64,000 nt of DNA from Mucilaginibacter arboris (lineage in GTDB: Bacteria > Bacteroidota > Bacteroidia > Sphingobacteriales > Sphingobacteriaceae), in the NCBI RefSeq assembly GCF_009754915.1, contig NZ_WPIK01000004.1:62001-126000 (forward strand), given 5' to 3'. Positions 1 through 64,000 of this stretch are shown one piece after another; position 1 is the first letter of the stretch; each line of letters begins with the position of its first letter. The notes under the pieces are model-generated. The model ran no database searches and had not been told where the DNA came from. It worked only from the letters and a program-made list of their open reading frames with translations. A program made the translations under genes and the position numbers.

Positions 1-477
1 GACATAAGTAAGCGAATTACAGGTTTTTAAATTAGATAAACTATTGATTGGTTTGGAAATATCTTCAAACACATTCATAATTAACCCACGCTGGTTTAAC
101 GTATATTGCTGATCTTGTAACGTTTCCCATTCAATTGCATAAGCTAATTTATTATCCGTAGGTGTATATAATCCGCCGGCATCACGGAAAACAGTTAACC
201 GCATGCGGCCATTTTTTGCTTTGTTTCGCGTGGCTAACTCTTTGGCTTTTTCCTTTAAAAAATCAATATCCAAGGCAGAATAATTCTCCAGTTTTAAGGC
301 TTTCATGCCCGACTGCAACCGCTTTGCATGCAAACTGGCAAACTGTAATTGCCCTTTAATCATCCTCATGCTTTCGAAAATACCATCGCCATATCGAAAA
401 GCACGGTTATTCAATTGAAGAACTTGCTGCTCAGCCGGAATAATTTCTCCGTTATAATTAAAAAATAGTAAAGCCAT
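1..477 (-). CDS. Class IV aminotransferase / aminodeoxychorismate lyase-like (C-terminus outside window)
   Basis: Reading leftward from an ATG at 475-477, the frame stays open to the window edge for about 159 codons. The start (MALLFFNYNGEI) and the segment NNRAFRYGDGIFESMRM at about residues 23-39 are typical of the N-terminal half of fold-type IV PLP enzymes, a family that includes 4-amino-4-deoxychorismate lyase (PabC) and branched-chain aminotransferases. The catalytic lysine and PLP phosphate-binding loop are expected in the missing part or near its edge. A pabB homologue lies at 10545-11783 in the same window, which makes a role in p-aminobenzoate/folate synthesis plausible but unproven. 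The gene lies just downstream of rluD on the same strand, six bases away, so the two are probably cotranscribed. Confidence 0.8.
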   Translation of the reverse strand, partial: MALLFFNYNGEIIPAEQQVLQLNNRAFRYGDGIFESMRMIKGQLQFASLHAKRLQSGMKALKLENYSALDIDFLKEKAKELATRNKAKNGRMRLTVFRDAGGLYTPTDNKLAYAIEWETLQDQQYTLNQRGLIMNVFEDISKPINSLSNLKTCNSLTYV

Positions 478-483
478 TAAAAT

Positions 484-1539
484 CTAAGACAGCGTATCTG
501 GTATTTCATTAGTTACCGTAGCAACATATTTCTGCCATTTTTCTAAAGCCATCCTAAAATCATCAGGTAAAGGTGCTTCAAAATGAACATACTTTTTAGT
601 AGTTGGATGGATAAAGCCTAATGTTTGTGCATGCAGCGCCTGGCGCGGCAATAGTTCAAAACAGTTTTCTACAAACTGTTTGTACTTGGTAAAAACAGTT
701 CCTTTTAAAATTTTGTCTCCGCCATAAACTGCATCGTTAAACAAAGGATGGCCGATATGTTTTAAATGTGCACGGATTTGGTGCGTACGGCCAGTTTCTA
801 ACTGGCATTCTATTAACGTAACATAATTTAACCGTTGCAAAACTTTATAATGTGTTACCGCCCATTTTCCTTTTTCTTCCTCATCATAAATAGACATCAC
901 CCGGCGGTCTTTTAAACTTCTGCCAATATAACCGGTAATAGTTCCGTCTTTTTCCAAATCTCCCCAAACCAAAGCCAGGTACTTTCTTGTAATAGTATGA
1001 TCAAAAAACTGCCGCGCCAGCCAGGCCATTGCCCTTTCGTTTTTGCTGATAACGAGCAGACCGGAAGTATCTTTATCTATACGATGAACCAAACCTGGCC
1101 TACCACTATTGCCAGGCAGTTCGGGAAGTTGGTTGAAATGATAAACCAAACCGTTTACCAAAGTACCATCATAATTATTAAAACCAGGATGCACCACCAT
1201 GCCTGCAGGTTTGTTAATAATTAACAAGTCATCATCTTCATGAACAATATTAAGCGGAATATTTTCCGGATAAACTTCTGTATCCCGTGGCGGATGCGGC
1301 AACACAACAGAAATTACATCCTGTGGCTTAACTTTATAACTTGGCTTAATAATTTTATCGTTTACCAAGACGTTACCTAATTCAATGCCGTTTTGCAGAC
1401 GGTTCCGGGTAACATTTTCTAAACGGTTCATCAGAAATTTATCAATACGCAGTAAAGCCTGGCCTTTATCTACTACTATCCTAAAGTGTTCGTAAAGTTC
1501 CTGCTCTTCCTGTTCGTATAGTTCTGTTTCCTGGTTCAT
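484..1539 (-). CDS. rluD: RluA/RluD family 23S rRNA pseudouridine synthase
   Basis: Converts specific uridines of large-subunit rRNA to pseudouridine in the cytoplasm. An S4 RNA-binding domain occupies about residues 28-87, followed by the catalytic domain with the signature HRIDKDTSGLL; the catalytic aspartate is about residue 155. Conserved KPAGMVVHP and TGRTHQIRAHL segments are present. The length, 351 residues, fits RluD-type enzymes. The frame can be extended to a TTG at 1548, but a TAnnTTTG promoter box (TACTTTTG) overlaps that codon at 1546-1553 on the same strand, so the ATG at 1537-1539 is the better start. Which uridines are modified cannot be told from sequence; RluD is the best fit among RluA, RluC and RluD. 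Confidence 0.92.
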   Translation of the reverse strand: MNQETELYEQEEQELYEHFRIVVDKGQALLRIDKFLMNRLENVTRNRLQNGIELGNVLVNDKIIKPSYKVKPQDVISVVLPHPPRDTEVYPENIPLNIVHEDDDLLIINKPAGMVVHPGFNNYDGTLVNGLVYHFNQLPELPGNSGRPGLVHRIDKDTSGLLVISKNERAMAWLARQFFDHTITRKYLALVWGDLEKDGTITGYIGRSLKDRRVMSIYDEEEKGKWAVTHYKVLQRLNYVTLIECQLETGRTHQIRAHLKHIGHPLFNDAVYGGDKILKGTVFTKYKQFVENCFELLPRQALHAQTLGFIHPTTKKYVHFEAPLPDDFRMALEKWQKYVATVTNEIPDTLS

Positions 1540-1545
1540 CGGGCA

Positions 1546-1553
1546 CAAAAGTA
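1546..1553 (-). promoter_or_regulatory. TAnnTTTG -7 box for rluD
   Basis: TACTTTTG on the minus strand matches the Bacteroidota -7 consensus. It ends seven bases before the rluD ATG, so transcription would begin at or just before the start codon. No clear -33 TTG is seen at the usual spacing. Confidence 0.5.
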
Positions 1554-1599
1554 ACAGTTTTTTAATGAACCATTTTTGATTAATAAACGTAAAATCAGT

Positions 1600-2670
1600 A
1601 TGAACAAATTTTCCAAAACTCTAATTACTGCCGGAATGCTTCTTTTAGGCACCCAATTACAAGCGCAGGATTACATTTCCGCTTTGATCAAATCAGGCCC
1701 GGCAGATGCTACCAAATTAGCCAATGCTTACCTCGAACCCTTATTTAAAGGTTTTGGAACCGGCATCAACAGCGGCTGGAACAATACAGCAAAAACTAAA
1801 AGTTTGCTTGGTTTTGATTTGCGTGCCAGCGTTTCTGCTGTATTTACCCCTTCTTCGGATAAAACTTTTGATATAACCAAAATTGGCTTATCTAATAATG
1901 TGCGCCCGACCGATGCCAGCAGGACCATTGCCCCAACCATTGGTGGTTCTGGTGCTGCTCCTCAAATTGCTGTTTATGACGATCAAAACCGAAAAGTTGG
2001 AAATTTTACCCTTCCTTCAGGTGTTCTTTCTGTTATTCCTGCACCTCAGATCCAGTTAACCGCTGGCTTGGTTTACCATACCGAAGCATCGTTGCGTTAC
2101 ATGCCTTCCATCAATTTCGGCAGTAATGTGGGTTCAATTTCCATGATTGGTTTTGGATTGAAGCATAATATTTTACAGGATTTTGTAGGAAAAACAGCAG
2201 ATAAAATCATTCCAATTGATCTCGCCATTAGCGCTGGTTTTACGCAGTTGAAATACCATTTGCCGGTAAGCGTACAACCCGACCAAGGCGTACAACCAAA
2301 AGATAACCAGCAAAATACAGATTTTAGCAACCAACGTGTGGATGGTACTTTTAACGGTTTTAATGCCGAGGTAATTGTTTCTAAAAAGATCCTGTTTTTT
2401 ACACCATTTGCTTCTGTTGGTTATTTAAGTTCTCATACGAATGTTGGTTTGTTAGGCAATTTCCCAATTACAACCGGCATCAATAACATCGTTCAGCAAC
2501 AACCCACTTATACTACTTTTACCGACCCGGTTTCTATTAAAGAACAAAGTATCAGCAGTGCAAAAGCTACTTTAGGTTTTGAGCTAAACCTGGCTTTTTT
2601 TCGCTTTTATGCCGCTTATACAACTTCTCAATATCAATCTGTTAATGCCGGTATTGGATTCGGTCTGTAA
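1600..2670 (+). CDS. DUF6588-like secreted/outer-membrane protein
   Basis: A 356-residue protein with a signal peptide (MNKFSKTLITAGMLLLG, cleavage likely after LQAQ). The body is rich in alternating hydrophobic strands with glycines and ends in an aromatic-rich strand (YQSVNAGIGFGL), as in outer-membrane beta-barrels. Overall it resembles the DUF6588 proteins of Bacteroidota, whose function is unknown. The frame is open upstream to 1576, but the signal peptide begins at the ATG at 1600. It is divergent from rluD, with the 60-base gap holding both promoters, and lies 18 bases upstream of the ACC-deaminase-like gene, so the two may be cotranscribed. Confidence 0.65.
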   Translation: MNKFSKTLITAGMLLLGTQLQAQDYISALIKSGPADATKLANAYLEPLFKGFGTGINSGWNNTAKTKSLLGFDLRASVSAVFTPSSDKTFDITKIGLSNNVRPTDASRTIAPTIGGSGAAPQIAVYDDQNRKVGNFTLPSGVLSVIPAPQIQLTAGLVYHTEASLRYMPSINFGSNVGSISMIGFGLKHNILQDFVGKTADKIIPIDLAISAGFTQLKYHLPVSVQPDQGVQPKDNQQNTDFSNQRVDGTFNGFNAEVIVSKKILFFTPFASVGYLSSHTNVGLLGNFPITTGINNIVQQQPTYTTFTDPVSIKEQSISSAKATLGFELNLAFFRFYAAYTTSQYQSVNAGIGFGL

Positions 2671-2688
2671 AATGGTTTTCTTTACGGG

Positions 2689-3576
2689 ATGGATTTTCAG
2701 TTCAACAGTCCCGTTCATAAAATTGAGGATGCTTCTTTTACCGATAAAAAAATAGAGCTTTACCTCAAGCGGGACGATCTGATCCACCCATTGATTTCGG
2801 GCAACAAATGGCGAAAATTAAAATTTCTACTTGCTGATGCCCGGCTTCAGCATAAAACCCATTTGGTTACTTTTGGCGGCGCTTTTTCTAACCATTTACT
2901 GGCTACGGCTGCTGCGGGCGCAACTTTTGGTTTTAAAACAACTGGTTTTGTACGAGGCGAAAAAGTAACAAACGATACACTTTTTATGTGTTCTTTGCTG
3001 GGGATGCATTTGATTTTTACTGATAGAAACAGTTATCAGCATAAACAGGAACTTTTTTCATCTAACTTTGCTAATCTGCCAGAAGCTTTTTTTATAGATG
3101 AAGGCGGCGCTTCTGCACAAGCTGCACTCGGGTGCAGCGAATTGGTAACTGAACTTCCTGAAGATTTTGATCATCTATTTTGTGCTTGTGGGACAGGAAC
3201 TACAGCAGCCGGTATATTGAACGGATTGACGGCGAAAAATCTTTCAACTCAATTTCATGCGGTCCCGGTTTTTAAAAATGCCGGATGGATGCGACTGGAA
3301 ATAGAAAAATACCTGCTAAAAGAAGCATCCTTTAATTTGCATAGCCAATATGGTTTTGGCGGATATGCAAAAACAACACCCGATCTCCTTTTTTTTATTA
3401 AAAAATTTATTGCAGCCACCGGCATTCTTATTGATCCGGTTTATACAGGCAAAATGCTCTTTGCCGTTTACGATCTCATTAACAAAAACTACTTTTTGCC
3501 CGGTTCTAAAATATTAGCTGTACATACCGGCGGTATTTTTGGTTTGCTTGGCATGAAAAAGCAGTTTCAGTTTTAA
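2689..3576 (+). CDS. 1-aminocyclopropane-1-carboxylate deaminase / D-cysteine desulfhydrase family PLP enzyme
   Basis: A 295-residue cytoplasmic fold-type II PLP enzyme. The segment SGNKWRKLKFLL carries the PLP-binding lysine at about residue 40, followed by the FGGAFSNHL substrate/phosphate region near residue 65 and the glycine-rich CGTGTTAAG loop near residue 166. These place it in the ACC deaminase/D-cysteine desulfhydrase group; the true substrate cannot be decided from these motifs, and D-cysteine is a common assignment for bacteria without plant contact. It starts 18 bases after the DUF6588 gene. It contains an exact R14-A copy at 2729-2742 and a one-mismatch reverse copy at 3315-3328, both read as normal codons. 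Confidence 0.85.
   Translation: MDFQFNSPVHKIEDASFTDKKIELYLKRDDLIHPLISGNKWRKLKFLLADARLQHKTHLVTFGGAFSNHLLATAAAGATFGFKTTGFVRGEKVTNDTLFMCSLLGMHLIFTDRNSYQHKQELFSSNFANLPEAFFIDEGGASAQAALGCSELVTELPEDFDHLFCACGTGTTAAGILNGLTAKNLSTQFHAVPVFKNAGWMRLEIEKYLLKEASFNLHSQYGFGGYAKTTPDLLFFIKKFIAATGILIDPVYTGKMLFAVYDLINKNYFLPGSKILAVHTGGIFGLLGMKKQFQF
2729..2742 (+). repeat. R14-A copy inside ACC-deaminase-like gene
   Basis: Exact ATGCTTCTTTTACC, translated in frame as part of EDASFTDKK, followed by GATAAAAAAATA. No insertion is apparent relative to the family. Confidence 0.7.
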
Positions 3577-3583
3577 AATAACT

Positions 3584-3597
3584 ATGCTTCTTTTACC
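3584..3597 (+). repeat. R14-A copy, intergenic
   Basis: Exact ATGCTTCTTTTACC seven bases after the stop of the ACC-deaminase-like gene, followed by AGGTAAAAATTG. TTTTACC-A-GGTAAAA at 3591-3605 makes a small internal palindrome. Confidence 0.8.
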
Positions 3598-3804
3598 AGG
3601 TAAAAATTGTTAACCACGTTTCAGTGTTGGTTTTCAGGCTTATCACTTAGCTTTTTAGCAGTAAAATCGATTACTTTCAGATTTTTATCACAAAAACTTT
3701 TTTATATTGTTAATATTATTAAAAAATACTTAATATTTTTATACTTATTTACAAAAATTGGTGTTAATACTTACATAAATTTCCTACTTCTTATACTATC
3801 CGTT

Positions 3805-4269
3805 ATGGCCAAACTTGATACCAATCTAAAAAATCAGCTTCTCGACCTTGCTGAAACGCTAAATGCCTTTAAATCAGACACTGTTCAGGTTATAATAGCC
3901 GAGAGACTGCTGGACAGCATTTTTGTGAACGAGGAGCAGAATTTTAACAACCCGGAAAATGGGCAGGAGCAATCCTATAACCCGCGCCGGGCTAAAAGAA
4001 TCAACCCAAATAAAGAGCGTAAAAACAGCGGACACGTGCGGGAACGGAAACCAACCGGTGCAACCAAAGCAATGTACCGCTTGTTAGATACTGATTTTTT
4101 TGACGAGCCAAAATCTATTTCAGCAATTGCCGACCGTTATAAAGAGGAATTTAACGAAGATTTTAAAACTTCAGAAATATCAGGCATCCTGTTAAAATCA
4201 GTAAAAGAAAACCTTTTAAAGCGCGAAAAGAACCAAGGCAACAAACGTTACGAATATGTGAAGGCTTAA
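3805..4269 (+). CDS. Hypothetical protein, basic with helix-turn-helix-like C-terminus
   Basis: A 154-residue protein I do not recognise. From the ATG at 3805: an N-terminal helical segment (residues 1-45, rich in Leu/Ile and acidic residues), a strongly basic low-complexity linker (about 60-95, many Arg/Lys/Asn), then a C-terminal helical part (SISAIADRY to LKSVKENLL) that reads like a small winged-helix or helix-turn-helix module. The open frame runs back to 3607, but that extension is a hydrophobic A/T-rich translation with no coding character, so ATG 3805 is preferred. A nucleic-acid-binding role is inference from charge and helix pattern. It is monocistronic between a plus-strand neighbour and the convergent bshB1. 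Confidence 0.6.
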   Translation: MAKLDTNLKNQLLDLAETLNAFKSDTVQVIIAERLLDSIFVNEEQNFNNPENGQEQSYNPRRAKRINPNKERKNSGHVRERKPTGATKAMYRLLDTDFFDEPKSISAIADRYKEEFNEDFKTSEISGILLKSVKENLLKREKNQGNKRYEYVKA

Positions 4270-4294
4270 TTAACTTCAAAAACTTTTTTATCGT

Positions 4295-5020
4295 TTAGAT
4301 GAGATTGAACAGATCGTTCACGCCAAGTAACCTTTTGCAAGTGAACCCTTCTGCATATTTTACCTGTATTGCCCTGCCAAATTCGCGTGCCCTTGCCTCT
4401 GCTACTTCCATAAATTCCGGACTGGAAATGTAGGTTTGCGGTTCATCAATCCAGTCAGGGTTGTAAAACTGAGATTTAAATGCTTTTATACTGGCTACTT
4501 TTTGTGGCCAGTAAGGTGTAATATCAACCAAAATATCAGGTTTGATATACGTATCCTGAATAAAGTTCAATACCATTTTTGGCCGCCAGGCTTCCTGTTC
4601 CAACCCATCATCCAATACTGTTTTTATCTTCCTTAAACCTGCATAGAAACAAGCATGTTCTACCAGATCTGCTGCCCGTGCATGGTCCGGATGACGATCG
4701 AGAGTGGCATTGGTAATTACAATTTCTGGCTGATATTTACGGATTACACTAATTACTTCCAGTTGGTGCTGATCGTCGTTTTTAAAATAACCGTCTTGTA
4801 AACCTATATTTTCCCGAACAGTTAAATTGAGTATTTCTGCTGCGCGTGCGGCTTCTTCCCGCCTGATTTCTACAGTTCCGCGCGTTCCTAATTCTCCCCT
4901 TGTCAAATCTGCTATGCCTACTTTTTTACCTAAGGCAATTTGTTTAGCTATTGTACCAGAACAATATAATTCCGCGTCGTCTGGATGTGATGGTAAAACC
5001 AGAATATCTAATTTAGTCAT
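4295..5020 (-). CDS. bshB1: N-acetyl-alpha-D-glucosaminyl L-malate deacetylase (bacillithiol synthesis)
   Basis: Removes the acetyl group from GlcNAc-malate, the second step of bacillithiol synthesis in the cytoplasm. This is a LmbE/PIG-L zinc deacetylase: the metal motif SHPDDAE sits at residues 11-17 (usual form AHPDD.E) and a second HPDH lies near residue 110. TRGELGTRGT and DGYF segments are typical of BshB1, as is the length of 241 residues. It implies the cell makes bacillithiol; bshA and bshC are not in this window. A glutathione-peroxidase-like gene follows upstream on the same strand, separated by a 191-base gap holding an inverted R14 pair. It contains an exact R14-B copy at 4615-4628. 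Confidence 0.9.
   Translation of the reverse strand: MTKLDILVLPSHPDDAELYCSGTIAKQIALGKKVGIADLTRGELGTRGTVEIRREEAARAAEILNLTVRENIGLQDGYFKNDDQHQLEVISVIRKYQPEIVITNATLDRHPDHARAADLVEHACFYAGLRKIKTVLDDGLEQEAWRPKMVLNFIQDTYIKPDILVDITPYWPQKVASIKAFKSQFYNPDWIDEPQTYISSPEFMEVAEARAREFGRAIQVKYAEGFTCKRLLGVNDLFNLI
4615..4628 (+). repeat. R14-B copy inside bshB1
   Basis: Exact ATACTGTTTTTATC in the coding region of bshB1, opposite to its reading direction. Translated without any apparent insertion. Confidence 0.6.
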
Positions 5021-5086
5021 ATATAATTACTGCACCTATTTTGTCGGTTCTTAAAACTTGCTTAAATTTTTATCAGAAAAATGATG

Positions 5087-5177
5087 ATGCTTCTTTTATC
5101 ACTATAAATTCTGTTTTTATAACGGCTCAGATTATGAGCATTAAAAGTTGATGATTTTTAGGCGATAAAAGAAGTAT
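5087..5177. repeat. Inverted pair of R14-A copies between gpx and bshB1
   Basis: ATGCTTCTTTTATC at 5087-5100 faces GATAAAAGAAGTAT at 5164-5177, so the outer ends are complementary. The 63-base interior holds a degenerate B-like word (TTCTGTTTTTATAA near 5109) and a small hairpin GCTCA-GATTA-TGAGC at 5125-5139. The element fills half of the 191-base gap between the peroxidase start and the bshB1 start region. It contains no open frame. Confidence 0.8.
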
Positions 5178-5211
5178 AGAAAAATAAATTAAACAAATTT
5201 TAAATATGCCC

Positions 5212-5712
5212 TTACTTAACGGCAAGTAACCGCTCTATTTTTTTCTTGATTTTTGAGGAAGTCGGTTTCGTAAAAGGATAAAAAAAGTCGCATACTTCAC
5301 CTTCTTTGTTCACTAAATATTTATGAAAATTCCATCGTGGAGTAGAATTTAGGTGCCCGTTCAGGTTTTTATCAGATAAAAATTGGTATAAAGGATGTGC
5401 GTACGAGCCTCTCACCCTAATTTTATTGAATACCGGATAATTTGCACTGTGGTTTACTGTACAAAATTCTAATATCTTCTCGCCATCCAATGGTTCCTGT
5501 CCGCCAAAATCATTAGAAGGAAAAGCCAGGATTTCAAATTCCTGCTCTGCATATAACTGCCTCAACCCTTCTAACTCTGTTAATTGTGGTGTAAAACCGC
5601 AACCTGATGCTGTATTTACAATCAATAATACTTTGCCTTTAAAAACTTCCAGGCTTATTTCGTGCCCGCCAATAGTTTCTACATTAAACTGATAAATATT
5701 TTTTTCGGTCAT
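5212..5712 (-). CDS. Glutathione peroxidase family protein
   Basis: A 166-residue thiol peroxidase that reduces hydroperoxides. The peroxidatic cysteine is Cys38 in NTASGCGFTPQ (Cys rather than selenocysteine); the catalytic partners Gln72 (FGGQEP) and Trp127-Asn128 (TPRWNF) are present. The cysteine normally found in FPCN is Ser66 here, but Cys84 in EFCTVNHSANYPVF aligns with the resolving cysteine of thioredoxin-dependent members, so a two-cysteine, thioredoxin-type mechanism is likely. No signal peptide, so cytoplasmic. Nearby bshB1 suggests a thiol-redox neighbourhood, though the R14 pair separates them. Six bases from the DUF4294 gene upstream, probably one transcript. Confidence 0.88.
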   Translation of the reverse strand: MTEKNIYQFNVETIGGHEISLEVFKGKVLLIVNTASGCGFTPQLTELEGLRQLYAEQEFEILAFPSNDFGGQEPLDGEKILEFCTVNHSANYPVFNKIRVRGSYAHPLYQFLSDKNLNGHLNSTPRWNFHKYLVNKEGEVCDFFYPFTKPTSSKIKKKIERLLAVK

Positions 5713-5717
5713 TTAAT

Positions 5718-6338
5718 TTAATAATAAACTGAATATCCTGCAGATACCAAAATTGCTTCTATATCCCGGTCTTCTTCAGGGTTATACGTTTCTTTGAGAT
5801 CATGGCCAAAAACACGTGCCGCCGATTGAAACATAAACGCTTGAAATCCGCCTTTCAGTTGTTTCAATAACTCAAAACTGGTGTTTCCTGTTTCACGTTG
5901 TACCAACTTAATCAGGATTTCTCCCTGTGTAATTGTCAGGTTTTTAATTTGCTTGTTAAAAAGGTCTTTAATCTCTTTTTCGCATGCTTTAACCATTTCT
6001 TTTTGCTTGCGTTTATCGCCCGTTGTAGCCAGGTCGCGTTCCAGTTGCCGGTAACGTGCACCTGCAAATTGTGCATAAGGCAAAACCTTTAAAACGTTGT
6101 AGCGCAAACGATTGTAAGCAGCACGGTCTTCGGGTGTTTTAAAAACTCTAAAATCCCTGATATTAGCGTCAGGAAGGAGTACCCAGGGAATAAACTCGCC
6201 GTCAAGCTGTGTCACAGCCACTTTAATACTGTCGTTTTTACCTGGTTTAATTTTAAAAGCAGCGGTTTCTGCTGTTGATTGTGCTTTTATAACACAAGAC
6301 AGACAGGAAAAAAGCCCAAAAAACCATAGATATTTCAT
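5718..6338 (-). CDS. DUF4294 domain protein
   Basis: A 206-residue protein with an N-terminal signal peptide (MKYLWFFGLFSCLSCVIKAQ), so exported. The body, from LDGEFIPWVLLPD through about residue 200, matches the DUF4294 family of Bacteroidota, with the conserved RLRYNVLKVLPYA helix and RETGNTSFELLK. Function is not known. It is transcribed leftward just upstream of the peroxidase and divergent from relA/spoT; the 114-base gap between the two starts shows no clear TAnnTTTG box. Confidence 0.8.
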   Translation of the reverse strand: MKYLWFFGLFSCLSCVIKAQSTAETAAFKIKPGKNDSIKVAVTQLDGEFIPWVLLPDANIRDFRVFKTPEDRAAYNRLRYNVLKVLPYAQFAGARYRQLERDLATTGDKRKQKEMVKACEKEIKDLFNKQIKNLTITQGEILIKLVQRETGNTSFELLKQLKGGFQAFMFQSAARVFGHDLKETYNPEEDRDIEAILVSAGYSVYY

Positions 6339-6452
6339 AAATTTACCTTAAGCAAAAATAAGCTTATTTTAATAACAATAGTAAAAGCTAAGTACGTAAA
6401 CAGTAATAAGATGTTGTTTACAAAAAATAATATATAAGGCAAAAAAAGCTGT

Positions 6453-8675
6453 ATGAAAGAAATTGTGATTGACCTGGAAGCGGAGAAGAAGGAAATACTA
6501 AAAAGATACCGGGCATTGTTAAGGGCGTGTAAAGCTACTTTGCAAAAGGGTGATGAGCGGATGATACGCAAAGCCTTTGAAGTAGCCGTAGAAAGCCATC
6601 AGGATATGAGGCGCAAATCCGGCGAGCCATATATATATCATCCCATTGCTGTTGCACATATTGCTGCTGAAGAAATTGGGCTCGGCCCCACTTCTATCGT
6701 TTGTGCATTATTACACGATGTGGTAGAAGATACCGATGTTACTTTAGATGATATTGAACGCGATTTCGGAAAAAAAGTAGCCAAAATTATAGATGGGTTA
6801 ACCAAAATATCAGGCGTATTTGATACCAACAGCTCTCTACAGGCAGAAAACTTTAGAAAGATGCTGCTTACCATGGCTGATGATGTGCGGGTAATTTTGA
6901 TCAAACTGGCAGACCGCTTGCACAACATGCGTACGATGGAGTTTATGCCGCGTGATAAACAGCTCAAATTATCATCGGAAACCATTTACTTATATGCGCC
7001 TTTAGCACACCGTTTGGGTTTATATGCCATTAAATCTGAGCTGGAAGATTTGTCCATGAAATACATGGAGCCGGAAACTTATCAGTTCATTAAAAAGAAA
7101 CTCAATGAAAAGAAAGCTGAGCGTGAAAAATTTATCCGTGATTTTATAGAACCGGTTAAAAAAGTATTAGAAACACAGCACTTAAATGCAGATGTTTTTG
7201 GCAGGCCAAAATCGATCCATTCTATCTGGAACAAGATGAAAAAGAAAAATATTCCTTTTGAAGAGGTTTATGATCTTTTTGCCATCCGGATTATTTTAGA
7301 TAGTGCGCCGGAAAATGAAAAGGCAGATTGCTGGAAAGCCTATTCTGATGTAACTGATATTTACCGTCCAAACCCGGACCGCTTACGCGACTGGATCTCA
7401 TCACCAAAAGCAAATGGTTACGAATCTTTACATACAACGGTTATGGGGCCGCGCGGACAGTGGGTAGAAATTCAGATCCGTACAACCCGGATGAATGAAA
7501 TTGCCGAAAAAGGATTTGCTGCGCATTGGAAATACAAGGAATCATCTGCTGAAAGTGGTTTAGACCAGTGGATACACAAGGTTAGGGAATTGTTAAAAAG
7601 CCCGGAAACAAATGCCCTGGATTTTCTGGACGATTTCAAGATGAACCTTTTTTCTGACGAGATATTTATTTTCACGCCAAAAGGAGCATTGGTACAATTA
7701 CCAACCAATGCTACCGCATTGGATTTTGCTTTTGAGATTCACTCTGATGTGGGTGCCCGCTGTATTGGCGCTAAAGTAAACCACAAATTAGTTCCGCTAA
7801 GCTACAAGTTGCAAAATGGCGATCAGGTTGAAATTATCACTTCAAGCAAGCAACAACCCAAAGAAGACTGGCTTAATTTTGTAGTTACCGCAAAGGCGAA
7901 ATCAAAAATTAAATCAGCGTTAAAAGAAGAGAAACGTAAGGTTGCCGAAAACGGAAAAGAAATTCTGGAAAGAAAACTGAAATCGTTAAAAATTTCTTAC
8001 ACATCGGATAACCTGTACAAGCTGTCCTACTTTTTCAAGCTCCAATCAACGCAGGACTTATTTTACAATGTGGCCCAGGGCTTGATCGATTTGAAAGACC
8101 TGAAAGAATTTGTTGCATCAGAAAAAGTGGTCGAAAACCGTTCGCCGGAAAAAATTGAAGCAGACCAGATCCAAAACCTTATCCGTAATGTAAAAACGAA
8201 AGACAGCGATATTTTACTGATTGGCGAGGATATGCAAAAGATTGATTACCGGTTAGCAACTTGCTGTAATCCGATTCCGGGTGATGATGTTTTTGGTTTT
8301 GTCACCGTAAATGAAGGCATCAAGATCCATCAAACCAGTTGCCCTAATGCTACCAAACTGATGTCTAATTATGGCTACCGTATTGTAAAAGCTAAATGGA
8401 CAAACCAGCAGGAACTTGCTTTTTTAACTGGTTTACGCATTAAAGGAATTGATGATGTTGGCTTGATTAATAAGTTAACAACCGTTATTTCTAATGATTT
8501 TAAAGTAAACATGCGCTCTTTAACCGTTGATAGTAACGACGGTATTTTTGAAGGGACTATTATGGTTTACGTACACGATAAGGAGCATTTGGATAATTTG
8601 ATCAAAAAATTGAAATTGGTGCGCGGCGTAACTTCTGTAGCCCGGTTCGACTCGACCTTAGAAAAGGTATCCTGA
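6453..8675 (+). CDS. Bifunctional (p)ppGpp synthetase/hydrolase (RelA/SpoT homologue)
   Basis: Makes and degrades the alarmone (p)ppGpp in the stringent response; cytoplasmic. The 740 residues hold, in order, an HD hydrolase domain (His-Asp at 88-89 in ALLHDVVEDTD, with H63 in YIYHP), a synthetase domain (about 240-360, GRPKSIHSIWNKM and SPKANGYESLHT), a TGS domain (about 395-455), and a C-terminal ACT domain (about 665-738). Both catalytic halves look intact, so it should be a Rel-type bifunctional enzyme. Starts at ATG 6453. The fur-family gene begins 56 bases downstream with its own promoter box. Confidence 0.95.
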   Translation: MKEIVIDLEAEKKEILKRYRALLRACKATLQKGDERMIRKAFEVAVESHQDMRRKSGEPYIYHPIAVAHIAAEEIGLGPTSIVCALLHDVVEDTDVTLDDIERDFGKKVAKIIDGLTKISGVFDTNSSLQAENFRKMLLTMADDVRVILIKLADRLHNMRTMEFMPRDKQLKLSSETIYLYAPLAHRLGLYAIKSELEDLSMKYMEPETYQFIKKKLNEKKAEREKFIRDFIEPVKKVLETQHLNADVFGRPKSIHSIWNKMKKKNIPFEEVYDLFAIRIILDSAPENEKADCWKAYSDVTDIYRPNPDRLRDWISSPKANGYESLHTTVMGPRGQWVEIQIRTTRMNEIAEKGFAAHWKYKESSAESGLDQWIHKVRELLKSPETNALDFLDDFKMNLFSDEIFIFTPKGALVQLPTNATALDFAFEIHSDVGARCIGAKVNHKLVPLSYKLQNGDQVEIITSSKQQPKEDWLNFVVTAKAKSKIKSALKEEKRKVAENGKEILERKLKSLKISYTSDNLYKLSYFFKLQSTQDLFYNVAQGLIDLKDLKEFVASEKVVENRSPEKIEADQIQNLIRNVKTKDSDILLIGEDMQKIDYRLATCCNPIPGDDVFGFVTVNEGIKIHQTSCPNATKLMSNYGYRIVKAKWTNQQELAFLTGLRIKGIDDVGLINKLTTVISNDFKVNMRSLTVDSNDGIFEGTIMVYVHDKEHLDNLIKKLKLVRGVTSVARFDSTLEKVS

Positions 8676-8705
8676 GGAAAGATTCGCATTTTCTTGATTT
8701 ATTAA

Positions 8706-8713
8706 TAACTTTG
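8706..8713 (+). promoter_or_regulatory. TAnnTTTG -7 box upstream of fur-family gene
   Basis: TAACTTTG on the plus strand, 18 bases before the ATG at 8732. Gives a transcript leader of roughly 12 bases. No clear -33 element. Confidence 0.45.
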
Positions 8714-8731
8714 ATCTGATAAATAATCAGC

Positions 8732-9205
8732 ATGGCCCAACAGGAAACCATAGAAATGGTTAAAAAAATTTTCGAGGCTTACCTTGAAAATAAAAGTCTT
8801 CGTAAAACACCAGAGCGTTTTGCTATCCTTGAGGAGATTTATTCCCGGAGCGACCACTTTGATGTAGAATCGCTTTACATCCACATGAAAAATAAAAAGT
8901 ACCGGGTTAGCCGGGCAACAGTTTATAACACTTTAGAACTGCTGCTTTCATGCGATCTGGTCACCAAGCACCAGTTTGGAAAAAATATGGCCCAGTTTGA
9001 AAAATCTTACGGTTATAAACAGCATGATCATATCATCTGTTTAAACTGCGGCCGGGTGGTTGAATTTTGCGATCCGCGCATCGGACAGATTCAAAACATG
9101 ATGGGCGATTTATTGAAGTTTGAGATTAAACACCATGCGATGAATATGTATGGAGATTGTTCACGTTTAAAAGCAGGCTACTGCGAGTTCTATTCTAAAA
9201 ATTAA
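8732..9205 (+). CDS. Fur family transcriptional regulator
   Basis: A 157-residue metal-responsive DNA-binding protein. An N-terminal winged helix (residues 1-85, with [12 protein letters not shown] as recognition helix) is followed by the metal-binding dimerisation domain with HDH at 98-100 and Cys-Leu-Asn-Cys at 103-106. A second CxxC, often present in Fur/PerR, is not seen; the C-terminus has [13 protein letters not shown] instead, a wider cysteine spacing. Whether it senses iron, zinc or peroxide cannot be decided here. It lies 19 bases upstream of purA and is probably cotranscribed with it. Confidence 0.88.
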
Positions 9206-9224
9206 ATTCTGATAAACCAAATAA

Positions 9225-10499
9225 ATGGCTGTTGATGTATTATTAGGCCTTCAGTGGGGAGATGAAGGCAAAGGAAAAATTGTGGACGTACTTTGTCCGC
9301 ATTACGATTTAATCGCCCGTTTTCAAGGCGGCCCAAATGCCGGGCACACGTTGGAGTTTGACGGACAAAAATATGTGCTGAATACGATCCCTTCCGGTAT
9401 TTTTAATGAAAAAACCCTAAACCTGATTGGTAACGGTGTTGTTATCGATCCGATTACTTTAAAGCGAGAACTTGACAACCTCAAAAAAGCAGGTTTTGAT
9501 CCGGTTGCAAAAGGTAAATTAGTTATTGCCCGTAAAGCACACCTCATTTTACCTACACATCAGTTGCTGGACGCTGCTTCCGAAAGTAAAATGGGTGCTG
9601 ATAAAATTGGCTCAACGCTAAAAGGAATCGGGCCAACTTATATGGATAAAACCGGCCGTAACGGTTTACGTGTGGGTGATACCATGTTGCCGGATTTTAA
9701 GGAACGCTACAATAAGTTAGTAGAAAAGCATAAATCTATCTTGATTCATTACGGAGAAATCCCTGATTTTTCTGAAAAAGAAACAGCGTTTTTTGAAGCC
9801 GTAGAATTGTTAAAAAGCATTCCGCATGCGGATAGTGAGCATTTGGTAAACAAGTATTTAAAAGAAGGAAAAACAGTGTTGGCAGAAGGCGCGCAAGGTA
9901 CCATGCTGGATGTTGATTTTGGCTCCTACCCTTTTGTAACTTCTTCCAACACTACGGCTGCCGGCGCTTGCACTGGTTTAGGCATTGCGCCAAAAAATAT
10001 TGGCGAGGTAATCGGGATTTTTAAAGCTTACTGCACACGTGTAGGAAGCGGGCCTTTTCCAACAGAACTGGAAAACGAAACCGGAGAAGAATTACGCAAA
10101 CTTGGCCATGAATTTGGCGCTACCACTGGCCGGCCACGGCGGACAGGCTGGATTGATTTGCCTGCTTTAAAATATGCGATTTTGTTAAATGGTGTAACAC
10201 AGTTAGTGATGACGAAAGCCGATGTTTTAAGTGGGTTTGATAAAATTTATGCTTGTACGCATTACGCTTATCCAACAGAAACTATCGATTACATGCCTTA
10301 TGATATTTGTACTGTAAAACCAGAACCGGTTTTAAAAGAAATTGAAGGCTGGCACGAAGACTTAACAGGAATTACAGAAATCAACCAAATACCGGAAAAG
10401 CTAAAAGCTTATATTGATTTTTTGGAAGCTGAAGTTGGCGTACCGGTAAAATACTTATCTGTTGGCCCGGACAGGAAACAAACGCTTATTTTACAATAA
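9225..10499 (+). CDS. purA: Adenylosuccinate synthase
   Basis: Joins IMP and aspartate, using GTP, to give adenylosuccinate in AMP synthesis; cytoplasmic. The GTP-binding/catalytic loop GDEGKGK is at residues 12-18 (catalytic Asp13), the catalytic His41 sits in GPNAGHTL, and the conserved TTGRPRRTGW segment is near residue 303. Length 424 residues is standard. It follows the fur-family gene by 19 bases and precedes pabB by 45 bases. Confidence 0.97.
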   Translation: MAVDVLLGLQWGDEGKGKIVDVLCPHYDLIARFQGGPNAGHTLEFDGQKYVLNTIPSGIFNEKTLNLIGNGVVIDPITLKRELDNLKKAGFDPVAKGKLVIARKAHLILPTHQLLDAASESKMGADKIGSTLKGIGPTYMDKTGRNGLRVGDTMLPDFKERYNKLVEKHKSILIHYGEIPDFSEKETAFFEAVELLKSIPHADSEHLVNKYLKEGKTVLAEGAQGTMLDVDFGSYPFVTSSNTTAAGACTGLGIAPKNIGEVIGIFKAYCTRVGSGPFPTELENETGEELRKLGHEFGATTGRPRRTGWIDLPALKYAILLNGVTQLVMTKADVLSGFDKIYACTHYAYPTETIDYMPYDICTVKPEPVLKEIEGWHEDLTGITEINQIPEKLKAYIDFLEAEVGVPVKYLSVGPDRKQTLILQ

Positions 10500-10513
10500 T
10501 CAAATTTTGGGGT

Positions 10514-10527
10514 GGTAAAAGAAGCAT
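10514..10527 (-). repeat. R14-A copy between purA and pabB
   Basis: Exact GGTAAAAGAAGCAT (ATGCTTCTTTTACC on the minus strand), followed on that strand by ACCCCAAAATTT. It occupies the short purA-pabB gap, 15 bases after the purA stop. Confidence 0.8.
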
Positions 10528-10544
10528 TCATCCTTGATGTAAAA

Positions 10545-11783
10545 ATGTTTAAAAGAAAAGCCCTTTATTGGGCTTCTTCTTTTAATACAGCTTGCGTTTT
10601 TGATTCTAATGGGTTTGCAGATGCTTATTCTAAGTTTGATTTGATGATTGCTGCCTGTGCAGAAGACGAACTGGAAGCTAATATCGGTACTTCTTTTATC
10701 GACCTAAAATCTTTCAAAAAAAAACATCCAAAGAAATGGCTTCCGGGTTTTTTAAGTTACGATCTGAATAACGAAATTGAATATCTTTCCTCAAAAAATC
10801 CCGATCAGCTTCAATTTCCTGATTTGTATTTTTTCCTTCCGAAGCATGTTCTTTTGTTGAAAGAAAATCAACTTAAAATATTTTCTGATCAGGCAGAAGA
10901 TGTTTATAACCAGATCGATCAAACAACAATTCCAAGCTCAAAACAAAAACCAAAAGTTCAAATTCAGGCAAGGATCAGCAAAGAAAGCTATCTGCAAAAA
11001 GCAGAACGAATCCGTAGGCATATCATTCGTGGTGATATTTATGTAACTAATTTTTGTCAGGAGTTTTATGCTGAAAATGCTCAAATAGATCCTGCTTTCG
11101 TTTTTGATCAGCTCAATACAGTTTCGCCAACCCCTTTTGCCTGTTATTTTAAAGCTGGAAATAAATATATTTTATCTGCCAGTCCGGAACGTTTTTTGGC
11201 AAAAAGAGAAAGTAAACTAATTAGTCAGCCAATAAAAGGAACAGCGCCGAGATCAGCTTTTGCGGCAGAAGATGAACACCGAAAAAACATCCTTAAAAAC
11301 AGCATCAAAGAAAAATCAGAAAACGTAATGATTGTGGATTTGGTGCGAAATGACCTGACAAAAAGCGCAATTGCAGGAACGGTAAAGGCAGAAGAACTTT
11401 TTGGTATTTACAGTTTTACACAAGTGCATCAAATGATCTCGACAATAACTGCAGCATTAAATCAAGATGTTGATGTGGTTGATGCCATAAAAAACACTTT
11501 TCCTGCTGGTTCCATGACTGGTGCGCCCAAAATAAAAGCGATGCAATTGATGGAAGAATTTGAAGGCAGTAAAAGAAGCATTTATGCAGGTTCTGCCGGT
11601 TACTTTTCTCCTGATGGTGATTTTGATTTTAATGTAGTTATCCGTTCAATTCTTTATAATGCAGCAAATAAATATCTAAGTTTCCAGGTTGGCAGTGCAA
11701 TTACTTTTTTAGCTGATTTAGAAGCAGAATATGAAGAATGTTTGCTTAAAGCAAGTGCGATTATTAAGGTTTTGGGTGGATAA
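10545..11783 (+). CDS. pabB: Aminodeoxychorismate synthase component I (anthranilate synthase I family)
   Basis: Chorismate-utilising enzyme that makes 4-amino-4-deoxychorismate for p-aminobenzoate and folate, in the cytoplasm. The C-terminal chorismate-binding domain has all family signatures: GDIYVTNFCQEF, PIKGTAPRS, KSENVMIVDLVRNDL, GSMTGAPKIKAMQLME and DFDFNVVIRS. The PIKGT motif favours PabB over anthranilate synthase. From ATG 10545 it has 412 residues. A GTG at 10512 would add eleven residues, but those codons are read from the R14 repeat at 10514-10527, so they are probably not coding. No glutaminase partner is adjacent; a class IV aminotransferase (pabC-like) starts the window. A one-mismatch R14-A copy lies at 11568-11581. 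Confidence 0.85.
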   Translation: MFKRKALYWASSFNTACVFDSNGFADAYSKFDLMIAACAEDELEANIGTSFIDLKSFKKKHPKKWLPGFLSYDLNNEIEYLSSKNPDQLQFPDLYFFLPKHVLLLKENQLKIFSDQAEDVYNQIDQTTIPSSKQKPKVQIQARISKESYLQKAERIRRHIIRGDIYVTNFCQEFYAENAQIDPAFVFDQLNTVSPTPFACYFKAGNKYILSASPERFLAKRESKLISQPIKGTAPRSAFAAEDEHRKNILKNSIKEKSENVMIVDLVRNDLTKSAIAGTVKAEELFGIYSFTQVHQMISTITAALNQDVDVVDAIKNTFPAGSMTGAPKIKAMQLMEEFEGSKRSIYAGSAGYFSPDGDFDFNVVIRSILYNAANKYLSFQVGSAITFLADLEAEYEECLLKASAIIKVLGG

Positions 11784-11800
11784 AATTTTTAGCTTATTGG

Positions 11801-12064
11801 TCAGTCATAATAATGGCCGTAACATTTAACAATCTCTATAACAGATTCTTTTATAACGTAAATTAAACGATGTTCATCATTAATTCTTCTCGACCAGTAA
11901 CCCGAAAAGTCACCTTTTAGTGGTTCTGGTTTTCCTAATCCAACAAAAGGAGTTTTTTGAATATCAGAAATCAGTTCAAATATTTTAAAAACCAATTTTG
12001 CATTTTCAAATTTATAAAGCTGAAGTTCTTTTAAAGCTGTTTCTGAAAATTGTACAGCTCGCAT
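11801..12064 (-). CDS. YoeB family type II toxin (ribosome-dependent mRNA endonuclease)
   Basis: An 87-residue RelE/YoeB-fold protein expected to cut mRNA on the ribosome. Glu47, Arg66 and His84 align with the catalytic E46, R65 and H83 of E. coli YoeB, and the C-terminal HYYD fits the family ending. The segment PEPLKGDFSGYWSRRINDEHRLIY is typical. It overlaps the antitoxin stop by one base (TAATG), so the pair is translationally coupled. It is convergent with pabB, 17 bases away. Confidence 0.9.
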   Translation of the reverse strand: MRAVQFSETALKELQLYKFENAKLVFKIFELISDIQKTPFVGLGKPEPLKGDFSGYWSRRINDEHRLIYVIKESVIEIVKCYGHYYD

Positions 12065-12306
12065 TATGAAAAATTACCAGTAAGATAAGCGTTTAATTCT
12101 TCCATTGAAAACGTTTTGCTTTTACCTTCGGATAATTCTTTTATAGCAGATTTCACTGAATTAAAATAGGTTACATTATCAGAAGGCATTTCTTTTTTAA
12201 TACTTATTATTATTTCTGACTGCTTATTATCTTTCACCCAACCTTCAATTTTTTTAAAAAGTTCTATATCAAATTCTGCAGCGGTTATTTTGAATGTAGC
12301 TTCCAT
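12064..12306 (-). CDS. Antitoxin partner of the YoeB toxin
   Basis: An 80-residue small acidic/basic protein directly upstream of the YoeB gene, with its stop codon overlapping the toxin start. The C-terminal stretch SFSMEELNAYL-like (KTFSMEELNAYL) resembles the toxin-neutralising tail of Phd/YefM or RHH antitoxins, while the N-terminal half does not show a clear textbook Phd domain. The call rests mainly on position and size. Such antitoxins normally repress their own promoter; no obvious operator palindrome was noticed in the 128-base upstream gap. Confidence 0.8.
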   Translation of the reverse strand: MEATFKITAAEFDIELFKKIEGWVKDNKQSEIIISIKKEMPSDNVTYFNSVKSAIKELSEGKSKTFSMEELNAYLTGNFS

Positions 12307-12434
12307 ATTGGTGTCTTTTCTATAAAGCTAAGTATTCTATTATAAAATGAGTAATCGTTTTAACATTGAAGCCAAGTGAGTTTACGTTATCCTATATATT
12401 AAAAAAATTAGTAAGACTGGCTTTATAATTACCA

Positions 12435-13238
12435 TTATTGCTTTATATAATACTTCATAGCTTCCGGGATCCGTTTCTGAATATTAGCAATCCGGGTTTC
12501 ATCGGACGGGTGTGTACTTAAAAACTCTGATTGTTGTTGTCCGCCGCCTTGCGCTGCCATTCGTTTCCAAAAAGTCAAAGCTTCATGAGGATCATAGCCC
12601 GCCATCGCCATAAAAGTTAACCCTAAACGATCAGCTTCTGTTTCCTGTCCACGGCTGTATTTAAGCAAAGCTAACTGACCAACGGTTCCGTAAGATTGAT
12701 TGATAATATTAACCAATGCAGAGGAAGAACCGCTTGCAGCAACACCAATGGCAGAACCTAAACCCTGTGCAATATATTGTTGTGAAATTCTTTCTGCTGA
12801 GTGTTTGGCAATGGCATGGCCAATTTCATGTCCCATAACAGTTGCTAAACCTGCATCGTCTTTGGTTATTGGTAAAATGCCGCTATAAACAGCTACTTTT
12901 CCACCTGGCATACACCAGGCATTTACTTCTTTGCTTTCAATCAGGTTAAATTCCCACTTAAAATTATAATTATTGGCGTAACCGTTATCCTTTAAATAAC
13001 GCTCGATAGCTGAAGCTAATCTTCCCCCAATCCGTTTAACCCGCTGTGCATCTGCTGTATTATTAATAACTTTTGTTTTAGGGTCTGATAATAGCTGGCG
13101 GTAACTTTGTGCAGCCGATTGGTTTACCTGCTCATCACTCACTGCAATAAATTGTTTACGGCCGGTGATGGGAACACTCGAACAGGAATTAAGTATAATT
13201 GCCGAAGCAAGCAGGATAACTGCATATATCTTTTTCAT
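12435..13238 (-). CDS. M48 family zinc metalloprotease, lipoprotein
   Basis: A 267-residue periplasmic lipoprotein protease of the BepA/LoiP type. A signal peptide ends in a lipobox with Cys19 (LNSCSS). The zinc motif HEIGH is at 137-141 and the third ligand lies in RGQETEADRLG near residue 206. A role in outer-membrane protein quality control is known for the family and inferred here. It starts six bases after the end of plsY, so the two are probably cotranscribed. Confidence 0.9.
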   Translation of the reverse strand: MKKIYAVILLASAIILNSCSSVPITGRKQFIAVSDEQVNQSAAQSYRQLLSDPKTKVINNTADAQRVKRIGGRLASAIERYLKDNGYANNYNFKWEFNLIESKEVNAWCMPGGKVAVYSGILPITKDDAGLATVMGHEIGHAIAKHSAERISQQYIAQGLGSAIGVAASGSSSALVNIINQSYGTVGQLALLKYSRGQETEADRLGLTFMAMAGYDPHEALTFWKRMAAQGGGQQQSEFLSTHPSDETRIANIQKRIPEAMKYYIKQ

Positions 13239-13244
13239 GGTTTA

Positions 13245-13892
13245 TTAGACTACTTTCTTTTTGAAAAAGTTTACTTTGGATTCTTTCCCTTTCATTAAAC
13301 GCTCTATATTTTTTTGATGCGTAACCAAAATTAATACACAAATACACATACCGTAAACAATAATGGACCGTACAGAAACGTGAAAAACAAAAATGGTACT
13401 GAGCGGAAAAGTAAACCCAGCGGCAATAGAGCTAAGCGAAACGTATCTGGTGATCAACAAGACTAACAAAAAAACCAATATGCAAAGTAAAGATGCCTGA
13501 AGATGTACAGCGAGAATCATTCCGGTTAATGTTGCAATTCCTTTTCCACCGCGAAAACCTGCAAAAATTGGAAATAGATGTCCCATAACAGCAGTGATCC
13601 CTAAAGCAAGCTGATAATTAACAAACTGGACGGAATGGTGCGGACCGGTAACTGATAAACCAATAAAAAAGGCAAGGCTTGTAGCAGCATAACCTTTCAG
13701 AATATCGATCAGCATAACCGGAATACCTGCTTTTTTACCTAAAACACGGAAGGTATTTGTAGCCCCTGCATTACCACTTCCATATTCCCTAACATCTACG
13801 CCGTAAAAAGATTTACCTATCCAAACTGCAGTAGGGATCGATCCAATTAAATACGCTAAAATAAGTGCCCAGACTGAGTATATAGAAATCAT
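13245..13892 (-). CDS. plsY: Glycerol-3-phosphate acyltransferase (acyl-phosphate dependent)
   Basis: Integral inner-membrane enzyme that makes lysophosphatidate from acyl-phosphate and glycerol-3-phosphate, the first acylation of phospholipid synthesis. The 215 residues include the three conserved family motifs: GSIPTAVWIGK, GSGNAGATNTFRVLG and GFRGGKGIAT, with five or so membrane helices. Length is normal. plsX, its usual supplier, is not in the window. A degenerate R14-B word (ACACTGTTTTTATT) lies just upstream at 13923. Confidence 0.95.
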   Translation of the reverse strand: MISIYSVWALILAYLIGSIPTAVWIGKSFYGVDVREYGSGNAGATNTFRVLGKKAGIPVMLIDILKGYAATSLAFFIGLSVTGPHHSVQFVNYQLALGITAVMGHLFPIFAGFRGGKGIATLTGMILAVHLQASLLCILVFLLVLLITRYVSLSSIAAGFTFPLSTIFVFHVSVRSIIVYGMCICVLILVTHQKNIERLMKGKESKVNFFKKKVV

Positions 13893-13952
13893 CTCAATGC
13901 AATATTAGTAAAATTGCTATGCACACTGTTTTTATTTGGAGAAAAAACATCA

Positions 13953-14795
13953 TTAAACTGCTTTAAGGCTTAAATCCAGGCTTTTAACCGAATGTGTAAG
14001 TGCACCGGAAGAAATATAATCTACTCCCGTTGCAGCATATTCCTTAATATTTTCTAATGTTATCCCGCCCGAAGCTTCGGTTATGTATTGCTTGTTAATT
14101 AATTTAACAGCTTCTTTTAACTGATGTGGCGAAAAGTTATCCAGCAAAATCCGATCTGCACCGCCTTCTTCTATCACCTGCTGCAACTCATCCATATTAC
14201 GGACCTCAATCTCTATCTGTAAATTTTTATGTTGATCGATTAAATACTGCCGTGCTTCTTTTATCGCCTGTTTTATGCCGCCTGCGTAATCAACATGGTT
14301 ATCTTTAATCAAAATCATATCGTACAAGCCAAAACGATGGTTAACACCGCCGCCAATACGTACTGCCCATTTCTCTAAATAGCGCATTCCGGGCGTTGTT
14401 TTACGGGTATCTAATATTTTAACACCGCTACCTTTTACCAGTTGTACAATTTGATTGGTTTTTGTTGCGATACCAGACATTCTTTGCATGCAATTTAGCA
14501 CCAGTCGTTCGGCTTTTAAAATGCTTTGTGCGCTTCCTGCTACATATAAAACAATATCCCCAGGTTGGATAATTGCACCATCTTGTAATAAAACCTGTAC
14601 TTGTAAATCAGGATCAACCGTATGGAATATTTGCAAAGCAATTTCCACTCCTGCCAGTATGCCTGCTTCTTTTACCAGCAATTTTGCTTTGCCTTTAGCA
14701 TTGGCAGGAATAGTTGCCAGAGAAGTGTGGTCGCCATCGCCAACATCTTCTGCCAGAGAAAGATCAATAAAATTTTGAATGATTTTTAAATCCAA
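13953..14795 (-). CDS. nadC: Nicotinate-nucleotide pyrophosphorylase (quinolinate phosphoribosyltransferase)
   Basis: Converts quinolinate and PRPP to nicotinate mononucleotide in de novo NAD synthesis; cytoplasmic. The 280 residues show the family landmarks EDVGDGDHTS near the start, LNCMQRMSGIAT, DTRKTTPGMR and the C-terminal EASGGITLENI. The only usable start in frame is a TTG at 14793-14795; no ATG exists before an upstream stop. Two one-mismatch R14-A words fall inside (14252-14265 and 14663-14676). The window also has nadK (42.8 kb). Confidence 0.95.
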   Translation of the reverse strand: MDLKIIQNFIDLSLAEDVGDGDHTSLATIPANAKGKAKLLVKEAGILAGVEIALQIFHTVDPDLQVQVLLQDGAIIQPGDIVLYVAGSAQSILKAERLVLNCMQRMSGIATKTNQIVQLVKGSGVKILDTRKTTPGMRYLEKWAVRIGGGVNHRFGLYDMILIKDNHVDYAGGIKQAIKEARQYLIDQHKNLQIEIEVRNMDELQQVIEEGGADRILLDNFSPHQLKEAVKLINKQYITEASGGITLENIKEYAATGVDYISSGALTHSVKSLDLSLKAV

Positions 14796-14837
14796 TTGAA
14801 TAATATTTTGAGATCAAAAGTAATTATTTTGGCTAAT

Positions 14838-15233
14838 CTACTGGCCTTTTTCTGCTTCAATATGCAAGTCTGTAATCTCCTGGTTACCGTTTGTAATTTT
14901 AAGCGAGTAAGAAACACGAAAATTTCCGTTGCTGGTGCGTAACTGCACAACTGCATATTGAAGGCTTGGGTTCGTTTCAATACGATGGATAACTTTTACA
15001 GATACAGGTTTGTTTTGAGTAAAAAAGTTAGTTAACAGCGTTTCGGCCTGAGCTTTGGAAACATCTTTTTCATCATCTAAAATACTAAACTCCATACTTG
15101 CAGCAAATTGTTTAGCCAATTCATGTGCCTGGCCTTGCTGTAATAAAGCAGCAATTTTATCAATCGGGCCTGCAAAAAAAACATTGCTAAAAACAGTAAA
15201 GAACAATAAAGTGCTAACAATAGGTTTCATCAT
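14838..15233 (-). CDS. DUF4783 domain protein
   Basis: A 131-residue exported protein with a signal peptide (first 21 residues, cleavage near FAG). The mature part, with IAALLQQGQAHELAKQF and the final AEKGQ, matches the DUF4783 family of Bacteroidota, which has an NTF2-like fold and unknown function. It is upstream of nadC on the same strand, 42 bases away; this pairing is common in the phylum. The 109-base upstream gap separates it from the divergent gpmI. Confidence 0.8.
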   Translation of the reverse strand: MMKPIVSTLLFFTVFSNVFFAGPIDKIAALLQQGQAHELAKQFAASMEFSILDDEKDVSKAQAETLLTNFFTQNKPVSVKVIHRIETNPSLQYAVVQLRTSNGNFRVSYSLKITNGNQEITDLHIEAEKGQ

Positions 15234-15330
15234 TGGTTATAATTAAACTTTTTACGCATAAAACTAAAGTAATTTACAACAAATTTACCGGCTCTTAATA
15301 TAATTCATCATTTTACTTATCCCGATCAAG

Positions 15331-15338
15331 TATATTTG
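15331..15338 (+). promoter_or_regulatory. TAnnTTTG -7 box directly before gpmI
   Basis: TATATTTG ends four bases before the GTG start at 15343, so the predicted transcription start falls on or right beside the start codon, implying a leaderless or near-leaderless message. Confidence 0.5.
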
Positions 15339-15342
15339 CCCT

Positions 15343-16866
15343 GTGGAAAAAAATAAAAAAGTTGCCTTATTAATTTTAGATGGCTGGGGTTATGGAAATA
15401 ACGATCCATCTAATGCAATTCTTGCTGCAAATACACCATTTTTTAATCATTTAAAAGAAACTTATCCCAATTCTACTTTAGAAGCTTCGGGAGAAGCCGT
15501 TGGTTTGCCTGCCGGGCAAATGGGCAACTCAGAAGTTGGCCACATGAACCTGGGTGCCGGAAGGGTGGTTTACCAGGAGTTGGGCCGTATCCATAAATCT
15601 ATTACTGATGGCGATTTTTTTAAAAACCCAATTCTTACCCAGGCTTTTGAATACGCCCGGCAAAACAACAAACAAGTCCATTTGATGGGTTTGGTTTCTG
15701 ATGGCGGCGTTCATGCGCATACCAATCATTTAAGGGCTTTGTGCGATTTGAGCCAGCAATATAACCTGCAAAAAGTTTTTATACATGCTTTTTTGGATGG
15801 CCGGGATACTGATCCAAATTCTGGAATCGAGTACATTGAAAAGCTGGAAGATTATATCAAAAATACACCGGTAAAAACAGCATCAGCCATTGGCCGCTAT
15901 TATGCAATGGACCGCGATAACCGTTGGGAACGTGTAAAATTAGCTTATGATTTATTGGTGAATGGCGTTGGGACACCGGTAAAAGATATTGCTGCTGCAA
16001 TTAAAGATTCTTACGCTGAAGGCGTTACGGATGAATTTATAAAACCGGTTGTAAAAGTTGATAATCAAGGAAAACCAATTGCTGTAATCCAGCAAGATGA
16101 TGTGGTAATTTGCTTTAATTTCCGTACAGACCGAGGACGGGAAATTACAGCAGCATTAACACAAAAAGCTTTTCCGGAGCAGAATATGCACCCGTTAAAG
16201 CTGAAATACATTACCATGACTTCTTATGATGAAAGTTTTAAGGGCGTAGAAGTGGTGTTTACCAAAGATGATTTGATTAATACTTTGGGCGAGATTTTGC
16301 AATACGCTGGCAAGAACCAGATCCGGATTGCAGAAACAGAAAAATATCCGCACGTTACTTTCTTCTTCTCCGGAGGAAGGGAAAAAGAATTTGCCAACGA
16401 GAAACGTTTATTAGTCCCATCACCAAAAGTTGCTACTTACGATTTGCAACCAGAAATGAGTGCCGAAGGCATCAAAGATAAAATTATACCAGAACTGGAA
16501 AGTGGCTGGCCAGATTTTGTCTGCCTCAATTTTGCTAATCCGGATATGGTTGGGCATACAGGTGTTTTTAATGCAGTTGTAAAAGCGGTAGAAACCGTTG
16601 ATGCCTGCGTAAAAGAAGTTGTAGAAACCGGTATCCGTAATGGGTATTCTTTCATCATCATTGCAGATCATGGCAATGCAGATTACATGATCAACAACGA
16701 TGGTTCGCCCAATACTGCGCACACTACTAACTTGGTTCCGTGTATTTTAATTGACCCGGATTATAAACAGGTAAAAAACGGTAAGCTGGGCGATATTGCA
16801 CCAACTGTCCTTAAAATTCTGGATGTCGATATTCCTGCTGAAATGACCGGAAATGTATTGGTATAA
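15343..16866 (+). CDS. gpmI: 2,3-bisphosphoglycerate-independent phosphoglycerate mutase
   Basis: Interconverts 3- and 2-phosphoglycerate in glycolysis; a cytoplasmic alkaline-phosphatase-superfamily enzyme with two Mn ions. Metal ligand Asp13 (LILDGWG) and the phosphorylated Ser63 (GNSEVGHMNLGAGR) are present, as are the FRTDRGREIT and ADHGNADYM segments. The length of 507 residues is normal. Start is GTG at 15343, supported by the promoter box immediately before it. Its last 14 bases overlap the next gene. Confidence 0.97.
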   Translation: MEKNKKVALLILDGWGYGNNDPSNAILAANTPFFNHLKETYPNSTLEASGEAVGLPAGQMGNSEVGHMNLGAGRVVYQELGRIHKSITDGDFFKNPILTQAFEYARQNNKQVHLMGLVSDGGVHAHTNHLRALCDLSQQYNLQKVFIHAFLDGRDTDPNSGIEYIEKLEDYIKNTPVKTASAIGRYYAMDRDNRWERVKLAYDLLVNGVGTPVKDIAAAIKDSYAEGVTDEFIKPVVKVDNQGKPIAVIQQDDVVICFNFRTDRGREITAALTQKAFPEQNMHPLKLKYITMTSYDESFKGVEVVFTKDDLINTLGEILQYAGKNQIRIAETEKYPHVTFFFSGGREKEFANEKRLLVPSPKVATYDLQPEMSAEGIKDKIIPELESGWPDFVCLNFANPDMVGHTGVFNAVVKAVETVDACVKEVVETGIRNGYSFIIIADHGNADYMINNDGSPNTAHTTNLVPCILIDPDYKQVKNGKLGDIAPTVLKILDVDIPAEMTGNVLV

Positions 16867-17398
16867 ATCCGCTTTTTATCGTTTCCGGTTTGCAGTCCTG
16901 GCTTTTCTGTTTGGCCTGGCTTCCTGCAAACCGGATATTCAGCAAAGTAAAACATCATATTTTAACCTGAGTCCTTACTTTTCCCTGCAGGCAAAAAAAT
17001 ATGCCCATGCAAATTTAAGTGTGCTAAAAACAGTATCCAGGAACGGGGAAGCAGAAACAAAAAAAGTCAAAATTGAGAATTGGGCAGGCGAACTTTCTGT
17101 TTTTGCCGAATCTGACATCAACAAACCTTCTTGGAGAAACAGTTATAAAACCACTGTTTCTGGCAACACCATTATTTATACGGCTTTAGAACCTGATTTA
17201 AAAACACGTGAAATTATTCTGAAAAGGGAAAACGACAAAGTAGTTTACCTGATGATTTTTAATGTAGTTACAAACAAGTTGTTTCAAACCAGGGAAAAAC
17301 TTACTTATTATCCTGATTCATTATATATTATTCAACGAAAACAACAAGTGCGTTTTTTAGGAACGAACAATTATTTAATTAAAGGAAAATTAAAATAA
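16853..17398 (+). CDS. Hypothetical lipoprotein
   Basis: A 181-residue protein I do not recognise. The N-terminus has a basic start, a hydrophobic stretch and a lipobox (FGLASC, Cys25), so it is probably an envelope lipoprotein. The rest is a mixed alpha/beta sequence with no known motif. Its ATG lies inside the last codons of gpmI (14-base overlap in another frame), suggesting translational coupling. It is convergent with the TPR gene, eight bases away. A one-mismatch R14-B word is at 17023-17036. Confidence 0.7.
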   Translation: MYWYKSAFYRFRFAVLAFLFGLASCKPDIQQSKTSYFNLSPYFSLQAKKYAHANLSVLKTVSRNGEAETKKVKIENWAGELSVFAESDINKPSWRNSYKTTVSGNTIIYTALEPDLKTREIILKRENDKVVYLMIFNVVTNKLFQTREKLTYYPDSLYIIQRKQQVRFLGTNNYLIKGKLK

Positions 17399-17405
17399 AA
17401 ATTTC

Positions 17406-18026
17406 CTATTTCCGGTTCATATGCGCTAACTGCTCTTTAGAAAGATCGAGCAAAGAAGTTATATCAAGGCGCGAAGGATCAGAATCCAGCACTTTCTGAA
17501 GATCAGCAATAGATGCACGGAAAGCATTTGCTGCCCGGTTTTTGTCGTAAAAGCCTGTGTTTTTTATCAGCTTAAACATGCCGTAATCTTTATAAGCAAT
17601 GCCTCTGTTCTGGTAATTTTTTAAGTCGGAAGGGTTTAAAGATGCCGCTTTTGTAAAGTCAAGGATAGACCCTAAAAAATACTTTTCTTTATCGGCAGCA
17701 GTAACTAAATTATCATTGGCCAAATGCCCTTTTGCACGGGCACGATAATAATAAGCCGTTGCATCGGCTGGTTTTACGGTAATTACTTTAGTGTAGGCAA
17801 TTATCGATTTTTTGTAGCTATCGCAATGATAGTAAGAGTAACCCAGCATCCATAAAGCATTGGCATTGGTAGAATCGATGATACATGCTTTTTCTAAAAT
17901 AGAAACTGCATTTTTAAAATCCCCATCCATTAGTGCTTTTTGGCCTAACTTTACGTATGAATTTTGCGCCTGAATCGTTTCAAAAGAAGAAAAAATCAGA
18001 AAACCTAAAATGAACCTGTATTTCAT
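17406..18026 (-). CDS. Exported tetratricopeptide-repeat protein
   Basis: From ATG 18026 the protein has 206 residues with a signal peptide (MKYRFILGFLIFSSF, cleavage near IQAQ). Three to four TPR units follow (for example AVSILEKACIIDSTNANALWMLGYSYY and SIIAYTKVITVKPADATAYYYRA), implying protein-protein contacts in the periplasm. The frame is open to 18110, but that extension lacks coding character and sits before the signal peptide. The partner is unknown. Confidence 0.75.
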   Translation of the reverse strand: MKYRFILGFLIFSSFETIQAQNSYVKLGQKALMDGDFKNAVSILEKACIIDSTNANALWMLGYSYYHCDSYKKSIIAYTKVITVKPADATAYYYRARAKGHLANDNLVTAADKEKYFLGSILDFTKAASLNPSDLKNYQNRGIAYKDYGMFKLIKNTGFYDKNRAANAFRASIADLQKVLDSDPSRLDITSLLDLSKEQLAHMNRK

Positions 18027-18123
18027 TAACCGACCGCTATTAGATCTAATAATAAGCAAACCCTTATTTTTTAAAAATATTGTATCTGTTTGTAATAAAT
18101 TTATTAACAAATGATTTTATGCT

Positions 18124-18137
18124 GATAAAAACAGCAT
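18124..18137 (-). repeat. R14-B copy at the end of the lpxR-like gene
   Basis: Exact GATAAAAACAGCAT (ATGCTGTTTTTATC on the minus strand), followed by AGCATAAAATCA. Its first base touches the stop codon of the LpxR-like gene. Confidence 0.75.
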
Positions 18138-19099
18138 TAATTAAAGCGGTATAAAAAAGTTGCCGTTCCCCATTGATGTACCAGTACCATTGTTTTTACT
18201 TCCCTGGTCCTAAAAATAGCGGCCAGATTAAATACCCATCGGCCAGCAGTTAAAGAACCGCCAATTTCCTGGCTAAAAACAAAAGGCAACACTTTTCCGG
18301 TTATTTCTGCCGGGTCTGAATGGGTGTCAAACAAACCTCCCTGTACCGTTGCATCATAAGCTGCATAATTTAAAGTTGGTTTTAGGTAGAAGAAAAGCTC
18401 TCGCCGATGTACTTCTTTTACCAACCTGTTTTTTGCAACTAAACCAGAAGTGCTTATGGAATGATAAAGCGGATTAAATTCTCCAAAACGTAGCATTAAC
18501 CCTGCCCCTGCACCGGTAAAAGTTGTGCCGAGGTTTGCATAAGTATTTCCGGTAAGATCAAACCAATTATACCGAAACAACAAATGGCCATAATCAGCAG
18601 CAAGGTTTACCCCCAAATTATTCCTGATCTGGTACTGCCAGCCTTCCGGTGCATAAAATCCTAATAATTTGTGTACAAGTTCCTGTGCCTGTCTTCCAAG
18701 CGCTGCCGGTCCGGTAACACCTACTTGCACACCTAATTTTAGTACACTCTCATTTTTAAAAAGATATTGTAAGGAACTACCGAGATACAAATAGCCGGCA
18801 AAAGGACGATCGACATAACGGGCAGCAGGAATAAAAGCAGACTGCGGATTAAACATTTTTTGTCCGGCCTCAAAACCTAACGTTTTTCCAAAAAGTTTGG
18901 CTTTGCCGGTATCAGTTTGCAATGCATGCCGAAAGTATAGAAACAAACCATTTGTATAATAACGGTCTGAACCCTGCGCCAAGTAAGAATCATTATCTGT
19001 TTGAAAACCAGCTTCATTCTGATAGTTTTTTTGCTGCGCCTGCGAAAAAAAGACCGATAAAAGAAGTATTGAAAATAGAATTAGAAATTTAGGTTTCAT
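18137..19099 (-). CDS. LpxR-like lipid A deacylase family (DUF2219) outer-membrane protein
   Basis: A 320-residue outer-membrane beta-barrel with a signal peptide (cleavage near SQAQQ). The N-terminal segment TDNDSYLAQGSDRYYTNGLFLYF holds the conserved Asn/Asp and the D-R-YYTNG motif of LpxR, the 3'-O-deacylase that trims lipid A at the cell surface. The final strand ends in FLYRFN, with the terminal aromatic typical of barrels, although the last residue is Asn. Enzymatic activity is inference. A one-mismatch R14-A word is at 18409-18422 and an exact one at 19056-19069, inside the signal peptide coding region. Confidence 0.8.
   Translation of the reverse strand: MKPKFLILFSILLLSVFFSQAQQKNYQNEAGFQTDNDSYLAQGSDRYYTNGLFLYFRHALQTDTGKAKLFGKTLGFEAGQKMFNPQSAFIPAARYVDRPFAGYLYLGSSLQYLFKNESVLKLGVQVGVTGPAALGRQAQELVHKLLGFYAPEGWQYQIRNNLGVNLAADYGHLLFRYNWFDLTGNTYANLGTTFTGAGAGLMLRFGEFNPLYHSISTSGLVAKNRLVKEVHRRELFFYLKPTLNYAAYDATVQGGLFDTHSDPAEITGKVLPFVFSQEIGGSLTAGRWVFNLAAIFRTREVKTMVLVHQWGTATFLYRFN
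19056..19069 (-). repeat. R14-A copy inside lpxR-like signal peptide
   Basis: Exact GATAAAAGAAGTAT, read on the minus strand as codons for the hydrophobic core of the signal peptide (SILLLSVFF), followed by GGTCTTTTTTTC. Confidence 0.65.
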
Positions 19100-19126
19100 C
19101 AGATATAAAAAGCCCTAAACTAAAAA

Positions 19127-19151
19127 AAGCCGGAGATAATTTCTCCGGCTT
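19127..19151 (-). terminator. Intrinsic terminator after the 19161-19694 gene
   Basis: Ten-base stem AAGCCGGAGA / TCTCCGGCTT with a five-base loop, and a run of A at 19122-19128 on the plus strand that becomes the U-tract on the leftward transcript. It ends the gene stopping at 19161. Confidence 0.85.
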
Positions 19152-19160
19152 CTTAAATTA

Positions 19161-19694
19161 TTATTTATGCTTTCCAGAGAATGTATAACCTAAACTGAAA
19201 TTAGGAAAATAAGGAATGAAAAAACCATTACCAAAAATTGGTGAAAAACCAGCACGAAGAGCAAAACCACTATTGATAGGTTGGAGGCGGTAGGAAAAAC
19301 TCATTGTACCAATAATTTCACTACCAGTGACATCACTATTATCGCTTTTGAAAAAATCATCACCAGAAAGCTTTGCAGATAGATAAGTTGCACCTAAACC
19401 AACTTCAAAAAAATTCCTTCCTTTTCCTAACAAGTAATTTAAACCTATAGGAATAGTTGTTAAGTTATTTCCATCAACTGCAAAGTACCCAATTCCTACA
19501 CGGCCACCAATCCCATCTCTTTTATTACTAAACCGTGTATCATAATTAGCGCTAAATAAAAGGCCTTGTCCGTACAATTCAACAAAAACATTTTGGGCAC
19601 GGCCAGTACCAGAATCAAAAGTTTGCTGGGCTCGTACCTGAGAAGAAATAAAAAGTACAGCCAGTAGCATTAAAACAACGTAAATTTTTTTCAT
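19161..19694 (-). CDS. Hypothetical outer-membrane beta-barrel protein
   Basis: A 177-residue protein with a clear signal peptide (MKKIYVVLMLLAVLFISS, cleavage after VRAQ). The mature part reads as about eight amphipathic strands (for example VFVELYGQGLLFSANYDTRF, IPIGLNYLLG, FFEVGLGATYLSA) and ends near FPNFSLGYTF, consistent with a small porin-like barrel. No specific family recognised. It is flanked by terminators on both sides, so it appears to be a single-gene transcript. Confidence 0.7.
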   Translation of the reverse strand: MKKIYVVLMLLAVLFISSQVRAQQTFDSGTGRAQNVFVELYGQGLLFSANYDTRFSNKRDGIGGRVGIGYFAVDGNNLTTIPIGLNYLLGKGRNFFEVGLGATYLSAKLSGDDFFKSDNSDVTGSEIIGTMSFSYRLQPINSGFALRAGFSPIFGNGFFIPYFPNFSLGYTFSGKHK

Positions 19695-19738
19695 AGGTTT
19701 TTAATTGTGAAAGTAGCGGAATTTTTACAAATAAAAAA

Positions 19739-19759
19739 GGTGCTTAATAAATAAGCACC
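19739..19759 (-). terminator. Intrinsic terminator after lon
   Basis: Stem GGTGCTTA / TAAGCACC with a five-base loop, followed leftward by a U-tract (AAAAAA at 19733-19738 on the plus strand). It lies 24 bases beyond the lon stop. Confidence 0.85.
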
Positions 19760-19782
19760 CTGTTACAAGATTAATTCATTTT

Positions 19783-22257
19783 TTAATTCAACACAGCTTT
19801 TACTTCTTCCTTAACCGTTAAATCTAAAGGGTTTTCTACCTTTTCAGGAGTCAAAGCCAGGTTGATAACTTCCCTCATTTCTGCTACATAATGAAATTTC
19901 ATATCGGTAATGTAGGATTCCTTGATCTCCAGAATGTCTTTTTGATTGGACTTTGAAAGGATGATTTCCTTGATATTTGCCCTTTTTGCAGCTAATATTT
20001 TCTCTTTGATCCCGCCAACCGGCAATACTTTTCCACGAAGCGTAATTTCCCCTGTCATCGCTAAATGCTCTTTCACTTTACGTTGTGTAAACGCTGAGAC
20101 TAAGGCGGTCAGCATCGTTATCCCTGCTGATGGCCCATCTTTTGGCGTTGCACCTGCCGGGACGTGGACATGCACATCCCATTGGTCAAACAACCGGTAA
20201 TCAATATTAAATAAAGAAGCATGTGCCCGCAAGTAAGCCAAAGCAATGGTAACAGATTCTTTCATCACATCGCCTAAACTTCCGGTTAACGTTAACCTTC
20301 CTTTTCCCGGACTTAAACTGGCTTCTATAAATAATATATCGCCGCCAACCTGTGTCCAAGCTAAACCAGTTACAACACCTGCAACATTATTATTTTCATA
20401 ACTGTCTTTATCAAACAATGGCGCTCCCAAAATTTTTTCAACGTCTTCTTTGTTGATTGCTGCCGAATATTCTTCTTCCATCGCAATGCTTTTTGCTATG
20501 CCACGTACCAGGGAACCTATTTTCTTTTCGAGGTTACGGACTCCGGATTCACGCGTATAATCTTCCACTACTTTTTCAAGCACATTATTTTTGATGCTTA
20601 CATCTTTCGGTTTTAAACCATGGGCTTCGCGCTGTTTAGGTAGTAAATGCTGACGGGCAATTTCTACTTTCTCTTCTATGGTGTAGCCATTTACTTCGAT
20701 AATTTCCATCCGGTCTAACAATGCTGGCTGAATGGTACTTAAAGAGTTGGCGGTAGCGATGAACATCACATTAGAAAGATCGTAATCCATCTCAACATAA
20801 TGATCGTAAAAGTTACTGTTTTGTTCCGGGTCAAGCACTTCCAGTAAAGCTGAAGAAGGATCTCCGCGGAAATCATTTCCAACCTTATCAATCTCATCTA
20901 AAATAAAAACCGGATTAGAGGCACCTGCTTTTTTTATCGATTGAATTATCCGGCCAGGCATGGCACCAATATAAGTTTTGCGGTGGCCGCGAATTTCTGC
21001 TTCGTCCCTAATCCCGCCTAAAGCCATCCGAACATACTTACGGCCTAAAGCACGTGCAATAGATTTTCCAAGTGAAGTTTTACCAACTCCCGGAGGGCCA
21101 ACCAGACATAAAATCGGCGCTTTCATGTTGTGCTTTAATTTAAGCACAGCCAGATATTCGATAATACGCTGCTTCACTTTATCTAACCCGAAATGGTCTT
21201 TATCAAGCACTTTTTGTGCCCGTTTTAAATCAAAGTTATCTTTGGTAAATTCGTTCCATGGCAACTCAGTCAATAGTTCCAGGTAATTGATTTGAACGGA
21301 ATAATCGGCAGCTGCAGGGTTAATGCGCACTAATTTCTCTAATTCTTTATTGAAATGATCTGCTATTTCTTTTGACCACTTTTTATTCTTGCCTTTGGCA
21401 CGCAGGTTATCTACCTCCATGTCTGGCGAGTTGCCGCCCAATTCTTCCTGAATGGTTTTTAACTGCTGGTTTAAAAAATAATCGCGCTGTTGCTTATCCA
21501 AATCAACGCGAACTTTAGATTGGATCTGGTTTTTCAACTCCAGCATCTGCAAATCAACTGTTAAATGTTCCAGCACCATTCGTGCCCGGTCGTTCAGATT
21601 TGCTACCTCCAGCATGTGTTGCTTTGCCGTCATCGGCGCATTCATGTTAGAAGATATAAAATTGATTAAAAAAGAAGTGCTTTCAATATTTTTGATAGCA
21701 ATACTGGCTTCTGTAGGAATATTAGGAGAAAGATGGATAATGTTCATCGCCATATCTTTGATAGACGAAACCATCGCTTTAAACTCTTTATCCTCTTTTG
21801 CTTTTATCTCTTTAAAAGGCTCAATGCTAGCCTTAATGTACGGTTCTGTTTGTACCTGTTCTTTTAAAGTAAAACGCTTTTTACCCTGGATAATAACCGT
21901 AGTGTTACCATCGGGCATTTGCAGCACTTTAATAATTAAAGCCATCGTACCAACCTGGTTCAACTGGTCGTAGTTAGGGTCTTCTATGCTAGTATCTTTT
22001 TGCGCAACTACACCAATAATTTTATTTCCTTTATTGGCGTCTTTAATTAGTTTAATAGATTTATCGCGGCCAACAGTAATCGGAATAACTACACCGGGGA
22101 ACAAAACGGTATTACGGAGCGGTAATATTGGCAGCACTTCTGGAATTAGTTCATTATTCATTTCTTCCTCATCCTCTGATGACATCAAAGGAAAAAACTC
22201 TGATTCTTCATTTATGATCGGCAATGCATTATTAAAATCGAATGGGTCAAAACTCAT
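19783..22257 (-). CDS. lon: ATP-dependent protease La
   Basis: Degrades misfolded and regulatory proteins in the cytoplasm as a hexamer. An N-terminal substrate-binding LAN domain (about 40-240) precedes the AAA+ module with Walker A GPPGVGKTS near residue 390 and Walker B VFILDEIDKVG, then a C-terminal serine protease domain with the catalytic serine in PKDGPSAG. Length 824 residues is usual for Bacteroidota Lon. It is transcribed alone, ending in a strong hairpin at 19739-19759. No CIRCE or heat-shock operator was recognised in the 285-base upstream gap. Confidence 0.96.
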   Translation of the reverse strand: MSFDPFDFNNALPIINEESEFFPLMSSEDEEEMNNELIPEVLPILPLRNTVLFPGVVIPITVGRDKSIKLIKDANKGNKIIGVVAQKDTSIEDPNYDQLNQVGTMALIIKVLQMPDGNTTVIIQGKKRFTLKEQVQTEPYIKASIEPFKEIKAKEDKEFKAMVSSIKDMAMNIIHLSPNIPTEASIAIKNIESTSFLINFISSNMNAPMTAKQHMLEVANLNDRARMVLEHLTVDLQMLELKNQIQSKVRVDLDKQQRDYFLNQQLKTIQEELGGNSPDMEVDNLRAKGKNKKWSKEIADHFNKELEKLVRINPAAADYSVQINYLELLTELPWNEFTKDNFDLKRAQKVLDKDHFGLDKVKQRIIEYLAVLKLKHNMKAPILCLVGPPGVGKTSLGKSIARALGRKYVRMALGGIRDEAEIRGHRKTYIGAMPGRIIQSIKKAGASNPVFILDEIDKVGNDFRGDPSSALLEVLDPEQNSNFYDHYVEMDYDLSNVMFIATANSLSTIQPALLDRMEIIEVNGYTIEEKVEIARQHLLPKQREAHGLKPKDVSIKNNVLEKVVEDYTRESGVRNLEKKIGSLVRGIAKSIAMEEEYSAAINKEDVEKILGAPLFDKDSYENNNVAGVVTGLAWTQVGGDILFIEASLSPGKGRLTLTGSLGDVMKESVTIALAYLRAHASLFNIDYRLFDQWDVHVHVPAGATPKDGPSAGITMLTALVSAFTQRKVKEHLAMTGEITLRGKVLPVGGIKEKILAAKRANIKEIILSKSNQKDILEIKESYITDMKFHYVAEMREVINLALTPEKVENPLDLTVKEEVKAVLN

Positions 22258-22472
22258 TTAAAACCTTATTTAAACGCCAAACTGGCAGTAATATTAATTA
22301 TTGAATAAAAAACTGTGTAATATATTCATAGTTCAAGACCTATGCCAAGCTGTTGTTTTAGGACTGGAAATTATTGATTTAGTTTGAAAGGAAAACTTGT
22401 CCTTATCCTGCCGGCATAAATTTTATTGCCCCAAGTTTCAAGCTAAAGTAAGGCATTGCTACTTTAAAAAAA

Positions 22473-22492
22473 CATGCTGTAAAAGAAGCATG
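22473..22492. repeat. Hybrid R14 hairpin upstream of cmk
   Basis: CATGCT and AGCATG close a six-base stem around GTAAAAGA. Read one way it starts like form B (ATGCTGT); read the other it is form A with one mismatch (ATGCTTCTTTTACA). It sits in the gap between the divergent lon and cmk genes, which otherwise shows only A/T-rich sequence and the cmk promoter box. Confidence 0.6.
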
Positions 22493-22526
22493 AACAGTTT
22501 GGTGTTTACATTTTAAACGATTCCTG

Positions 22527-22534
22527 TATCTTTG
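22527..22534 (+). promoter_or_regulatory. TAnnTTTG -7 box before cmk
   Basis: TATCTTTG ends eight bases before the cmk ATG at 22543, predicting a leader of only a few bases. Confidence 0.5.
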
Positions 22535-22542
22535 CCGACTAA

Positions 22543-23226
22543 ATGAACAAGAACTTTGTAATAGCCATTGATGGGTATTCTTCATGCGGAAAAAGCACAT
22601 TAGCTAAGGCTTTAGCAAAGAAACTTAATTTTATTTATGTTGACAGTGGTTCGATGTACCGCGCTGTAACTTTATATTTTCTTCGGAACCATGTTGATAT
22701 TCATGATCCTAAGCAGGTTGAAGAAGCACTGAAAAACATTCATCTTAACTTTAATTCCCGCGATTACGAAACGCATATCATTTTAAATAATGAGGAAGTT
22801 TCGGACGAGATCAGGCAGATGCCGGTTTCAAAAAATGTGAGTGCAGTTTCGGCCATCCGCCAGGTAAGGCATGAAATGGTGAAACAGCAGCAGCGTATGG
22901 GAAAATCTAAAAACATTGTAATGGATGGCCGCGATATCGGTACAGCCGTTTTTAAAAATGCCCAGTTAAAATTATTTATGACTGCCGATCCGAAAATTCG
23001 TGCAGAACGCCGTTACAAAGAACTGAAAGAAAAAGGGGAAGAAATTACACTGCATGAGGTTTTTGATAATATTGCAGACCGTGATTTCCAGGATACTACC
23101 CGTGAAGAAAGTCCGTTAGTGCGTGCCGAGGATGCCGTAATTTTAGATAACACGAACTTATCGCCAGAACAACAGCTTAATTTTGCTTTGGAAAAAGTAA
23201 ATGCGTTAATAAACATAAAAGCTTAG
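22543..23226 (+). CDS. cmk: Cytidylate kinase
   Basis: Phosphorylates CMP and dCMP with ATP in the cytoplasm. The P-loop GYSSCGKST is at residues 11-19; YVDSGSMYRAVT and MDGRDIGTAVF are typical of bacterial CMP kinases, and the arginine-rich RERRYKEL-type lid is present (RAERRYKEL). Length 227 residues is standard. A dCMP deaminase lies convergently downstream, so two steps of cytidine nucleotide metabolism are side by side, separated by an inverted R14 pair. Confidence 0.96.
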   Translation: MNKNFVIAIDGYSSCGKSTLAKALAKKLNFIYVDSGSMYRAVTLYFLRNHVDIHDPKQVEEALKNIHLNFNSRDYETHIILNNEEVSDEIRQMPVSKNVSAVSAIRQVRHEMVKQQQRMGKSKNIVMDGRDIGTAVFKNAQLKLFMTADPKIRAERRYKELKEKGEEITLHEVFDNIADRDFQDTTREESPLVRAEDAVILDNTNLSPEQQLNFALEKVNALINIKA

Positions 23227-23267
23227 AATTTTTTAAATTTCTTCAGACGATCTATCACCTATTGCGC

Positions 23268-23336
23268 ATACTTCTTTTATCATCTAAAAATAAAGTAATT
23301 GTAGCAGTCAAAATTTTAGGGTGATAAAAGAAGCAT
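23268..23336. repeat. Inverted pair of R14-A copies between cmk and dCMP deaminase
   Basis: ATACTTCTTTTATC at 23268-23281 faces GATAAAAGAAGCAT at 23323-23336. The flanks inward are ATCTAAAAATAA and, on the other strand, ACCCTAAAATTT. The 69-base element lies in the 169-base gap between convergent genes, so it could serve as a bidirectional terminator. Confidence 0.8.
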
Positions 23337-23395
23337 CAATCAATTCTGATACAATAGGACTGTTTTTTGGAAATAGAAATTTAAACAGTTTCTAA

Positions 23396-23857
23396 CTATT
23401 CCAACAGATTATATTGTGAAGTAGGCACGCCAAATTTATTTAAAAAATTTACGCCTTCATCTGCAGCTAAACCTTTGTAAGCTGCGTAAGATTTTAAATA
23501 AAATACTGCCGTTATTCCTGCGGAAAATATCAAACGTGCACAAGCCAAACAAGGCGAAAGGGTAACATACAAGGTTGCGCCTTCCAATTTTGCACCATTT
23601 TTTACTGCATATAAAATAGCATTCTGCTCAGCATGTAAAGCTAAGGAGCAGCTTCCCCTTGCATCGCGTTCGCAGCCTTGTTCCGGCCATTCTTCATCGC
23701 AATTATGTGTTCCGGCAGGTGGCCCATTATAACCAATTGAAATAATACGTGTATCTTTTGTAAGTACCGCTCCAACCTGTGCTTTTACGCAATGCGAGCG
23801 AAAAGCGAGGTCAGCAGCCAGGTGCATAAAAATAGTATCGAAGCTTTTTTTAGGCAT
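23396..23857 (-). CDS. Deoxycytidylate (dCMP) deaminase
   Basis: A 153-residue zinc enzyme of the cytidine deaminase superfamily that converts dCMP to dUMP, feeding dTMP synthesis. Zinc ligand and catalytic residues are His75-Ala-Glu77 and Cys103/Cys106 (SPCLACA). The C-xxx-H/C insert near residue 53 (NCDEEWPEQGCERD) is the second zinc site seen in dCMP deaminases and ComEB. It lies six bases upstream of... that is, its stop faces cmk, and the sugar-transporter gene ends six bases before its start, so the two leftward genes are probably one transcript. Confidence 0.92.
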   Translation of the reverse strand: MPKKSFDTIFMHLAADLAFRSHCVKAQVGAVLTKDTRIISIGYNGPPAGTHNCDEEWPEQGCERDARGSCSLALHAEQNAILYAVKNGAKLEGATLYVTLSPCLACARLIFSAGITAVFYLKSYAAYKGLAADEGVNFLNKFGVPTSQYNLLE

Positions 23858-23862
23858 AAAAA

Positions 23863-25470
23863 TTAGTATCCGCCTCCTGCTTCAACCTGGTTCATATCAA
23901 TTCCCTGTTTTTTCAGTTCTGTTCCTACCCTCACCGCAAAGAAAGTGATGTAAGCAAAACAAATAACCGGAACGATATAAGAAATATGGATCCCTGCTGT
24001 ATCTGCCAGTATTCCCTGTACCGGCGGAATAATCGATCCGCCTAAAATCATCATGATTAAAAATGCAGAACCCTGACTGGTGTATTTCCCTAAACCAGCA
24101 ACCGCAAGCGAAAATATACTTGGCCACATAATGGAGCAGCATAAGCCTCCGCTTAAAAAAGCATAAATTGCTATTTGTCCGGTTGACAATAAACCAACAA
24201 TCATGGCAAACATGCCTAATAACCCAAAAATCATGAGTATGCGGGTTGGCTTTTCCTGACCCATAAAAAAAGCAACAATCAACACTACTACACAAATTGA
24301 GTACAGGTAAAGATTGCTAACATCAGTACCTGTAAAATGATTAAATAACAAAATGACCCCAAAAGCAATAAATGGAACAACAATAGTTAGAATATTTTTT
24401 GTTGATTTAGACAAACTAAAAGCACTGATGGCGCCCGTCCATCGCCCAATCATCAAGCTTCCCCAGTATAAAGAAATGTAAGGTTTGATACCGGAATCTG
24501 CATAACCACCAAAAGCAGGTAGTTTTAACAAAGCGCCCATATTACTTTGGGTAGTTACTTCAACCCCAACATAAGTAAAAATAGCAAGCATACCTAAAAC
24601 CAATTGTGGGTATTGCATGGCGCCCCAGCTATCGGGATTTTTTTTAGGCGTTATCAGTACATAAATCAGCGATAAAAGGATGATGGCCAAAGCTGTATAA
24701 ATAAAATAAGCATTGCTTAAACCGGTTAATTTTTCAAGGGGGTTTGCAATCAGGACCATCAGAAAACCTAAAGTAATAAATACAAGCGGTGGGTTAGAAC
24801 TTGTGCTGGCCTCTACATTTTCTGTGCTGTTAATTTCGGGCAACTTAGAAAATTTATAAAAAAGGGCTACCGCCAAAAACAAAGCTGCCAATATAAAATA
24901 CAGGTTATTTACGGATGTAATGCTTACATTACTTTGATCGCTGCTTTTTGAAGAACCAAAAAGCACAATGCTCACCACAATTGGCCCTAATAAACCACCA
25001 AAGTTATTAACACCTCCTGCAAAATTTAAACGGGACGAACCACTTTCCGGCGGACCTAAAGCTACCACAAACGGATTGGCGGCAGTTTGCTGTAAAGAAA
25101 AACCAACAGCAACAATAAAAAAAGCACTTAAAATAAAAGCAAAATGGCCATTATTAACAGCGGGAACCATAGCAAGCGCGCCCGCAGTAGAAATGAGCAA
25201 ACCGTAAACAATGCCGTTTTTATAACCTATTTTATTAAGGAGATCGACTTTTGTTAGCTGCGAAACGAAATACAAAATAAGCGAACCGATAAAATAACCA
25301 CCGTAAAAGGTAAAATCAATCAATTGCGATTCAAATTGTGTGAGATGAAAATGAGTTTTACAAAAAGGGATAAAAACACCATTGGATGCAGCCAGAAAAC
25401 CCCAGAAAAAGAAAACGGTAATTAAGGAGTATAAAGCAGAAGCATAGCTTTTTGTTGTTGATTGGGCCAT
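23863..25470 (-). CDS. Sugar MFS transporter (FucP-like)
   Basis: A 535-residue inner-membrane major facilitator with at least twelve hydrophobic helices, resembling the fucose/glucose-galactose:H+ symporters (FucP family). [18 protein letters not shown]-type opening and the segment [19 protein letters not shown] near residue 125 match that family (Asn and Gln residues conserved). It is about 100 residues longer than E. coli FucP, the extra length lying in the middle, as in other Bacteroidota members. Substrate unknown; glucose, galactose, fucose or N-acetylglucosamine are possible. Confidence 0.85.
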
Positions 25471-25644
25471 TGGTTTGATTGATTGTATTTAGCAGAAAAT
25501 ATATTATCATGCGAACATAAAAGTAATTTATAAATTTATCAGCACCATTTATACTTATTGCTGTTACAACCTGTATTTATTGGCTGTTAAAACAATAAAA
25601 TTGCATATTCGCATCTGTCTATTATAAATATTTAAGCCGAATTA

Positions 25645-26292
25645 ATGATTGAAGCTATCATTTCCGGTATCGGAATAGGTATTGTATTAACCTTTATTAC
25701 CGGGCCTGTTTTTTTTGCGCTTATTAAAACAAGTATTGAAAAAGGTTTTCATGCGGGCGTTTCTTTAGCGCTGGGCGTGGTTTCAAGCGATGTGGTATTT
25801 GTAGGGGCAATTATATTTGGCTCTCAACTGTTTGAAATACCACCGCGTGTTAAAGTGTGGCTGGGTATTGCCGGCAGTATTATTTTGCTTGGTATTGGTA
25901 TTTATTACCTGCTAAAAAAAGCAGATGTAGATTATGATACCCATACACCGGCAAGGGTTAACCGTGCAGGTTATTTTTTTAAAGGATTTGCCATGTGTAT
26001 TTTTAATCCAACCATGTTGTTTCATTGGATTACTGTTATCGGAACAGCAAGTACCGTATATCATGCAGGTATTCCACATCGGCAGCTTAAAATTTCTATT
26101 ATGTTTGTAACTATCCTGATTGTGCAATTTGGGATGGATACTACAAAAGCTTTTTATGCCAATAAACTGCGTGACCGTATTTCAGTAAAATTAGTCCACC
26201 GGCTTAATTATGTTGCAGGTATCGCCCTAATTATTGCAGCTTTTATTATTCTCGACAGGCTGGTAACTCATTTTGTATTTCCAGCCTATTAA
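25645..26292 (+). CDS. LysE family amino-acid exporter
   Basis: A 215-residue inner-membrane protein with six hydrophobic helices. The opening GIGIGIVLTFITGPVFFALIKTSIEKG carries the family G-x-G-P-x-x-x signature of LysE/RhtB exporters. It probably exports an amino acid or related solute; substrate not predictable. It stands alone, divergent from the sugar transporter across a 174-base A/T-rich gap in which I found no definite element, and convergent with purF. Confidence 0.85.
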   Translation: MIEAIISGIGIGIVLTFITGPVFFALIKTSIEKGFHAGVSLALGVVSSDVVFVGAIIFGSQLFEIPPRVKVWLGIAGSIILLGIGIYYLLKKADVDYDTHTPARVNRAGYFFKGFAMCIFNPTMLFHWITVIGTASTVYHAGIPHRQLKISIMFVTILIVQFGMDTTKAFYANKLRDRISVKLVHRLNYVAGIALIIAAFIILDRLVTHFVFPAY

Positions 26293-26322
26293 ATTTCAAA
26301 AAAATATGTTGATTTTTTGCCT

Positions 26323-26336
26323 GATAAAAACAGCAT
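26323..26336 (-). repeat. R14-B copy between lysE-like gene and purF
   Basis: Exact GATAAAAACAGCAT (ATGCTGTTTTTATC on the minus strand), followed by AGGCAAAAAATC. It lies in the 66-base gap between the convergent genes. Confidence 0.75.
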
Positions 26337-26358
26337 TACCCTTATCAGCAAAACACAA

Positions 26359-28266
26359 CTACATATAAGCCCGCTGGTTCTTGCCTTCCATCCAATTCAG
26401 GAATGCTTTGTTTACCACCTTATTTCCTCCGGGTGTTGGGTAGTTGCCAGAAAAATACCAGTCGCCTAAATGATCGGGGCAGGCTTTGTGCAGGTTATCC
26501 AAAGTCTGGTAAATTACCTGTACTTCTGCTTTTATATTTGTTGGGGTAATAATTTCTGCGATCTTGTTTGATATCTGCTCATCCGTAAAAGGCTCATAAA
26601 TAGCTTTTACATAATTTTGGACCTGCTCTTTTGGCATATCTGCGCTGTCTTTGCATTGCTGGTAAACCTGATGGACCACTTTTTCCATCCCTTTATCTTT
26701 TAGTAAGCTAATGGCTGCTTCAAAAGCAACAAATTCTCCCATGCGGGACATATCGATACCATAACAATCCGGGTAGCGGATCTGTGGTGCAGAAGAAACT
26801 ACAATGATTTTTTTCGGTCCTAAACGATCAATAATTTTAAGGATACTTTGCTTTAAGGTAGTGCCCCGAACAATAGAATCATCCAGAACAACGAGCGTAT
26901 CTTTATCATTTTTAATGATTCCGTAAGTAGTATCATAAACATGTGCAACCATTTCGGACCGGTCTGCATCCTGTGTAATAAAAGTGCGCAACTTTACATC
27001 TTTTATCGCTAATTTTTCTACCCGCGGATAAATGTTCAATACCCGGTTTAGCTCTTCGTCGGTAATCTTGTCTGCCCGGTTCAGCAACTGTTCGCGCTGG
27101 TAGCATTTGATGTATTTGTGCACGCCTTCTACCATTCCATAAAATGCTATTTCGGCCGTATTCGGAATGTAAGAAAAAACCGTGTTTTCCAGGTCATGAT
27201 CTACCGTATCTAAAATCTGTTTACACAGTAAGCGGCCCAATTGCTTGCGTTCGCGATAAATAGAAGCATCACTTCCTCTCGAAAAATAAATCCGCTCAAA
27301 AGAACATGATTTTTTTTCTGTTGGTTCCCTGAACTGCTTTTGACTGATATTACCATCTTTCTTGATAATCAATGCATGTCCGGGTTTTATTTCTTTGATA
27401 TCACCAATTGGAATATTAAATGCTGTTTGAATAGCAGGCCGTTCGGAAGCAGCAACTACAATCTCATCATTTACATAGTAAAATGCCGGACGAATTCCAG
27501 CCGGATCACGCATTACAAAAGCATCACCATGACCAAAAATTCCGGCAATGGTATAACCGCCATCCCAGGATTTAGCTGATTTTTTCAGGATCTTTGCTAC
27601 ATCCAGATCGTTTGCAATCAGCTTCGTTATTTCAACATTATCATCCAATCCTTCTCGTTTATATTGATCGAATAAGCCCTGAACTTCACTGTCTAAAAAA
27701 TGCCCGATCTTTTCTAAAACGGTAACAGTATCTAATTTTTCTTTCGGATGCTGGCCAAGCTCAAATAATTGCTGTAATAATTCATCCGTATTCGTCATAT
27801 TAAAATTTCCGGCAATCATTAAATTCCTGGTCATCCAGTTATTCTGACGTAAAAACGGATGACAGTTTTCAATACTGTTTTTACCGTGCGTTCCATATCG
27901 TAAATGGCCTAATAAAACTTCTCCGGTAAAACTTACGTGTTCTTTTAACCAATCGGCATTATGAAACTCTTCCGGATATTCTTTTTGCACATCGGCAAAC
28001 TTTTTCTGGATGTATTCAAAAATATCGGCAACCGCATTTTTTGCCATAGAACGATGACGGCTGATATAGCGGTTTCCGGGCGCAACATCCAATTTAATCG
28101 TTGCAACGCCAGCCCCGTCCTGACCGCGGTTGTTCTGTTTTTCCATCAGCAAATACAGCTTGTTTAAGCCATAAAGTGATGTTCCGTATTTTTGCTGATA
28201 GTAAGAAAGGGGCTTTAACAAACGGATAAAGGCTACTCCGCATTCGTGTTTAATCTGATCGCTCAT
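26359..28266 (-). CDS. purF: Amidophosphoribosyltransferase (Bacteroidota form)
   Basis: Transfers the amide nitrogen of glutamine to PRPP, the first committed step of purine synthesis; cytoplasmic. The N-terminal nucleophile is Cys9 (HECGVAF), so an eight-residue propeptide must be removed, as in B. subtilis. RGQDGAG and the YGTHGKNSIENCHPF segment belong to the Ntn glutaminase domain; VVLDDSIVRGTT is the PRPP-binding loop. At 635 residues it is longer than the roughly 500 of E. coli, as in other Bacteroidota. An exact R14-B word lies at 27872-27885, read within GKNSIE. Together with purA it gives two purine genes in the window, unlinked. Confidence 0.93.
   Translation of the reverse strand: MSDQIKHECGVAFIRLLKPLSYYQQKYGTSLYGLNKLYLLMEKQNNRGQDGAGVATIKLDVAPGNRYISRHRSMAKNAVADIFEYIQKKFADVQKEYPEEFHNADWLKEHVSFTGEVLLGHLRYGTHGKNSIENCHPFLRQNNWMTRNLMIAGNFNMTNTDELLQQLFELGQHPKEKLDTVTVLEKIGHFLDSEVQGLFDQYKREGLDDNVEITKLIANDLDVAKILKKSAKSWDGGYTIAGIFGHGDAFVMRDPAGIRPAFYYVNDEIVVAASERPAIQTAFNIPIGDIKEIKPGHALIIKKDGNISQKQFREPTEKKSCSFERIYFSRGSDASIYRERKQLGRLLCKQILDTVDHDLENTVFSYIPNTAEIAFYGMVEGVHKYIKCYQREQLLNRADKITDEELNRVLNIYPRVEKLAIKDVKLRTFITQDADRSEMVAHVYDTTYGIIKNDKDTLVVLDDSIVRGTTLKQSILKIIDRLGPKKIIVVSSAPQIRYPDCYGIDMSRMGEFVAFEAAISLLKDKGMEKVVHQVYQQCKDSADMPKEQVQNYVKAIYEPFTDEQISNKIAEIITPTNIKAEVQVIYQTLDNLHKACPDHLGDWYFSGNYPTPGGNKVVNKAFLNWMEGKNQRAYM
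27872..27885 (+). repeat. R14-B copy inside purF
   Basis: Exact ATACTGTTTTTACC, antisense to purF, overlapping codons for the conserved glutaminase segment GKNSIE. The amino-acid sequence there is normal for the family. Confidence 0.6.
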
Positions 28267-28282
28267 GATTCCTATTGAGCCG

Positions 28283-28290
28283 CAAAAGTA
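28283..28290 (-). promoter_or_regulatory. TAnnTTTG -7 box before purF
   Basis: TACTTTTG on the minus strand, 16 bases before the purF ATG (28266). No purine-responsive operator or riboswitch was recognised. Confidence 0.5.
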
Positions 28291-28383
28291 GGACTTAAAT
28301 TCTAAAATGTATTGTCAAATTCAATTTGATTAGGTTTGGATAAGCAATACTGACTTCTAAATGATGAATAAAAACAACAGTGC

Positions 28384-29892
28384 TTACCGAACTAAATCTG
28401 ATAAAAAACCCGGATAAATTCCGATCAGCAAAACCAGCGCGCTTAGCAAACCAATGATTATGAGCAAGAAAGTTTGCTTTTTTTCTGCCGGAAGTTCTGT
28501 TTCGTTTTCTGCGGATTTGAGGAAAAGATACAAGGGGATTTTAAAATAATAAAAAAGGGAAACCACAGTAGTTACAGCTCCGGTAACCAGCAAAGCAAGC
28601 AGCCAGATGTTGTGCGTTTGCCTGTAAACTTCAATCACAGCAGAAAAAACCAGTACTTTACCGTTAAACCCGGCAGAAACGGGCAAACCGGTAAGCGAAA
28701 TTAGCAGGATAACAAAACAAACACCGGCGAAAGGATAAGTTTTGCCTAATCCGCGTAAATCCTGCACGGTAAGCATACTGTTTTTACCGGCATAAAAACT
28801 GCAAAGCATTAAGGCGCCAATGTTTGCCAAAGCATAAACAAGCAGGTAAAAAAGTAATGCAGAAACACCTTGCTGCGAAAACGTAACTAAAGCCATCAAC
28901 CCAAAACCAGTATGGCCAATGGCAGAATAGGCCAGCATCCGTTTAAGATTATTTTGAAGGATGGCTGCAAAGTTTCCGGTAACCATGGTGAGAATGGCTA
29001 CTGCGGAAAAGAACAGCCTGAAATCAAAAGCAGTCCAATGGCTGAAAAAAATAAATGGCGTTAAAAAATTAGCCAGCAAAGCAAAGCCGACAATTTTGGT
29101 TAAGGTTGAGAGAAAAGCCACAATTGGCGTAGCAGCGCCTTCGTAAACATCCGGCACCCAAAAGTGCATCGGCACAAAAGAAAGTTTAAAACCGATGCCA
29201 GTCAAAACCAGCAGAATGGCCAACGAAACCGGAACTGGATTGAGGTGAATGAGTTGCTCTAAAAATTGTCCGTTAAATAAATCCAGTTGGCCTGTAAAAG
29301 CATATAATAACGACATGCCATACAACATCGTAGCCGAAGCAGCAAAACCAAACAATACATATTTTAGGCCCGATTCGACAGCAAAACGGTTTTCAGAACG
29401 ATAAGCAACCATTAAAAAAGAACCAATGGAAACCATTTCGACAGATAAATAGATCATCAATAAATTGACGGACATAGCCATCAAATGCAAACCAAAAACT
29501 ACGGCAATGATGATGGCGTACAAATCGCTTAAACCTTTTTTATGCACTTTTAACTGTTCGTCCAATGGCACATAAACCACAATCAGGAAAGCAAGCGCTT
29601 CAAAAATCAGTTTAAAAACAATAGAAACATGGTGTAAAAGAAGCATGTTGTTAAACAGAAACTTCGGCCCGGATAATATGAGGTACAACTGCTGCACATC
29701 GCGCTGAAAAACAAAAACCAAACCGAACAAAGAGAGCAACTGACAGAAACGGTCGGCATCTTTTTTCAACAGTAATCCTGTAATTATGACCAGTAAAAAC
29801 AGTATGGCCAATGCCGTTTCGGGTACAACATATAGAATACTTTGCAGGATGTTGTTTAATTGTTCGGTAATAGAAAGCGGCAGCTCGTTCAT
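28384..29892 (-). CDS. nuoN: NADH-quinone oxidoreductase subunit N
   Basis: Membrane antiporter-like subunit of complex I, 502 residues and about fourteen hydrophobic helices, pumping protons in the inner membrane. The key lysine/glutamate helices are visible (LSVEMVSIGSFLMVAY with the conserved Glu; GIGFKLSFVPMHFWVPDVYEGA; NNLKRMLAYSAIGHTGFGL). Last gene of the nuoHIJKLMN run; starts six bases after nuoM. It holds an exact R14-B at 28775-28788 and one-mismatch words at 29633-29646 and 29792-29805. No terminator hairpin is obvious in the 117-base gap to purF. Confidence 0.95.
   Translation of the reverse strand: MNELPLSITEQLNNILQSILYVVPETALAILFLLVIITGLLLKKDADRFCQLLSLFGLVFVFQRDVQQLYLILSGPKFLFNNMLLLHHVSIVFKLIFEALAFLIVVYVPLDEQLKVHKKGLSDLYAIIIAVVFGLHLMAMSVNLLMIYLSVEMVSIGSFLMVAYRSENRFAVESGLKYVLFGFAASATMLYGMSLLYAFTGQLDLFNGQFLEQLIHLNPVPVSLAILLVLTGIGFKLSFVPMHFWVPDVYEGAATPIVAFLSTLTKIVGFALLANFLTPFIFFSHWTAFDFRLFFSAVAILTMVTGNFAAILQNNLKRMLAYSAIGHTGFGLMALVTFSQQGVSALLFYLLVYALANIGALMLCSFYAGKNSMLTVQDLRGLGKTYPFAGVCFVILLISLTGLPVSAGFNGKVLVFSAVIEVYRQTHNIWLLALLVTGAVTTVVSLFYYFKIPLYLFLKSAENETELPAEKKQTFLLIIIGLLSALVLLIGIYPGFLSDLVR
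28775..28788 (+). repeat. R14-B copy inside nuoN
   Basis: Exact ATACTGTTTTTACC followed by GGCATAAAAACT, antisense to nuoN. Confidence 0.6.
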
Positions 29893-29898
29893 TGTTTT

Positions 29899-31497
29899 TT
29901 ATCTGAATAAATGAACTAAAGCGAGAACAGAATCATTGATTTTATCGAAAACCAACGAAGGCAAAATACCCATGATCAAAGCCATTAAGGCAAGCGGGAT
30001 TAAGGCAGATTTTTCCCGAAAGTTGAGGTCTGTTAATGCTGCCCGCCAGTTTTCTCCGCCGGATAATCTGGTTTCTCCAAAAAACATTCGTTGTAAAGTC
30101 CACAAAAAATAAGCCGCACTTAATAAAATTCCAATGGAACCGCAAACAGCCATCCAAGCCGGCAACAATCCGTTTACAGAAGCAGATGTAAAAGCGCCGA
30201 TCAAAGAAAAAGCTTCGGCAATAAAAGCAGAAAAGCCGGGTAAACCAAGTGAGGCAAAAAATGCAATCATTACAAAAACAGTAAACGCTGGCATCAGTTT
30301 AGCCAGGCCACGGAAGTTGTAAATGTAACGGTCGTGCACGCGGACATAAATTATACCAACAAGGAAGAACAGCATGGCAGATAAAAAACCGTGACTTAGC
30401 ATTTGCATTACCGCACCGCTGATCCCTTCTGTTGTTTGTGATGCAATTCCTAACAACACAAAACCCATGTGCGAAACGGAAGAATAAGCAATTAATCGCT
30501 TTAAATCAGTTTGAGCAAGGGCATTTAAAGCGCCGTAAAGAATAGAAATAACACCAAGTAAACCGAGCCAGAAAGCGCCTGCTGTTGCCACTTCCGGAAA
30601 AATGCTGAAACAAACACGCAAAATTCCGTATCCTCCAACTTTTAATAAAACACCGGCCAGAATAATGGAAACCGCTGTTGGCGCTTCTACATGTGCATCC
30701 GGCAACCAGGTGTGCAAAGGAACAACTGGAACTTTAATGGCAAAAGCAATAAACAAAACCACGAAAGCCAGAGAACGTGCCGGAAAACCAAACAAGGTTT
30801 GATGAGCTGTTGAAAATATAGAACCCTGGACATAATTAGCCGGATTCATCATGTGGATAATGTTAAAAGTATGGTTTCCGGTTGCGGGATCAGTTACGGA
30901 GAAGTACAAACCAATCATCACCAGCAACATAAAAACAGAGCCAAATAATGTATAAAGGAAAAACTTGATAGCTGCATATTCCCGTCGCACGCCGCCCCAC
31001 ATCCCAATTAAAAAGTAAAGCGGCAGCAGCATCAGCTCGTAAAAAATGTAAAACAGGAAGAAATCCAGCGCACAAAAAACACCAATTACGGCCATATCCA
31101 GCAGTAAAAACAAAGCGAAAAAGCCTTTTAAATTGGTTTTGATTTCCCAGGAAGCCAGAACGGCTACAACCATTACCAGCGATGACATGAACAACAAACC
31201 AATAGAAAGCCCGTCGACACCAACAAAATAATCTATTTGCATTTTGCCCATCGAACCAAGACTAAGGCTGATCCAACTTAATTTTTCGGCAAACTGATAT
31301 TGCTCTGCATGATTTATGCCGCTAAAAGAAGCACCGGTTTGAAAATGAAAATACAGCCATCCACTCAAAACCAGTTGGACAATAGTTGCAGCAAGTGCTA
31401 AATATTTAAAGCTGTTACGCAAAGAAACAGGCAGTAAAAGAAGCACTATACCAAACAGTAAAGGCGTAAAAATGAGCAGTGTAAGCAGATGGTCCAT
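29899..31497 (-). CDS. nuoM: NADH-quinone oxidoreductase subunit M
   Basis: Antiporter-like membrane subunit of complex I, 532 residues, about fourteen helices. The conserved FYIFYELMLLPLYFLIGMWGG (proton-path Glu), VPLHTWLPDAHVEAPTAVSIILAG and LKRLIAYSSVSHMGFV segments are all present. Start at ATG 31497; a TTG just before it (31500) is possible but unnecessary. Four to five bases from the nuoL stop, so coupled. The 31433-31446 region has an R14-A-like word with two mismatches. Confidence 0.96.
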   Translation of the reverse strand: MDHLLTLLIFTPLLFGIVLLLLPVSLRNSFKYLALAATIVQLVLSGWLYFHFQTGASFSGINHAEQYQFAEKLSWISLSLGSMGKMQIDYFVGVDGLSIGLLFMSSLVMVVAVLASWEIKTNLKGFFALFLLLDMAVIGVFCALDFFLFYIFYELMLLPLYFLIGMWGGVRREYAAIKFFLYTLFGSVFMLLVMIGLYFSVTDPATGNHTFNIIHMMNPANYVQGSIFSTAHQTLFGFPARSLAFVVLFIAFAIKVPVVPLHTWLPDAHVEAPTAVSIILAGVLLKVGGYGILRVCFSIFPEVATAGAFWLGLLGVISILYGALNALAQTDLKRLIAYSSVSHMGFVLLGIASQTTEGISGAVMQMLSHGFLSAMLFFLVGIIYVRVHDRYIYNFRGLAKLMPAFTVFVMIAFFASLGLPGFSAFIAEAFSLIGAFTSASVNGLLPAWMAVCGSIGILLSAAYFLWTLQRMFFGETRLSGGENWRAALTDLNFREKSALIPLALMALIMGILPSLVFDKINDSVLALVHLFR

Positions 31498-31501
31498 CAA
31501 C

Positions 31502-33538
31502 CTAAATCAATATCTTGAAAATGTAAATACTTAAAATAAAAATCAGCATGGTTAACAAATATTGCTGCACTTTTCCGGTTTGGAAACCACGGGCAAAACT
31601 ACCAATATCGCGGATACGAAAGGCAATGAAATTAACTGCACCATCAATAATATATTTATCTAGCCAGTTGCTTATTTGAGATATAATTAATCCAACCTTT
31701 GCAATCAGATTAACCAAACCATCAATTACAAAAAGATCAAAAGCATATATTTTTCTGCCGGTCCAAACCACGCTTTTTGCAATATAATTCTGGTAGAACT
31801 GATCGATATACCAATGGTTGTACGACAAGCGGAACAGGAAACCGCTTTCGGGAAACCACTTTATATTTTGATTGATGTACCGGGCATAAGCCAGGTAAAC
31901 AACCGGAACAGTAATCAGATTTACGGCAGCGGGAATAATGGTATGATAAATGTTTTCCCGTTCAAAATAATCAGCCGCCAGGAAACCGCGGAAAAGCCAG
32001 GCATGCTCGTAAAGGAGCGGATTAAGTGAGAAAAACGGGAACAAACAAAACACCGATAAAAACAGCATCGGCCAGGTAAAAAGCTTGTTTTCTTTGGAAG
32101 GATGATACTCAAAAGTTGGTATCATTTCTTTTAACCTGGATTCTCCCCAAAAAACTTTAAATAACAAACGGGAAATGTAAAAAGCAGTTAACCAACTGGT
32201 AATTAAGATGAAGATTGGAATGAGCTGATATAGAAAACTTCTGCCTTCAGCCCATTCAAAAGCCTGAATTAATATGCCGTCTTTTGATAAATAACCGGAA
32301 GTAAGCGGAAAACCGATTAACGCCAAAGCAGCAATAATACAAGTGATAAAGGTTATCGGCAATACTTTACGCAAGCCGCCCATATATAAAATATTCTGCG
32401 GATCAATATCCAAATGCAGTTTTTCTTTGATGTGCTGCATTTCGTGAATAATTACGCCTGCAGAAAGAAATAAAAGGCACTTAAAAAAAGCATGTGTTGC
32501 CAGATGGAACAACGAAGAAGCGTAAGCGCCGATGCCCATGGCAGCAACCATAAAACCTAATTGCGAAATGGTAGAATAAGCCAATATTTTTTTCAGATCG
32601 TTTTGGGTGAGGGCAATAGTAGCAGCCATAAAAGCGGTAAAAGTGCCAACGATGGTAATAATGAGCTTTACATCCGGATTAAAAACAGGATAAACGCGCG
32701 CTAACAAAAAAACACCGGCAGCAACCATGGTAGCGGCATGGATTAATGCGGAAACAGAAGTTGGGCCTTCCATGGCATCGGGCAACCAGGTATGTAAAGG
32801 AAACTGTGCTGATTTGGCTGTTGCGCCTAGGAAAAAACAAATCCCGGCAACGATGAGCCATGTTCCGGATAGATTTCCGGAAGAAGAAAAATTAGTTGGA
32901 TAATTAAATAAAGTAATTAGATCGAACGTATGGAAATGTGCAAACAGGATCATGATGCCAATCAGGAAACCAATATCTCCTATCCTGTTCATGATAAAAG
33001 CTTTTTTATTTGCTTGGACTGCTTTTTCCCGGGTAAACCAAAAACCAATCAGTAAATAGGAAGCAAAACCAACCAGTTCCCAAAAGGCGTACATTAGCAG
33101 CAGGTTATCTGAAACTACCAAAGCCATCATGGCAAAGCAAAAGAAACTGAGGTAACGAAAGTAGCGGCGGAACATCAGATCATCGTGCATGTAAGCAACA
33201 GAATATATGTGAACTGCCAGTGCAATGCCCGAAACCAAAGGCAGCATCAGCACCGAAAGATTATTAAGCAGTAAACCGGCGTAAATTTTTATAGTTCCTA
33301 TTTGAAACCATAATACTTGTTCGTGTATTGGTTTCCGGGCCCAGACTTTTGCAAATAATAAACAAGAGCAGATCAAGCTAAATAAAATACAAACAGTAGA
33401 AAACAAGCCTTCCCCTTTATTCAATACTGTTTTTGGCAGCAAAAAATTGATGATAAAAGCAGCAAAAGGCAGCAATACAGCAGCTAATGCCAGTTGTATT
33501 TCGGAAGAATGAGTTTGTAAAGTATAGATCTGTTCCAA
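31502..33538 (-). CDS. nuoL: NADH-quinone oxidoreductase subunit L
   Basis: The distal antiporter-like subunit of complex I with its long lateral helix, 678 residues. Conserved YAFWELVGFASYLLIGFW, FPLHTWLPDAMEGPTSVSALIHAATMVAAG and LKKILAYSTISQLGFM are present, followed by a long C-terminal helical region. The only start before an upstream stop is TTG at 33536-33538. An exact R14-B word lies at 32055-32068. It follows nuoK by six bases. Confidence 0.96.
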   Translation of the reverse strand: MEQIYTLQTHSSEIQLALAAVLLPFAAFIINFLLPKTVLNKGEGLFSTVCILFSLICSCLLFAKVWARKPIHEQVLWFQIGTIKIYAGLLLNNLSVLMLPLVSGIALAVHIYSVAYMHDDLMFRRYFRYLSFFCFAMMALVVSDNLLLMYAFWELVGFASYLLIGFWFTREKAVQANKKAFIMNRIGDIGFLIGIMILFAHFHTFDLITLFNYPTNFSSSGNLSGTWLIVAGICFFLGATAKSAQFPLHTWLPDAMEGPTSVSALIHAATMVAAGVFLLARVYPVFNPDVKLIITIVGTFTAFMAATIALTQNDLKKILAYSTISQLGFMVAAMGIGAYASSLFHLATHAFFKCLLFLSAGVIIHEMQHIKEKLHLDIDPQNILYMGGLRKVLPITFITCIIAALALIGFPLTSGYLSKDGILIQAFEWAEGRSFLYQLIPIFILITSWLTAFYISRLLFKVFWGESRLKEMIPTFEYHPSKENKLFTWPMLFLSVFCLFPFFSLNPLLYEHAWLFRGFLAADYFERENIYHTIIPAAVNLITVPVVYLAYARYINQNIKWFPESGFLFRLSYNHWYIDQFYQNYIAKSVVWTGRKIYAFDLFVIDGLVNLIAKVGLIISQISNWLDKYIIDGAVNFIAFRIRDIGSFARGFQTGKVQQYLLTMLIFILSIYIFKILI
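32055..32068 (-). repeat. R14-B copy inside nuoL
   Basis: Exact GATAAAAACAGCAT (ATGCTGTTTTTATC on the minus strand, the coding strand of nuoL), followed by GGTGTTTTGTTT. Confidence 0.6.
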
Positions 33539-33544
33539 ATAATT

Positions 33545-33850
33545 CTAATCTTTTAAAGCATCAATTTTTGCCGGATCGATAGTTTTAAACCTCCGGTAAA
33601 CATTTAAAATTATAGCTAACGCAACAGCGGTTGCGGCAGCAGCCAAAACAATGGCAAACAAGGCAAATATTTGTCCGCTGTTATGGTAACGGTCATATTT
33701 ACCAAAAGCAACGAGATTGATAACGGCAGCGTTAATCATAAATTCAATCCCAATTAAAACCTGAATGGCATTATTTTTAGTAAGCACCATATAAATACCA
33801 ATGCAAAATAAACACGTACTAATCAGCATAAAGGTTTGCAGGTTAATCAT
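33545..33850 (-). CDS. nuoK: NADH-quinone oxidoreductase subunit K
   Basis: Small three-helix membrane subunit of complex I, 101 residues, with the conserved glutamates in IGIEFMINAAVINLVAF and the second helix. Its start overlaps the nuoJ stop by eight bases, so the two are coupled. Standard length. Confidence 0.95.
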   Translation of the reverse strand: MINLQTFMLISTCLFCIGIYMVLTKNNAIQVLIGIEFMINAAVINLVAFGKYDRYHNSGQIFALFAIVLAAAATAVALAIILNVYRRFKTIDPAKIDALKD

Positions 33851-34382
33851 TGCCCTGCTCCTTTCTGGCTAAATGTGCGGCGCCAATCAGTGCCATCATC
33901 AGCAAAATAGAAATGGCTTCAAAAGGCAATAAATAAGCAGTCATTAAATTGATGCCGATATTAGTAACCGTATTATCCTGCGGATGAAAAGTATTGTTTT
34001 GCGCATTTATTACCCACGTTAACTGGTTTGGATGCAATTTAGTTACGGCATTAACCAGCACTATTAAAAATCCTGCTGCCACCAGCAATGCCGGAAATTG
34101 TTTTAGTGTAAAAAAAGGTTGTTTGCTGCGTTCTAATTTCTCCAGGGTTTCTTTGCTCGATAACATAAAGGTAAACAGCATCAGCACTAAAACGCCGCCA
34201 ACATAAATTACAATTTGGGTTACCGCAACAAAATCTGCCAGGGCAAAAACATACAAACCGGCAACAGCAAATAAGGTAACAAAGAACATAAAAACCGAAC
34301 GCACTAAGTTGTTGCTTGCTGCTACAAAACAAGCAGATGCAATAGTTACCAATGCCAGAAAAATAAATATGCCTTGTTCCAT
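33843..34382 (-). CDS. nuoJ: NADH-quinone oxidoreductase subunit J
   Basis: Five-helix membrane subunit of complex I, 179 residues; ASNNLVRSVFMFFVTLFAVAGLYVFALADFVAVTQIVIYVGGVLVLMLF is the conserved core with the pi-bulge helix. Its start codon is built into the R14-A copy at 34381-34394: the repeat reads GATAAAAGAAGC-ATG on the coding strand, so AGAAG stands where a ribosome-binding site would be. Ten bases separate it from the nuoI stop. Confidence 0.95.
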   Translation of the reverse strand: MEQGIFIFLALVTIASACFVAASNNLVRSVFMFFVTLFAVAGLYVFALADFVAVTQIVIYVGGVLVLMLFTFMLSSKETLEKLERSKQPFFTLKQFPALLVAAGFLIVLVNAVTKLHPNQLTWVINAQNNTFHPQDNTVTNIGINLMTAYLLPFEAISILLMMALIGAAHLARKEQGND

Positions 34383-34394
34383 GCTTCTTTTATC
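34381..34394 (+). repeat. R14-A copy at the nuoI/nuoJ junction, overlapping the nuoJ start codon
   Basis: Exact ATGCTTCTTTTATC followed by AGTCTTTTTTTT. It spans from the stop codon of nuoI to the first bases of nuoJ. Confidence 0.8.
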
Positions 34395-34974
34395 AGTCTT
34401 TTTTTTGCTTAAGTGCAGCTTGTTTTGCAGCCAGTTTTTCTGCCTGCTGTTTTTCTAATGCCAAGCGTTTTTCTTCGGCTTCTGCTGCCGTCATCGTAGC
34501 AAAATTATAATTCAGCAAACTTAACTCTTCCACACTTTTATCATATTGGTTCGTCATCGTGATGCATTCCGTCGGACAAACCGTTGTACACAAACCGCAG
34601 TACATACACTTGGCCATATCAATATCAAACTTGGCTGCATATAGGCGTTTGGTCGTACCATCCGATGTATGTCCGATTGCTTCTGTAGATTTGATTGATT
34701 CAATAGAAATACAATTTACCGGACAAATTTTTGCACAAAGATCGCAAACAATACAATCATCCATTTCCACAAACAACTGGTAACGACCAACTTCCGGAAC
34801 CGGTAAAGTTTGATGCGGATATTGGATGGTAACATTTCCTTCCTGCTGCTTAAAATAATTGTTTGATTGTATAGAAACAGGTCCTCTGCTGTTTTTAGCA
34901 GCAAAAAGATGTTTCAGGGTGAGGCCTAAACCTTTTCCTGCTGTTGCAAATCCTTTTATGATATCGTTAAACAT
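34393..34974 (-). CDS. nuoI: NADH-quinone oxidoreductase subunit I (two 4Fe-4S clusters)
   Basis: Peripheral-arm ferredoxin-like subunit of complex I, 193 residues, carrying clusters N6a and N6b. Two Cys motifs are seen: CIVCDLCAKICP near residues 74-85 and CMYCGLCTTVCP near residues 122-133. The C-terminus has a charged helical tail rich in Lys, Ala, Glu and Gln, longer than in E. coli but common in the phylum. It is the only peripheral-arm subunit in this cluster. A 133-base gap with an 81-base palindromic element precedes it. Confidence 0.95.
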   Translation of the reverse strand: MFNDIIKGFATAGKGLGLTLKHLFAAKNSRGPVSIQSNNYFKQQEGNVTIQYPHQTLPVPEVGRYQLFVEMDDCIVCDLCAKICPVNCISIESIKSTEAIGHTSDGTTKRLYAAKFDIDMAKCMYCGLCTTVCPTECITMTNQYDKSVEELSLLNYNFATMTAAEAEEKRLALEKQQAEKLAAKQAALKQKKD

Positions 34975-34994
34975 TTCTTTCTTCTTTCTTTTTT

Positions 34995-35075
34995 GTCATT
35001 TTGACCAACGGGAGAAATCTTCTTAGAAAAGTAAGATTCTTCTTCGATGAAGATTCCCCCTATCGTCGGAATGAC
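34995..35075. repeat. 81-bp palindromic REP-like element between nuoH and nuoI
   Basis: Imperfect terminal inverted repeats GTCATTTTGAC (34995-35005) and GTCGGAATGAC (35065-35075) enclose further symmetric parts (GAAATCTTCTTAG and AAGATTCTTC, then GAAGATTCC). The ends match the GTCATTCCGAC-type dispersed palindromes found in many bacterial genomes, including Bacteroidota. It is inserted inside the nuo operon, between two genes of one complex, and carries no open frame. Confidence 0.7.
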
Positions 35076-35107
35076 ATAAACCCGTCTAAATAACACGGCC
35101 TTAAATT

Positions 35108-36178
35108 CTACATTAACCATAACCGCCAAATCCCCGAAATAAGCATACATAAAAAAGCCAGCGGTGTTAAAACCTTCCAGCATAAATCCATTAACTGATC
35201 TACCCGAAAACGTGGTAAAGTCCATCGGACCCACATTTGCAAAGCAATTAACAGTAATGATTTAAAAAATATCCAGCCGATTCCCCAAACATTTCCGGTT
35301 GTCCAGTCCGCTAATTTTACAGCACCTATATTTGGTAAAGGTGTATTCCATGAACCTAAAAACAAGATCACGCCAACCATCGATACCAAAAACATCATAG
35401 AATATTCTGCCAGAAAAACCAGTGCAAAGCGGATACCACTATATTCTGTATGAAAACCTGCAACCAGTTCTGATTCTGCTTCCGGGATATCGAATGGTGC
35501 ACGGTTACTTTCTGCCAGCGAAGCGATAAAATAGATCACAAAAGCAATAATCAGATGTGGCGCACGAAAGATGTTCCAGGCCAAAATCCCGCCTACTTCT
35601 TTTACCGGCATAAAACCTAAAAACTTTACATTTTCTGCTGATAAAATTCCCTGCTGCCTGGAAATCTCCTGCAAATCCAACGTTTGAGAAATCATTACAA
35701 CGGCGATAATAGCAAAGCCAGCGGGTATTTCATAAGATACAATTTGCGCAACAGAACGCACAGCGCCTAACAAAGCATATTTATTGTTAGAACCCCAGCC
35801 AGCCATTAAAATGCCTACCGTTTCGATTGATAAAACCGCCAGAATGTAAAATATACCTACATTTATATTAGCCGGGATTAAACCGGGCGCCCAGGGCAAA
35901 GCGGCAAAACCTAAATAAACAGCCACAAAAATAATAATTGGAGCAAGTGCAAATAAGGCTTTATCTGCTACCAACGGTGTAATCAGTTCTTTTTGCAGCA
36001 TTTTAAGCATATCTGCAAAAACCTGTAATGAACCATATTTTCCGGTTTCCATCGGCCCTAAACGATCTTGTATAAACGCTGAAACCTTACGTTCGGCATA
36101 AACGCCAAACGTTGTAAACAGCGCTACAAAAGCAAAAAGTACCAGGGCAACAAAAATGCTAATGACGTAATGGTTCAA
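35108..36178 (-). CDS. nuoH: NADH-quinone oxidoreductase subunit H
   Basis: Membrane subunit at the quinone site of complex I, 356 residues, eight or nine helices. [38 protein letters not shown] is the conserved loop, and [27 protein letters not shown] is the family's E-channel segment. The only start in frame before a stop is TTG at 36176-36178. It is the first nuo gene here; murI lies upstream, so nuoA-G must be elsewhere or absent. Confidence 0.95.
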
Positions 36179-36257
36179 AACAAAATAAGTTAACTAAGCT
36201 GCAAACTTACTTATTAAGAACGATTGTTAACAGGCAGAAAAGGAATAAAGCGATTGG

Positions 36258-37064
36258 TTAATCCCAGATTTGACGAAGGTTCAAATGAATTTGCTGACCA
36301 AAAAACAACTGTGTACTTTTTTCAAACGAATCGGTATAATCGGAAACATAAAAACGATGTGTTGTATCCTCACCTTTATTTAACAAATCCATTCGCTCTA
36401 ACTCTTTTTGCAGATGCCTGGCCACAATTTCGGTATTGTCAATAATATCAATCTGAGGTTGATAATAAGCAGCAATTTCATTCCGGATAAGCGGATAATG
36501 CGTACAACCTAAAATTAAACTATCAATATCCTGCAATTTAGGATCAGAAAGATAAGTATGGATAAGTGTACTGCTGATCTGATCGTTAAAAAAACCTTCT
36601 TCAATCATCGGTACTAACAAAGGTGTTGCCAAAGAATGAACTTGAATGTCGCTTTTTTTCTGCCGAATTTTCTGAGCGTAAATATCTGATTTGATAGTTG
36701 CACGGGTTGCAATTACACCAATATTCTGATAATGATCGGTAGTGGTCATGTATTCAACAACGGGATCAATTACACTGTAAATTGGAATTTGATTGCCCAG
36801 AAACAGCTTTAAATCATGGTAAGCTAAAGAAGAAGCTGTATTACAGGCAATTACAATGGCTTTACAACCTTCGTCAATTAAGAATTTGGCAATTTTGAGC
36901 GAGTAATATTTAATGGCTTCCGCCGATTTATCACCGTAAGGCAAATGGGCGGTATCACCAAAATAAACCAATGCTTCTTTTGGCATCAATTTATTTATCG
37001 CACTGGCAACTGTTAATCCGCCAATGCCGGAATCAAAAACACCAATAGGCTGGTTTGCAGGCAT
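36258..37064 (-). CDS. murI: Glutamate racemase
   Basis: Makes D-glutamate for peptidoglycan in the cytoplasm. The two catalytic cysteines are in VIACNTASS (about residue 73) and LILGCTHYPLI (about residue 184); FDSGIGGLTV near the start and YFGDTAHLPYG are also typical. Length 268 residues is standard. It is separated from skp by a terminator at 37078-37115 and from nuoH by 79 bases. An R14-A-like word with two mismatches lies at 36971-36984. Confidence 0.95.
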   Translation of the reverse strand: MPANQPIGVFDSGIGGLTVASAINKLMPKEALVYFGDTAHLPYGDKSAEAIKYYSLKIAKFLIDEGCKAIVIACNTASSLAYHDLKLFLGNQIPIYSVIDPVVEYMTTTDHYQNIGVIATRATIKSDIYAQKIRQKKSDIQVHSLATPLLVPMIEEGFFNDQISSTLIHTYLSDPKLQDIDSLILGCTHYPLIRNEIAAYYQPQIDIIDNTEIVARHLQKELERMDLLNKGEDTTHRFYVSDYTDSFEKSTQLFFGQQIHLNLRQIWD

Positions 37065-37077
37065 CGGGCTAAAATAA

Positions 37078-37115
37078 AAAAAGCGATGTTCATTTGTATA
37101 AGAACATCGCTTTTT
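37078..37115 (-). terminator. Intrinsic terminator after the skp/ompH gene
   Basis: A 14-base stem AAAAAGCGATGTTC / GAACATCGCTTTTT with a ten-base loop, followed leftward by a U-tract. It lies between the OmpH gene and murI and may let some transcription through to murI. Confidence 0.85.
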
Positions 37116-37119
37116 AGTG

Positions 37120-37133
37120 GATAAAAGAAGTAT
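37120..37133 (-). repeat. R14-A copy between skp and its terminator
   Basis: Exact GATAAAAGAAGTAT (ATACTTCTTTTATC on the minus strand), abutting the stop codon of the OmpH gene and running into the terminator stem (CACTAAAAAGCG). Confidence 0.8.
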
Positions 37134-37134
37134 T

Positions 37135-37647
37135 TTATTTTAAACCTAATTTAGCTTTAACAGCAGCCATCAGGTTATCTGCTTCAGGAGATACCAATAA
37201 TTCTGTTTGGGCAGTATCAAATACATAAGTATATCCTTTTTCTTTAGCTACAGCCTGTACAGCACTGCGGGCTTTATCCAACAATGGTTTTGAAAGCTGG
37301 TTGGTTTTATCGTTAACCTGTTGTTGCGCTTTGGTGTTAAAATCCTGCAAACGTTTGTTTTGATCTTGCAGTTCAGCTTCTTTAGCTGTACGGGCAGCAT
37401 CAGTCATAGAAGCTCTTTTAGCATCATAAGCTTGTGCATTAGTAGTTAACTCGGTTTGCATGGCAGTTAACTGATCGGAAAACGTTTTCGAATAATCCTG
37501 AATTTGTTTTTGAATAGTTTTAGTGTCAGGCATCTGGTCAATTAACTGGTTAAAATTAATATGGCCAATTTTAGATTGTGCTTCAGCTATATTTCCTGCA
37601 AAGAACAAACATCCGGCAACTAAAGCAACTTTAAATAATTTTTTCAT
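37135..37647 (-). CDS. OmpH/Skp family periplasmic chaperone (second copy)
   Basis: A 170-residue exported protein with signal peptide (MKKLFKVALVAGCLFFAG, cleavage near AEAQ), then the Skp/OmpH fold: a short strand region (KIGHINFNQLIDQMP) and a long coiled-coil of two helices (about 45-130) that grips unfolded outer-membrane proteins. It follows a second OmpH gene by 49 bases and bamA further upstream, so the set likely serves outer-membrane protein folding. Ends in a strong terminator. Confidence 0.92.
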   Translation of the reverse strand: MKKLFKVALVAGCLFFAGNIAEAQSKIGHINFNQLIDQMPDTKTIQKQIQDYSKTFSDQLTAMQTELTTNAQAYDAKRASMTDAARTAKEAELQDQNKRLQDFNTKAQQQVNDKTNQLSKPLLDKARSAVQAVAKEKGYTYVFDTAQTELLVSPEADNLMAAVKAKLGLK

Positions 37648-37696
37648 TTTTTTTATTATGGTGATTTTTTATGTGTGCTATTTTAAACAATTTATT

Positions 37697-38227
37697 TTAT
37701 TTGGCAAATACGCCTGGCTTTAAACCCAAACGGGTAATAACAGCATCGCTTTTATTGTAACGCGGATTTGCATACAGCATTATCACTTCGCTGTTTTTAT
37801 CAAAAATCATATCCAGGTTTTCGCTTTCTGCAATGGCTTGTACAGCTTTGGCCACTCTATCCTGTATAGGTTTAATCAACGTTGTACTGCGTTGTGCAAG
37901 TTCGCCATCCGGCCCAAACTTCTGACGCTGAAAATCTTTTGCGGCTTTTTCCTTTTCAATGATTTCGTTTTCACGGCGCTTTTTCATGTCGCCGGTCATT
38001 AAAACCTGATCTGCCTGGTAGGCTTTGTACATGCGGTCAATTTCCTGGAAACGTGTATCAGTTTCTTTTTGCCACTGGTCTGATATAGCTGCAATTTGCT
38101 TTTGTGAAGAAGCATATTCCGGTACGTGCTTTAAAATATATTCAGAATCAACATAAGCAAAACGCTGTGCAAATGTTGCTGTTGCAGCCAGCAACGGAAA
38201 TAACAGGGTTAAAAATAATCTTTTCAT
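37697..38227 (-). CDS. OmpH/Skp family periplasmic chaperone (first copy)
   Basis: A 176-residue exported protein with signal peptide (MKRLFLTLLFPLLAATATFAQ) followed by FAYVDSEYILKHVPEY and a charged coiled-coil (about 40-115), the Skp/OmpH architecture. It differs clearly from the neighbouring copy in sequence, so the tandem is an old duplication. Located directly downstream of bamA, 96 bases away. Confidence 0.92.
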   Translation of the reverse strand: MKRLFLTLLFPLLAATATFAQRFAYVDSEYILKHVPEYASSQKQIAAISDQWQKETDTRFQEIDRMYKAYQADQVLMTGDMKKRRENEIIEKEKAAKDFQRQKFGPDGELAQRSTTLIKPIQDRVAKAVQAIAESENLDMIFDKNSEVIMLYANPRYNKSDAVITRLGLKPGVFAK

Positions 38228-38323
38228 ACTACAAACCTACGTAAATTACTTTTTTGAAAATCTCAGAAAAACAAATTTGACGAAAGCCTTTATTTTCTAT
38301 TTAAATCAGTTAACAAATCAGGA

Positions 38324-40885
38324 TTAATTAAATGAGCCACTTAAACTTTGTGCAATGGAGAAGTGAAAATGGCCTTTGTTAGCAGTTGGCAAACCAGGGA
38401 TCGCATCAAAACCATAACCATAATCTAAACCAAGCAAACCAAATATCGGCAGGAATATACGTGCACCGATACCAGCAGAACGCCTGATATTAAATGGTGC
38501 AAATTCATTGAATGAATTCCAGGTATTACCACCTTCGGTAAAAGCCAATAAAAAGATAGTTGCCGACTGGCTTGCAATAACCGGATGGCGTAACTCTAAC
38601 TGAAACTTATCAAAAATCGGGCTACCGGATGTACTGGCAGTATTTATGTTTGACCCTAAAGGCACAATATCAAAGTTTTCGTAACCTCTTAAACCGATAA
38701 TTTCAGAACCTTGTAAAAACTGGTAACTCTGCATACCATCACCACCTAACTTAAAACGTTCAAACGGCGATTGCCCAACTGCACTATTATAAGAGCTTAA
38801 AAAGCCAAATTGCGATTGTGCTTTTAAAACAAGCTTGCCATAAATTTTCTGAAACCATTGGCCTTCAAACTTAGCTTTATAATATTCTACAAAATGGTAA
38901 CGTTCCTGCGCGGTTGCAATGGAATAATTTACATTGTTAAATAAAGAATAAGGAGGTGTAAATTGTGCAGTTATGCGGATGTTAGAACCAGACGTTGGAA
39001 ATATGGGCGCATCAAGTGAGTAACGGCTCAGTGTTTCAGTTAATTTAATGTTGATGGACTTACCATTAGAAAATAAATAACCGGGATAATTAACCAGATT
39101 GTAATGGTCAAAACTTAAGGTATGGCTTAAGTTAAAGTAATCATCCGGCCATTTTAACTGCTTGCCAATAGTTGCCGAAACACCATTGATGGTAACGCCA
39201 TAATAAGCAGGGTCGTTTTTACTAACAGCAGCATAACCATTTAAACCGTTGTTACCATTAGATTGCAATTGTGTATAAGCAGTTATACCAAAATTAACAG
39301 GCTTTTTACCACCAAACCAGGGTTCGGAATAAGTAAAAGAAAAGTTTTGATAGTTCTTTCCGTTAGCCTGTCCGCGTAAACTTAGCTTCTCTCCGTCGCC
39401 TTTTGGAAGCGGCTTGTAAGCTTTAAGGTTAAAAATATTTCTTAAAGAGAAGTTGTTGAAAGTTAAACCTAACGTTCCAACAATACTTCCTCCTCCAAAA
39501 CCTCCGGAAAGCTCAATCTGGTCAGATGGTTTTTCAACCACATTGTACAGAATATCTACCGTTCCGTCGTTCGGGTTAATATTGGTTGGCCGTGGATCAA
39601 TTTTTTGTTCGTCAAAGTTTCCAAGCTGTGTAATTGCCTGTGTACTTCTTACAATTGCTTCTTTAGAAAATTTCTGACCTGGTTTTGTACGGATTTCCCT
39701 GCGGATAACTTTATCATTGGTTACCTCATTTCCTTTAATAATCACATTATTAATGGTGTATTGCGGCCCTTCATAAACCCGCAGGTCCACATCAATTGTA
39801 TCATTATGGATGCGGGTTTGAACCGGATCAGTCTGATAAGTTAAATAACCATCATTGAGGTAAAGAGAAGAAATATCATCACCGTTAGGAGAACCGCTTA
39901 AACGTTTGTTCAGTTCTTCTTCACTAAAAACATCACCTTTTTTAATCCTTAAAAGTGTATTTAAAATCTTAGTCGGGTATTTTGCATTGCCAGACCAGGT
40001 AATGTTGCCGAAATAATATTTAGGCCCTTCGTAAATTTTAATTTTAATGTTAACCGTTTCTTCGTTGTTTTTCCATACAGAATCACTCAAAACTTCTGCA
40101 TCACGGTAACCATTGCCCTGCATTTTAGAAACCAGGGTTTGCTTATCTTCCTCGTATTTATCCCGCAAAAACTTTTTAGAACCAAACAGATTATACCATT
40201 TCTTTTCCCTTGTTTTTTTCAGGTACTTCTTCAATTTTGCATCCTTAAAAGCAGTATTGCCTGTAAAAGCGATACTGTTTACTTTTACTTTGGTTTTTTT
40301 ATCAATATAAACATCCAGGATCATGCTATTGGCTTCGCCCGCATCTTTGCGTTGTTTAATATCAACTGTTGTGTTTAGATAACCTTTTTCTGCAAAATGC
40401 TTTTTAATAATAGCGGTAGTTGTGTTCAGTAGGTTTTCGTTAACAATTTTTCCTGTTTTGTCTTTTAGCTTTTTTTGCACATCTTCAACTTCGCCTTTAC
40501 GGATACCTTTCAGGTTCATTTTTGAAAGCCGCGGGCGTTCTTTTACATTAATTTCGAAGTTAATTGTGTCATTGCGTAAAGTATATAATAATTTAACATC
40601 GTCAAACAATCCCTGCAACCAGAGGTTTTTAATAACATTTGAGGTTGCATCGCTGGGAACGGTAATTTTATCGCCCTTGTTTAATTGTGATATTTTAATC
40701 AAAACATCTTTATCCAGATATTGCGAACCTGTTACGGTAACTGCCCCAATAGTAAGTTCTTTTGGATTAAGATAACTTAAACTATCTGCAGGCAAAACCT
40801 GTGTTGCAGTTGCCTGCCTGCCCACCTGGGCCAGAACAGCAGAAGATATTGTACAGAAAATTAGTGCTAAAAAGTACCTGTTCAT
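38324..40885 (-). CDS. bamA: Outer-membrane protein assembly factor
   Basis: Central subunit of the BAM complex that inserts beta-barrels in the outer membrane; 853 residues. A signal peptide (cleavage near VLAQ) is followed by about five POTRA domains (35-460; for example GPQYTINNVIIKGNEVTNDKVIRREIRTKPGQKFS) and a C-terminal Omp85 barrel with the conserved LRGYEN segment (VRGF box variant) near residue 720. The last strand ends in SFN rather than the usual terminal aromatic. It lies between uppS and the two skp genes, a common Bacteroidota order. Confidence 0.94.
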   Translation of the reverse strand: MNRYFLALIFCTISSAVLAQVGRQATATQVLPADSLSYLNPKELTIGAVTVTGSQYLDKDVLIKISQLNKGDKITVPSDATSNVIKNLWLQGLFDDVKLLYTLRNDTINFEINVKERPRLSKMNLKGIRKGEVEDVQKKLKDKTGKIVNENLLNTTTAIIKKHFAEKGYLNTTVDIKQRKDAGEANSMILDVYIDKKTKVKVNSIAFTGNTAFKDAKLKKYLKKTREKKWYNLFGSKKFLRDKYEEDKQTLVSKMQGNGYRDAEVLSDSVWKNNEETVNIKIKIYEGPKYYFGNITWSGNAKYPTKILNTLLRIKKGDVFSEEELNKRLSGSPNGDDISSLYLNDGYLTYQTDPVQTRIHNDTIDVDLRVYEGPQYTINNVIIKGNEVTNDKVIRREIRTKPGQKFSKEAIVRSTQAITQLGNFDEQKIDPRPTNINPNDGTVDILYNVVEKPSDQIELSGGFGGGSIVGTLGLTFNNFSLRNIFNLKAYKPLPKGDGEKLSLRGQANGKNYQNFSFTYSEPWFGGKKPVNFGITAYTQLQSNGNNGLNGYAAVSKNDPAYYGVTINGVSATIGKQLKWPDDYFNLSHTLSFDHYNLVNYPGYLFSNGKSINIKLTETLSRYSLDAPIFPTSGSNIRITAQFTPPYSLFNNVNYSIATAQERYHFVEYYKAKFEGQWFQKIYGKLVLKAQSQFGFLSSYNSAVGQSPFERFKLGGDGMQSYQFLQGSEIIGLRGYENFDIVPLGSNINTASTSGSPIFDKFQLELRHPVIASQSATIFLLAFTEGGNTWNSFNEFAPFNIRRSAGIGARIFLPIFGLLGLDYGYGFDAIPGLPTANKGHFHFSIAQSLSGSFN

Positions 40886-40946
40886 TCGTAGAATTTGGAG
40901 GCTAAAGTAATTTAAAGAGTTGTTAAAAAGTGTTAAACATTAAAAA

Positions 40947-41687
40947 TTAGTTCACCTGCTCGCTCGTCATCCCAAAACGTCGTTCCCTTCGCTGGTAATC
41001 TAAAACGGCTTCAAACAAATCTTCTTTGCGGTAATCCGGCCATAATTTGGCTGTAAAATAAAGTTCGGCATAAGCAATTTGCCAAAGTAGGTAATTGCTG
41101 ATCCGGTATTCGCCACTGGTCCTGATTAAAAGTTCAGGGTCAGGCATTTCAGAAGTATGCAGTTGCTGTACAAATAAATCTTCATTAATATCAGCCGCTT
41201 TTAATTCGCCGCGTTCTACTTTTTCGGCCAGTTTTTTTGCTGCGCTTACAATTTCGCGCCTGGAACTATAACTCAAAGCCAGCGTTAACACCAGGCCGGT
41301 GTTAGCCGATGTTTTATTAATGGCAGCATGCAATTCCTGGTAGCATTTTCCGGGAAGCATATCCAGGTCGCCAATCGCATTCAGGCGTACATTGTTTTCC
41401 ATCAATTTTTTAATTTCTTTATTGATGGTCGAGATCAGCAATTCCATTATTGCTGTAACTTCATATTTCGGCCGGTTCCAGTTTTCAGAAGAAAAAGTAT
41501 ATAAAGTTAAATAAGCTATACCCAGCTCGCCGGCACCTTCCACTACATCGCGTACTGCCAAAACACCGTTATGGTGCCCGAACACCCGGAGCTTTCCTTT
41601 TCCTTTTGCCCAGCGCCCATTCCCGTCCATAATAATAGCTACGTGTTTGGGCAGCTTTGTTTTATCTATTTGTGCTTTGAAATCCAT
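40947..41687 (-). CDS. uppS: Isoprenyl transferase (undecaprenyl diphosphate synthase)
   Basis: Adds isopentenyl units in cis to farnesyl diphosphate, giving the C55 lipid carrier for peptidoglycan. Catalytic Asp21 lies in IIMDGNGRWAKG; TLYTFSSENWNRP and LLIRTSGEYRISNYLLWQ are also typical. Length 246 residues. A predicted promoter box at 41879-41886 would give it a leader of about 185 bases. Confidence 0.95.
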   Translation of the reverse strand: MDFKAQIDKTKLPKHVAIIMDGNGRWAKGKGKLRVFGHHNGVLAVRDVVEGAGELGIAYLTLYTFSSENWNRPKYEVTAIMELLISTINKEIKKLMENNVRLNAIGDLDMLPGKCYQELHAAINKTSANTGLVLTLALSYSSRREIVSAAKKLAEKVERGELKAADINEDLFVQQLHTSEMPDPELLIRTSGEYRISNYLLWQIAYAELYFTAKLWPDYRKEDLFEAVLDYQRRERRFGMTSEQVN

Positions 41688-41878
41688 TGACCAGTTTAGT
41701 GCATTAACCCTTGCAGGTAATGGCTATCTTTCAGATTGTTTATTGTTTTTCAACTCAGTTTGTCATAAAAGATTATCCTTTAATAGCCATTTTTTAAGGA
41801 TAAGCCCCTGTTTTTAAAATTGATATTATGTAATTTATATTATCATTACGCTTCTCTCAATCTAAAAATTTCAGGGAG

Positions 41879-41886
41879 CAAAGGTA
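41879..41886 (-). promoter_or_regulatory. TAnnTTTG -7 box, possible distal uppS promoter
   Basis: TACCTTTG on the minus strand. If used, transcription starts near 41872 and leaves a long untranslated leader before uppS. Confidence 0.4.
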
Positions 41887-41969
41887 AAATTAATCTTCAA
41901 ATTATCGTGTACCTGCTGAGTGTCAATTTAATTGTGGAAAAATATGCTGAGTTAAACAGCACCCAGCTA

Positions 41970-41983
41970 ATGCTTCTTTTACC
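41970..41983 (+). repeat. R14-A copy upstream of uppS
   Basis: Exact ATGCTTCTTTTACC followed by AGCAAAAAATTA, ending nine bases from the stop codon of the DUF6089 gene. Confidence 0.8.
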
Positions 41984-41992
41984 AGCAAAAAA

Positions 41993-42793
41993 TTAATATT
42001 GCACAACCGGACATTTCTGACTGATGAATGTGTAAGAAATAGTAAAACCTGCAATCATATAAGTGTCCCTTTTTTGCAAATCCCCTCGCTGTGAACCTGT
42101 CGAACCGATGTAATAACCTGTTTTTTCGCCAGACCGGTCTGATAAAGCCCTGGAATAGGAATTATCCATACTGTTTTTATTGGCATAAAATCCGCTTACA
42201 TCATCTAAGTAATTTGTAAAAGCCGTGCGATAGCCAAGTTCCAAACCTAAGTTCCAGCTTTTATAAAAATTAACCTTAACGCCAACGCCATAAGGAATAC
42301 TTATAGCCGTGTAAGGATATTCTTTTTGTTGCCCTTCCGTTTTTAAAGGCCGCAGTACGTAGGTATCTCCCTGATATACTGTTTTAGGATTATAATTAAC
42401 AACAGCTACGCCCGCAAACATAAACGGCGACCATCTTTTTAAACTGATTCCTGGTTGATAATTAAAAAAGTTCAGTTCGCCGGTTAGCGATACTTCGTTT
42501 AAGGCAGAAAAAAAACTAAGGTTACGGTTACGCAACTGCTGGTTAGACGATAAGCTGTCTGCACCACGGATTGTACCATAAGTATATCCCAGTTTAGCCG
42601 AAAAATAACCGCTAAAGTTGTATTTAACAAAAGCACCGACAGAAAAATCAGTAAATTTTAAAGGATTGTTCTGGTTAAAATCGCCCATGTAACCGGAAGA
42701 GCCTGCAAATAAACCCGGTTCCCACTTCTGGGCAAAAGACCCGAAAGAAACCAGCAGTAAAAAAAGCAGGACAAAAAGTTTACGCATCAGCAT
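41993..42793 (-). CDS. DUF6089 family outer-membrane protein
   Basis: A 266-residue exported protein (signal peptide to about GSFAQ) with a beta-barrel pattern. WEPGLFAGSSGYMGDFNQ and the AKLGYTYGTIRGAD strand are characteristic of the DUF6089 family, found between nadK and uppS in many Bacteroidota. Function unknown; the neighbourhood suggests envelope biogenesis. Starts six bases after nadK. A one-mismatch R14-B word is at 42168-42181. Confidence 0.8.
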   Translation of the reverse strand: MLMRKLFVLLFLLLVSFGSFAQKWEPGLFAGSSGYMGDFNQNNPLKFTDFSVGAFVKYNFSGYFSAKLGYTYGTIRGADSLSSNQQLRNRNLSFFSALNEVSLTGELNFFNYQPGISLKRWSPFMFAGVAVVNYNPKTVYQGDTYVLRPLKTEGQQKEYPYTAISIPYGVGVKVNFYKSWNLGLELGYRTAFTNYLDDVSGFYANKNSMDNSYSRALSDRSGEKTGYYIGSTGSQRGDLQKRDTYMIAGFTISYTFISQKCPVVQY

Positions 42794-42799
42794 TAAAAA

Positions 42800-43681
42800 T
42801 CAGTAATTACGCGCATCTAATCCCCACATTAATTTGTTCCTTAACGTGGATAAATAACTTTCATTATTCAGCCTGATCAGATTTAAATGATATCCGGCTT
42901 TTTGAATGGTAAAAACGCTGGAAGAATCAATCGTTTCGGTTTTAGAATCGCAGGATACAAGGTAATTCGTGTTCCGGGTTTCTACTTTAAAAGTGAGCTT
43001 TCGGTCATCAGAAACAATGATAGGCCGCACATTTAAATTATGTGGCGAAATAGGTGTGATAACGAAATTGCCAGACTGCGGAAAAACAATTGGCCCGCCA
43101 CAACTTAAAGAATAAGCAGTAGAACCGGTTGGTGTTGAAACGATGATGCCATCGCCCCAGTAAGAATTCAGGAATTCATCATTTAAAAAAGCGTGAACAG
43201 TAATCATGGCTGCATTATCGCGCTTATGTATGGTAATATCATTTAAAGCAATGTTCTGGTTCCTGAACACAACAGGCGCTGATTCTATTTGCAGTAAAAT
43301 CCTGCTGTCAAGCGTGAATTGTTTGTTTATCAAGGCATGAATGGCGGCCGTAATATCGTTTTTGTTAACGCTTGCCAAAAACCCTAACCGGCCAAAATTA
43401 ATACCAATAACCGGTATGCCAGAATCACGAATAATATCAACTGTGCCTAATATAGTACCATCGCCACCCAGGGTAAGCATTACATCAACACGGCCTTTAA
43501 TATCTTCGTAACTATTAAAAAGAACATGGTTATCAGAAAAACCGGGTTGATTGCAGATAAAAGAATTTAGTTCTGTATGAACAAAAATTTCTGTTTGATG
43601 CAGTATCAAACAATCAAAAACCTGCCTGATAAAAGGTAATACCGACTGGTTGAACGGTTTGCCGTAAACTGCAATCTTCAT
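42800..43681 (-). CDS. nadK: NAD kinase
   Basis: Phosphorylates NAD to NADP in the cytoplasm. The GGDGT motif is at residues 72-76 (LTLGGDGTILGT), followed by GINFGRLGFLA and the substrate-binding STPTGSTAYSLSCGGPIV segment. Length 293 residues is normal. It lies between a CBS-domain gene (nine bases upstream) and the DUF6089 gene, in a tight leftward cluster. Confidence 0.96.
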   Translation of the reverse strand: MKIAVYGKPFNQSVLPFIRQVFDCLILHQTEIFVHTELNSFICNQPGFSDNHVLFNSYEDIKGRVDVMLTLGGDGTILGTVDIIRDSGIPVIGINFGRLGFLASVNKNDITAAIHALINKQFTLDSRILLQIESAPVVFRNQNIALNDITIHKRDNAAMITVHAFLNDEFLNSYWGDGIIVSTPTGSTAYSLSCGGPIVFPQSGNFVITPISPHNLNVRPIIVSDDRKLTFKVETRNTNYLVSCDSKTETIDSSSVFTIQKAGYHLNLIRLNNESYLSTLRNKLMWGLDARNY

Positions 43682-43689
43682 AAGGAGGT

Positions 43690-44352
43690 TTATAAGTTGA
43701 TGTAATTCATCAGTAAATCATATCGGTTCATCGAGTCATCATCAACTTGGGCTTGGTTATATACAGCTTTTACTACATAATCGTAACGGTTAAAACTGGC
43801 CAATATAACAGATACTTCCTTTTTATTAATTTTTAGTGTTACCTCTAAACGGGTAGAATCCGGGAAAGAGCGGATGTAAGAACTTAATACCTGTGCTTTG
43901 TCTGATTCTACAATTTGTGCCATTTGTGCCATAGAATTGTCTCTGTTATCAATTTCAAGTACAATAATGGCCCCCGGTTCAACTGCGGCAGTTATAGTTG
44001 CAAAAGCATCGGTTAAGTTATTGATATGGATTAGGCCAAGGTAATTGTTTTTCATATCCAGCACAGGCAAAATGCTAAGGTGCTGCCCCTGGAACATACG
44101 GATAACATCATAAATGTGTTGATTTTCACGTACAAAAATATGAGGTTTTAAAACTGATAATGAACTTACCCGTAATCCCTCATCGGTAATTTCGATCAGG
44201 TCATCTTCGGTAATCAAACCCAGGAACTGGTCTTCTTCTACTACAGGAAGCTCGTTTACCCGAAACTCGGCCAGTAACAGATAAACTTTTTCGACCGTGT
44301 CTGTAATTTTAACCGTCGGGATGATATCAGAAATCAGTTCGGCAGCAACCAT
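43690..44352 (-). CDS. CBS-domain protein with C-terminal ACT-like region
   Basis: A 220-residue cytoplasmic protein with two CBS domains (residues 1-60 and 65-120, for example PVVEEDQFLGLITEDDLIEI and GLIHINNLTDAF) and a C-terminal alpha/beta part (140-210) that reads like an ACT domain. Such proteins usually sense adenine nucleotides. The tight position before nadK suggests a link to nucleotide state, but no function is known. One base separates it from the hydrolase gene upstream. Confidence 0.85.
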   Translation of the reverse strand: MVAAELISDIIPTVKITDTVEKVYLLLAEFRVNELPVVEEDQFLGLITEDDLIEITDEGLRVSSLSVLKPHIFVRENQHIYDVIRMFQGQHLSILPVLDMKNNYLGLIHINNLTDAFATITAAVEPGAIIVLEIDNRDNSMAQMAQIVESDKAQVLSSYIRSFPDSTRLEVTLKINKKEVSVILASFNRYDYVVKAVYNQAQVDDDSMNRYDLLMNYINL

Positions 44353-44353
44353 A

Positions 44354-45115
44354 TTAAACTTTAAATTTTTCCAGAAAACCTTTTAATATACGATTAAACT
44401 CCTCGGGTTGTTCCATCATAGGTGCATGGCCGCAATGATCCAACCAGGTTAGTTCTGCGTTAGGAAGTAGCTGGTTAAATTCTACAGCAACTTCCGGTGG
44501 CGTAATTTTATCATTTTTACCCCAGATTAAGGCAACAGGTATATGTATTTTATGTAAATCTTTAGCCATATTATGGCGAATGGCAGATTTAGCCATTGCC
44601 AAAAGCCGGATAATTTTGTGGCGGTCGTTAACGCTTGCATAAACCTCATCCACCAATTCTTTGGTTGCTGTTTTTGGGTCGTAAAAAGTGTATTCTACCT
44701 TTCCTTTAATAAATTCATAGCTTTCCCTTTTAGGAAAAGAACCGCCAAAAGCATTTTCGTACAAACCAGAACTTCCTGCCAGCACCATTGCTTTTAACTT
44801 TTCCGGGTACGACATGGCGTATATGAGCGCTACATGCCCTCCCAAAGAATTACCCAGAACAATAAAATTATCCAGCTCTTTATATTTTACAAACTTATTA
44901 ATGAATTTAGAAAGCGTTTTTACACCAATAGTTAATAAAGGCATTTCATAAATCGGCAGCATCGGAATAATTACCCGGTATTCTTTACTAAATTCTTCAA
45001 TAACATATTCCCAGTTACTTAAAGCACCCATTAAACCATGCAGCAATAATAATACTTCACCTTTCCCTTCTTCTACATATCTAAAGCCTTTTTCTTCTTT
45101 AACCACAAAGTTCAT
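44354..45115 (-). CDS. Alpha/beta-fold hydrolase
   Basis: A 253-residue cytoplasmic enzyme with the alpha/beta hydrolase landmarks: oxyanion-hole HGLMG near residue 26, nucleophile elbow GNSLGG near residue 90, acid residue in WGKNDKITPP and the catalytic histidine in DHCGHAPMMEQPEEF. The frame extends to a TTG at 45145, but ATG 45115 is better. Substrate unknown. It is the first gene of the leftward cluster running to murI. Confidence 0.85.
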   Translation of the reverse strand: MNFVVKEEKGFRYVEEGKGEVLLLLHGLMGALSNWEYVIEEFSKEYRVIIPMLPIYEMPLLTIGVKTLSKFINKFVKYKELDNFIVLGNSLGGHVALIYAMSYPEKLKAMVLAGSSGLYENAFGGSFPKRESYEFIKGKVEYTFYDPKTATKELVDEVYASVNDRHKIIRLLAMAKSAIRHNMAKDLHKIHIPVALIWGKNDKITPPEVAVEFNQLLPNAELTWLDHCGHAPMMEQPEEFNRILKGFLEKFKV

Positions 45116-45245
45116 AAACGTATATTCAAAATAATTTTGCTGCAAGAATAATCAAAACCCAAAAGGCTATCACCATATATCATGTTGCAACGGCTATAAA
45201 ATTAGCTTTTTTAGAATGGGTTTCTACTAATTGCAATAATATATA

Positions 45246-45692
45246 TTACTGCAATAGCCGCTTTACAATTTCAGAAATTGTTTTTCCGTCGGCCTTGCCG
45301 GCCAGTTCTTTATTTGCAGCCCCCATTACTTTGCCCATATCTTTTACGGATGATGCACCTGTTTTTTGAATCAAATCCTGTAAATAAGCGGTAATTTCAT
45401 CTCTGCCCATTTGTTTTGGCAAATAGGTTTCGATCACATCCATTTCTTCTTTTTCAATCTGGTACAAATCTTCGCGGTTTTGTGCCTTGTAAATATCAGC
45501 CGATTCTTTTCGCTGTTTTACCAGTTTTTGCAAAACTTTCAGTTCCGTTTCTTCTGATATAACTTCTGATGCGCCTTTTTCTGTACGTGCCAGCAACAAG
45601 GCAGATTTGATCGCCCTTAATCCTCTTAAACGCGCATCATCTTTAGCCAGCATGGCTTTTTTTATATCCTGGTCTATTGTTTCGATTAACAT
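45246..45692 (-). CDS. GatB/YqeY domain protein
   Basis: A 148-residue cytoplasmic protein of the YqeY family: an all-helical domain like the tail of GatB, which contacts tRNA in the amidotransferase. LRAIKSALLLARTEKGA, IETYLPKQM and KDMGKVMGAANKELAGKADGK are characteristic. It is not known what it does alone; influence on tRNA-dependent amidation is a common guess. Its ATG is embedded in an R14-A copy (GATAAAAGAAGC-ATG). Confidence 0.9.
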   Translation of the reverse strand: MLIETIDQDIKKAMLAKDDARLRGLRAIKSALLLARTEKGASEVISEETELKVLQKLVKQRKESADIYKAQNREDLYQIEKEEMDVIETYLPKQMGRDEITAYLQDLIQKTGASSVKDMGKVMGAANKELAGKADGKTISEIVKRLLQ

Positions 45693-45704
45693 GCTTCTTT
45701 TATC
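45691..45704 (+). repeat. R14-A copy overlapping the yqeY start codon
   Basis: Exact ATGCTTCTTTTATC followed by GGTGTTTTTTTT. On the coding strand of the YqeY gene it reads GATAAAAGAAGC then ATG, the same arrangement as at nuoJ. Confidence 0.8.
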
Positions 45705-45740
45705 GGTGTTTTTTTTGTGTTACAAATAATATACGCTTTA

Positions 45741-46499
45741 TTACTTGCGCACAAAGGTAACACCATTTGCCTGCGCCGCAGGCATAATTGTTAAATCGTT
45801 GATATTAACATGGGCCGGGCGGGAAACAACAAACCAAATCGTTTCGGCAATATCGGCAGCAACCAACGGTTCAAAACCTTCATAAACCTTTTTTGCCCTT
45901 TCGGTATCGCCCTTAAACCTGATGTTAGAAAAATTGGTTTCAACAGCGCCCGGATTTACTGCCGTAACTTTAATTCCATGAGGCAGCAAATCAATCCGCA
46001 TGGCTTTGTTTAAGGCATCAACAGCATGTTTGGTTGCGCAATAAACATTGCCGTTTGGGTAAACTTCTTTCCCAGCAATAGAACCTAAATTAACAATATG
46101 TCCGCGGCCGTTAGCAACCATCCAGTTGGAAACTATTTTAGTTGCGTACAATAAGCCTTTAATATTGGTATCAATCATCTGGTCCCAATCATCAAAATTC
46201 CCAAGGTTTACTGGCTCTAAACCTTTGCTTAAACCAGCATTGTTAACCAGCACATCTACCTTTTTCCAGGCTTCGGGCAAAACTTCTAAATTATGCGATA
46301 CTGCTGCTTTATCTCGTATATCGAAAACAGATACCGCAATTTCGGTATTGTATTGAATGTTTAATGCTTCTGCCAGTTTTTCTAATTTTTCTGACTGCCG
46401 GCCGGTTAAAATCAAACTATAACCTTCCCGGGCAAAAACATGTGCACAAGCTTCGCCAATGCCAGAACTTGCCCCTGTAATTAATGCAATTTTGTTCAT
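45741..46499 (-). CDS. Short-chain dehydrogenase/reductase (YdfG-like)
   Basis: A 252-residue NAD(P)-dependent oxidoreductase. TGASSGIGEACA at residues 8-19 is the cofactor loop; NNAGLSKG, the catalytic Ser in NLGSIAGKE and Tyr-x-x-x-Lys (YCATK) near residue 150 are present. It resembles YdfG/serine 3-dehydrogenase-type SDRs acting on 3-hydroxy acids; substrate unproven. Its upstream side carries a one-mismatch R14-A word (46497-46510) that includes the start codon. Confidence 0.88.
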   Translation of the reverse strand: MNKIALITGASSGIGEACAHVFAREGYSLILTGRQSEKLEKLAEALNIQYNTEIAVSVFDIRDKAAVSHNLEVLPEAWKKVDVLVNNAGLSKGLEPVNLGNFDDWDQMIDTNIKGLLYATKIVSNWMVANGRGHIVNLGSIAGKEVYPNGNVYCATKHAVDALNKAMRIDLLPHGIKVTAVNPGAVETNFSNIRFKGDTERAKKVYEGFEPLVAADIAETIWFVVSRPAHVNINDLTIMPAAQANGVTFVRK

Positions 46500-46510
46500 A
46501 AAAGAAGTAT
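46497..46510 (-). repeat. R14-A-like word overlapping the SDR start codon
   Basis: CATAAAAGAAGTAT, one mismatch; on the minus strand ATACTTCTTTT-ATG, so here the repeat runs in the opposite sense to the nuoJ and yqeY cases. Confidence 0.6.
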
Positions 46511-46559
46511 TAGGTCAAAGCACAATAAATGCTTTTAATGCGAAATTGTGTTTCTAAAT

Positions 46560-47306
46560 TTATTCAAAGATTAAACTAAACACAATATTGTGCAGATATA
46601 GTTTTTCCAACGGACTGGCATAAGGGTTGCTTTCAGGATATAAAACACTGCTGAAGGAATTGGAAAGCTTGATTTCGGGAGAAAGCTTAAAGTATTCCAG
46701 ATAAATATCGCAGCCAAAACCAGCTACATAAGAAGAAAAATTACGGACGTTTTTAAGTTTTCTTTCCAAAGGAGCTAAATCTGCTTCGTTCTGTTTGCCC
46801 TGGTTGCCGATACCAAAAGCATATTTGGCGCCACCAATTATATACGCTCTGAAATTTCCGATCCGATTAGATTTTAGTTTAAGTTCAAGCGGAAATTCTG
46901 CTTGTGTTGTCGATACGATCATTTGTTTATCAGGAGCCAGGTCTTGTGTCTGGTACTGATAGTTAATTGCCCGGTCGGCAAAAACCAAAGTTGGCACAGT
47001 ACGAATTTCCAGATTATCGGTAACACTGTAACGCGCCAGAAAACCCAAAGCAAAACCGCCTGTGCCCGGCGAACTAATGCCACTTAAAGAATCCGTAACA
47101 TAATGGTTTGTTCCCTGATCGTAATAAGGTGTACGCCAGTTGGGTTTCTTTAAAATTTTGTAAGATGAATTTACATATTGAAAAGTGTATCCGAAAGAAA
47201 AATTATTTTGGTCTGCGCCGCCAGCCCAAGCCTGGACAACCCGTTGCGCAGAAACTGTTAGAGATAAAAAAAACAGTGCTAAAAAGAGTATATATCTGCA
47301 AATCAT
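46560..47306 (-). CDS. porT: PorT family type IX secretion protein
   Basis: A 248-residue outer-membrane/periplasmic protein with signal peptide (cleavage near VSAQR) and a beta-barrel-like body (FGYTFQYVNSSYKILKKPNW, GFALGFLARYSVTDNLEIRTVPTLVFADR). Length, sequence and the position immediately after ubiE match PorT/SprT, a component needed for type IX secretion in Bacteroidota. It overlaps ubiE by four bases (ATGA). A candidate cargo with a sorting domain is encoded at 61245-61757. Confidence 0.82.
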   Translation of the reverse strand: MICRYILFLALFFLSLTVSAQRVVQAWAGGADQNNFSFGYTFQYVNSSYKILKKPNWRTPYYDQGTNHYVTDSLSGISSPGTGGFALGFLARYSVTDNLEIRTVPTLVFADRAINYQYQTQDLAPDKQMIVSTTQAEFPLELKLKSNRIGNFRAYIIGGAKYAFGIGNQGKQNEADLAPLERKLKNVRNFSSYVAGFGCDIYLEYFKLSPEIKLSNSFSSVLYPESNPYASPLEKLYLHNIVFSLIFE

Positions 47307-48034
47307 TTAACGCCGGTATAAACAGAACAAATGCCAAACGCCAATGGCCGGTTTTTGGTATTCTTGAATCCTACTTTCGCCATTAATCCTGTAAAACGTT
47401 CCCCGTCAGGAAAAGCAGCTACAGATTCTGGCAGATAAGAATAAGCACGCGCATCTTTAGAAAATAATTTACCGATAAATGGCGTAATATAATTGAAGTA
47501 AAAATTATACAAATGTTTGATTGGAAACACTTTAGGTTTTGAAAACTCCAGGATAACCGCTTTTCCGCCTGGTTTTAATACGCGGCACATATCGGCTAAT
47601 CCTGCTTCCAGGTTTTCAAAATTACGAACGCCGTAAGCAACCGTAACCGCATCAAACCGGTTGGCATCAAAAAGAAGTTTTTCAGAATCGCCTAAACGAA
47701 CTTCAAAACGATTGCCCATGCTTCTTTTATCGATCTTTTTTTGTGCGATGTTTAACATTCCCTGCGAAATATCTACGCCGATTATTTTTTTTGGTTGCAA
47801 AATTTTAATCGCCTCAAAAGCAAAATCCCCAGTCCCGGTTGCAACGTCTAAAATTAGTTGCGGCTTGTCTTTTTTCAGTTCGTTGATGGCTATTTTCCGC
47901 CAGATAATATCAATCCCAACCGACAAAAAATGGTTAAGAAAATCATAAGTTTTAGAAATATTGTTGAACATATCGGCCACCTGTTCTTTTTTGGTAACCT
48001 GTTCGTTTTGATAAGGCGTGATCGTTTTATTCAT
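47303..48034 (-). CDS. ubiE: Demethylmenaquinone methyltransferase
   Basis: SAM-dependent C-methylation in the last step of menaquinone synthesis, in the cytoplasm at the membrane. LDVATGTGDFAFEA near residue 62 is the SAM loop; GVRNFENLEAGLADMCRVLKPGG and YLPESVAAFPDGERF are the UbiE/MenG signatures. Length 243. An exact R14-A word is read in frame as DKRSMG (47718-47731), with no insertion relative to the family. Quinone product fits the complex I genes in this window. Confidence 0.95.
   Translation of the reverse strand: MNKTITPYQNEQVTKKEQVADMFNNISKTYDFLNHFLSVGIDIIWRKIAINELKKDKPQLILDVATGTGDFAFEAIKILQPKKIIGVDISQGMLNIAQKKIDKRSMGNRFEVRLGDSEKLLFDANRFDAVTVAYGVRNFENLEAGLADMCRVLKPGGKAVILEFSKPKVFPIKHLYNFYFNYITPFIGKLFSKDARAYSYLPESVAAFPDGERFTGLMAKVGFKNTKNRPLAFGICSVYTGVK
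47718..47731 (+). repeat. R14-A copy inside ubiE
   Basis: Exact ATGCTTCTTTTATC, antisense to ubiE, followed by GATCTTTTTTTG. Translated on the gene's strand as DKRSM in a variable loop. Confidence 0.7.
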
Positions 48035-48065
48035 GCTGATGTTTCAAAGATGCAAATAAATAGGT

Positions 48066-48079
48066 GGTAAAAGAAGCAT
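48066..48079 (-). repeat. R14-A copy between ubiE and the glyoxalase-fold gene
   Basis: Exact GGTAAAAGAAGCAT (ATGCTTCTTTTACC on the minus strand), followed by ACCTATTTATTT, two bases from the stop codon at 48082. Confidence 0.8.
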
Positions 48080-48081
48080 CA

Positions 48082-48570
48082 TCAAACAGAAAGCGTGGAG
48101 AACAAATCAGTAATATCCAACTGATTGGTAAACATCTGTATATTTCCGTTTTCATCCTTCGGCCACAAATTACGTGGCCTGTCCCAATACAATTCTACGC
48201 CGTTTTTATCAGGATCATCCAAATAAATTGTTTCAGAAACACCGTGATCAGCAAGTCCTGTAATCGGATATTTCGCTTCAACCAAACGTTTTAAAATTAT
48301 CGCAAGATCTTTTCTCTCCGGATATAAAATCGCTGTATGATATAATCCAGGTGCATTTTTCGATGCTGGTGCCGAGCCTTTACTTTCCCAGGTATTTAAG
48401 CCAATATGATGATGATAACCACCGGCAGAAATAAAAGCTGCCTGGTCGCCATACTTTTGCATCAGTTCAAAACCCAGCAATCCGCAGTAAAAATCCATCG
48501 AACGCTGCAAATCGCTTACTTTTAAATGCACATGTCCAATACGTGTTTGAGCAGGAATTTTGTAATCCAT
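48082..48570 (-). CDS. VOC/glyoxalase-fold protein (catechol dioxygenase-like)
   Basis: A 162-residue metalloprotein of the vicinal-oxygen-chelate superfamily. Two beta-alpha-beta-beta-beta units: GHVHLKVSDLQRSMDFYCGLLGFEL near the start and a second with GVELYWDRPR. His (GHVHL), His (LYHTAIL) and Glu (GVELY) are candidate metal ligands. It resembles CatE/2,3-dihydroxybiphenyl dioxygenase-type proteins; true substrate unknown. The longest frame starts at a TTG at 48678, overlapping engB, so ATG 48570 is preferred. Confidence 0.82.
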   Translation of the reverse strand: MDYKIPAQTRIGHVHLKVSDLQRSMDFYCGLLGFELMQKYGDQAAFISAGGYHHHIGLNTWESKGSAPASKNAPGLYHTAILYPERKDLAIILKRLVEAKYPITGLADHGVSETIYLDDPDKNGVELYWDRPRNLWPKDENGNIQMFTNQLDITDLFSTLSV

Positions 48571-48624
48571 TTCGGGTAATTTTAATTCGACATTAGAATA
48601 GCACAAAGTAAAGGCAACTAATTT

Positions 48625-48632
48625 TAACTTTG
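48625..48632 (+). promoter_or_regulatory. TAnnTTTG -7 box before engB
   Basis: TAACTTTG ends four bases before the engB ATG at 48637; predicts a leaderless message, as at gpmI. Confidence 0.5.
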
Positions 48633-48636
48633 TAGA

Positions 48637-49272
48637 ATGATTGTCAAATCTGCTGATTTCGTTTGTAGTAATACACAAATTTCCAAATTACCGCCAGCTA
48701 CAAAGCCGGAATATGCTTTTATCGGCCGTTCCAATGTTGGTAAATCTTCTTTAATTAATATGCTGACCAGTAAAAAAGGGTTAGCCAAAACATCACAAAC
48801 GCCTGGTAAAACGCAGTTAATTAACCATTTTTTAATTAATGAAAGCTGGTATATTGTAGATTTGCCGGGTTATGGTTATGCGCGGATTTCTAAAAGTAAA
48901 AAGGAAGAATGGAACAAATACATCCGTAATTATTTAGAGAAACGGGAAAACCTGCAATGCGTTTTTATTTTGATTGACAGCCGGTTGGAACCGCAGAAAA
49001 TCGATTTGGAGTTTTGTGCTTCACTTGGCGAACGTGGTATTCCTTTTGTAATTACTTTTACCAAGGCTGATAAACAAGGAAAAGTAAAAACAGATCAAAA
49101 CGTTGCCAAATTTCGTAAAGCGATGTTAGCCTTTTTTGAAGAAGTACCGCAACATTTTATCACTTCCGCTGAATTACAAACAGGCCGGGACGAGATTTTG
49201 AATTTTATTGATGAAGTGAACCAAAAGTTTGATGTGAACGATGTTTCAATTTATCAGCCGGACCAGGATTAG
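48637..49272 (+). CDS. engB: Ribosome biogenesis GTP-binding protein EngB (YsxC/YihA)
   Basis: Essential GTPase in 50S subunit assembly. The P-loop GRSNVGKSS is at residues 30-38, switch II DLPGYG near residue 75, and TKAD near residue 147. Length 211 residues is usual. ubiA-type gene follows 12 bases after, so they are probably one transcript. Confidence 0.96.
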   Translation: MIVKSADFVCSNTQISKLPPATKPEYAFIGRSNVGKSSLINMLTSKKGLAKTSQTPGKTQLINHFLINESWYIVDLPGYGYARISKSKKEEWNKYIRNYLEKRENLQCVFILIDSRLEPQKIDLEFCASLGERGIPFVITFTKADKQGKVKTDQNVAKFRKAMLAFFEEVPQHFITSAELQTGRDEILNFIDEVNQKFDVNDVSIYQPDQD

Positions 49273-49284
49273 TTACTATTTTAA

Positions 49285-50139
49285 ATGAAAAAATATTTTT
49301 CCCTCGTTACTTTTTCGCATACTATTTTTGCCATGCCGTTTGCTTTTATCGGCTTTTTCCTGGCAGTTACTACAACAGATCATGTTTTTTCAGCTTTTAA
49401 ATTAATATTAATGCTGTTCTGTATGGTTTTTGCCCGAAGCGCTGCTATGGCATTTAACCGTTATTTGGATCGAGATATTGACGCTAAAAATCCAAGAACC
49501 AAAGTCCGTGATATTCCAGCCGGAAGAATTAGTGCACAAGCAGCTTTAACATTTACCCTAATTAATTGCCTGCTTTTTATAATTACAACCTGGTTTATCA
49601 ATCCGCTTTGTTTCTATTTATCGCCTGTTGCTTTGCTTGTAGTTTTGGGTTACAGCGCTACCAAACGCTTTACTTTTTTGTGCCATTTGGTTTTAGGTTT
49701 AGGGCTGAGCCTCGCCCCTATTGGCGCTTATTTAGTTGTAACCGGCGCTTTTGCTACGCTGCCAATTTTATTTTCGGCTTCGGTCCTATGCTGGGTAAGC
49801 GGTTTCGATATTATTTATGCTTTACAGGATGAAGATTTTGATAGAGAACAAAAATTACATTCCATTCCTTCACGTTTAGGAAAAGTAAATGCGTTAAACC
49901 TTTCTACTTTTTTGCATGTTTTATCAGCCGTTTTTGTAATTATCCCTGCGTTTCTTACGCATGTAAGCTGGCCTTATTATGTTGGTTTAATTGTTTTTTG
50001 TTCGATGTTGATTTATCAACATAGTTTAGTAAAACCACACGATCTAAGCCGTGTTAACTTTGCTTTCATGACGACTAATGGCATTGCCAGTGTTGTTTTT
50101 GCGGTGTTCTTTTTGATCGACCGGCTGTGGATTCGGTAA
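49285..50139 (+). CDS. UbiA family prenyltransferase (4-hydroxybenzoate polyprenyltransferase-like)
   Basis: A 284-residue integral membrane enzyme with about eight helices. The first Asp-rich motif AFNRYLDRDIDAKNPRT (residues 56-72) and the second, YALQDEDFDREQKLHS (about 175), bind the prenyl diphosphate via magnesium. It resembles UbiA/MqnP enzymes used by menaquinone (futalosine route) or related pathways. With ubiE nearby it fits quinone synthesis, but the aromatic substrate cannot be assigned. Confidence 0.88.
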   Translation: MKKYFSLVTFSHTIFAMPFAFIGFFLAVTTTDHVFSAFKLILMLFCMVFARSAAMAFNRYLDRDIDAKNPRTKVRDIPAGRISAQAALTFTLINCLLFIITTWFINPLCFYLSPVALLVVLGYSATKRFTFLCHLVLGLGLSLAPIGAYLVVTGAFATLPILFSASVLCWVSGFDIIYALQDEDFDREQKLHSIPSRLGKVNALNLSTFLHVLSAVFVIIPAFLTHVSWPYYVGLIVFCSMLIYQHSLVKPHDLSRVNFAFMTTNGIASVVFAVFFLIDRLWIR

Positions 50140-50185
50140 AAACAATCGATAAAATGTAAAGCCAACAGAAAAACATCAAGAATGC

Positions 50186-50199
50186 ATACTTCTTTTACC
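50186..50199 (+). repeat. R14-A copy after the ubiA-like gene
   Basis: Exact ATACTTCTTTTACC followed by GGTTATATTTTG, in the 75-base gap between convergent genes. Confidence 0.8.
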
Positions 50200-50214
50200 G
50201 GTTATATTTTGGTG

Positions 50215-50820
50215 TTATTGTTTTACAACAAATACAGGCTGATCATCAGGGAATAAAAACTTAGTGATAAACGGGCCTTCTTCTATTAAAGCTTTTAATC
50301 CTTTTGCAGTTTTAGGGACCACATAAACCAATTGTGTTTCCAATGATTCGCCCAATGCTAATCTTTGATCAAGTTTAATTTGGGTTCCCCGCAATTGTTC
50401 AAGTATTTGTTGTGCTTTGGCAGAATTAGGATACAAATTTCCCTTGGCATCAATTAAATGAACCCGAGGTTCTGATGGCTTTTGTGCTATACCTCTTGCA
50501 TGGTTAGACATTTTTATATGTAAAACTATCCGTGCGCTATCAGCACTCATTCCAGCTATTTTCTTTGTAAGTTCATTTTCTCTATCAATACTTGTAACCG
50601 TAGCACACCAATCGTCAAAGCAAACATCTGTACCAAATGGAATGGTTGTATAAGAACTTTTAAAGTAGAAAATGATCCATATCAAGCTATAACCTAAAAT
50701 AATAGACACAAGTATTTTAAACGTTTGCCGGATTGGTTTTCCTTTTAATGCTTTAACAATTAAAGCAATTAGTAAAAACAGTAAGGACAAAATTGATAGA
50801 AGAAAAATTAAAGACTTCAT
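50215..50820 (-). CDS. DUF4352-like membrane-anchored protein
   Basis: From ATG 50820 a 201-residue protein with two N-terminal hydrophobic segments (MKSLIFLLSILSLLFLLIALI and ILVSIILGYSLIWIIFYF) and an extracytoplasmic beta-rich domain (from about residue 60, VCFDDWCATVTSIDRENELTKK...SARIVLHIKMSNHARG) resembling DUF4352/immunoglobulin-like modules, with a conserved Cys pair (DVCFDDWC). It is the last gene in the leftward set behind the ECF sigma factor, though a 160-base gap with a repeat pair separates it. Function unknown. Confidence 0.6.
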   Translation of the reverse strand: MKSLIFLLSILSLLFLLIALIVKALKGKPIRQTFKILVSIILGYSLIWIIFYFKSSYTTIPFGTDVCFDDWCATVTSIDRENELTKKIAGMSADSARIVLHIKMSNHARGIAQKPSEPRVHLIDAKGNLYPNSAKAQQILEQLRGTQIKLDQRLALGESLETQLVYVVPKTAKGLKALIEEGPFITKFLFPDDQPVFVVKQ

Positions 50821-50881
50821 AACAAAATAGGATTTACTTTTTTTCAACATTAATTTTAAAAACCCGTTCAAATTTTATTAC

Positions 50882-50948
50882 ATACTTCTTTTATCAGATA
50901 AAAATTGATAAAGATTAAAAGCAAAATTTATAGGCATAAAAGAAGCAT
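50882..50948. repeat. Inverted pair of R14-A copies upstream of the DUF4352-like gene
   Basis: ATACTTCTTTTATC at 50882-50895 faces CATAAAAGAAGCAT at 50935-50948 (one mismatch). The first is followed by AGATAAAAATTG, giving the internal palindrome TTTTATC-A-GATAAAA. The 67-base element lies in the 160-base gap between two leftward genes. Confidence 0.8.
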
Positions 50949-50980
50949 TATAAGTTTTGTTCTAAAACTTAAATAAGTTT

Positions 50981-51220
50981 TTAAATTGAAGTTTTATTTT
51001 TGTAAGAAGTAAGATAAGCAATCAAAGTATAAACCGCACTAATAACTAAAACAGCAAATACAAAATTGATCATTGTATCACTTACCGAATGAGATATGCT
51101 ATCAATCTGAATAAAAACATAAACCATATAAACAATTGCAATTGCAAAGATCATCCAGCCGATCCAAGTTGTAGGAATGAAAAAAATCCCCTTTCGTTTA
51201 AACCAATTCAAATTCAACAT
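50981..51220 (-). CDS. Small hypothetical membrane protein
   Basis: A 79-residue protein with two hydrophobic segments (IPTTWIGWMIFAIAIVYMVYVFI and MINFVFAVLVISAVYTLIAYLT) joined by a short polar loop. I do not recognise a family. It sits six bases downstream of a second small membrane protein and in the ECF sigma operon, so it may take part in sensing at the membrane. Confidence 0.6.
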   Translation of the reverse strand: MLNLNWFKRKGIFFIPTTWIGWMIFAIAIVYMVYVFIQIDSISHSVSDTMINFVFAVLVISAVYTLIAYLTSYKNKTSI

Positions 51221-51226
51221 TAGTTT

Positions 51227-51640
51227 TCAGATTAAATAAATTGTTAAAATAATCAAGGATATAATAAGAGTTACAATATTTACAATTACCGTTTTTGCAA
51301 ATTGAAATGTTCTTAATTTGCCAAACACTAAGTAAATTTTTCTTATGCTTAATATATTAATTATCGATAGCAGAATCGGTATTGCGATAAATAAAAGCGG
51401 AGACAAGTATTTATTTTCAGTTTTAAATTCTTCAATATTAAAATTCAAAGTTGAATGAGGCATGAAATAACTTTTCATGAACAACATACAAGCAATATAA
51501 ACAGGAATACTTAGCCACCACAAATTTAAAACATTTCTGTGCTTTATCTTGCTGATTGTTTCGGCCAATAATTCCTGATGTTTAAGTTCAGTAATTTGTG
51601 GCTTTGATATTTGCATTAGCGTTTTCTCAAAATCGTCCAT
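51227..51640 (-). CDS. Small membrane protein downstream of ECF sigma (possible anti-sigma factor)
   Basis: From ATG 51640 a 137-residue protein: a 40-residue cytoplasmic N-terminus (MDDFEKTLMQISKPQITELKHQ...) followed by about four hydrophobic helices. An anti-sigma factor is often found exactly here, encoded right after the sigma gene with a soluble N-terminus and membrane segment, but the classical zinc HxxxCxxC motif is absent. The frame can be extended to a GTG at 51679 overlapping the sigma gene. Confidence 0.6.
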   Translation of the reverse strand: MDDFEKTLMQISKPQITELKHQELLAETISKIKHRNVLNLWWLSIPVYIACMLFMKSYFMPHSTLNFNIEEFKTENKYLSPLLFIAIPILLSIINILSIRKIYLVFGKLRTFQFAKTVIVNIVTLIISLIILTIYLI

Positions 51641-51663
51641 CTTGTAATTAATAATCCAAAAAG

Positions 51664-52221
51664 TTAAATTTGGTTGCACTTTATTCGTAACTTTTCTACA
51701 CCTCTTGATAACAATGATTTTAAAGTGCCTTCTTTTATCCCCAAGATTTCTGCTATTTCTTTATTGTCTTTTCCTTCAAAATAGCGCAAGGCGATCACTT
51801 CCTGATATTTTATTGGCAACTTTTTTAAATGTTCAAGTATTGCCAAAAATTGGTTGTGGCGGAGCAACTCATTATCTAATATCTTCTTATCTTCTTCAAA
51901 GTAATTGTTAAATTGCAATAGGTTTTCAAATGTATTTCGTTCAAAAAGAGAAGTATGCTTTTGCTGATTCCTGTAGTACAAGTTTACTTCATTGGTTGCA
52001 ATGCGATAAAGCCAAACTTTTATAGAAATGCCCCGATATGAAAACTGATGTATATGGATAAACGCTTTAAGAAATGTATCGGCAGCAATATCGGCAGTAT
52101 CATCAAAACTTCCAATCCGCCGAAAAATATATCCAAAAACAGGTTTATAGTACAAATCAAAAATCCCTGAAAAATGTAAAGGGTTACTTTTAATTTTATC
52201 TAAGATTTGCTTTTCCGACAC
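51664..52221 (-). CDS. ECF RNA polymerase sigma factor
   Basis: A 185-residue sigma-70 family factor with region 2 (about 12-85, FDLYYKPVFGYIFRRIGSFDDTADIAADTFLKAF and WLYRIATNEVNLYYR) and region 4 (about 120-180, LPIKYQEVIALRYFEGKDNKEIAEILGIKEGTLKSLLSRG). It lacks sigma regions 1 and 3, as ECF factors do. The only start is GTG at 52219-52221. Downstream small membrane proteins suggest membrane-sequestered control. Its target promoters are not known. Confidence 0.88.
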   Translation of the reverse strand: MSEKQILDKIKSNPLHFSGIFDLYYKPVFGYIFRRIGSFDDTADIAADTFLKAFIHIHQFSYRGISIKVWLYRIATNEVNLYYRNQQKHTSLFERNTFENLLQFNNYFEEDKKILDNELLRHNQFLAILEHLKKLPIKYQEVIALRYFEGKDNKEIAEILGIKEGTLKSLLSRGVEKLRIKCNQI

Positions 52222-52322
52222 TTGATTAATTGATCTTGAGATTCAATAATACCAAAGTGGGTTTTTGGTTGCAATAAATTGATTGTTAAAGTTTATGAAT
52301 TGATTGAGTTGGAAAAAACCCT

Positions 52323-52775
52323 TCAAACCAACCTTTCGTCCCAAAAGTAATTCTCCGTCCTAACCAAACTAACTTTGCTTTCAAAAACAGGATGTTTAGT
52401 GTTGATCAAATAGTTATATTCCTGAGAAATAATAGCTGAAGGAACTTTTAGAATAAGCGAGCGCTTGCTTTTGTACCAATCACTCCCAATTTGCTGCAAT
52501 TTTGAATAAGCGCTAATGCTCCTCCAAGTTTCAGGCAAATCATTTTGACGAATAGTGGTAATCAAACTTTCTTCATCAGCAATAGAAATAATCAGCATAC
52601 GATAAGCAAAAGCCGGCATAATATTATTTCGATGTACAACCAATTCCAATGTAGAAAGCGAACGGGAACTTCCGGTATAAATAACAAATTGATTAGCTTT
52701 GTTCCATCGGTTTGCTGCTCCCGAAGCGGTTAATTCTTGGGCAAATGCTTCTTTTACAATCCTAAAAACCTCCAT
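52323..52775 (-). CDS. RES-domain toxin (NAD-degrading)
   Basis: A 150-residue RES-family protein. TASGAANRWNKANQFVIYTGSSRSLSTLELVVH carries the conserved Arg, Tyr-x-x and Ser/Glu residues of the family, which acts as an NAD phosphorylase or glycohydrolase toxin. It lies four bases after its Xre/ParS-type antitoxin in the standard order. A one-mismatch R14-A copy (52745-52758) lies in its first codons. Confidence 0.9.
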   Translation of the reverse strand: MEVFRIVKEAFAQELTASGAANRWNKANQFVIYTGSSRSLSTLELVVHRNNIMPAFAYRMLIISIADEESLITTIRQNDLPETWRSISAYSKLQQIGSDWYKSKRSLILKVPSAIISQEYNYLINTKHPVFESKVSLVRTENYFWDERLV

Positions 52776-52779
52776 TTAT

Positions 52780-53202
52780 TCAGACATTATCGCCATATTC
52801 CATGCCTGTAAGCTGATCGTCAATAAATTTCATACCACTGTTTGTATGTAAAAAAGTAATCGGTGCTTGTTTATCAAAATAAAAGTTCTCGGTTTCCAGC
52901 CATTTGATAAAACTTTCGGGTTTGCCAAAAACCTCAATTCCATGGCGGATAAGCGACAATGCAACCAAAGCATGTTCCTTAATACTGGCTTTAATCTGGG
53001 CATCGGGCTTTGTATAAGTGCGATAAGTTTTTACGCTGATATCCAGCCAGTCTGCTATTTTTTCATCGGTAAAAGAAGTAATATCTTTTATCGCTTTAAA
53101 ATGCCGGTAATCAGCCTGGTTGTTTCGGATCAGGCCCATTGTAACAGCCGGGTCAATTTTGGATGGGATATAATTTAGCATGGGTTCTTCAAATATTTCC
53201 AT
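52780..53202 (-). CDS. Xre/MbcA/ParS antitoxin partner of RES toxin
   Basis: A 140-residue two-part protein: an N-terminal Xre-like helix-turn-helix (about 25-75, FTDEKIADWLDISVKTYRTYTKPD) and a C-terminal DUF2384/MbcA-like toxin-binding domain (about 85-140, GIEVFGKPESFIKWLETENFYFDKQAPITFLHTNSGMKFIDDQL). It represses its own operon and neutralises RES. A TTG at 53208 could extend it by two residues. A one-mismatch R14-A word lies at 53068-53081. Confidence 0.88.
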   Translation of the reverse strand: MEIFEEPMLNYIPSKIDPAVTMGLIRNNQADYRHFKAIKDITSFTDEKIADWLDISVKTYRTYTKPDAQIKASIKEHALVALSLIRHGIEVFGKPESFIKWLETENFYFDKQAPITFLHTNSGMKFIDDQLTGMEYGDNV

Positions 53203-53268
53203 CTCCAAATTTAGTAATTTTCCCTTTTTAAAAAAGTAATATTTCCTATTTTATTTCTAAAATTCTGA

Positions 53269-53282
53269 ATACTTCTTTTACC
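53269..53282 (+). repeat. R14-A copy between the antitoxin and M3 peptidase genes
   Basis: Exact ATACTTCTTTTACC followed by GCCTATAATTTT, in the 135-base divergent gap. Confidence 0.8.
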
Positions 53283-53310
53283 GCCTATAATTTTGGTAAA
53301 TTGTATTTGC

Positions 53311-53318
53311 TAAATTTG
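53311..53318 (+). promoter_or_regulatory. TAnnTTTG -7 box before the M3 peptidase gene
   Basis: TAAATTTG, 19 bases before the ATG at 53338; predicted leader about 13 bases. Confidence 0.45.
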
Positions 53319-53337
53319 CGCGTTAATCCTATCTAAA

Positions 53338-55038
53338 ATGATCCTCAAAAAAGAGAAAAAATATATCCCTCAAAACCTCGAAATTAAGTGGGAAAACTTA
53401 GAGCCGATGTTTACCGAATTAGAAAATCGTCAAATTAATTCCGTTACTAATTTAGAACAATGGCTGCGCGACCGAAGCGAACTGGAAGCTGCTTTGGAAG
53501 AAGATTTCGCCTGGCGCTACATCCGCATGACCTGCGATACAACAAATGAAGAACTGCTGCAAAGCTTCCAATATTTTGCTACTGAAATTGAACCTAAAAT
53601 TGCTCCGTTAAACAATGAATTGAATAAAAAACTGATAGACAATCCGTTTAAAGATCAGTTGAATGAAGAGAAATACTTCATTCTGATACGTGGAATCAAG
53701 AAATCTTTAGAGTTGTTCCGCGAAGACAATATTCCGCTGCAAACAGAATTGCAGGTAGAAGCACAAAAATATCAGTCTATAACCGGCGCCATGTCGGTTT
53801 TTATTGATGACAAAGAATATACCTTAGAACAAGCTGCGGTATTTTTAAAAGGCATCGACCGCGAAAAACGCCAGCAGGTTTGGGAAAAAATTACCTTCCG
53901 CCGTTTGCAGGACAAAGATCAGTTGGATACTCTTTTTAACCACCTAAAAACAGTACGCCATCAGGTTGCCTTAAATGCCGGTTTTGAAAACTTTCGCGAT
54001 TATATGTTCCAGGCTTTAGGCCGTTTCGATTACACGCCGCACGATTGCTATAAATTCCATGAAGCGATCGAAACCGAAATTGTTCCGATTTTAAAAGAAC
54101 AAGCCGAAAAACGCAAAGCAGCTTTAGGTTTGGAAACCTTGAAACCTTGGGATACCGAAGTAGATATTTCAGGAAAACCTGCTTTAAAACCTTTTCAAAG
54201 CGGAGAAGAATTGATTGGAAAATCGATCAGATGTTTTAATAATATCAATCCGGATTTAGGCGAAAAACTAAATACAATGCGCGAATACGGGCTTTTTGAT
54301 GTAGAAAGCCGAAAAGGCAAAGCGCCGGGCGGTTATAATTATCCGCTGGCAGAAACCGGTGCCCCTTTTATCTTCATGAATTCGGCCGGAACTTTTCGCG
54401 ATTTAACTACGATGGTTCATGAAGGCGGACACGCAATTCATACTTTTTTAACGGCTGGCTTGGAGCTGAATGATTTTAAACATTGTCCGAGCGAAGTTGC
54501 AGAATTAGCTTCCATGTCGATGGAATTGATTTCTATGGATAACTGGAATGTTTATTTTGATAACGAAGAAGATTTAAAACGTGCCAAACGCGATCAGTTG
54601 GTTGATGTTTTGAAAACACTTCCCTGGGTTGCCGTGGTTGATCAGTTTCAGCATTGGATTTATACCAATCCGGATCATACAACTGAAGAAAGAACCGAAG
54701 CCTGGATGCAAATTTTTGAACGTTTTGGTGCCAGCTTTGTAGATTGGAGCGACCATCGCGAAGCCGAACAAAACTTGTGGCAAAAACAGTTGCACATTTT
54801 TGAAGTTCCGTTTTATTATATCGAATACGGAATGGCGCAACTTGGTGCAATTGCGGTTTGGAAAAACTACAAGGAAAATCCGGAAAAAGGCTTGCAGCAA
54901 TACCTGGATGCTTTAAAGCTCGGTTACACCAAAACCATTACCGAAATTTACGAAACTGCCGGTATTAAATTTGATTTTAGTGCAGCATACGTAAAAGAAC
55001 TGGCTGCTTTTGTAAAAGCAGAAATGGAGAAAATTTAA
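53338..55038 (+). CDS. M3 family oligoendopeptidase
   Basis: A 566-residue cytoplasmic zinc metallopeptidase of the PepF/M3 family. The zinc motif HEGGH is at residues 361-365 (MVHEGGHAIHTF) with the downstream Glu in the SMSMELISMDNW helix. It degrades medium-length peptides. Length is normal for the family. Followed by a strong R14-B hairpin at 55054-55101. Confidence 0.93.
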   Translation: MILKKEKKYIPQNLEIKWENLEPMFTELENRQINSVTNLEQWLRDRSELEAALEEDFAWRYIRMTCDTTNEELLQSFQYFATEIEPKIAPLNNELNKKLIDNPFKDQLNEEKYFILIRGIKKSLELFREDNIPLQTELQVEAQKYQSITGAMSVFIDDKEYTLEQAAVFLKGIDREKRQQVWEKITFRRLQDKDQLDTLFNHLKTVRHQVALNAGFENFRDYMFQALGRFDYTPHDCYKFHEAIETEIVPILKEQAEKRKAALGLETLKPWDTEVDISGKPALKPFQSGEELIGKSIRCFNNINPDLGEKLNTMREYGLFDVESRKGKAPGGYNYPLAETGAPFIFMNSAGTFRDLTTMVHEGGHAIHTFLTAGLELNDFKHCPSEVAELASMSMELISMDNWNVYFDNEEDLKRAKRDQLVDVLKTLPWVAVVDQFQHWIYTNPDHTTEERTEAWMQIFERFGASFVDWSDHREAEQNLWQKQLHIFEVPFYYIEYGMAQLGAIAVWKNYKENPEKGLQQYLDALKLGYTKTITEIYETAGIKFDFSAAYVKELAAFVKAEMEKI

Positions 55039-55053
55039 TTTACCTATTTTTAC

Positions 55054-55101
55054 CCGGTAAAAACAGTATGTTGTACTTTACGTTCATACTGTTTTTACCG
55101 G
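55054..55101. repeat. Inverted pair of R14-B copies forming a 17-bp hairpin
   Basis: CCGGTAAAAACAGTATG at 55054-55070 pairs perfectly with CATACTGTTTTTACCGG at 55085-55101, loop 14 bases. Here the words point outward (the TTTTTACC ends are outermost), the reverse of the A pairs. The following GATATTTTTAT gives a U-rich tail on plus-strand transcripts, so it can terminate the M3 peptidase message 16 bases after its stop. Confidence 0.85.
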
Positions 55102-55156
55102 ATATTTTTATTTGTGAGGGCAAAGAGCAACAGCCGTACGCATTTTTAAAACGACT

Positions 55157-56350
55157 ATGACTACTTACACTGCGCTCATTATACTTAGCGGACTGGTTAT
55201 TTTTTCTTACCTGTTCGATCTTATTGCTAAAAGGACCCGCGTTCCGGCAGTTTTGCTGCTGCTTGCTTTGGGCATTGGCCTGCACTTCCTGGTTACCTAT
55301 ATCGGTTTTAAAACATTTAATTTTTTAACCATTTTACCGGCATTAGGTACCATTGGTTTAATTCTGATTGTTTTAGAAGGCGCACTGGAACTTAAATACG
55401 ACAAAGAAAAAAACGGGTTGATCCTTCGTTCTTTTTTTTCCGCATTAACCATTTTAGTAAGTACAAGTATCGTTTTAGCGCTTATTTTGCAACATCTTTC
55501 GGGCAATACTTTCTCGGCCTGTTTTTTAAATGCCATTCCTTTCAGTATTGTCAGTTCGGCAATTGCCATTCCGTCTTCCAAAGCGATGGAAGACCACAAA
55601 AAAGAATACATTGTTTACGAAGCTTCTTTTTCTGATATTCTGGGCATTGTGCTGTTTAATTTTATGCTGAACAATCCCAGTGTTAAAGCAGGTTCTTTCG
55701 TTAATCTTGGGATCGAAACTTTTTCCATACTTCTTTTATCGGTAGTTTCCTGTTTATTTATGCTGTATCTGCTGAGCCGTTTACAGCATCATGTTAAGTT
55801 TTTCCTGATAATTTCTATCCTGATATTAGTTTATGCTTTTGGGGAGCAATTTCATTTATCGGCATTAATCCTGGTGCTGGCTTTTGGCTTGTTTCTAAAC
55901 AATGCCAACCGGATTAAACTAAAATGGTTCAGAAAATACTTTTTATATCCAAAACTTTCGCGCGATTTACGCCAGCTTTTCCAGTTATCCGCAGAAAGTG
56001 CTTTTATTATCCGTACTTTTTTCTTCGTGATATTTGGTTTCACTATGAATTTACAGGAACTGATAAACCTGGAAGTGCTGGAATATGGGGTTGTAATTTT
56101 GGTTGCGATTTACCTGATCCGTTTTATCAGCCTAAAATATATAGGCAAAACAGAACTGCTGCCCGAAATATTTATTTCGCCCCGGGGTTTAATTACTATT
56201 TTATTATACTACAATTTGCCGGATAATTTGAAGCTAAAAGGAATTGAAACAGGATTATTATTTTTAATTATCCTGGGGACCAGCATTATTATGAGCTTAG
56301 GTTTATTACTTTCGGGAAAAAAAGAAGCACCAGAACCTATATTTGACTAA
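55157..56350 (+). CDS. Cation:proton antiporter (CPA family)
   Basis: A 397-residue inner-membrane protein with about twelve hydrophobic helices in the Na+/H+ exchanger (CPA1/CPA2) pattern: FDLIAKRTRVPAVLLLLALGIGLH near the start and EGALELKYDKEKNG after helix 3 match. It ends in a short polar tail without the TrkA-N/C domains some relatives have. Ion specificity unknown. An exact R14-A word (55727-55740) is read in frame as ILLLS. Lies close to potassium (KUP) transport genes. Confidence 0.85.
   Translation: MTTYTALIILSGLVIFSYLFDLIAKRTRVPAVLLLLALGIGLHFLVTYIGFKTFNFLTILPALGTIGLILIVLEGALELKYDKEKNGLILRSFFSALTILVSTSIVLALILQHLSGNTFSACFLNAIPFSIVSSAIAIPSSKAMEDHKKEYIVYEASFSDILGIVLFNFMLNNPSVKAGSFVNLGIETFSILLLSVVSCLFMLYLLSRLQHHVKFFLIISILILVYAFGEQFHLSALILVLAFGLFLNNANRIKLKWFRKYFLYPKLSRDLRQLFQLSAESAFIIRTFFFVIFGFTMNLQELINLEVLEYGVVILVAIYLIRFISLKYIGKTELLPEIFISPRGLITILLYYNLPDNLKLKGIETGLLFLIILGTSIIMSLGLLLSGKKEAPEPIFD
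55727..55740 (+). repeat. R14-A copy inside the antiporter gene
   Basis: Exact ATACTTCTTTTATC, in frame on the gene's own strand as Ile-Leu-Leu-Leu-Ser of a membrane helix; here the downstream A/T tract is weak (GGTAGTTTCC). Confidence 0.6.
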
Positions 56351-56391
56351 TTACCCTTACAAATACTTCATCAAATTTTAATCCGCCTCAA

Positions 56392-56598
56392 ATGTCAGCC
56401 TCAAAACCAGTTCAAAATCAAAACGGAGAAATTATTTTTACCGGAACAGATACAGCTGTATCTATCTTATTTAACTACTTAAAAGCAGGCAAAAGTACCG
56501 AAGCTTTTTTGGAAGAGTATCCGCAGATTAACTTAGAACAAGTGCTGGATGTACTTGAACTGGCAGAAGATCAGCTTACAACAACTCTTTCCAACTGA
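56392..56598 (+). CDS. DUF433 domain protein
   Basis: A 68-residue helix-rich protein resembling DUF433 (VapB45-type antitoxin HTH). The usual G-T-R-V-P motif is degenerate (FTGTDTAVS), while NYLKAGKSTEAFLEEYPQINLEQVLDVLELA fits the family. The usual PIN-like (DUF5615) toxin is not adjacent, so it may be an orphan or have another role. Lies 41 bases downstream of the antiporter. Confidence 0.7.
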   Translation: MSASKPVQNQNGEIIFTGTDTAVSILFNYLKAGKSTEAFLEEYPQINLEQVLDVLELAEDQLTTTLSN

Positions 56599-56613
56599 GT
56601 TACTTCGGCAAAT

Positions 56614-57279
56614 TTATTTTTTCTTTCTGCTGAAAATACCGCTGTTCCAGTTTTCTGTTTGCAAAAACGGTTGCTGATCGATCCACATCAGCCAAAAAGC
56701 AGTTACCAAAATACCCAAAGCGGAACCGGCTGTTACATCAACCAAAAAATGTTCGCTTAAATACATGCGCGAATACGCTACCAGAACAGCCAGTAGCAGC
56801 ATTAACGGCCCCCACCATTTCTTTTTAGCAACATAAGTTAACACAAGGGCGGCCGTAAAAGCAGAAACCGAATGGCCTGATGGAAAGCTGTTGGTATCTA
56901 ACATAACTACTCCTTTTACCATATAAATTCCGCTTAGTTTTTTTGCAAAGAACAAATGTGGCCTCGGGGCCTGTACCAAATGTTTAATGGTTTGAGAAAT
57001 GATAAACGTAAGTAAGTAACTGGAAGCCAGTAAAAACCCTTTTCTGTAATTGATAAGAATTACAATACCAGAAATAATTATACAACCTGCACTTGCGCCC
57101 AACTGGGTAACACGGGTAAAAAAAACATCGGTAAAAACAGTATGGATACGGTTAACAGCAAAATACAACTCTTCTTTTGTAAAAAAGAACATTAGTAAAA
57201 TACATAAAGCCAGTAAAATCAAATATGGGTATAGTAATGAACTGGTTTTGTTTAAAAAATGCTGCAATTTAACTTTCAT
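56614..57279 (-). CDS. PAP2 family phosphatase
   Basis: A 221-residue inner-membrane phosphatase with about six helices. Family motifs: KHLVQAPRPHLF (about 95), SFPSGHSVSAF (about 132) and SRMYLSEHFLVDV (about 170), which together hold the catalytic His and Asp. It could act on undecaprenyl pyrophosphate or phosphatidate. It is convergent with DUF433 and divergent from the permease. An exact R14-B word lies at 57130-57143. Confidence 0.92.
   Translation of the reverse strand: MKVKLQHFLNKTSSLLYPYLILLALCILLMFFFTKEELYFAVNRIHTVFTDVFFTRVTQLGASAGCIIISGIVILINYRKGFLLASSYLLTFIISQTIKHLVQAPRPHLFFAKKLSGIYMVKGVVMLDTNSFPSGHSVSAFTAALVLTYVAKKKWWGPLMLLLAVLVAYSRMYLSEHFLVDVTAGSALGILVTAFWLMWIDQQPFLQTENWNSGIFSRKKK
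57130..57143 (-). repeat. R14-B copy inside the PAP2 gene
   Basis: Exact GGTAAAAACAGTAT (ATACTGTTTTTACC on the minus strand, which is the coding strand), followed by GATGTTTTTTTT. Confidence 0.6.
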
Positions 57280-57324
57280 TCGTACAAATTAATGCGTTCT
57301 CGTTAATAGTATGGTTATTTTTGA

Positions 57325-57332
57325 TAAGTTTG
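57325..57332 (+). promoter_or_regulatory. TAnnTTTG -7 box before the amino-acid permease
   Basis: TAAGTTTG, 29 bases before the ATG at 57362; predicted leader about 24 bases. Confidence 0.45.
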
Positions 57333-57361
57333 ATTAAACTGCCAACACAATAATACAGTAA

Positions 57362-59062
57362 ATGAACAAAAGTATATTCCGAAAAAAATCTGTTTCTAAA
57401 TTATTGGAAGACCTTGCCTCCGGCGACAGCGAACATCAGCAAGGCGGCAAATTGAATAAAGTCCTTCGCACAAAAGATTTAACCTTTATGGGCATTGCAG
57501 CCGTTATTGGCGCGGGTATTTTTTCTACCATCGGCGTAGCATCTTATAACGGTGGCCCGGGTGTAACCATACTTTTTGTAATTACTGCCATTACCTGCGG
57601 TTTCTCTGCCTTGTGTTATGCTGAATTTGCTTCGCGGATACCGGTTTCGGGCAGCGCTTACACGTATGCTTATGCTTCTTTTGGCGAACTGATTGCCTGG
57701 ATCATCGGTTGGGATTTATTGATGGAATATGCCATTGGGAACATTGCCGTTGCCATTTCCTGGAGTAAATATTTTACTAATTTGATGGAAGGCTTCCATA
57801 TTCATATTCCGGGGTTTTTAACGATGGATTATCTTTCTGCTTACCGCGGTTCCGAAGCTTTGCAAAAACTTAAAACCGGAAGTGCTGCAATAGACCAAAA
57901 CACAAAACTGGCAGCAGCGGCATGGACAAGCGCACCGCAAATAGGAAGTTTAAAACTTATTGCAGATGTGCCTGCCTTACTGATTGTTTTTATTATTACC
58001 TGGCTGGTTTATGTCGGTATCAAAGAAACCAAGAAAGCAACCAATGCCATGGTGATGCTTAAAATTGCGGTCGTCCTGGGCGTAATTGTCCTCGGCTTTT
58101 TTTATGTAACGCCAGCTAACTGGCACCCGTTTTTACCAAACGGATTTGCCGGCGTAATGAAAGGTGTTTCGGGTGTATTTTTTGCTTATATTGGTTTTGA
58201 TGCCATTTCTACTACTGCGGAAGAATGCGAAAACCCGCAACGCGATCTGCCCCGCGGTATGATTTATTCGCTCATTATCTGTACTGTTTTATATATCCTG
58301 ATTGCGCTGGTTTTAACCGGAATGGTAAATTATAAAGAATTACAGGTAGAAGATCCGCTGGCATTTGTTTTTGCACGCATCGGTTTAAAAAACATCAGTT
58401 ATGTAATTTCCATCAGTGCGGTTATTGCAACTGCAAGCGTTTTGCTGATTTTCCAGATGGGCCAGCCACGCATTTGGATGAGTATGAGCCGCGATGGTTT
58501 GCTGCCAAAAGCTTTTTCGCGCATCCACCCAAAATATCAAACGCCTTCTTTTGCAACTGTAGTTACCGGTTTTGTAGTTGCTGTTCCGGCTTTGTTTTTA
58601 AACCTGACGGAAGTAACCGATCTGACCAGCATCGGAACTTTGTTTGCTTTTGTACTGGTTTGCGGCGGTGTTTTACTGTTGCCAAAAGATGAGGAAATAC
58701 CGGAAGCAGGAAGCCATAAAAAATTTAAAATCCCTTACGTCAACTCTAAATTTATTGTACCTGTTTTATTTTTGATCGGCCTGGTTGTTTTCTGGAAGCC
58801 TTTTATTGCATTATTTCACTATACAGGAGATCAGGATAAATTGCCGTACTTTCTGTTTATTGGGCTTTCTGCCATCATAACGGTTTTGGCTTTCATCAAA
58901 AATTTATCACTTATTCCCGTTTTAGGTTTAGTAAGCTGCTTTTATTTAATGACTGAATTGGGTTATACCAACTGGCTCCGTTTTTTAATCTGGCTGGTTA
59001 TTGGCCTGGTTATTTATTTTACTTACAGCTATCGGCATAGTAAATTAAATGCAGCCAGTTAA
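57362..59062 (+). CDS. APC family amino-acid permease (cationic amino-acid transporter-like)
   Basis: A 566-residue inner-membrane permease with twelve to fourteen helices. MGIAAVIGAGIFSTIGVAS (helix 1 with the G-A-G-I-F motif) and the GFDAISTTAEECENPQRDLPRGM loop are characteristic of the CAT subgroup of APC transporters. It probably takes up an amino acid with protons. Length is at the long end; the N-terminal 35 residues are soluble. It is terminated by a hairpin of two R14-A copies. Confidence 0.9.
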   Translation: MNKSIFRKKSVSKLLEDLASGDSEHQQGGKLNKVLRTKDLTFMGIAAVIGAGIFSTIGVASYNGGPGVTILFVITAITCGFSALCYAEFASRIPVSGSAYTYAYASFGELIAWIIGWDLLMEYAIGNIAVAISWSKYFTNLMEGFHIHIPGFLTMDYLSAYRGSEALQKLKTGSAAIDQNTKLAAAAWTSAPQIGSLKLIADVPALLIVFIITWLVYVGIKETKKATNAMVMLKIAVVLGVIVLGFFYVTPANWHPFLPNGFAGVMKGVSGVFFAYIGFDAISTTAEECENPQRDLPRGMIYSLIICTVLYILIALVLTGMVNYKELQVEDPLAFVFARIGLKNISYVISISAVIATASVLLIFQMGQPRIWMSMSRDGLLPKAFSRIHPKYQTPSFATVVTGFVVAVPALFLNLTEVTDLTSIGTLFAFVLVCGGVLLLPKDEEIPEAGSHKKFKIPYVNSKFIVPVLFLIGLVVFWKPFIALFHYTGDQDKLPYFLFIGLSAIITVLAFIKNLSLIPVLGLVSCFYLMTELGYTNWLRFLIWLVIGLVIYFTYSYRHSKLNAAS

Positions 59063-59066
59063 GCTG

Positions 59067-59110
59067 ATGCTTCTTTTAGCACACAAATTTTTATGTGCTA
59101 AAAGAAGCAT
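59067..59110. repeat. Inverted pair of R14-A copies forming a 17-bp hairpin
   Basis: ATGCTTCTTTTAGCACA (59067-59083) pairs perfectly with TGTGCTAAAAGAAGCAT (59094-59110), loop ten bases. It lies between the ends of the convergent permease and KUP genes, four bases and six bases from their stops, so it looks like a shared bidirectional terminator built from the repeat. Both copies carry the same single change (AGC for AYC), so the pair has kept complementarity. Confidence 0.85.
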
Positions 59111-59116
59111 TAAATA

Positions 59117-61057
59117 TTAATGGGTACGAATTCTGTTAATGGTTATTGTTTCCGGATCGGCCAATAAAAGCGGAACTTGCTCAACAGTTACAAAGCTTAG
59201 GTCGAGGCCAAAACCACGTTCTTCAGAAAGGCTAAGGTTTTTCAGGATGAAATAATATTCCATTATAAAATGTTCTATAAAAGAAAGATTATGGGACCTG
59301 GACAATACTTTTTCCAAAATAATAAACCTGAAATCGCCCACAATTTTATATTTATTAAGCGAAGTATATTTACTGGTAATATCTACTTCGCCATTTTTAA
59401 CCAAATCTTCCACTACTTTTCTAAACAGTAAATTAATACGCTGCTCTACCCTGAAACCTAATTTAAAATCAATTCTGATTAGTTTATTAGGCACTAAAAA
59501 ATCTACTTTATACTCCCGTATATAAGGTTCGTCCATTACATCAACGTGTACAAGCCAATAAATATCTGCCCGTTTAGGTTGTTTCTGTAAGATGGAATAA
59601 ATGATCTTAGATTCGATCTCCGAAGTAAAATTAGCACTTGTTAAATACACTAATTGCGAAGCAAATTTAGGAACAGACTCATCATCACTCAATTGCTTGA
59701 TAATTTCATAGTAGTCGCTCAGTTCAATAAACTTCACATAACGGTTTCTAATCCTTCGTGCAGTATGCCAGGTCCACATTACCGAGAACAGGAAACAACC
59801 AATCATTACAGCAAACCAGCCTCCATGAACAAACTTGACTAAGTTACTTGCAAAAAAAGCTCCTTCTATCAGCACAAAGACTACTAAAAATAAGTACACT
59901 AAATAATTAGGGTATTTTTTGCGCTTCAGATACACCGATACTAATATAGTAGTCATCAGCATGGCAATGGTAATACTTAAACCATAAGCAGATTCCATTC
60001 TTTCCGATCTTCTGAAAATAGCTACAACAGCCAGACAGCCTGCACACAGCAACCAATTAACACTCGGCACATATAACTGTCCTTTTTGCATGCTCGGATA
60101 ATTAATCCTTACTTTAGGCCACAGGTTTAACCTTACAGCTTCTGATATCAGGGTAAAAGAACCTGATATTAAAGCCTGACTGGCAATAACAGCAGCCATA
60201 GTGGCAATACCGATACCAAAAATAAGGAACCAGGCCGGCATAATTTCATAAAAAGGATTGCGGCCTCCTAACTTCAAGCCCTCATGGTGCAATAACCATA
60301 CAGACTGCCCTAAATAATTAAGGATCAGACAGGTTTTAACATAAACCCAGCTTACACGTATATTTTCCCTGCCACAATGGCCAAGATCAGAATATAAAGC
60401 CTCGGCACCTGTTGTACATAAAAACACCGCTCCCAGAATAAGAAAAGCATTAGGATCATGCGCCAATAGCTGATAAGCATAATAAGGGTTTATTGCTTTA
60501 AAAATACTGGGCATCTGGATGATGTAGGAAAGGCCGAGAACACCCATCATAGTGAACCAAATAAGCATAATAGGGCCAAAAGCTTTACCAACTAAAGATG
60601 TACCATACTTCTGGATTAAAAATAACCCGGCAATAATTGCTACCACGATATATATAGTTGGCAGGCCTTTATAAAGAATATCAAGCCCTTGTATAGCCGA
60701 AGAAATGGTAATTGGTGGTGTAATAATACCATCGGCCAATAAGGCACAGCCTCCTATTACGGCCGGAACGATTAACCATTTAGCCTTTTTACGGACCAAA
60801 GAGAACAAAGAAAAAATGCCCCCTTCCCCTTTATTGTCTGCCTGAAGGGTTATTACCACGTACTTTAAGGTTGTTTGAAGGGTCAGTGTCCAGAAAATAC
60901 AGGACATTCCTCCTAAAATTAATATATTAGAAATAGGCTGATTGCTAACAATGGCTGTAAAAACATACAATGGCGATGTACCAATATCACCATAAATTAT
61001 TCCTAAACTTATTAAAAAACCGGCAGCAGATAATTTGTGTAGATCTTTGTGATTCAC
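59117..61057 (-). CDS. kup: KUP/HAK/KT family potassium uptake protein
   Basis: A 646-residue inner-membrane potassium transporter. About twelve helices with LGIIYGDIGTSPLYV at the start, ADNKGEGGIFSLFSLVR and GGCALLADGIITPPITISSAIQGL; a soluble C-terminal domain of about 200 residues follows. Length is normal. The only start in frame is GTG at 61055-61057. A near-consensus box (TAACTTTA) lies upstream. Confidence 0.95.
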   Translation of the reverse strand: MNHKDLHKLSAAGFLISLGIIYGDIGTSPLYVFTAIVSNQPISNILILGGMSCIFWTLTLQTTLKYVVITLQADNKGEGGIFSLFSLVRKKAKWLIVPAVIGGCALLADGIITPPITISSAIQGLDILYKGLPTIYIVVAIIAGLFLIQKYGTSLVGKAFGPIMLIWFTMMGVLGLSYIIQMPSIFKAINPYYAYQLLAHDPNAFLILGAVFLCTTGAEALYSDLGHCGRENIRVSWVYVKTCLILNYLGQSVWLLHHEGLKLGGRNPFYEIMPAWFLIFGIGIATMAAVIASQALISGSFTLISEAVRLNLWPKVRINYPSMQKGQLYVPSVNWLLCAGCLAVVAIFRRSERMESAYGLSITIAMLMTTILVSVYLKRKKYPNYLVYLFLVVFVLIEGAFFASNLVKFVHGGWFAVMIGCFLFSVMWTWHTARRIRNRYVKFIELSDYYEIIKQLSDDESVPKFASQLVYLTSANFTSEIESKIIYSILQKQPKRADIYWLVHVDVMDEPYIREYKVDFLVPNKLIRIDFKLGFRVEQRINLLFRKVVEDLVKNGEVDITSKYTSLNKYKIVGDFRFIILEKVLSRSHNLSFIEHFIMEYYFILKNLSLSEERGFGLDLSFVTVEQVPLLLADPETITINRIRTH

Positions 61058-61177
61058 GATTTAAATAAAGTTAAACTACTTAAAATAATATTACATTTAT
61101 AACAAATACAAAACATATCTGCCTAAAAATATGGCACGAATTTAGACATTTTACAGATGTTAAATATTGTTAAATAA

Positions 61178-61191
61178 ATACTGTTTTTATC
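61178..61191 (+). repeat. R14-B copy upstream of kup and the sorting-domain gene
   Basis: Exact ATACTGTTTTTATC followed by GATGTTATTTTT, in the 187-base divergent gap. Confidence 0.75.
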
Positions 61192-61221
61192 GATGTTATT
61201 TTTAGTGCGTAAGTAAATCTA

Positions 61222-61229
61222 TACTTTTG
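61222..61229 (+). promoter_or_regulatory. TAnnTTTG -7 box before the sorting-domain gene
   Basis: TACTTTTG, 15 bases before the ATG at 61245. It includes the TTG that would otherwise be taken as an earlier start. Confidence 0.5.
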
Positions 61230-61244
61230 ATTGCAAATATTTAC

Positions 61245-61757
61245 ATGAAACAAATCTACTCTATTTTCTATACCCTGTTGGTTTTGCTATCGGCAACGTT
61301 GCTAATGGGTTTTGTATTGAAAAAAAATGTTTCAGTAAAAGCGGGTTTTGATAGTATCCCATCCAGGTTTCAACTAAAAGCGGAACGTGTTTCTTATCTA
61401 AAAAATGGTCTAAAAGCAATCATTCCTGCTGTTAAACCTGTTCAAAATCAAGTAAATACACCTAAACAAAACCCTGTAAGAATAGAAAATGAAAAACTGC
61501 TTACAGACGTTAGCATCTTTCCGAACCCCATTACAGATAAGCTTTACCTTACTTACAACGTCCGCAAAAACACTACTGTTTCTATAAAAATAATGGATGT
61601 GTTAGGTAACGAAGTAATTACATTAATGTCTCAGCGGGTAGAGGCCGGCGAACAAAAAAATACGTTTCAATTGAGCAATAGATTGTCCAGCGGGTTTTAT
61701 TTTGTAAGGATGATTGTAGGTACAGAGTCTGTAATTAAACGCATTTCTGTACTGTAA
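61245..61757 (+). CDS. Small protein with type IX secretion C-terminal sorting domain
   Basis: A 170-residue protein: an N-terminal hydrophobic signal segment (MKQIYSIFYTLLVLLSATLL), a short basic linker of about 60 residues, then a C-terminal type A sorting domain (about 87-170): SIFPNPITDKLYLTY, an MDVLGNEV strand, the SSGFYFVRM strand and a final KRISVL. Such domains direct proteins through the type IX system (PorT is encoded in this window). There is no recognisable cargo domain. ATG 61245 is preferred over a TTG at 61227 that overlaps the promoter box. Confidence 0.8.
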   Translation: MKQIYSIFYTLLVLLSATLLMGFVLKKNVSVKAGFDSIPSRFQLKAERVSYLKNGLKAIIPAVKPVQNQVNTPKQNPVRIENEKLLTDVSIFPNPITDKLYLTYNVRKNTTVSIKIMDVLGNEVITLMSQRVEAGEQKNTFQLSNRLSSGFYFVRMIVGTESVIKRISVL

Positions 61758-61775
61758 CAGCTATTTTATAACGAA

Positions 61776-61808
61776 GGCGCTATCGTTTTATACAGATAGC
61801 GCCTTTTT
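61776..61808 (+). terminator. Intrinsic terminator after the sorting-domain gene
   Basis: Nine-base stem GGCGCTATC / GATAGCGCC with a ten-base loop, followed by TTTTTATTTTTT. Confidence 0.9.
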
Positions 61809-61814
61809 ATTTTT

Positions 61815-61822
61815 TAGTTTTG
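61815..61822 (+). promoter_or_regulatory. TAnnTTTG -7 box before the FAH gene
   Basis: TAGTTTTG, 18 bases before the ATG at 61841, directly after the preceding terminator. Confidence 0.5.
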
Positions 61823-61840
61823 GCACAAACTTTTATAAAA

Positions 61841-62452
61841 ATGAAGATTATTGCCATCGGCAGGAACTATGCAGAACATGCCAAAGAATTAAATAACCCT
61901 GTACCTGCAGCACCGGTTATTTTTATGAAACCTGATACTGCCCTATTAAAAGACAATAAACCTTTTTATCATCCTGGGTTTTCGGAAGATATTCATCACG
62001 AAATAGAAATCGTATTAAAAGTAAGCAAGGAAGGCAAAAATATCAGTGAAAAGTTTGCTTCTACTTATTATGACGAGCTTGCTTTAGGGATTGATTTTAC
62101 TGCACGGGACATACAACAGCGCCAGAAAGAAAAAGGCCTACCCTGGGAGTTAGCTAAAGCCTTTGATAATTCTGCACCAGTAAGCAATTTTGTGCCTAAG
62201 TCTAATTTTCCTGATATCTATCAGATTAATTTTCATTTGGATATAAACCAGGAAACACGGCAGACAGGAAACACTAAAGATTTGCTTTTTTCTTTTGAAC
62301 AGATCATCGTTTTTGTATCACAATACATCACTTTAAAAAAAGGGGATTTGATTTTTACAGGAACCCCGGCAGGTGTATCCCGCGTAAAAGCTGGCGACCA
62401 CCTGGAAGGTTACCTGGAAAATGAAAAACTGCTTGATTTTTTTGTGCGATAA
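61841..62452 (+). CDS. Fumarylacetoacetate hydrolase (FAH) family protein
   Basis: A 203-residue cytoplasmic metal-dependent enzyme of the FAH superfamily (fumarylpyruvate hydrolase, oxaloacetate decarboxylase and relatives). AIGRNYAEHAKEL near the start, the metal-binding EIEIVLKV (about residue 60), LGIDFTARDIQ and the FTGTPAGVSRV segment near the end are all present. The reaction cannot be fixed by motif. TTG 61820 is a longer option, but ATG 61841 fits both the family and the promoter box. It is one base upstream of the M23 gene. Confidence 0.9.
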   Translation: MKIIAIGRNYAEHAKELNNPVPAAPVIFMKPDTALLKDNKPFYHPGFSEDIHHEIEIVLKVSKEGKNISEKFASTYYDELALGIDFTARDIQQRQKEKGLPWELAKAFDNSAPVSNFVPKSNFPDIYQINFHLDINQETRQTGNTKDLLFSFEQIIVFVSQYITLKKGDLIFTGTPAGVSRVKAGDHLEGYLENEKLLDFFVR

Positions 62453-62453
62453 G

Positions 62454-64000
62454 ATGTTTAATAAATTTTTATTGGGGTTTTGTTCGCTATTTGTTTTTTA
62501 CAATCATTTAACAGCACAAATTTTAACACAAAGTACCAGTTTACCGCAAAGTATTTACCGCTATCCGCAAGATTATTTTCGTTACCCTTTAGATTTACCG
62601 CCCAGTACCGCCGGTTCTTTTGGTGAGTTAAGGCCGAACCATTTTCATTCCGGCCTGGATTTTAAAACCAATCAGCGTACGGGCTACCCGATCCATGCAG
62701 TTGCTGATGGTTATGTTGCACGTATTCGTGTTCAATATGGTGGTTTTGGTTTGGCTGTTTACATTGCTCATCCCAATGGCTATACTTCTGTTTATGGCCA
62801 TCTGGATCATCTTACAGCAGAGTTAACCAAAATTATTAAAGATTATCAGTATAAAAACCAGACCTGGGAAGCAGATATTCTTTTAGAACCAACACAAGTT
62901 CCGCTACAAAAAGGAGATGTTTTTGCCTGGTCTGGCAATGCCGGCGCTTCTGGCGGCCCGCATTTGCATTTTGAATTGCGGGACACACAAACAGAGCAAA
63001 CCATCAACGCACAATTATTTGGCTTAACTATTCCGGATCGTGTTCCGCCTACTATTTATTCTATTGCTGCTTATCATCTCAACAGAAAACCTTTCAGCGA
63101 AAACACAACAAAGCAGTTTGTTGCAGTTACAGGTTCTGCAGGAAATTACCGGTTAAAAGAAGCATCGCCAATTAAATTAAGCGGAGAATCTGCTTTTGGT
63201 ATCACCACCAATGATATGAACAGTAGTTCGTTAAACCATAATGGCATTTATTCTATTCAGCTAAATGCTGATGGAAAAGTGGTTTATGTTTTTACGGTTG
63301 ACCGTTTTGCTTTTGATCAAACCCGTGCCATTAACTCGCACATAGATTATCCTGCTTTTTTAACTTCTGGCCGGTGGGTGCAGAAAAGTTTTGTTGATCC
63401 CGGAAACCAGATCGGTTTATACAACGGCACTCAAAACCGCGGCGTTATTAATTTTAATGATGATGCATTCCATGATATGGAATATATAGTAAAAGATATT
63501 GCAGGAAATACTTCGGTACTTAAATTTCAGGTAAAATCATCGCCGCCGGCAATAACAGAAACGGTTGCTGCAAAAGGCAGTTTTTTTAAGTTCGACCAGC
63601 AAAATATTTTTTCTACAGAGCTGGTTAAAGTAATTATCCCTGCCGGAAGTTTGTATGATAACCTGAATTTTATTTACAGTACCCTACCCCGTAAAACCGG
63701 TGCTTATTCTGTTGTCCATCGCATTCATAATCGTTTTACCCAACTCAATAATAGCATTGAACTTTGGATAAAACCAGATGTTTCGCTTGGTGCCAATGCT
63801 GATAAAGCTGTTATTGTAAATACAGGCGGCGGCTGTTTTGGAGGAGTTTTTAAAGATGGTTATGTAAAAGCAAGCATCCGGGAGTTTGGGAATTATTATA
63901 TTGCGATAGATACAATTGCACCAGTTATCACACCTGTTAACATCTCCGAAGGAAAAAATATGTCTGCGACAAGTAATATGATATTTCGGATAAGCGATAA
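62454..64000 (+). CDS. M23 family metallopeptidase (C-terminus outside window)
   Basis: A periplasmic peptidase that likely cuts peptidoglycan cross-links. The frame is open from ATG 62454 to the window edge (about 515 residues). Signal peptide to about LTAQ; the M23 domain spans roughly 45-185 with zinc ligands in RPNHFHSGLDF, VYGHLDHL and GGPHLHFELRD. A long C-terminal beta-rich region with no known motif follows. Start is one base after the FAH stop, so one transcript. A one-mismatch R14-A word is at 63152-63165. Confidence 0.9.
   Translation, partial: MFNKFLLGFCSLFVFYNHLTAQILTQSTSLPQSIYRYPQDYFRYPLDLPPSTAGSFGELRPNHFHSGLDFKTNQRTGYPIHAVADGYVARIRVQYGGFGLAVYIAHPNGYTSVYGHLDHLTAELTKIIKDYQYKNQTWEADILLEPTQVPLQKGDVFAWSGNAGASGGPHLHFELRDTQTEQTINAQLFGLTIPDRVPPTIYSIAAYHLNRKPFSENTTKQFVAVTGSAGNYRLKEASPIKLSGESAFGITTNDMNSSSLNHNGIYSIQLNADGKVVYVFTVDRFAFDQTRAINSHIDYPAFLTSGRWVQKSFVDPGNQIGLYNGTQNRGVINFNDDAFHDMEYIVKDIAGNTSVLKFQVKSSPPAITETVAAKGSFFKFDQQNIFSTELVKVIIPAGSLYDNLNFIYSTLPRKTGAYSVVHRIHNRFTQLNNSIELWIKPDVSLGANADKAVIVNTGGGCFGGVFKDGYVKASIREFGNYYIAIDTIAPVITPVNISEGKNMSATSNMIFRISD

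Follow-up and report, generated by a model that had tools for sequence, protein, structure and literature searches.

Within the window, by which we mean the whole 64-kb stretch of DNA that was analysed, the open reading frame at 47303..48034 (minus strand) encodes a ubiE/menG methyltransferase (PF01209, E 2.5e-64; TIGR01934, E 2e-76), and antisense to it, on the plus strand at 47718..47731, lies a TC-form copy of a dispersed 14-base word, ATGCTTCTTTTATC, over the codons for the peptide DKRSM. The core of this copy is also found in L002, a Sphingobacteriaceae metagenome assembly obtained from lichen data, and in L003, a metagenome assembly of an uncultured Mucilaginibacter; both bear the word, and their genomes are counted below as G027 and G002, respectively, beside the window's own genome, G000 (4,163,231 bases in 83 contigs). 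The word comes in a TC and a GT form, and the window holds 18 exact copies of the former (ATRCTTCTTTTAYC), 11 of the latter (ATRCTGTTTTTAYC) and 62 looser cores, RCT(TC|GT)TTTTA. An earlier note had named ubiE and three further genes as carrying copies, together with the peptides that they spell, and all four are as described. The other three copies lie on the plus strand: a TC-form word at 2729..2742 over DASFT in a gene for a PLP enzyme resembling ACC deaminase/D-cysteine desulfhydrase (TIGR01275, E 6e-43, below the model's cut-off), a GT-form word at 27872..27885 over GKNSI in purF (TIGR01134, E 3e-40, below cut-off), and a TC-form word at 55727..55740, also present in L002, over ILLLS in a hydrophobic stretch of an antiporter-like membrane protein whose match to an antiporter model is weak and below cut-off (E 8e-6).

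The earlier note had proposed that copies inside genes replace ordinary codons without insertion, and alignments with relatives bear this out: no gap falls in the word in any of 80 ubiE or 29 purF relatives (30 purF sequences were aligned, the window's own copy being left out), and 2 of 24 relatives of the ACC-deaminase-like gene, both only 41–42% identical, are gapped there (25 aligned minus the window's own copy; 5 further loci had no coverage). In ubiE, all 80 relatives are gap-free in the word peptide and within 8 residues of it, AKRGL and AKRNL being the commonest peptides at the position of DKRSM (37/80), and the codons shown for word-free relatives are several single-letter changes away from the word. 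As the note had held, the purF peptide occurs throughout the family; L165 and L173, relatives from word-free genera, already spell GGTAAAAACAGCATC at this site, so the purF copy says nothing about gain. For the antiporter-like gene the only match among 80 loci is in L002, so there is no word-free relative to compare. Among the coding words of the window and of contig C1 of G000 (397 kb), set against outgroup segments of 50% identity or more, none of 88 alignments is gapped in a strict word (11 sites; 78 of the 88 come from ubiE) and 11 of 204 are gapped in a looser core (33 sites), all 11 at window position 42168, against 46 of 5,159 control windows; comparisons inside the genus give a gap in 1 of 42 alignments of strict words and in 2 of 118 of looser cores. 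When no identity filter is applied near ubiE, gaps occur in 14 of 209 word or core alignments and in 86 of 4,665 control windows; the looser core at 42168 (peptide NKNSM) accounts for 12 of these 14 and another at 37788 for the remaining 2. Insertions of at least 14 bases coinciding with words, which would have refuted replacement of codons, were sought in coding sequence and none was seen; in a three-way alignment, words are gained or lost in place at window positions 42170, 52747 and 57132. The GT-form word at 57130..57143 (minus strand, in the gene at 56614-57279) is present in L002 and altered without length change in L003, and an intergenic TC-form word at 53269..53282 (plus strand) is retained in all three species compared. 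The same test of substitution against insertion was applied to the Haemophilus USS by Redfield and colleagues (PMC1626085).

Such words are scattered some two thousand times per genome in a small group related to Mucilaginibacter. In G000 the TC form occurs 1,606 times (817 forward, 789 reverse), and its backwards-read control does not occur at all. If either core is accepted (ATRCTKYTTTTAYC), the copy numbers in the genus's three genomes are 1,045 + 1,042, 1,209 + 1,258 and 869 + 747, while the remaining 298 of 301 family genomes hold at most 15 each, which is chance level (their controls reach at most 13). A sample of 300 genomes drawn by order, every member of which belongs to the same family, has at most 4 copies of ATGCTTCTTTTAYC outside the genus, and in a phylum sample (n = 395) the other 394 genomes have at most 7 copies of ATRCTTCTTTTAYC, again chance level; the family, order and phylum samples overlap. 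Mucilaginibacter PPCGB 2223 (L004, G303) has zero words, and the exact word is absent from the other 78 of 80 ubiE loci, most of them labelled Mucilaginibacter. No 9-mer comes near the genus counts in these sister taxa (400 kb of PPCGB 2223 and the 78 other ubiE loci), the top ones being seen 19 times against 1 expected and 108 times against 7 expected, the latter in orthologous regions of many species. Near ubiE, six loci (L008, L020, L042, L053, L055 and L063) have locally repeated 10-mers of their own, e.g. TTTCGACTTT in L055 and GTCTTTCGTC in L053, which are probably clustered repeats of another kind. Among viral contigs an extended pattern had one match, in L222, whose 5.8-kb piece has a single full word, and this we attribute to chance. 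Strict words are scarcer in DNA that G000 does not share with G027 (3 in 19 kb versus 105 in 208 kb; C1 5900-233000), which is suggestive only, the unshared pieces all being shorter than 1.5 kb.

The motif, built from 332 CTTCTTTTA and 156 CTGTTTTTA cores of C1 and the window, extends over about 24 bases: ATRCT(TC or GT)TTTTAYC, then approximately RSC, then an A/T tract. Conservation spans from the A three letters ahead of the core to the end of this tract (A/T fraction 0.87–0.99 at +18 to +23, numbered from the first A); a second downstream A/T tract is at most faint, and there is no conservation past about 30 bases around the word. In 861 kb of genus DNA (C1, the window and 400 kb of G027, with expectations from trinucleotide frequencies), the 12-mer ATGCTTCTTTTA occurs 327 times against 0.6 expected, and sequences with 0, 1, 2 and 3 mismatches to it occur 549, 13.6, 2.3 and 1.2 times as often as expected; a graded excess of near-misses of this kind has been described as a sign of drive (PMC1939737). 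At the two variable core letters the same DNA has TC 423 times (1.1 expected) and GT 178 times (2.3 expected), against 31 (4.9 expected) and 12 (1.7 expected) for the one-step intermediates TT and GC. CT-TC-TTTTA and CT-GT-TTTTA are two separate optima. Seen 15 times in these 861 kb, about 22 times the expectation, ATGCTTTGTTTA is a possible third core.

The two cores also exchange in place. At the 118 sites where G000 and G027 share a conserved outer core, we find 70 TC/TC, 28 GT/GT and 13 TC/GT combinations, the remainder being 4 TC/TT, 2 GC/GT and 1 CC/TC; the outer core differs between the two genomes at a further 35 sites. When five identical letters are demanded on either side, both core letters have changed in 9 of 86 words versus 472 of 30,197 positions elsewhere, and one alone in 4 of 86 versus 7,610 of 30,197. 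In the ACC-deaminase-like gene, G027 and G002 carry the GT form where the window has TC, a swap that exchanges Ser for Val (DASFT, DAVFT). On the simplest reading, it is the DNA word that is kept and not the peptide.

We aligned C1 and the window to G027 and L002 (217,820 columns, 79.8% identity) and followed the fate of each word. Aligned blocks contain 86 G000 words: the partner also has a word at 57 of these sites, substitutions alone separate the two genomes at 20, and the remaining 9 touch a gap. Starting from the partner's 82 words, 57 are kept, 13 differ by substitution only and 12 touch a gap. Under the same tolerance, random control 14-mers are kept in 2,849 of 30,524 cases (9.3%) and A/T-matched ones in 854 of 7,909 (10.8%). 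The strong retention at fixed sites and the graded near-misses both fit the earlier note's suggestion of point change with selection or biased conversion. Gaps at words (10.5%, 9/86, and 14.6%, 12/82) are somewhat commoner than in the controls (5.6% and 7.6%). Both genomes have the 10-base core in 15 of the 21 gap-touching entries; five others have small or scattered gaps, and one has a 15-base gap that spans 11 letters of a 14-letter G027 word and cannot be assigned to insertion or deletion. That single gap, and three near-identical adjacent copies in one intergenic space of L003 (alignment columns 5470-5631), are what a small mobile element inserting copies of itself has in its favour, but the word is gap-free at 11 coding sites against word-free relatives, conservation stops by about 30 bases and the cores swap in place, so that such an element, already disfavoured, is barely tenable. 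We are nearly certain that substitution creates the words and that they are maintained at their sites.

Among 210 strict words in C1 and the window, 90 lie wholly in genes, 102 between genes and 18 straddle a boundary, with 0.22 words per kb of genic and 2.6 per kb of intergenic DNA (genes being taken from a greedy open-reading-frame set and not from a trained gene caller); spaces flanked by convergent genes are the densest (4.0 per kb), followed by those between tandem (3.0) and divergent ones (1.6). Close neighbours within 60 bp are inverted in 33 pairs and on the same strand in 7 (p 4e-5), and of 50 paired words in intergenic DNA, 20 are flanked by convergent genes. Several face-to-face pairs are 15 or 16 bp apart, a spacing that on our reading of the pair list places each word's A-run in its partner's A/T tract. 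The window has an inverted pair of GT-form words between genes at 55056..55099 and, between convergent genes at 59067..59110, an inverted pair of looser cores sharing a central A/T tract, where L002 and L003 have exact words. The 33 inverted pairs, with a median predicted RNA energy of -16.3 kcal/mol, and the density peak between convergent genes would suit a regulatory or termination element whose inverted pairs end transcripts and whose single copies act in mRNA; set against this, 90 of the 210 strict words are contained entirely in called genes, and between tandem genes there is no orientation bias (57 words with the genes, 47 against, p 0.38). We regard this explanation as improbable, and the inverted pairs look like a secondary use of the word. 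A polar recombination or segregation word of the Chi or KOPS type, for which the high genome-wide copy number might speak, is more improbable still: copies divide evenly between the strands, both in the whole genome (817/789) and in 40-kb bins along C1, no polarity being detectable there (the genome is a draft with unknown replichores), and the word is denser between genes than within them. Inside genes, neither strict words within 100 bp of a gene end (22 versus 18.1 expected, p 0.30) nor looser cores near gene ends (65 versus 52.7 expected, p 0.06) are significantly enriched; a bias of USS towards gene ends has been reported for Pasteurellaceae (PMC2346458). Most of the longest core-free gap of C1 is spanned by a 2,352-codon open reading frame (C1 43749-50805, minus strand) that begins in L084, and ribosomal RNA was rejected as the cause of the gap, there being no Rfam match above gathering score.

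Thousands of retained sites, an A/T tract by the core and an intergenic preference could mean that the words are sites bound by some abundant chromosomal protein of the genus (nucleoid-associated, chromosome-organising or involved in repair), with point mutation and selection for many sites having supplied them. Two sharp cores with rare intermediates would be unexpected of a loose architectural site, as would copies in ordinary housekeeping genes, and there is no strand or orientation preference. None of these points excludes a chromosomal protein, which we consider unlikely.

What is observed is that one genus carries thousands of copies of a word, in both orientations, which are gained and lost by substitution and kept far above background. 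By analogy with known systems, we lean, with moderate confidence, towards a self word of the uptake type, spread through point changes combined with drive or selection, uptake itself being inferred. On this view, a DNA-binding component of the transformation machinery would prefer word-carrying fragments, recombination with DNA of the same kind would keep restoring and spreading words as a molecular drive, and selection on proteins would exclude words from most codons. This reading draws support from the copy number, the occurrence on both strands, the control, the limit to one genus, the A/T-tract motif, the grading of near-misses, the gap-free outgroup alignments at 11 coding sites, the core swapping, the retention of 57 of 86 words, the intergenic and convergent density, the excess of inverted pairs, and the presence of ComEC, DprA and a helix-hairpin-helix (HHH) barrel protein encoded beside comEC. 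Against it stand the lack of a pilus ATPase above cut-off, the lack of DUF5689, a gene-end bias that is not significant, and alignment gaps that touch words slightly more than controls, mostly at the edges of shared cores. In the absence of uptake data, preferential DNA uptake is only somewhat favoured as the force that maintains the words, and their likeness to uptake words stays an analogy.

The word resembles the Pasteurellaceae USS (Hin and Apl types) in its thousand-fold dispersal on both strands, substitution origin and downstream A/T segments (PMC1626085), and in its hairpin pairs between genes (PMC1852404); it differs in its letters, in belonging to one genus of Bacteroidota, in having two exchangeable cores per genome and in that no pilus ATPase was found. 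With the Neisseriaceae DUS, whose receptor ComP is a type IV pilin (PMC12616744), it shares abundance, dialects of a few letters and inverted terminator pairs (PMC12616744, PMC1852404); inverted USS and DUS pairs are described in PMC1852404. Unlike DUS dialects, which go by species, both cores occur in each genome examined and interchange at orthologous sites. Of what characterises USS and DUS, copy number in both orientations, substitution origin, an A/T-flanked motif, inverted pairs, and ComEC with DprA are met, and type IV pilus uptake machinery (PF00437 search) is not. We do not class the word as a member of USS/DUS, since no pilus ATPase passed the cut-off in the genus and uptake is only inferred. 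Neither the strand skew of Chi/KOPS nor the insertion of REP/MITE elements against empty sites is met, with the unpolarised 15-base gap as the one exception. Within Bacteroidota, transformation of Riemerella anatipestifer needs ComEC, DprA, an outer-membrane protein and an HHH protein (PMC8459023), a likeness limited by the fact that here HHH and barrel are joined in one protein beside comEC and DUF5689 was not found in the genus; the parts of that source consulted mention no uptake word. A literature search for uptake words in Bacteroidetes/Bacteroidota or Pedobacter, which did not cover subscription journals, found no paper.

ComEC (PF03772) was detected in 29 of 31 genomes and DprA (PF02481) in all 31, including in each case all three of the genus. 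The T2SSE/type IV pilus ATPase (PF00437) is above cut-off in 8 of 31 genomes and in none of the three, which have weak partial matches only (other pilus genes were outside the search); DUF5689, which forms part of one transformation protein of Riemerella, was found in 9 of 31 and likewise in none of the three. In G000, comEC lies at L223:8823-10943 and the neighbouring gene at L223:10947-12995 (minus strand), ending three bases upstream of comEC. Its product has 682 residues, a signal-peptide-like start and the final letters ...QVRYRF, an ending of a type typical of outer-membrane barrels. Relatives lie beside comEC in G002 (78% identical) and G027 (81% identical) and in all 13 further family loci with that neighbourhood (L239 being partial; L227, whose contig ends before it, was outside the count), and none was detected in 10 loci of other families, 3 of them shorter than 4 kb. 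HHH_3 is matched by 12 of 13 aligned members (best E 1.9e-9), the G000 member reaching only E 0.019, and the PgaA barrel model by one of the 13 (E 0.0012). At residues of about 57–130 the family profile matches ComEA chains in the PDB (8dss, E 0.0016; 8dfk, E 0.037) and also an endonuclease/exonuclease/phosphatase-domain protein (9yi2, E 0.0013). From these matches we infer a ComEA-like helix-hairpin-helix fused to what is probably an outer-membrane barrel.

The HHH-barrel protein may be the reader of the word, and is a candidate receptor or translocator on gene position and domains alone; that role has not been shown. ComEC, DprA and the HHH-barrel protein occur family-wide and so do not explain the limit of the word to one genus; reading of the word by that genus would need a changed specificity, and the protein may be a general DNA-uptake component of Sphingobacteriaceae. 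If the word is of uptake type, it would be an independent case in Bacteroidota. The fuller proposal, a third, independent origin of an uptake word, outside the Proteobacteria and without a type IV pilus, with two co-equal exchangeable cores and a ComEA-barrel reader, can be offered only tentatively. The limit to one genus makes word-free sister genera usable for comparison, and with control words and a candidate receptor in hand the question of uptake is directly testable; the pairing of TC and GT reveals the letters that such a reader would sense jointly. The HHH-barrel gene itself holds a GT-form word, in its GKNSM codons.
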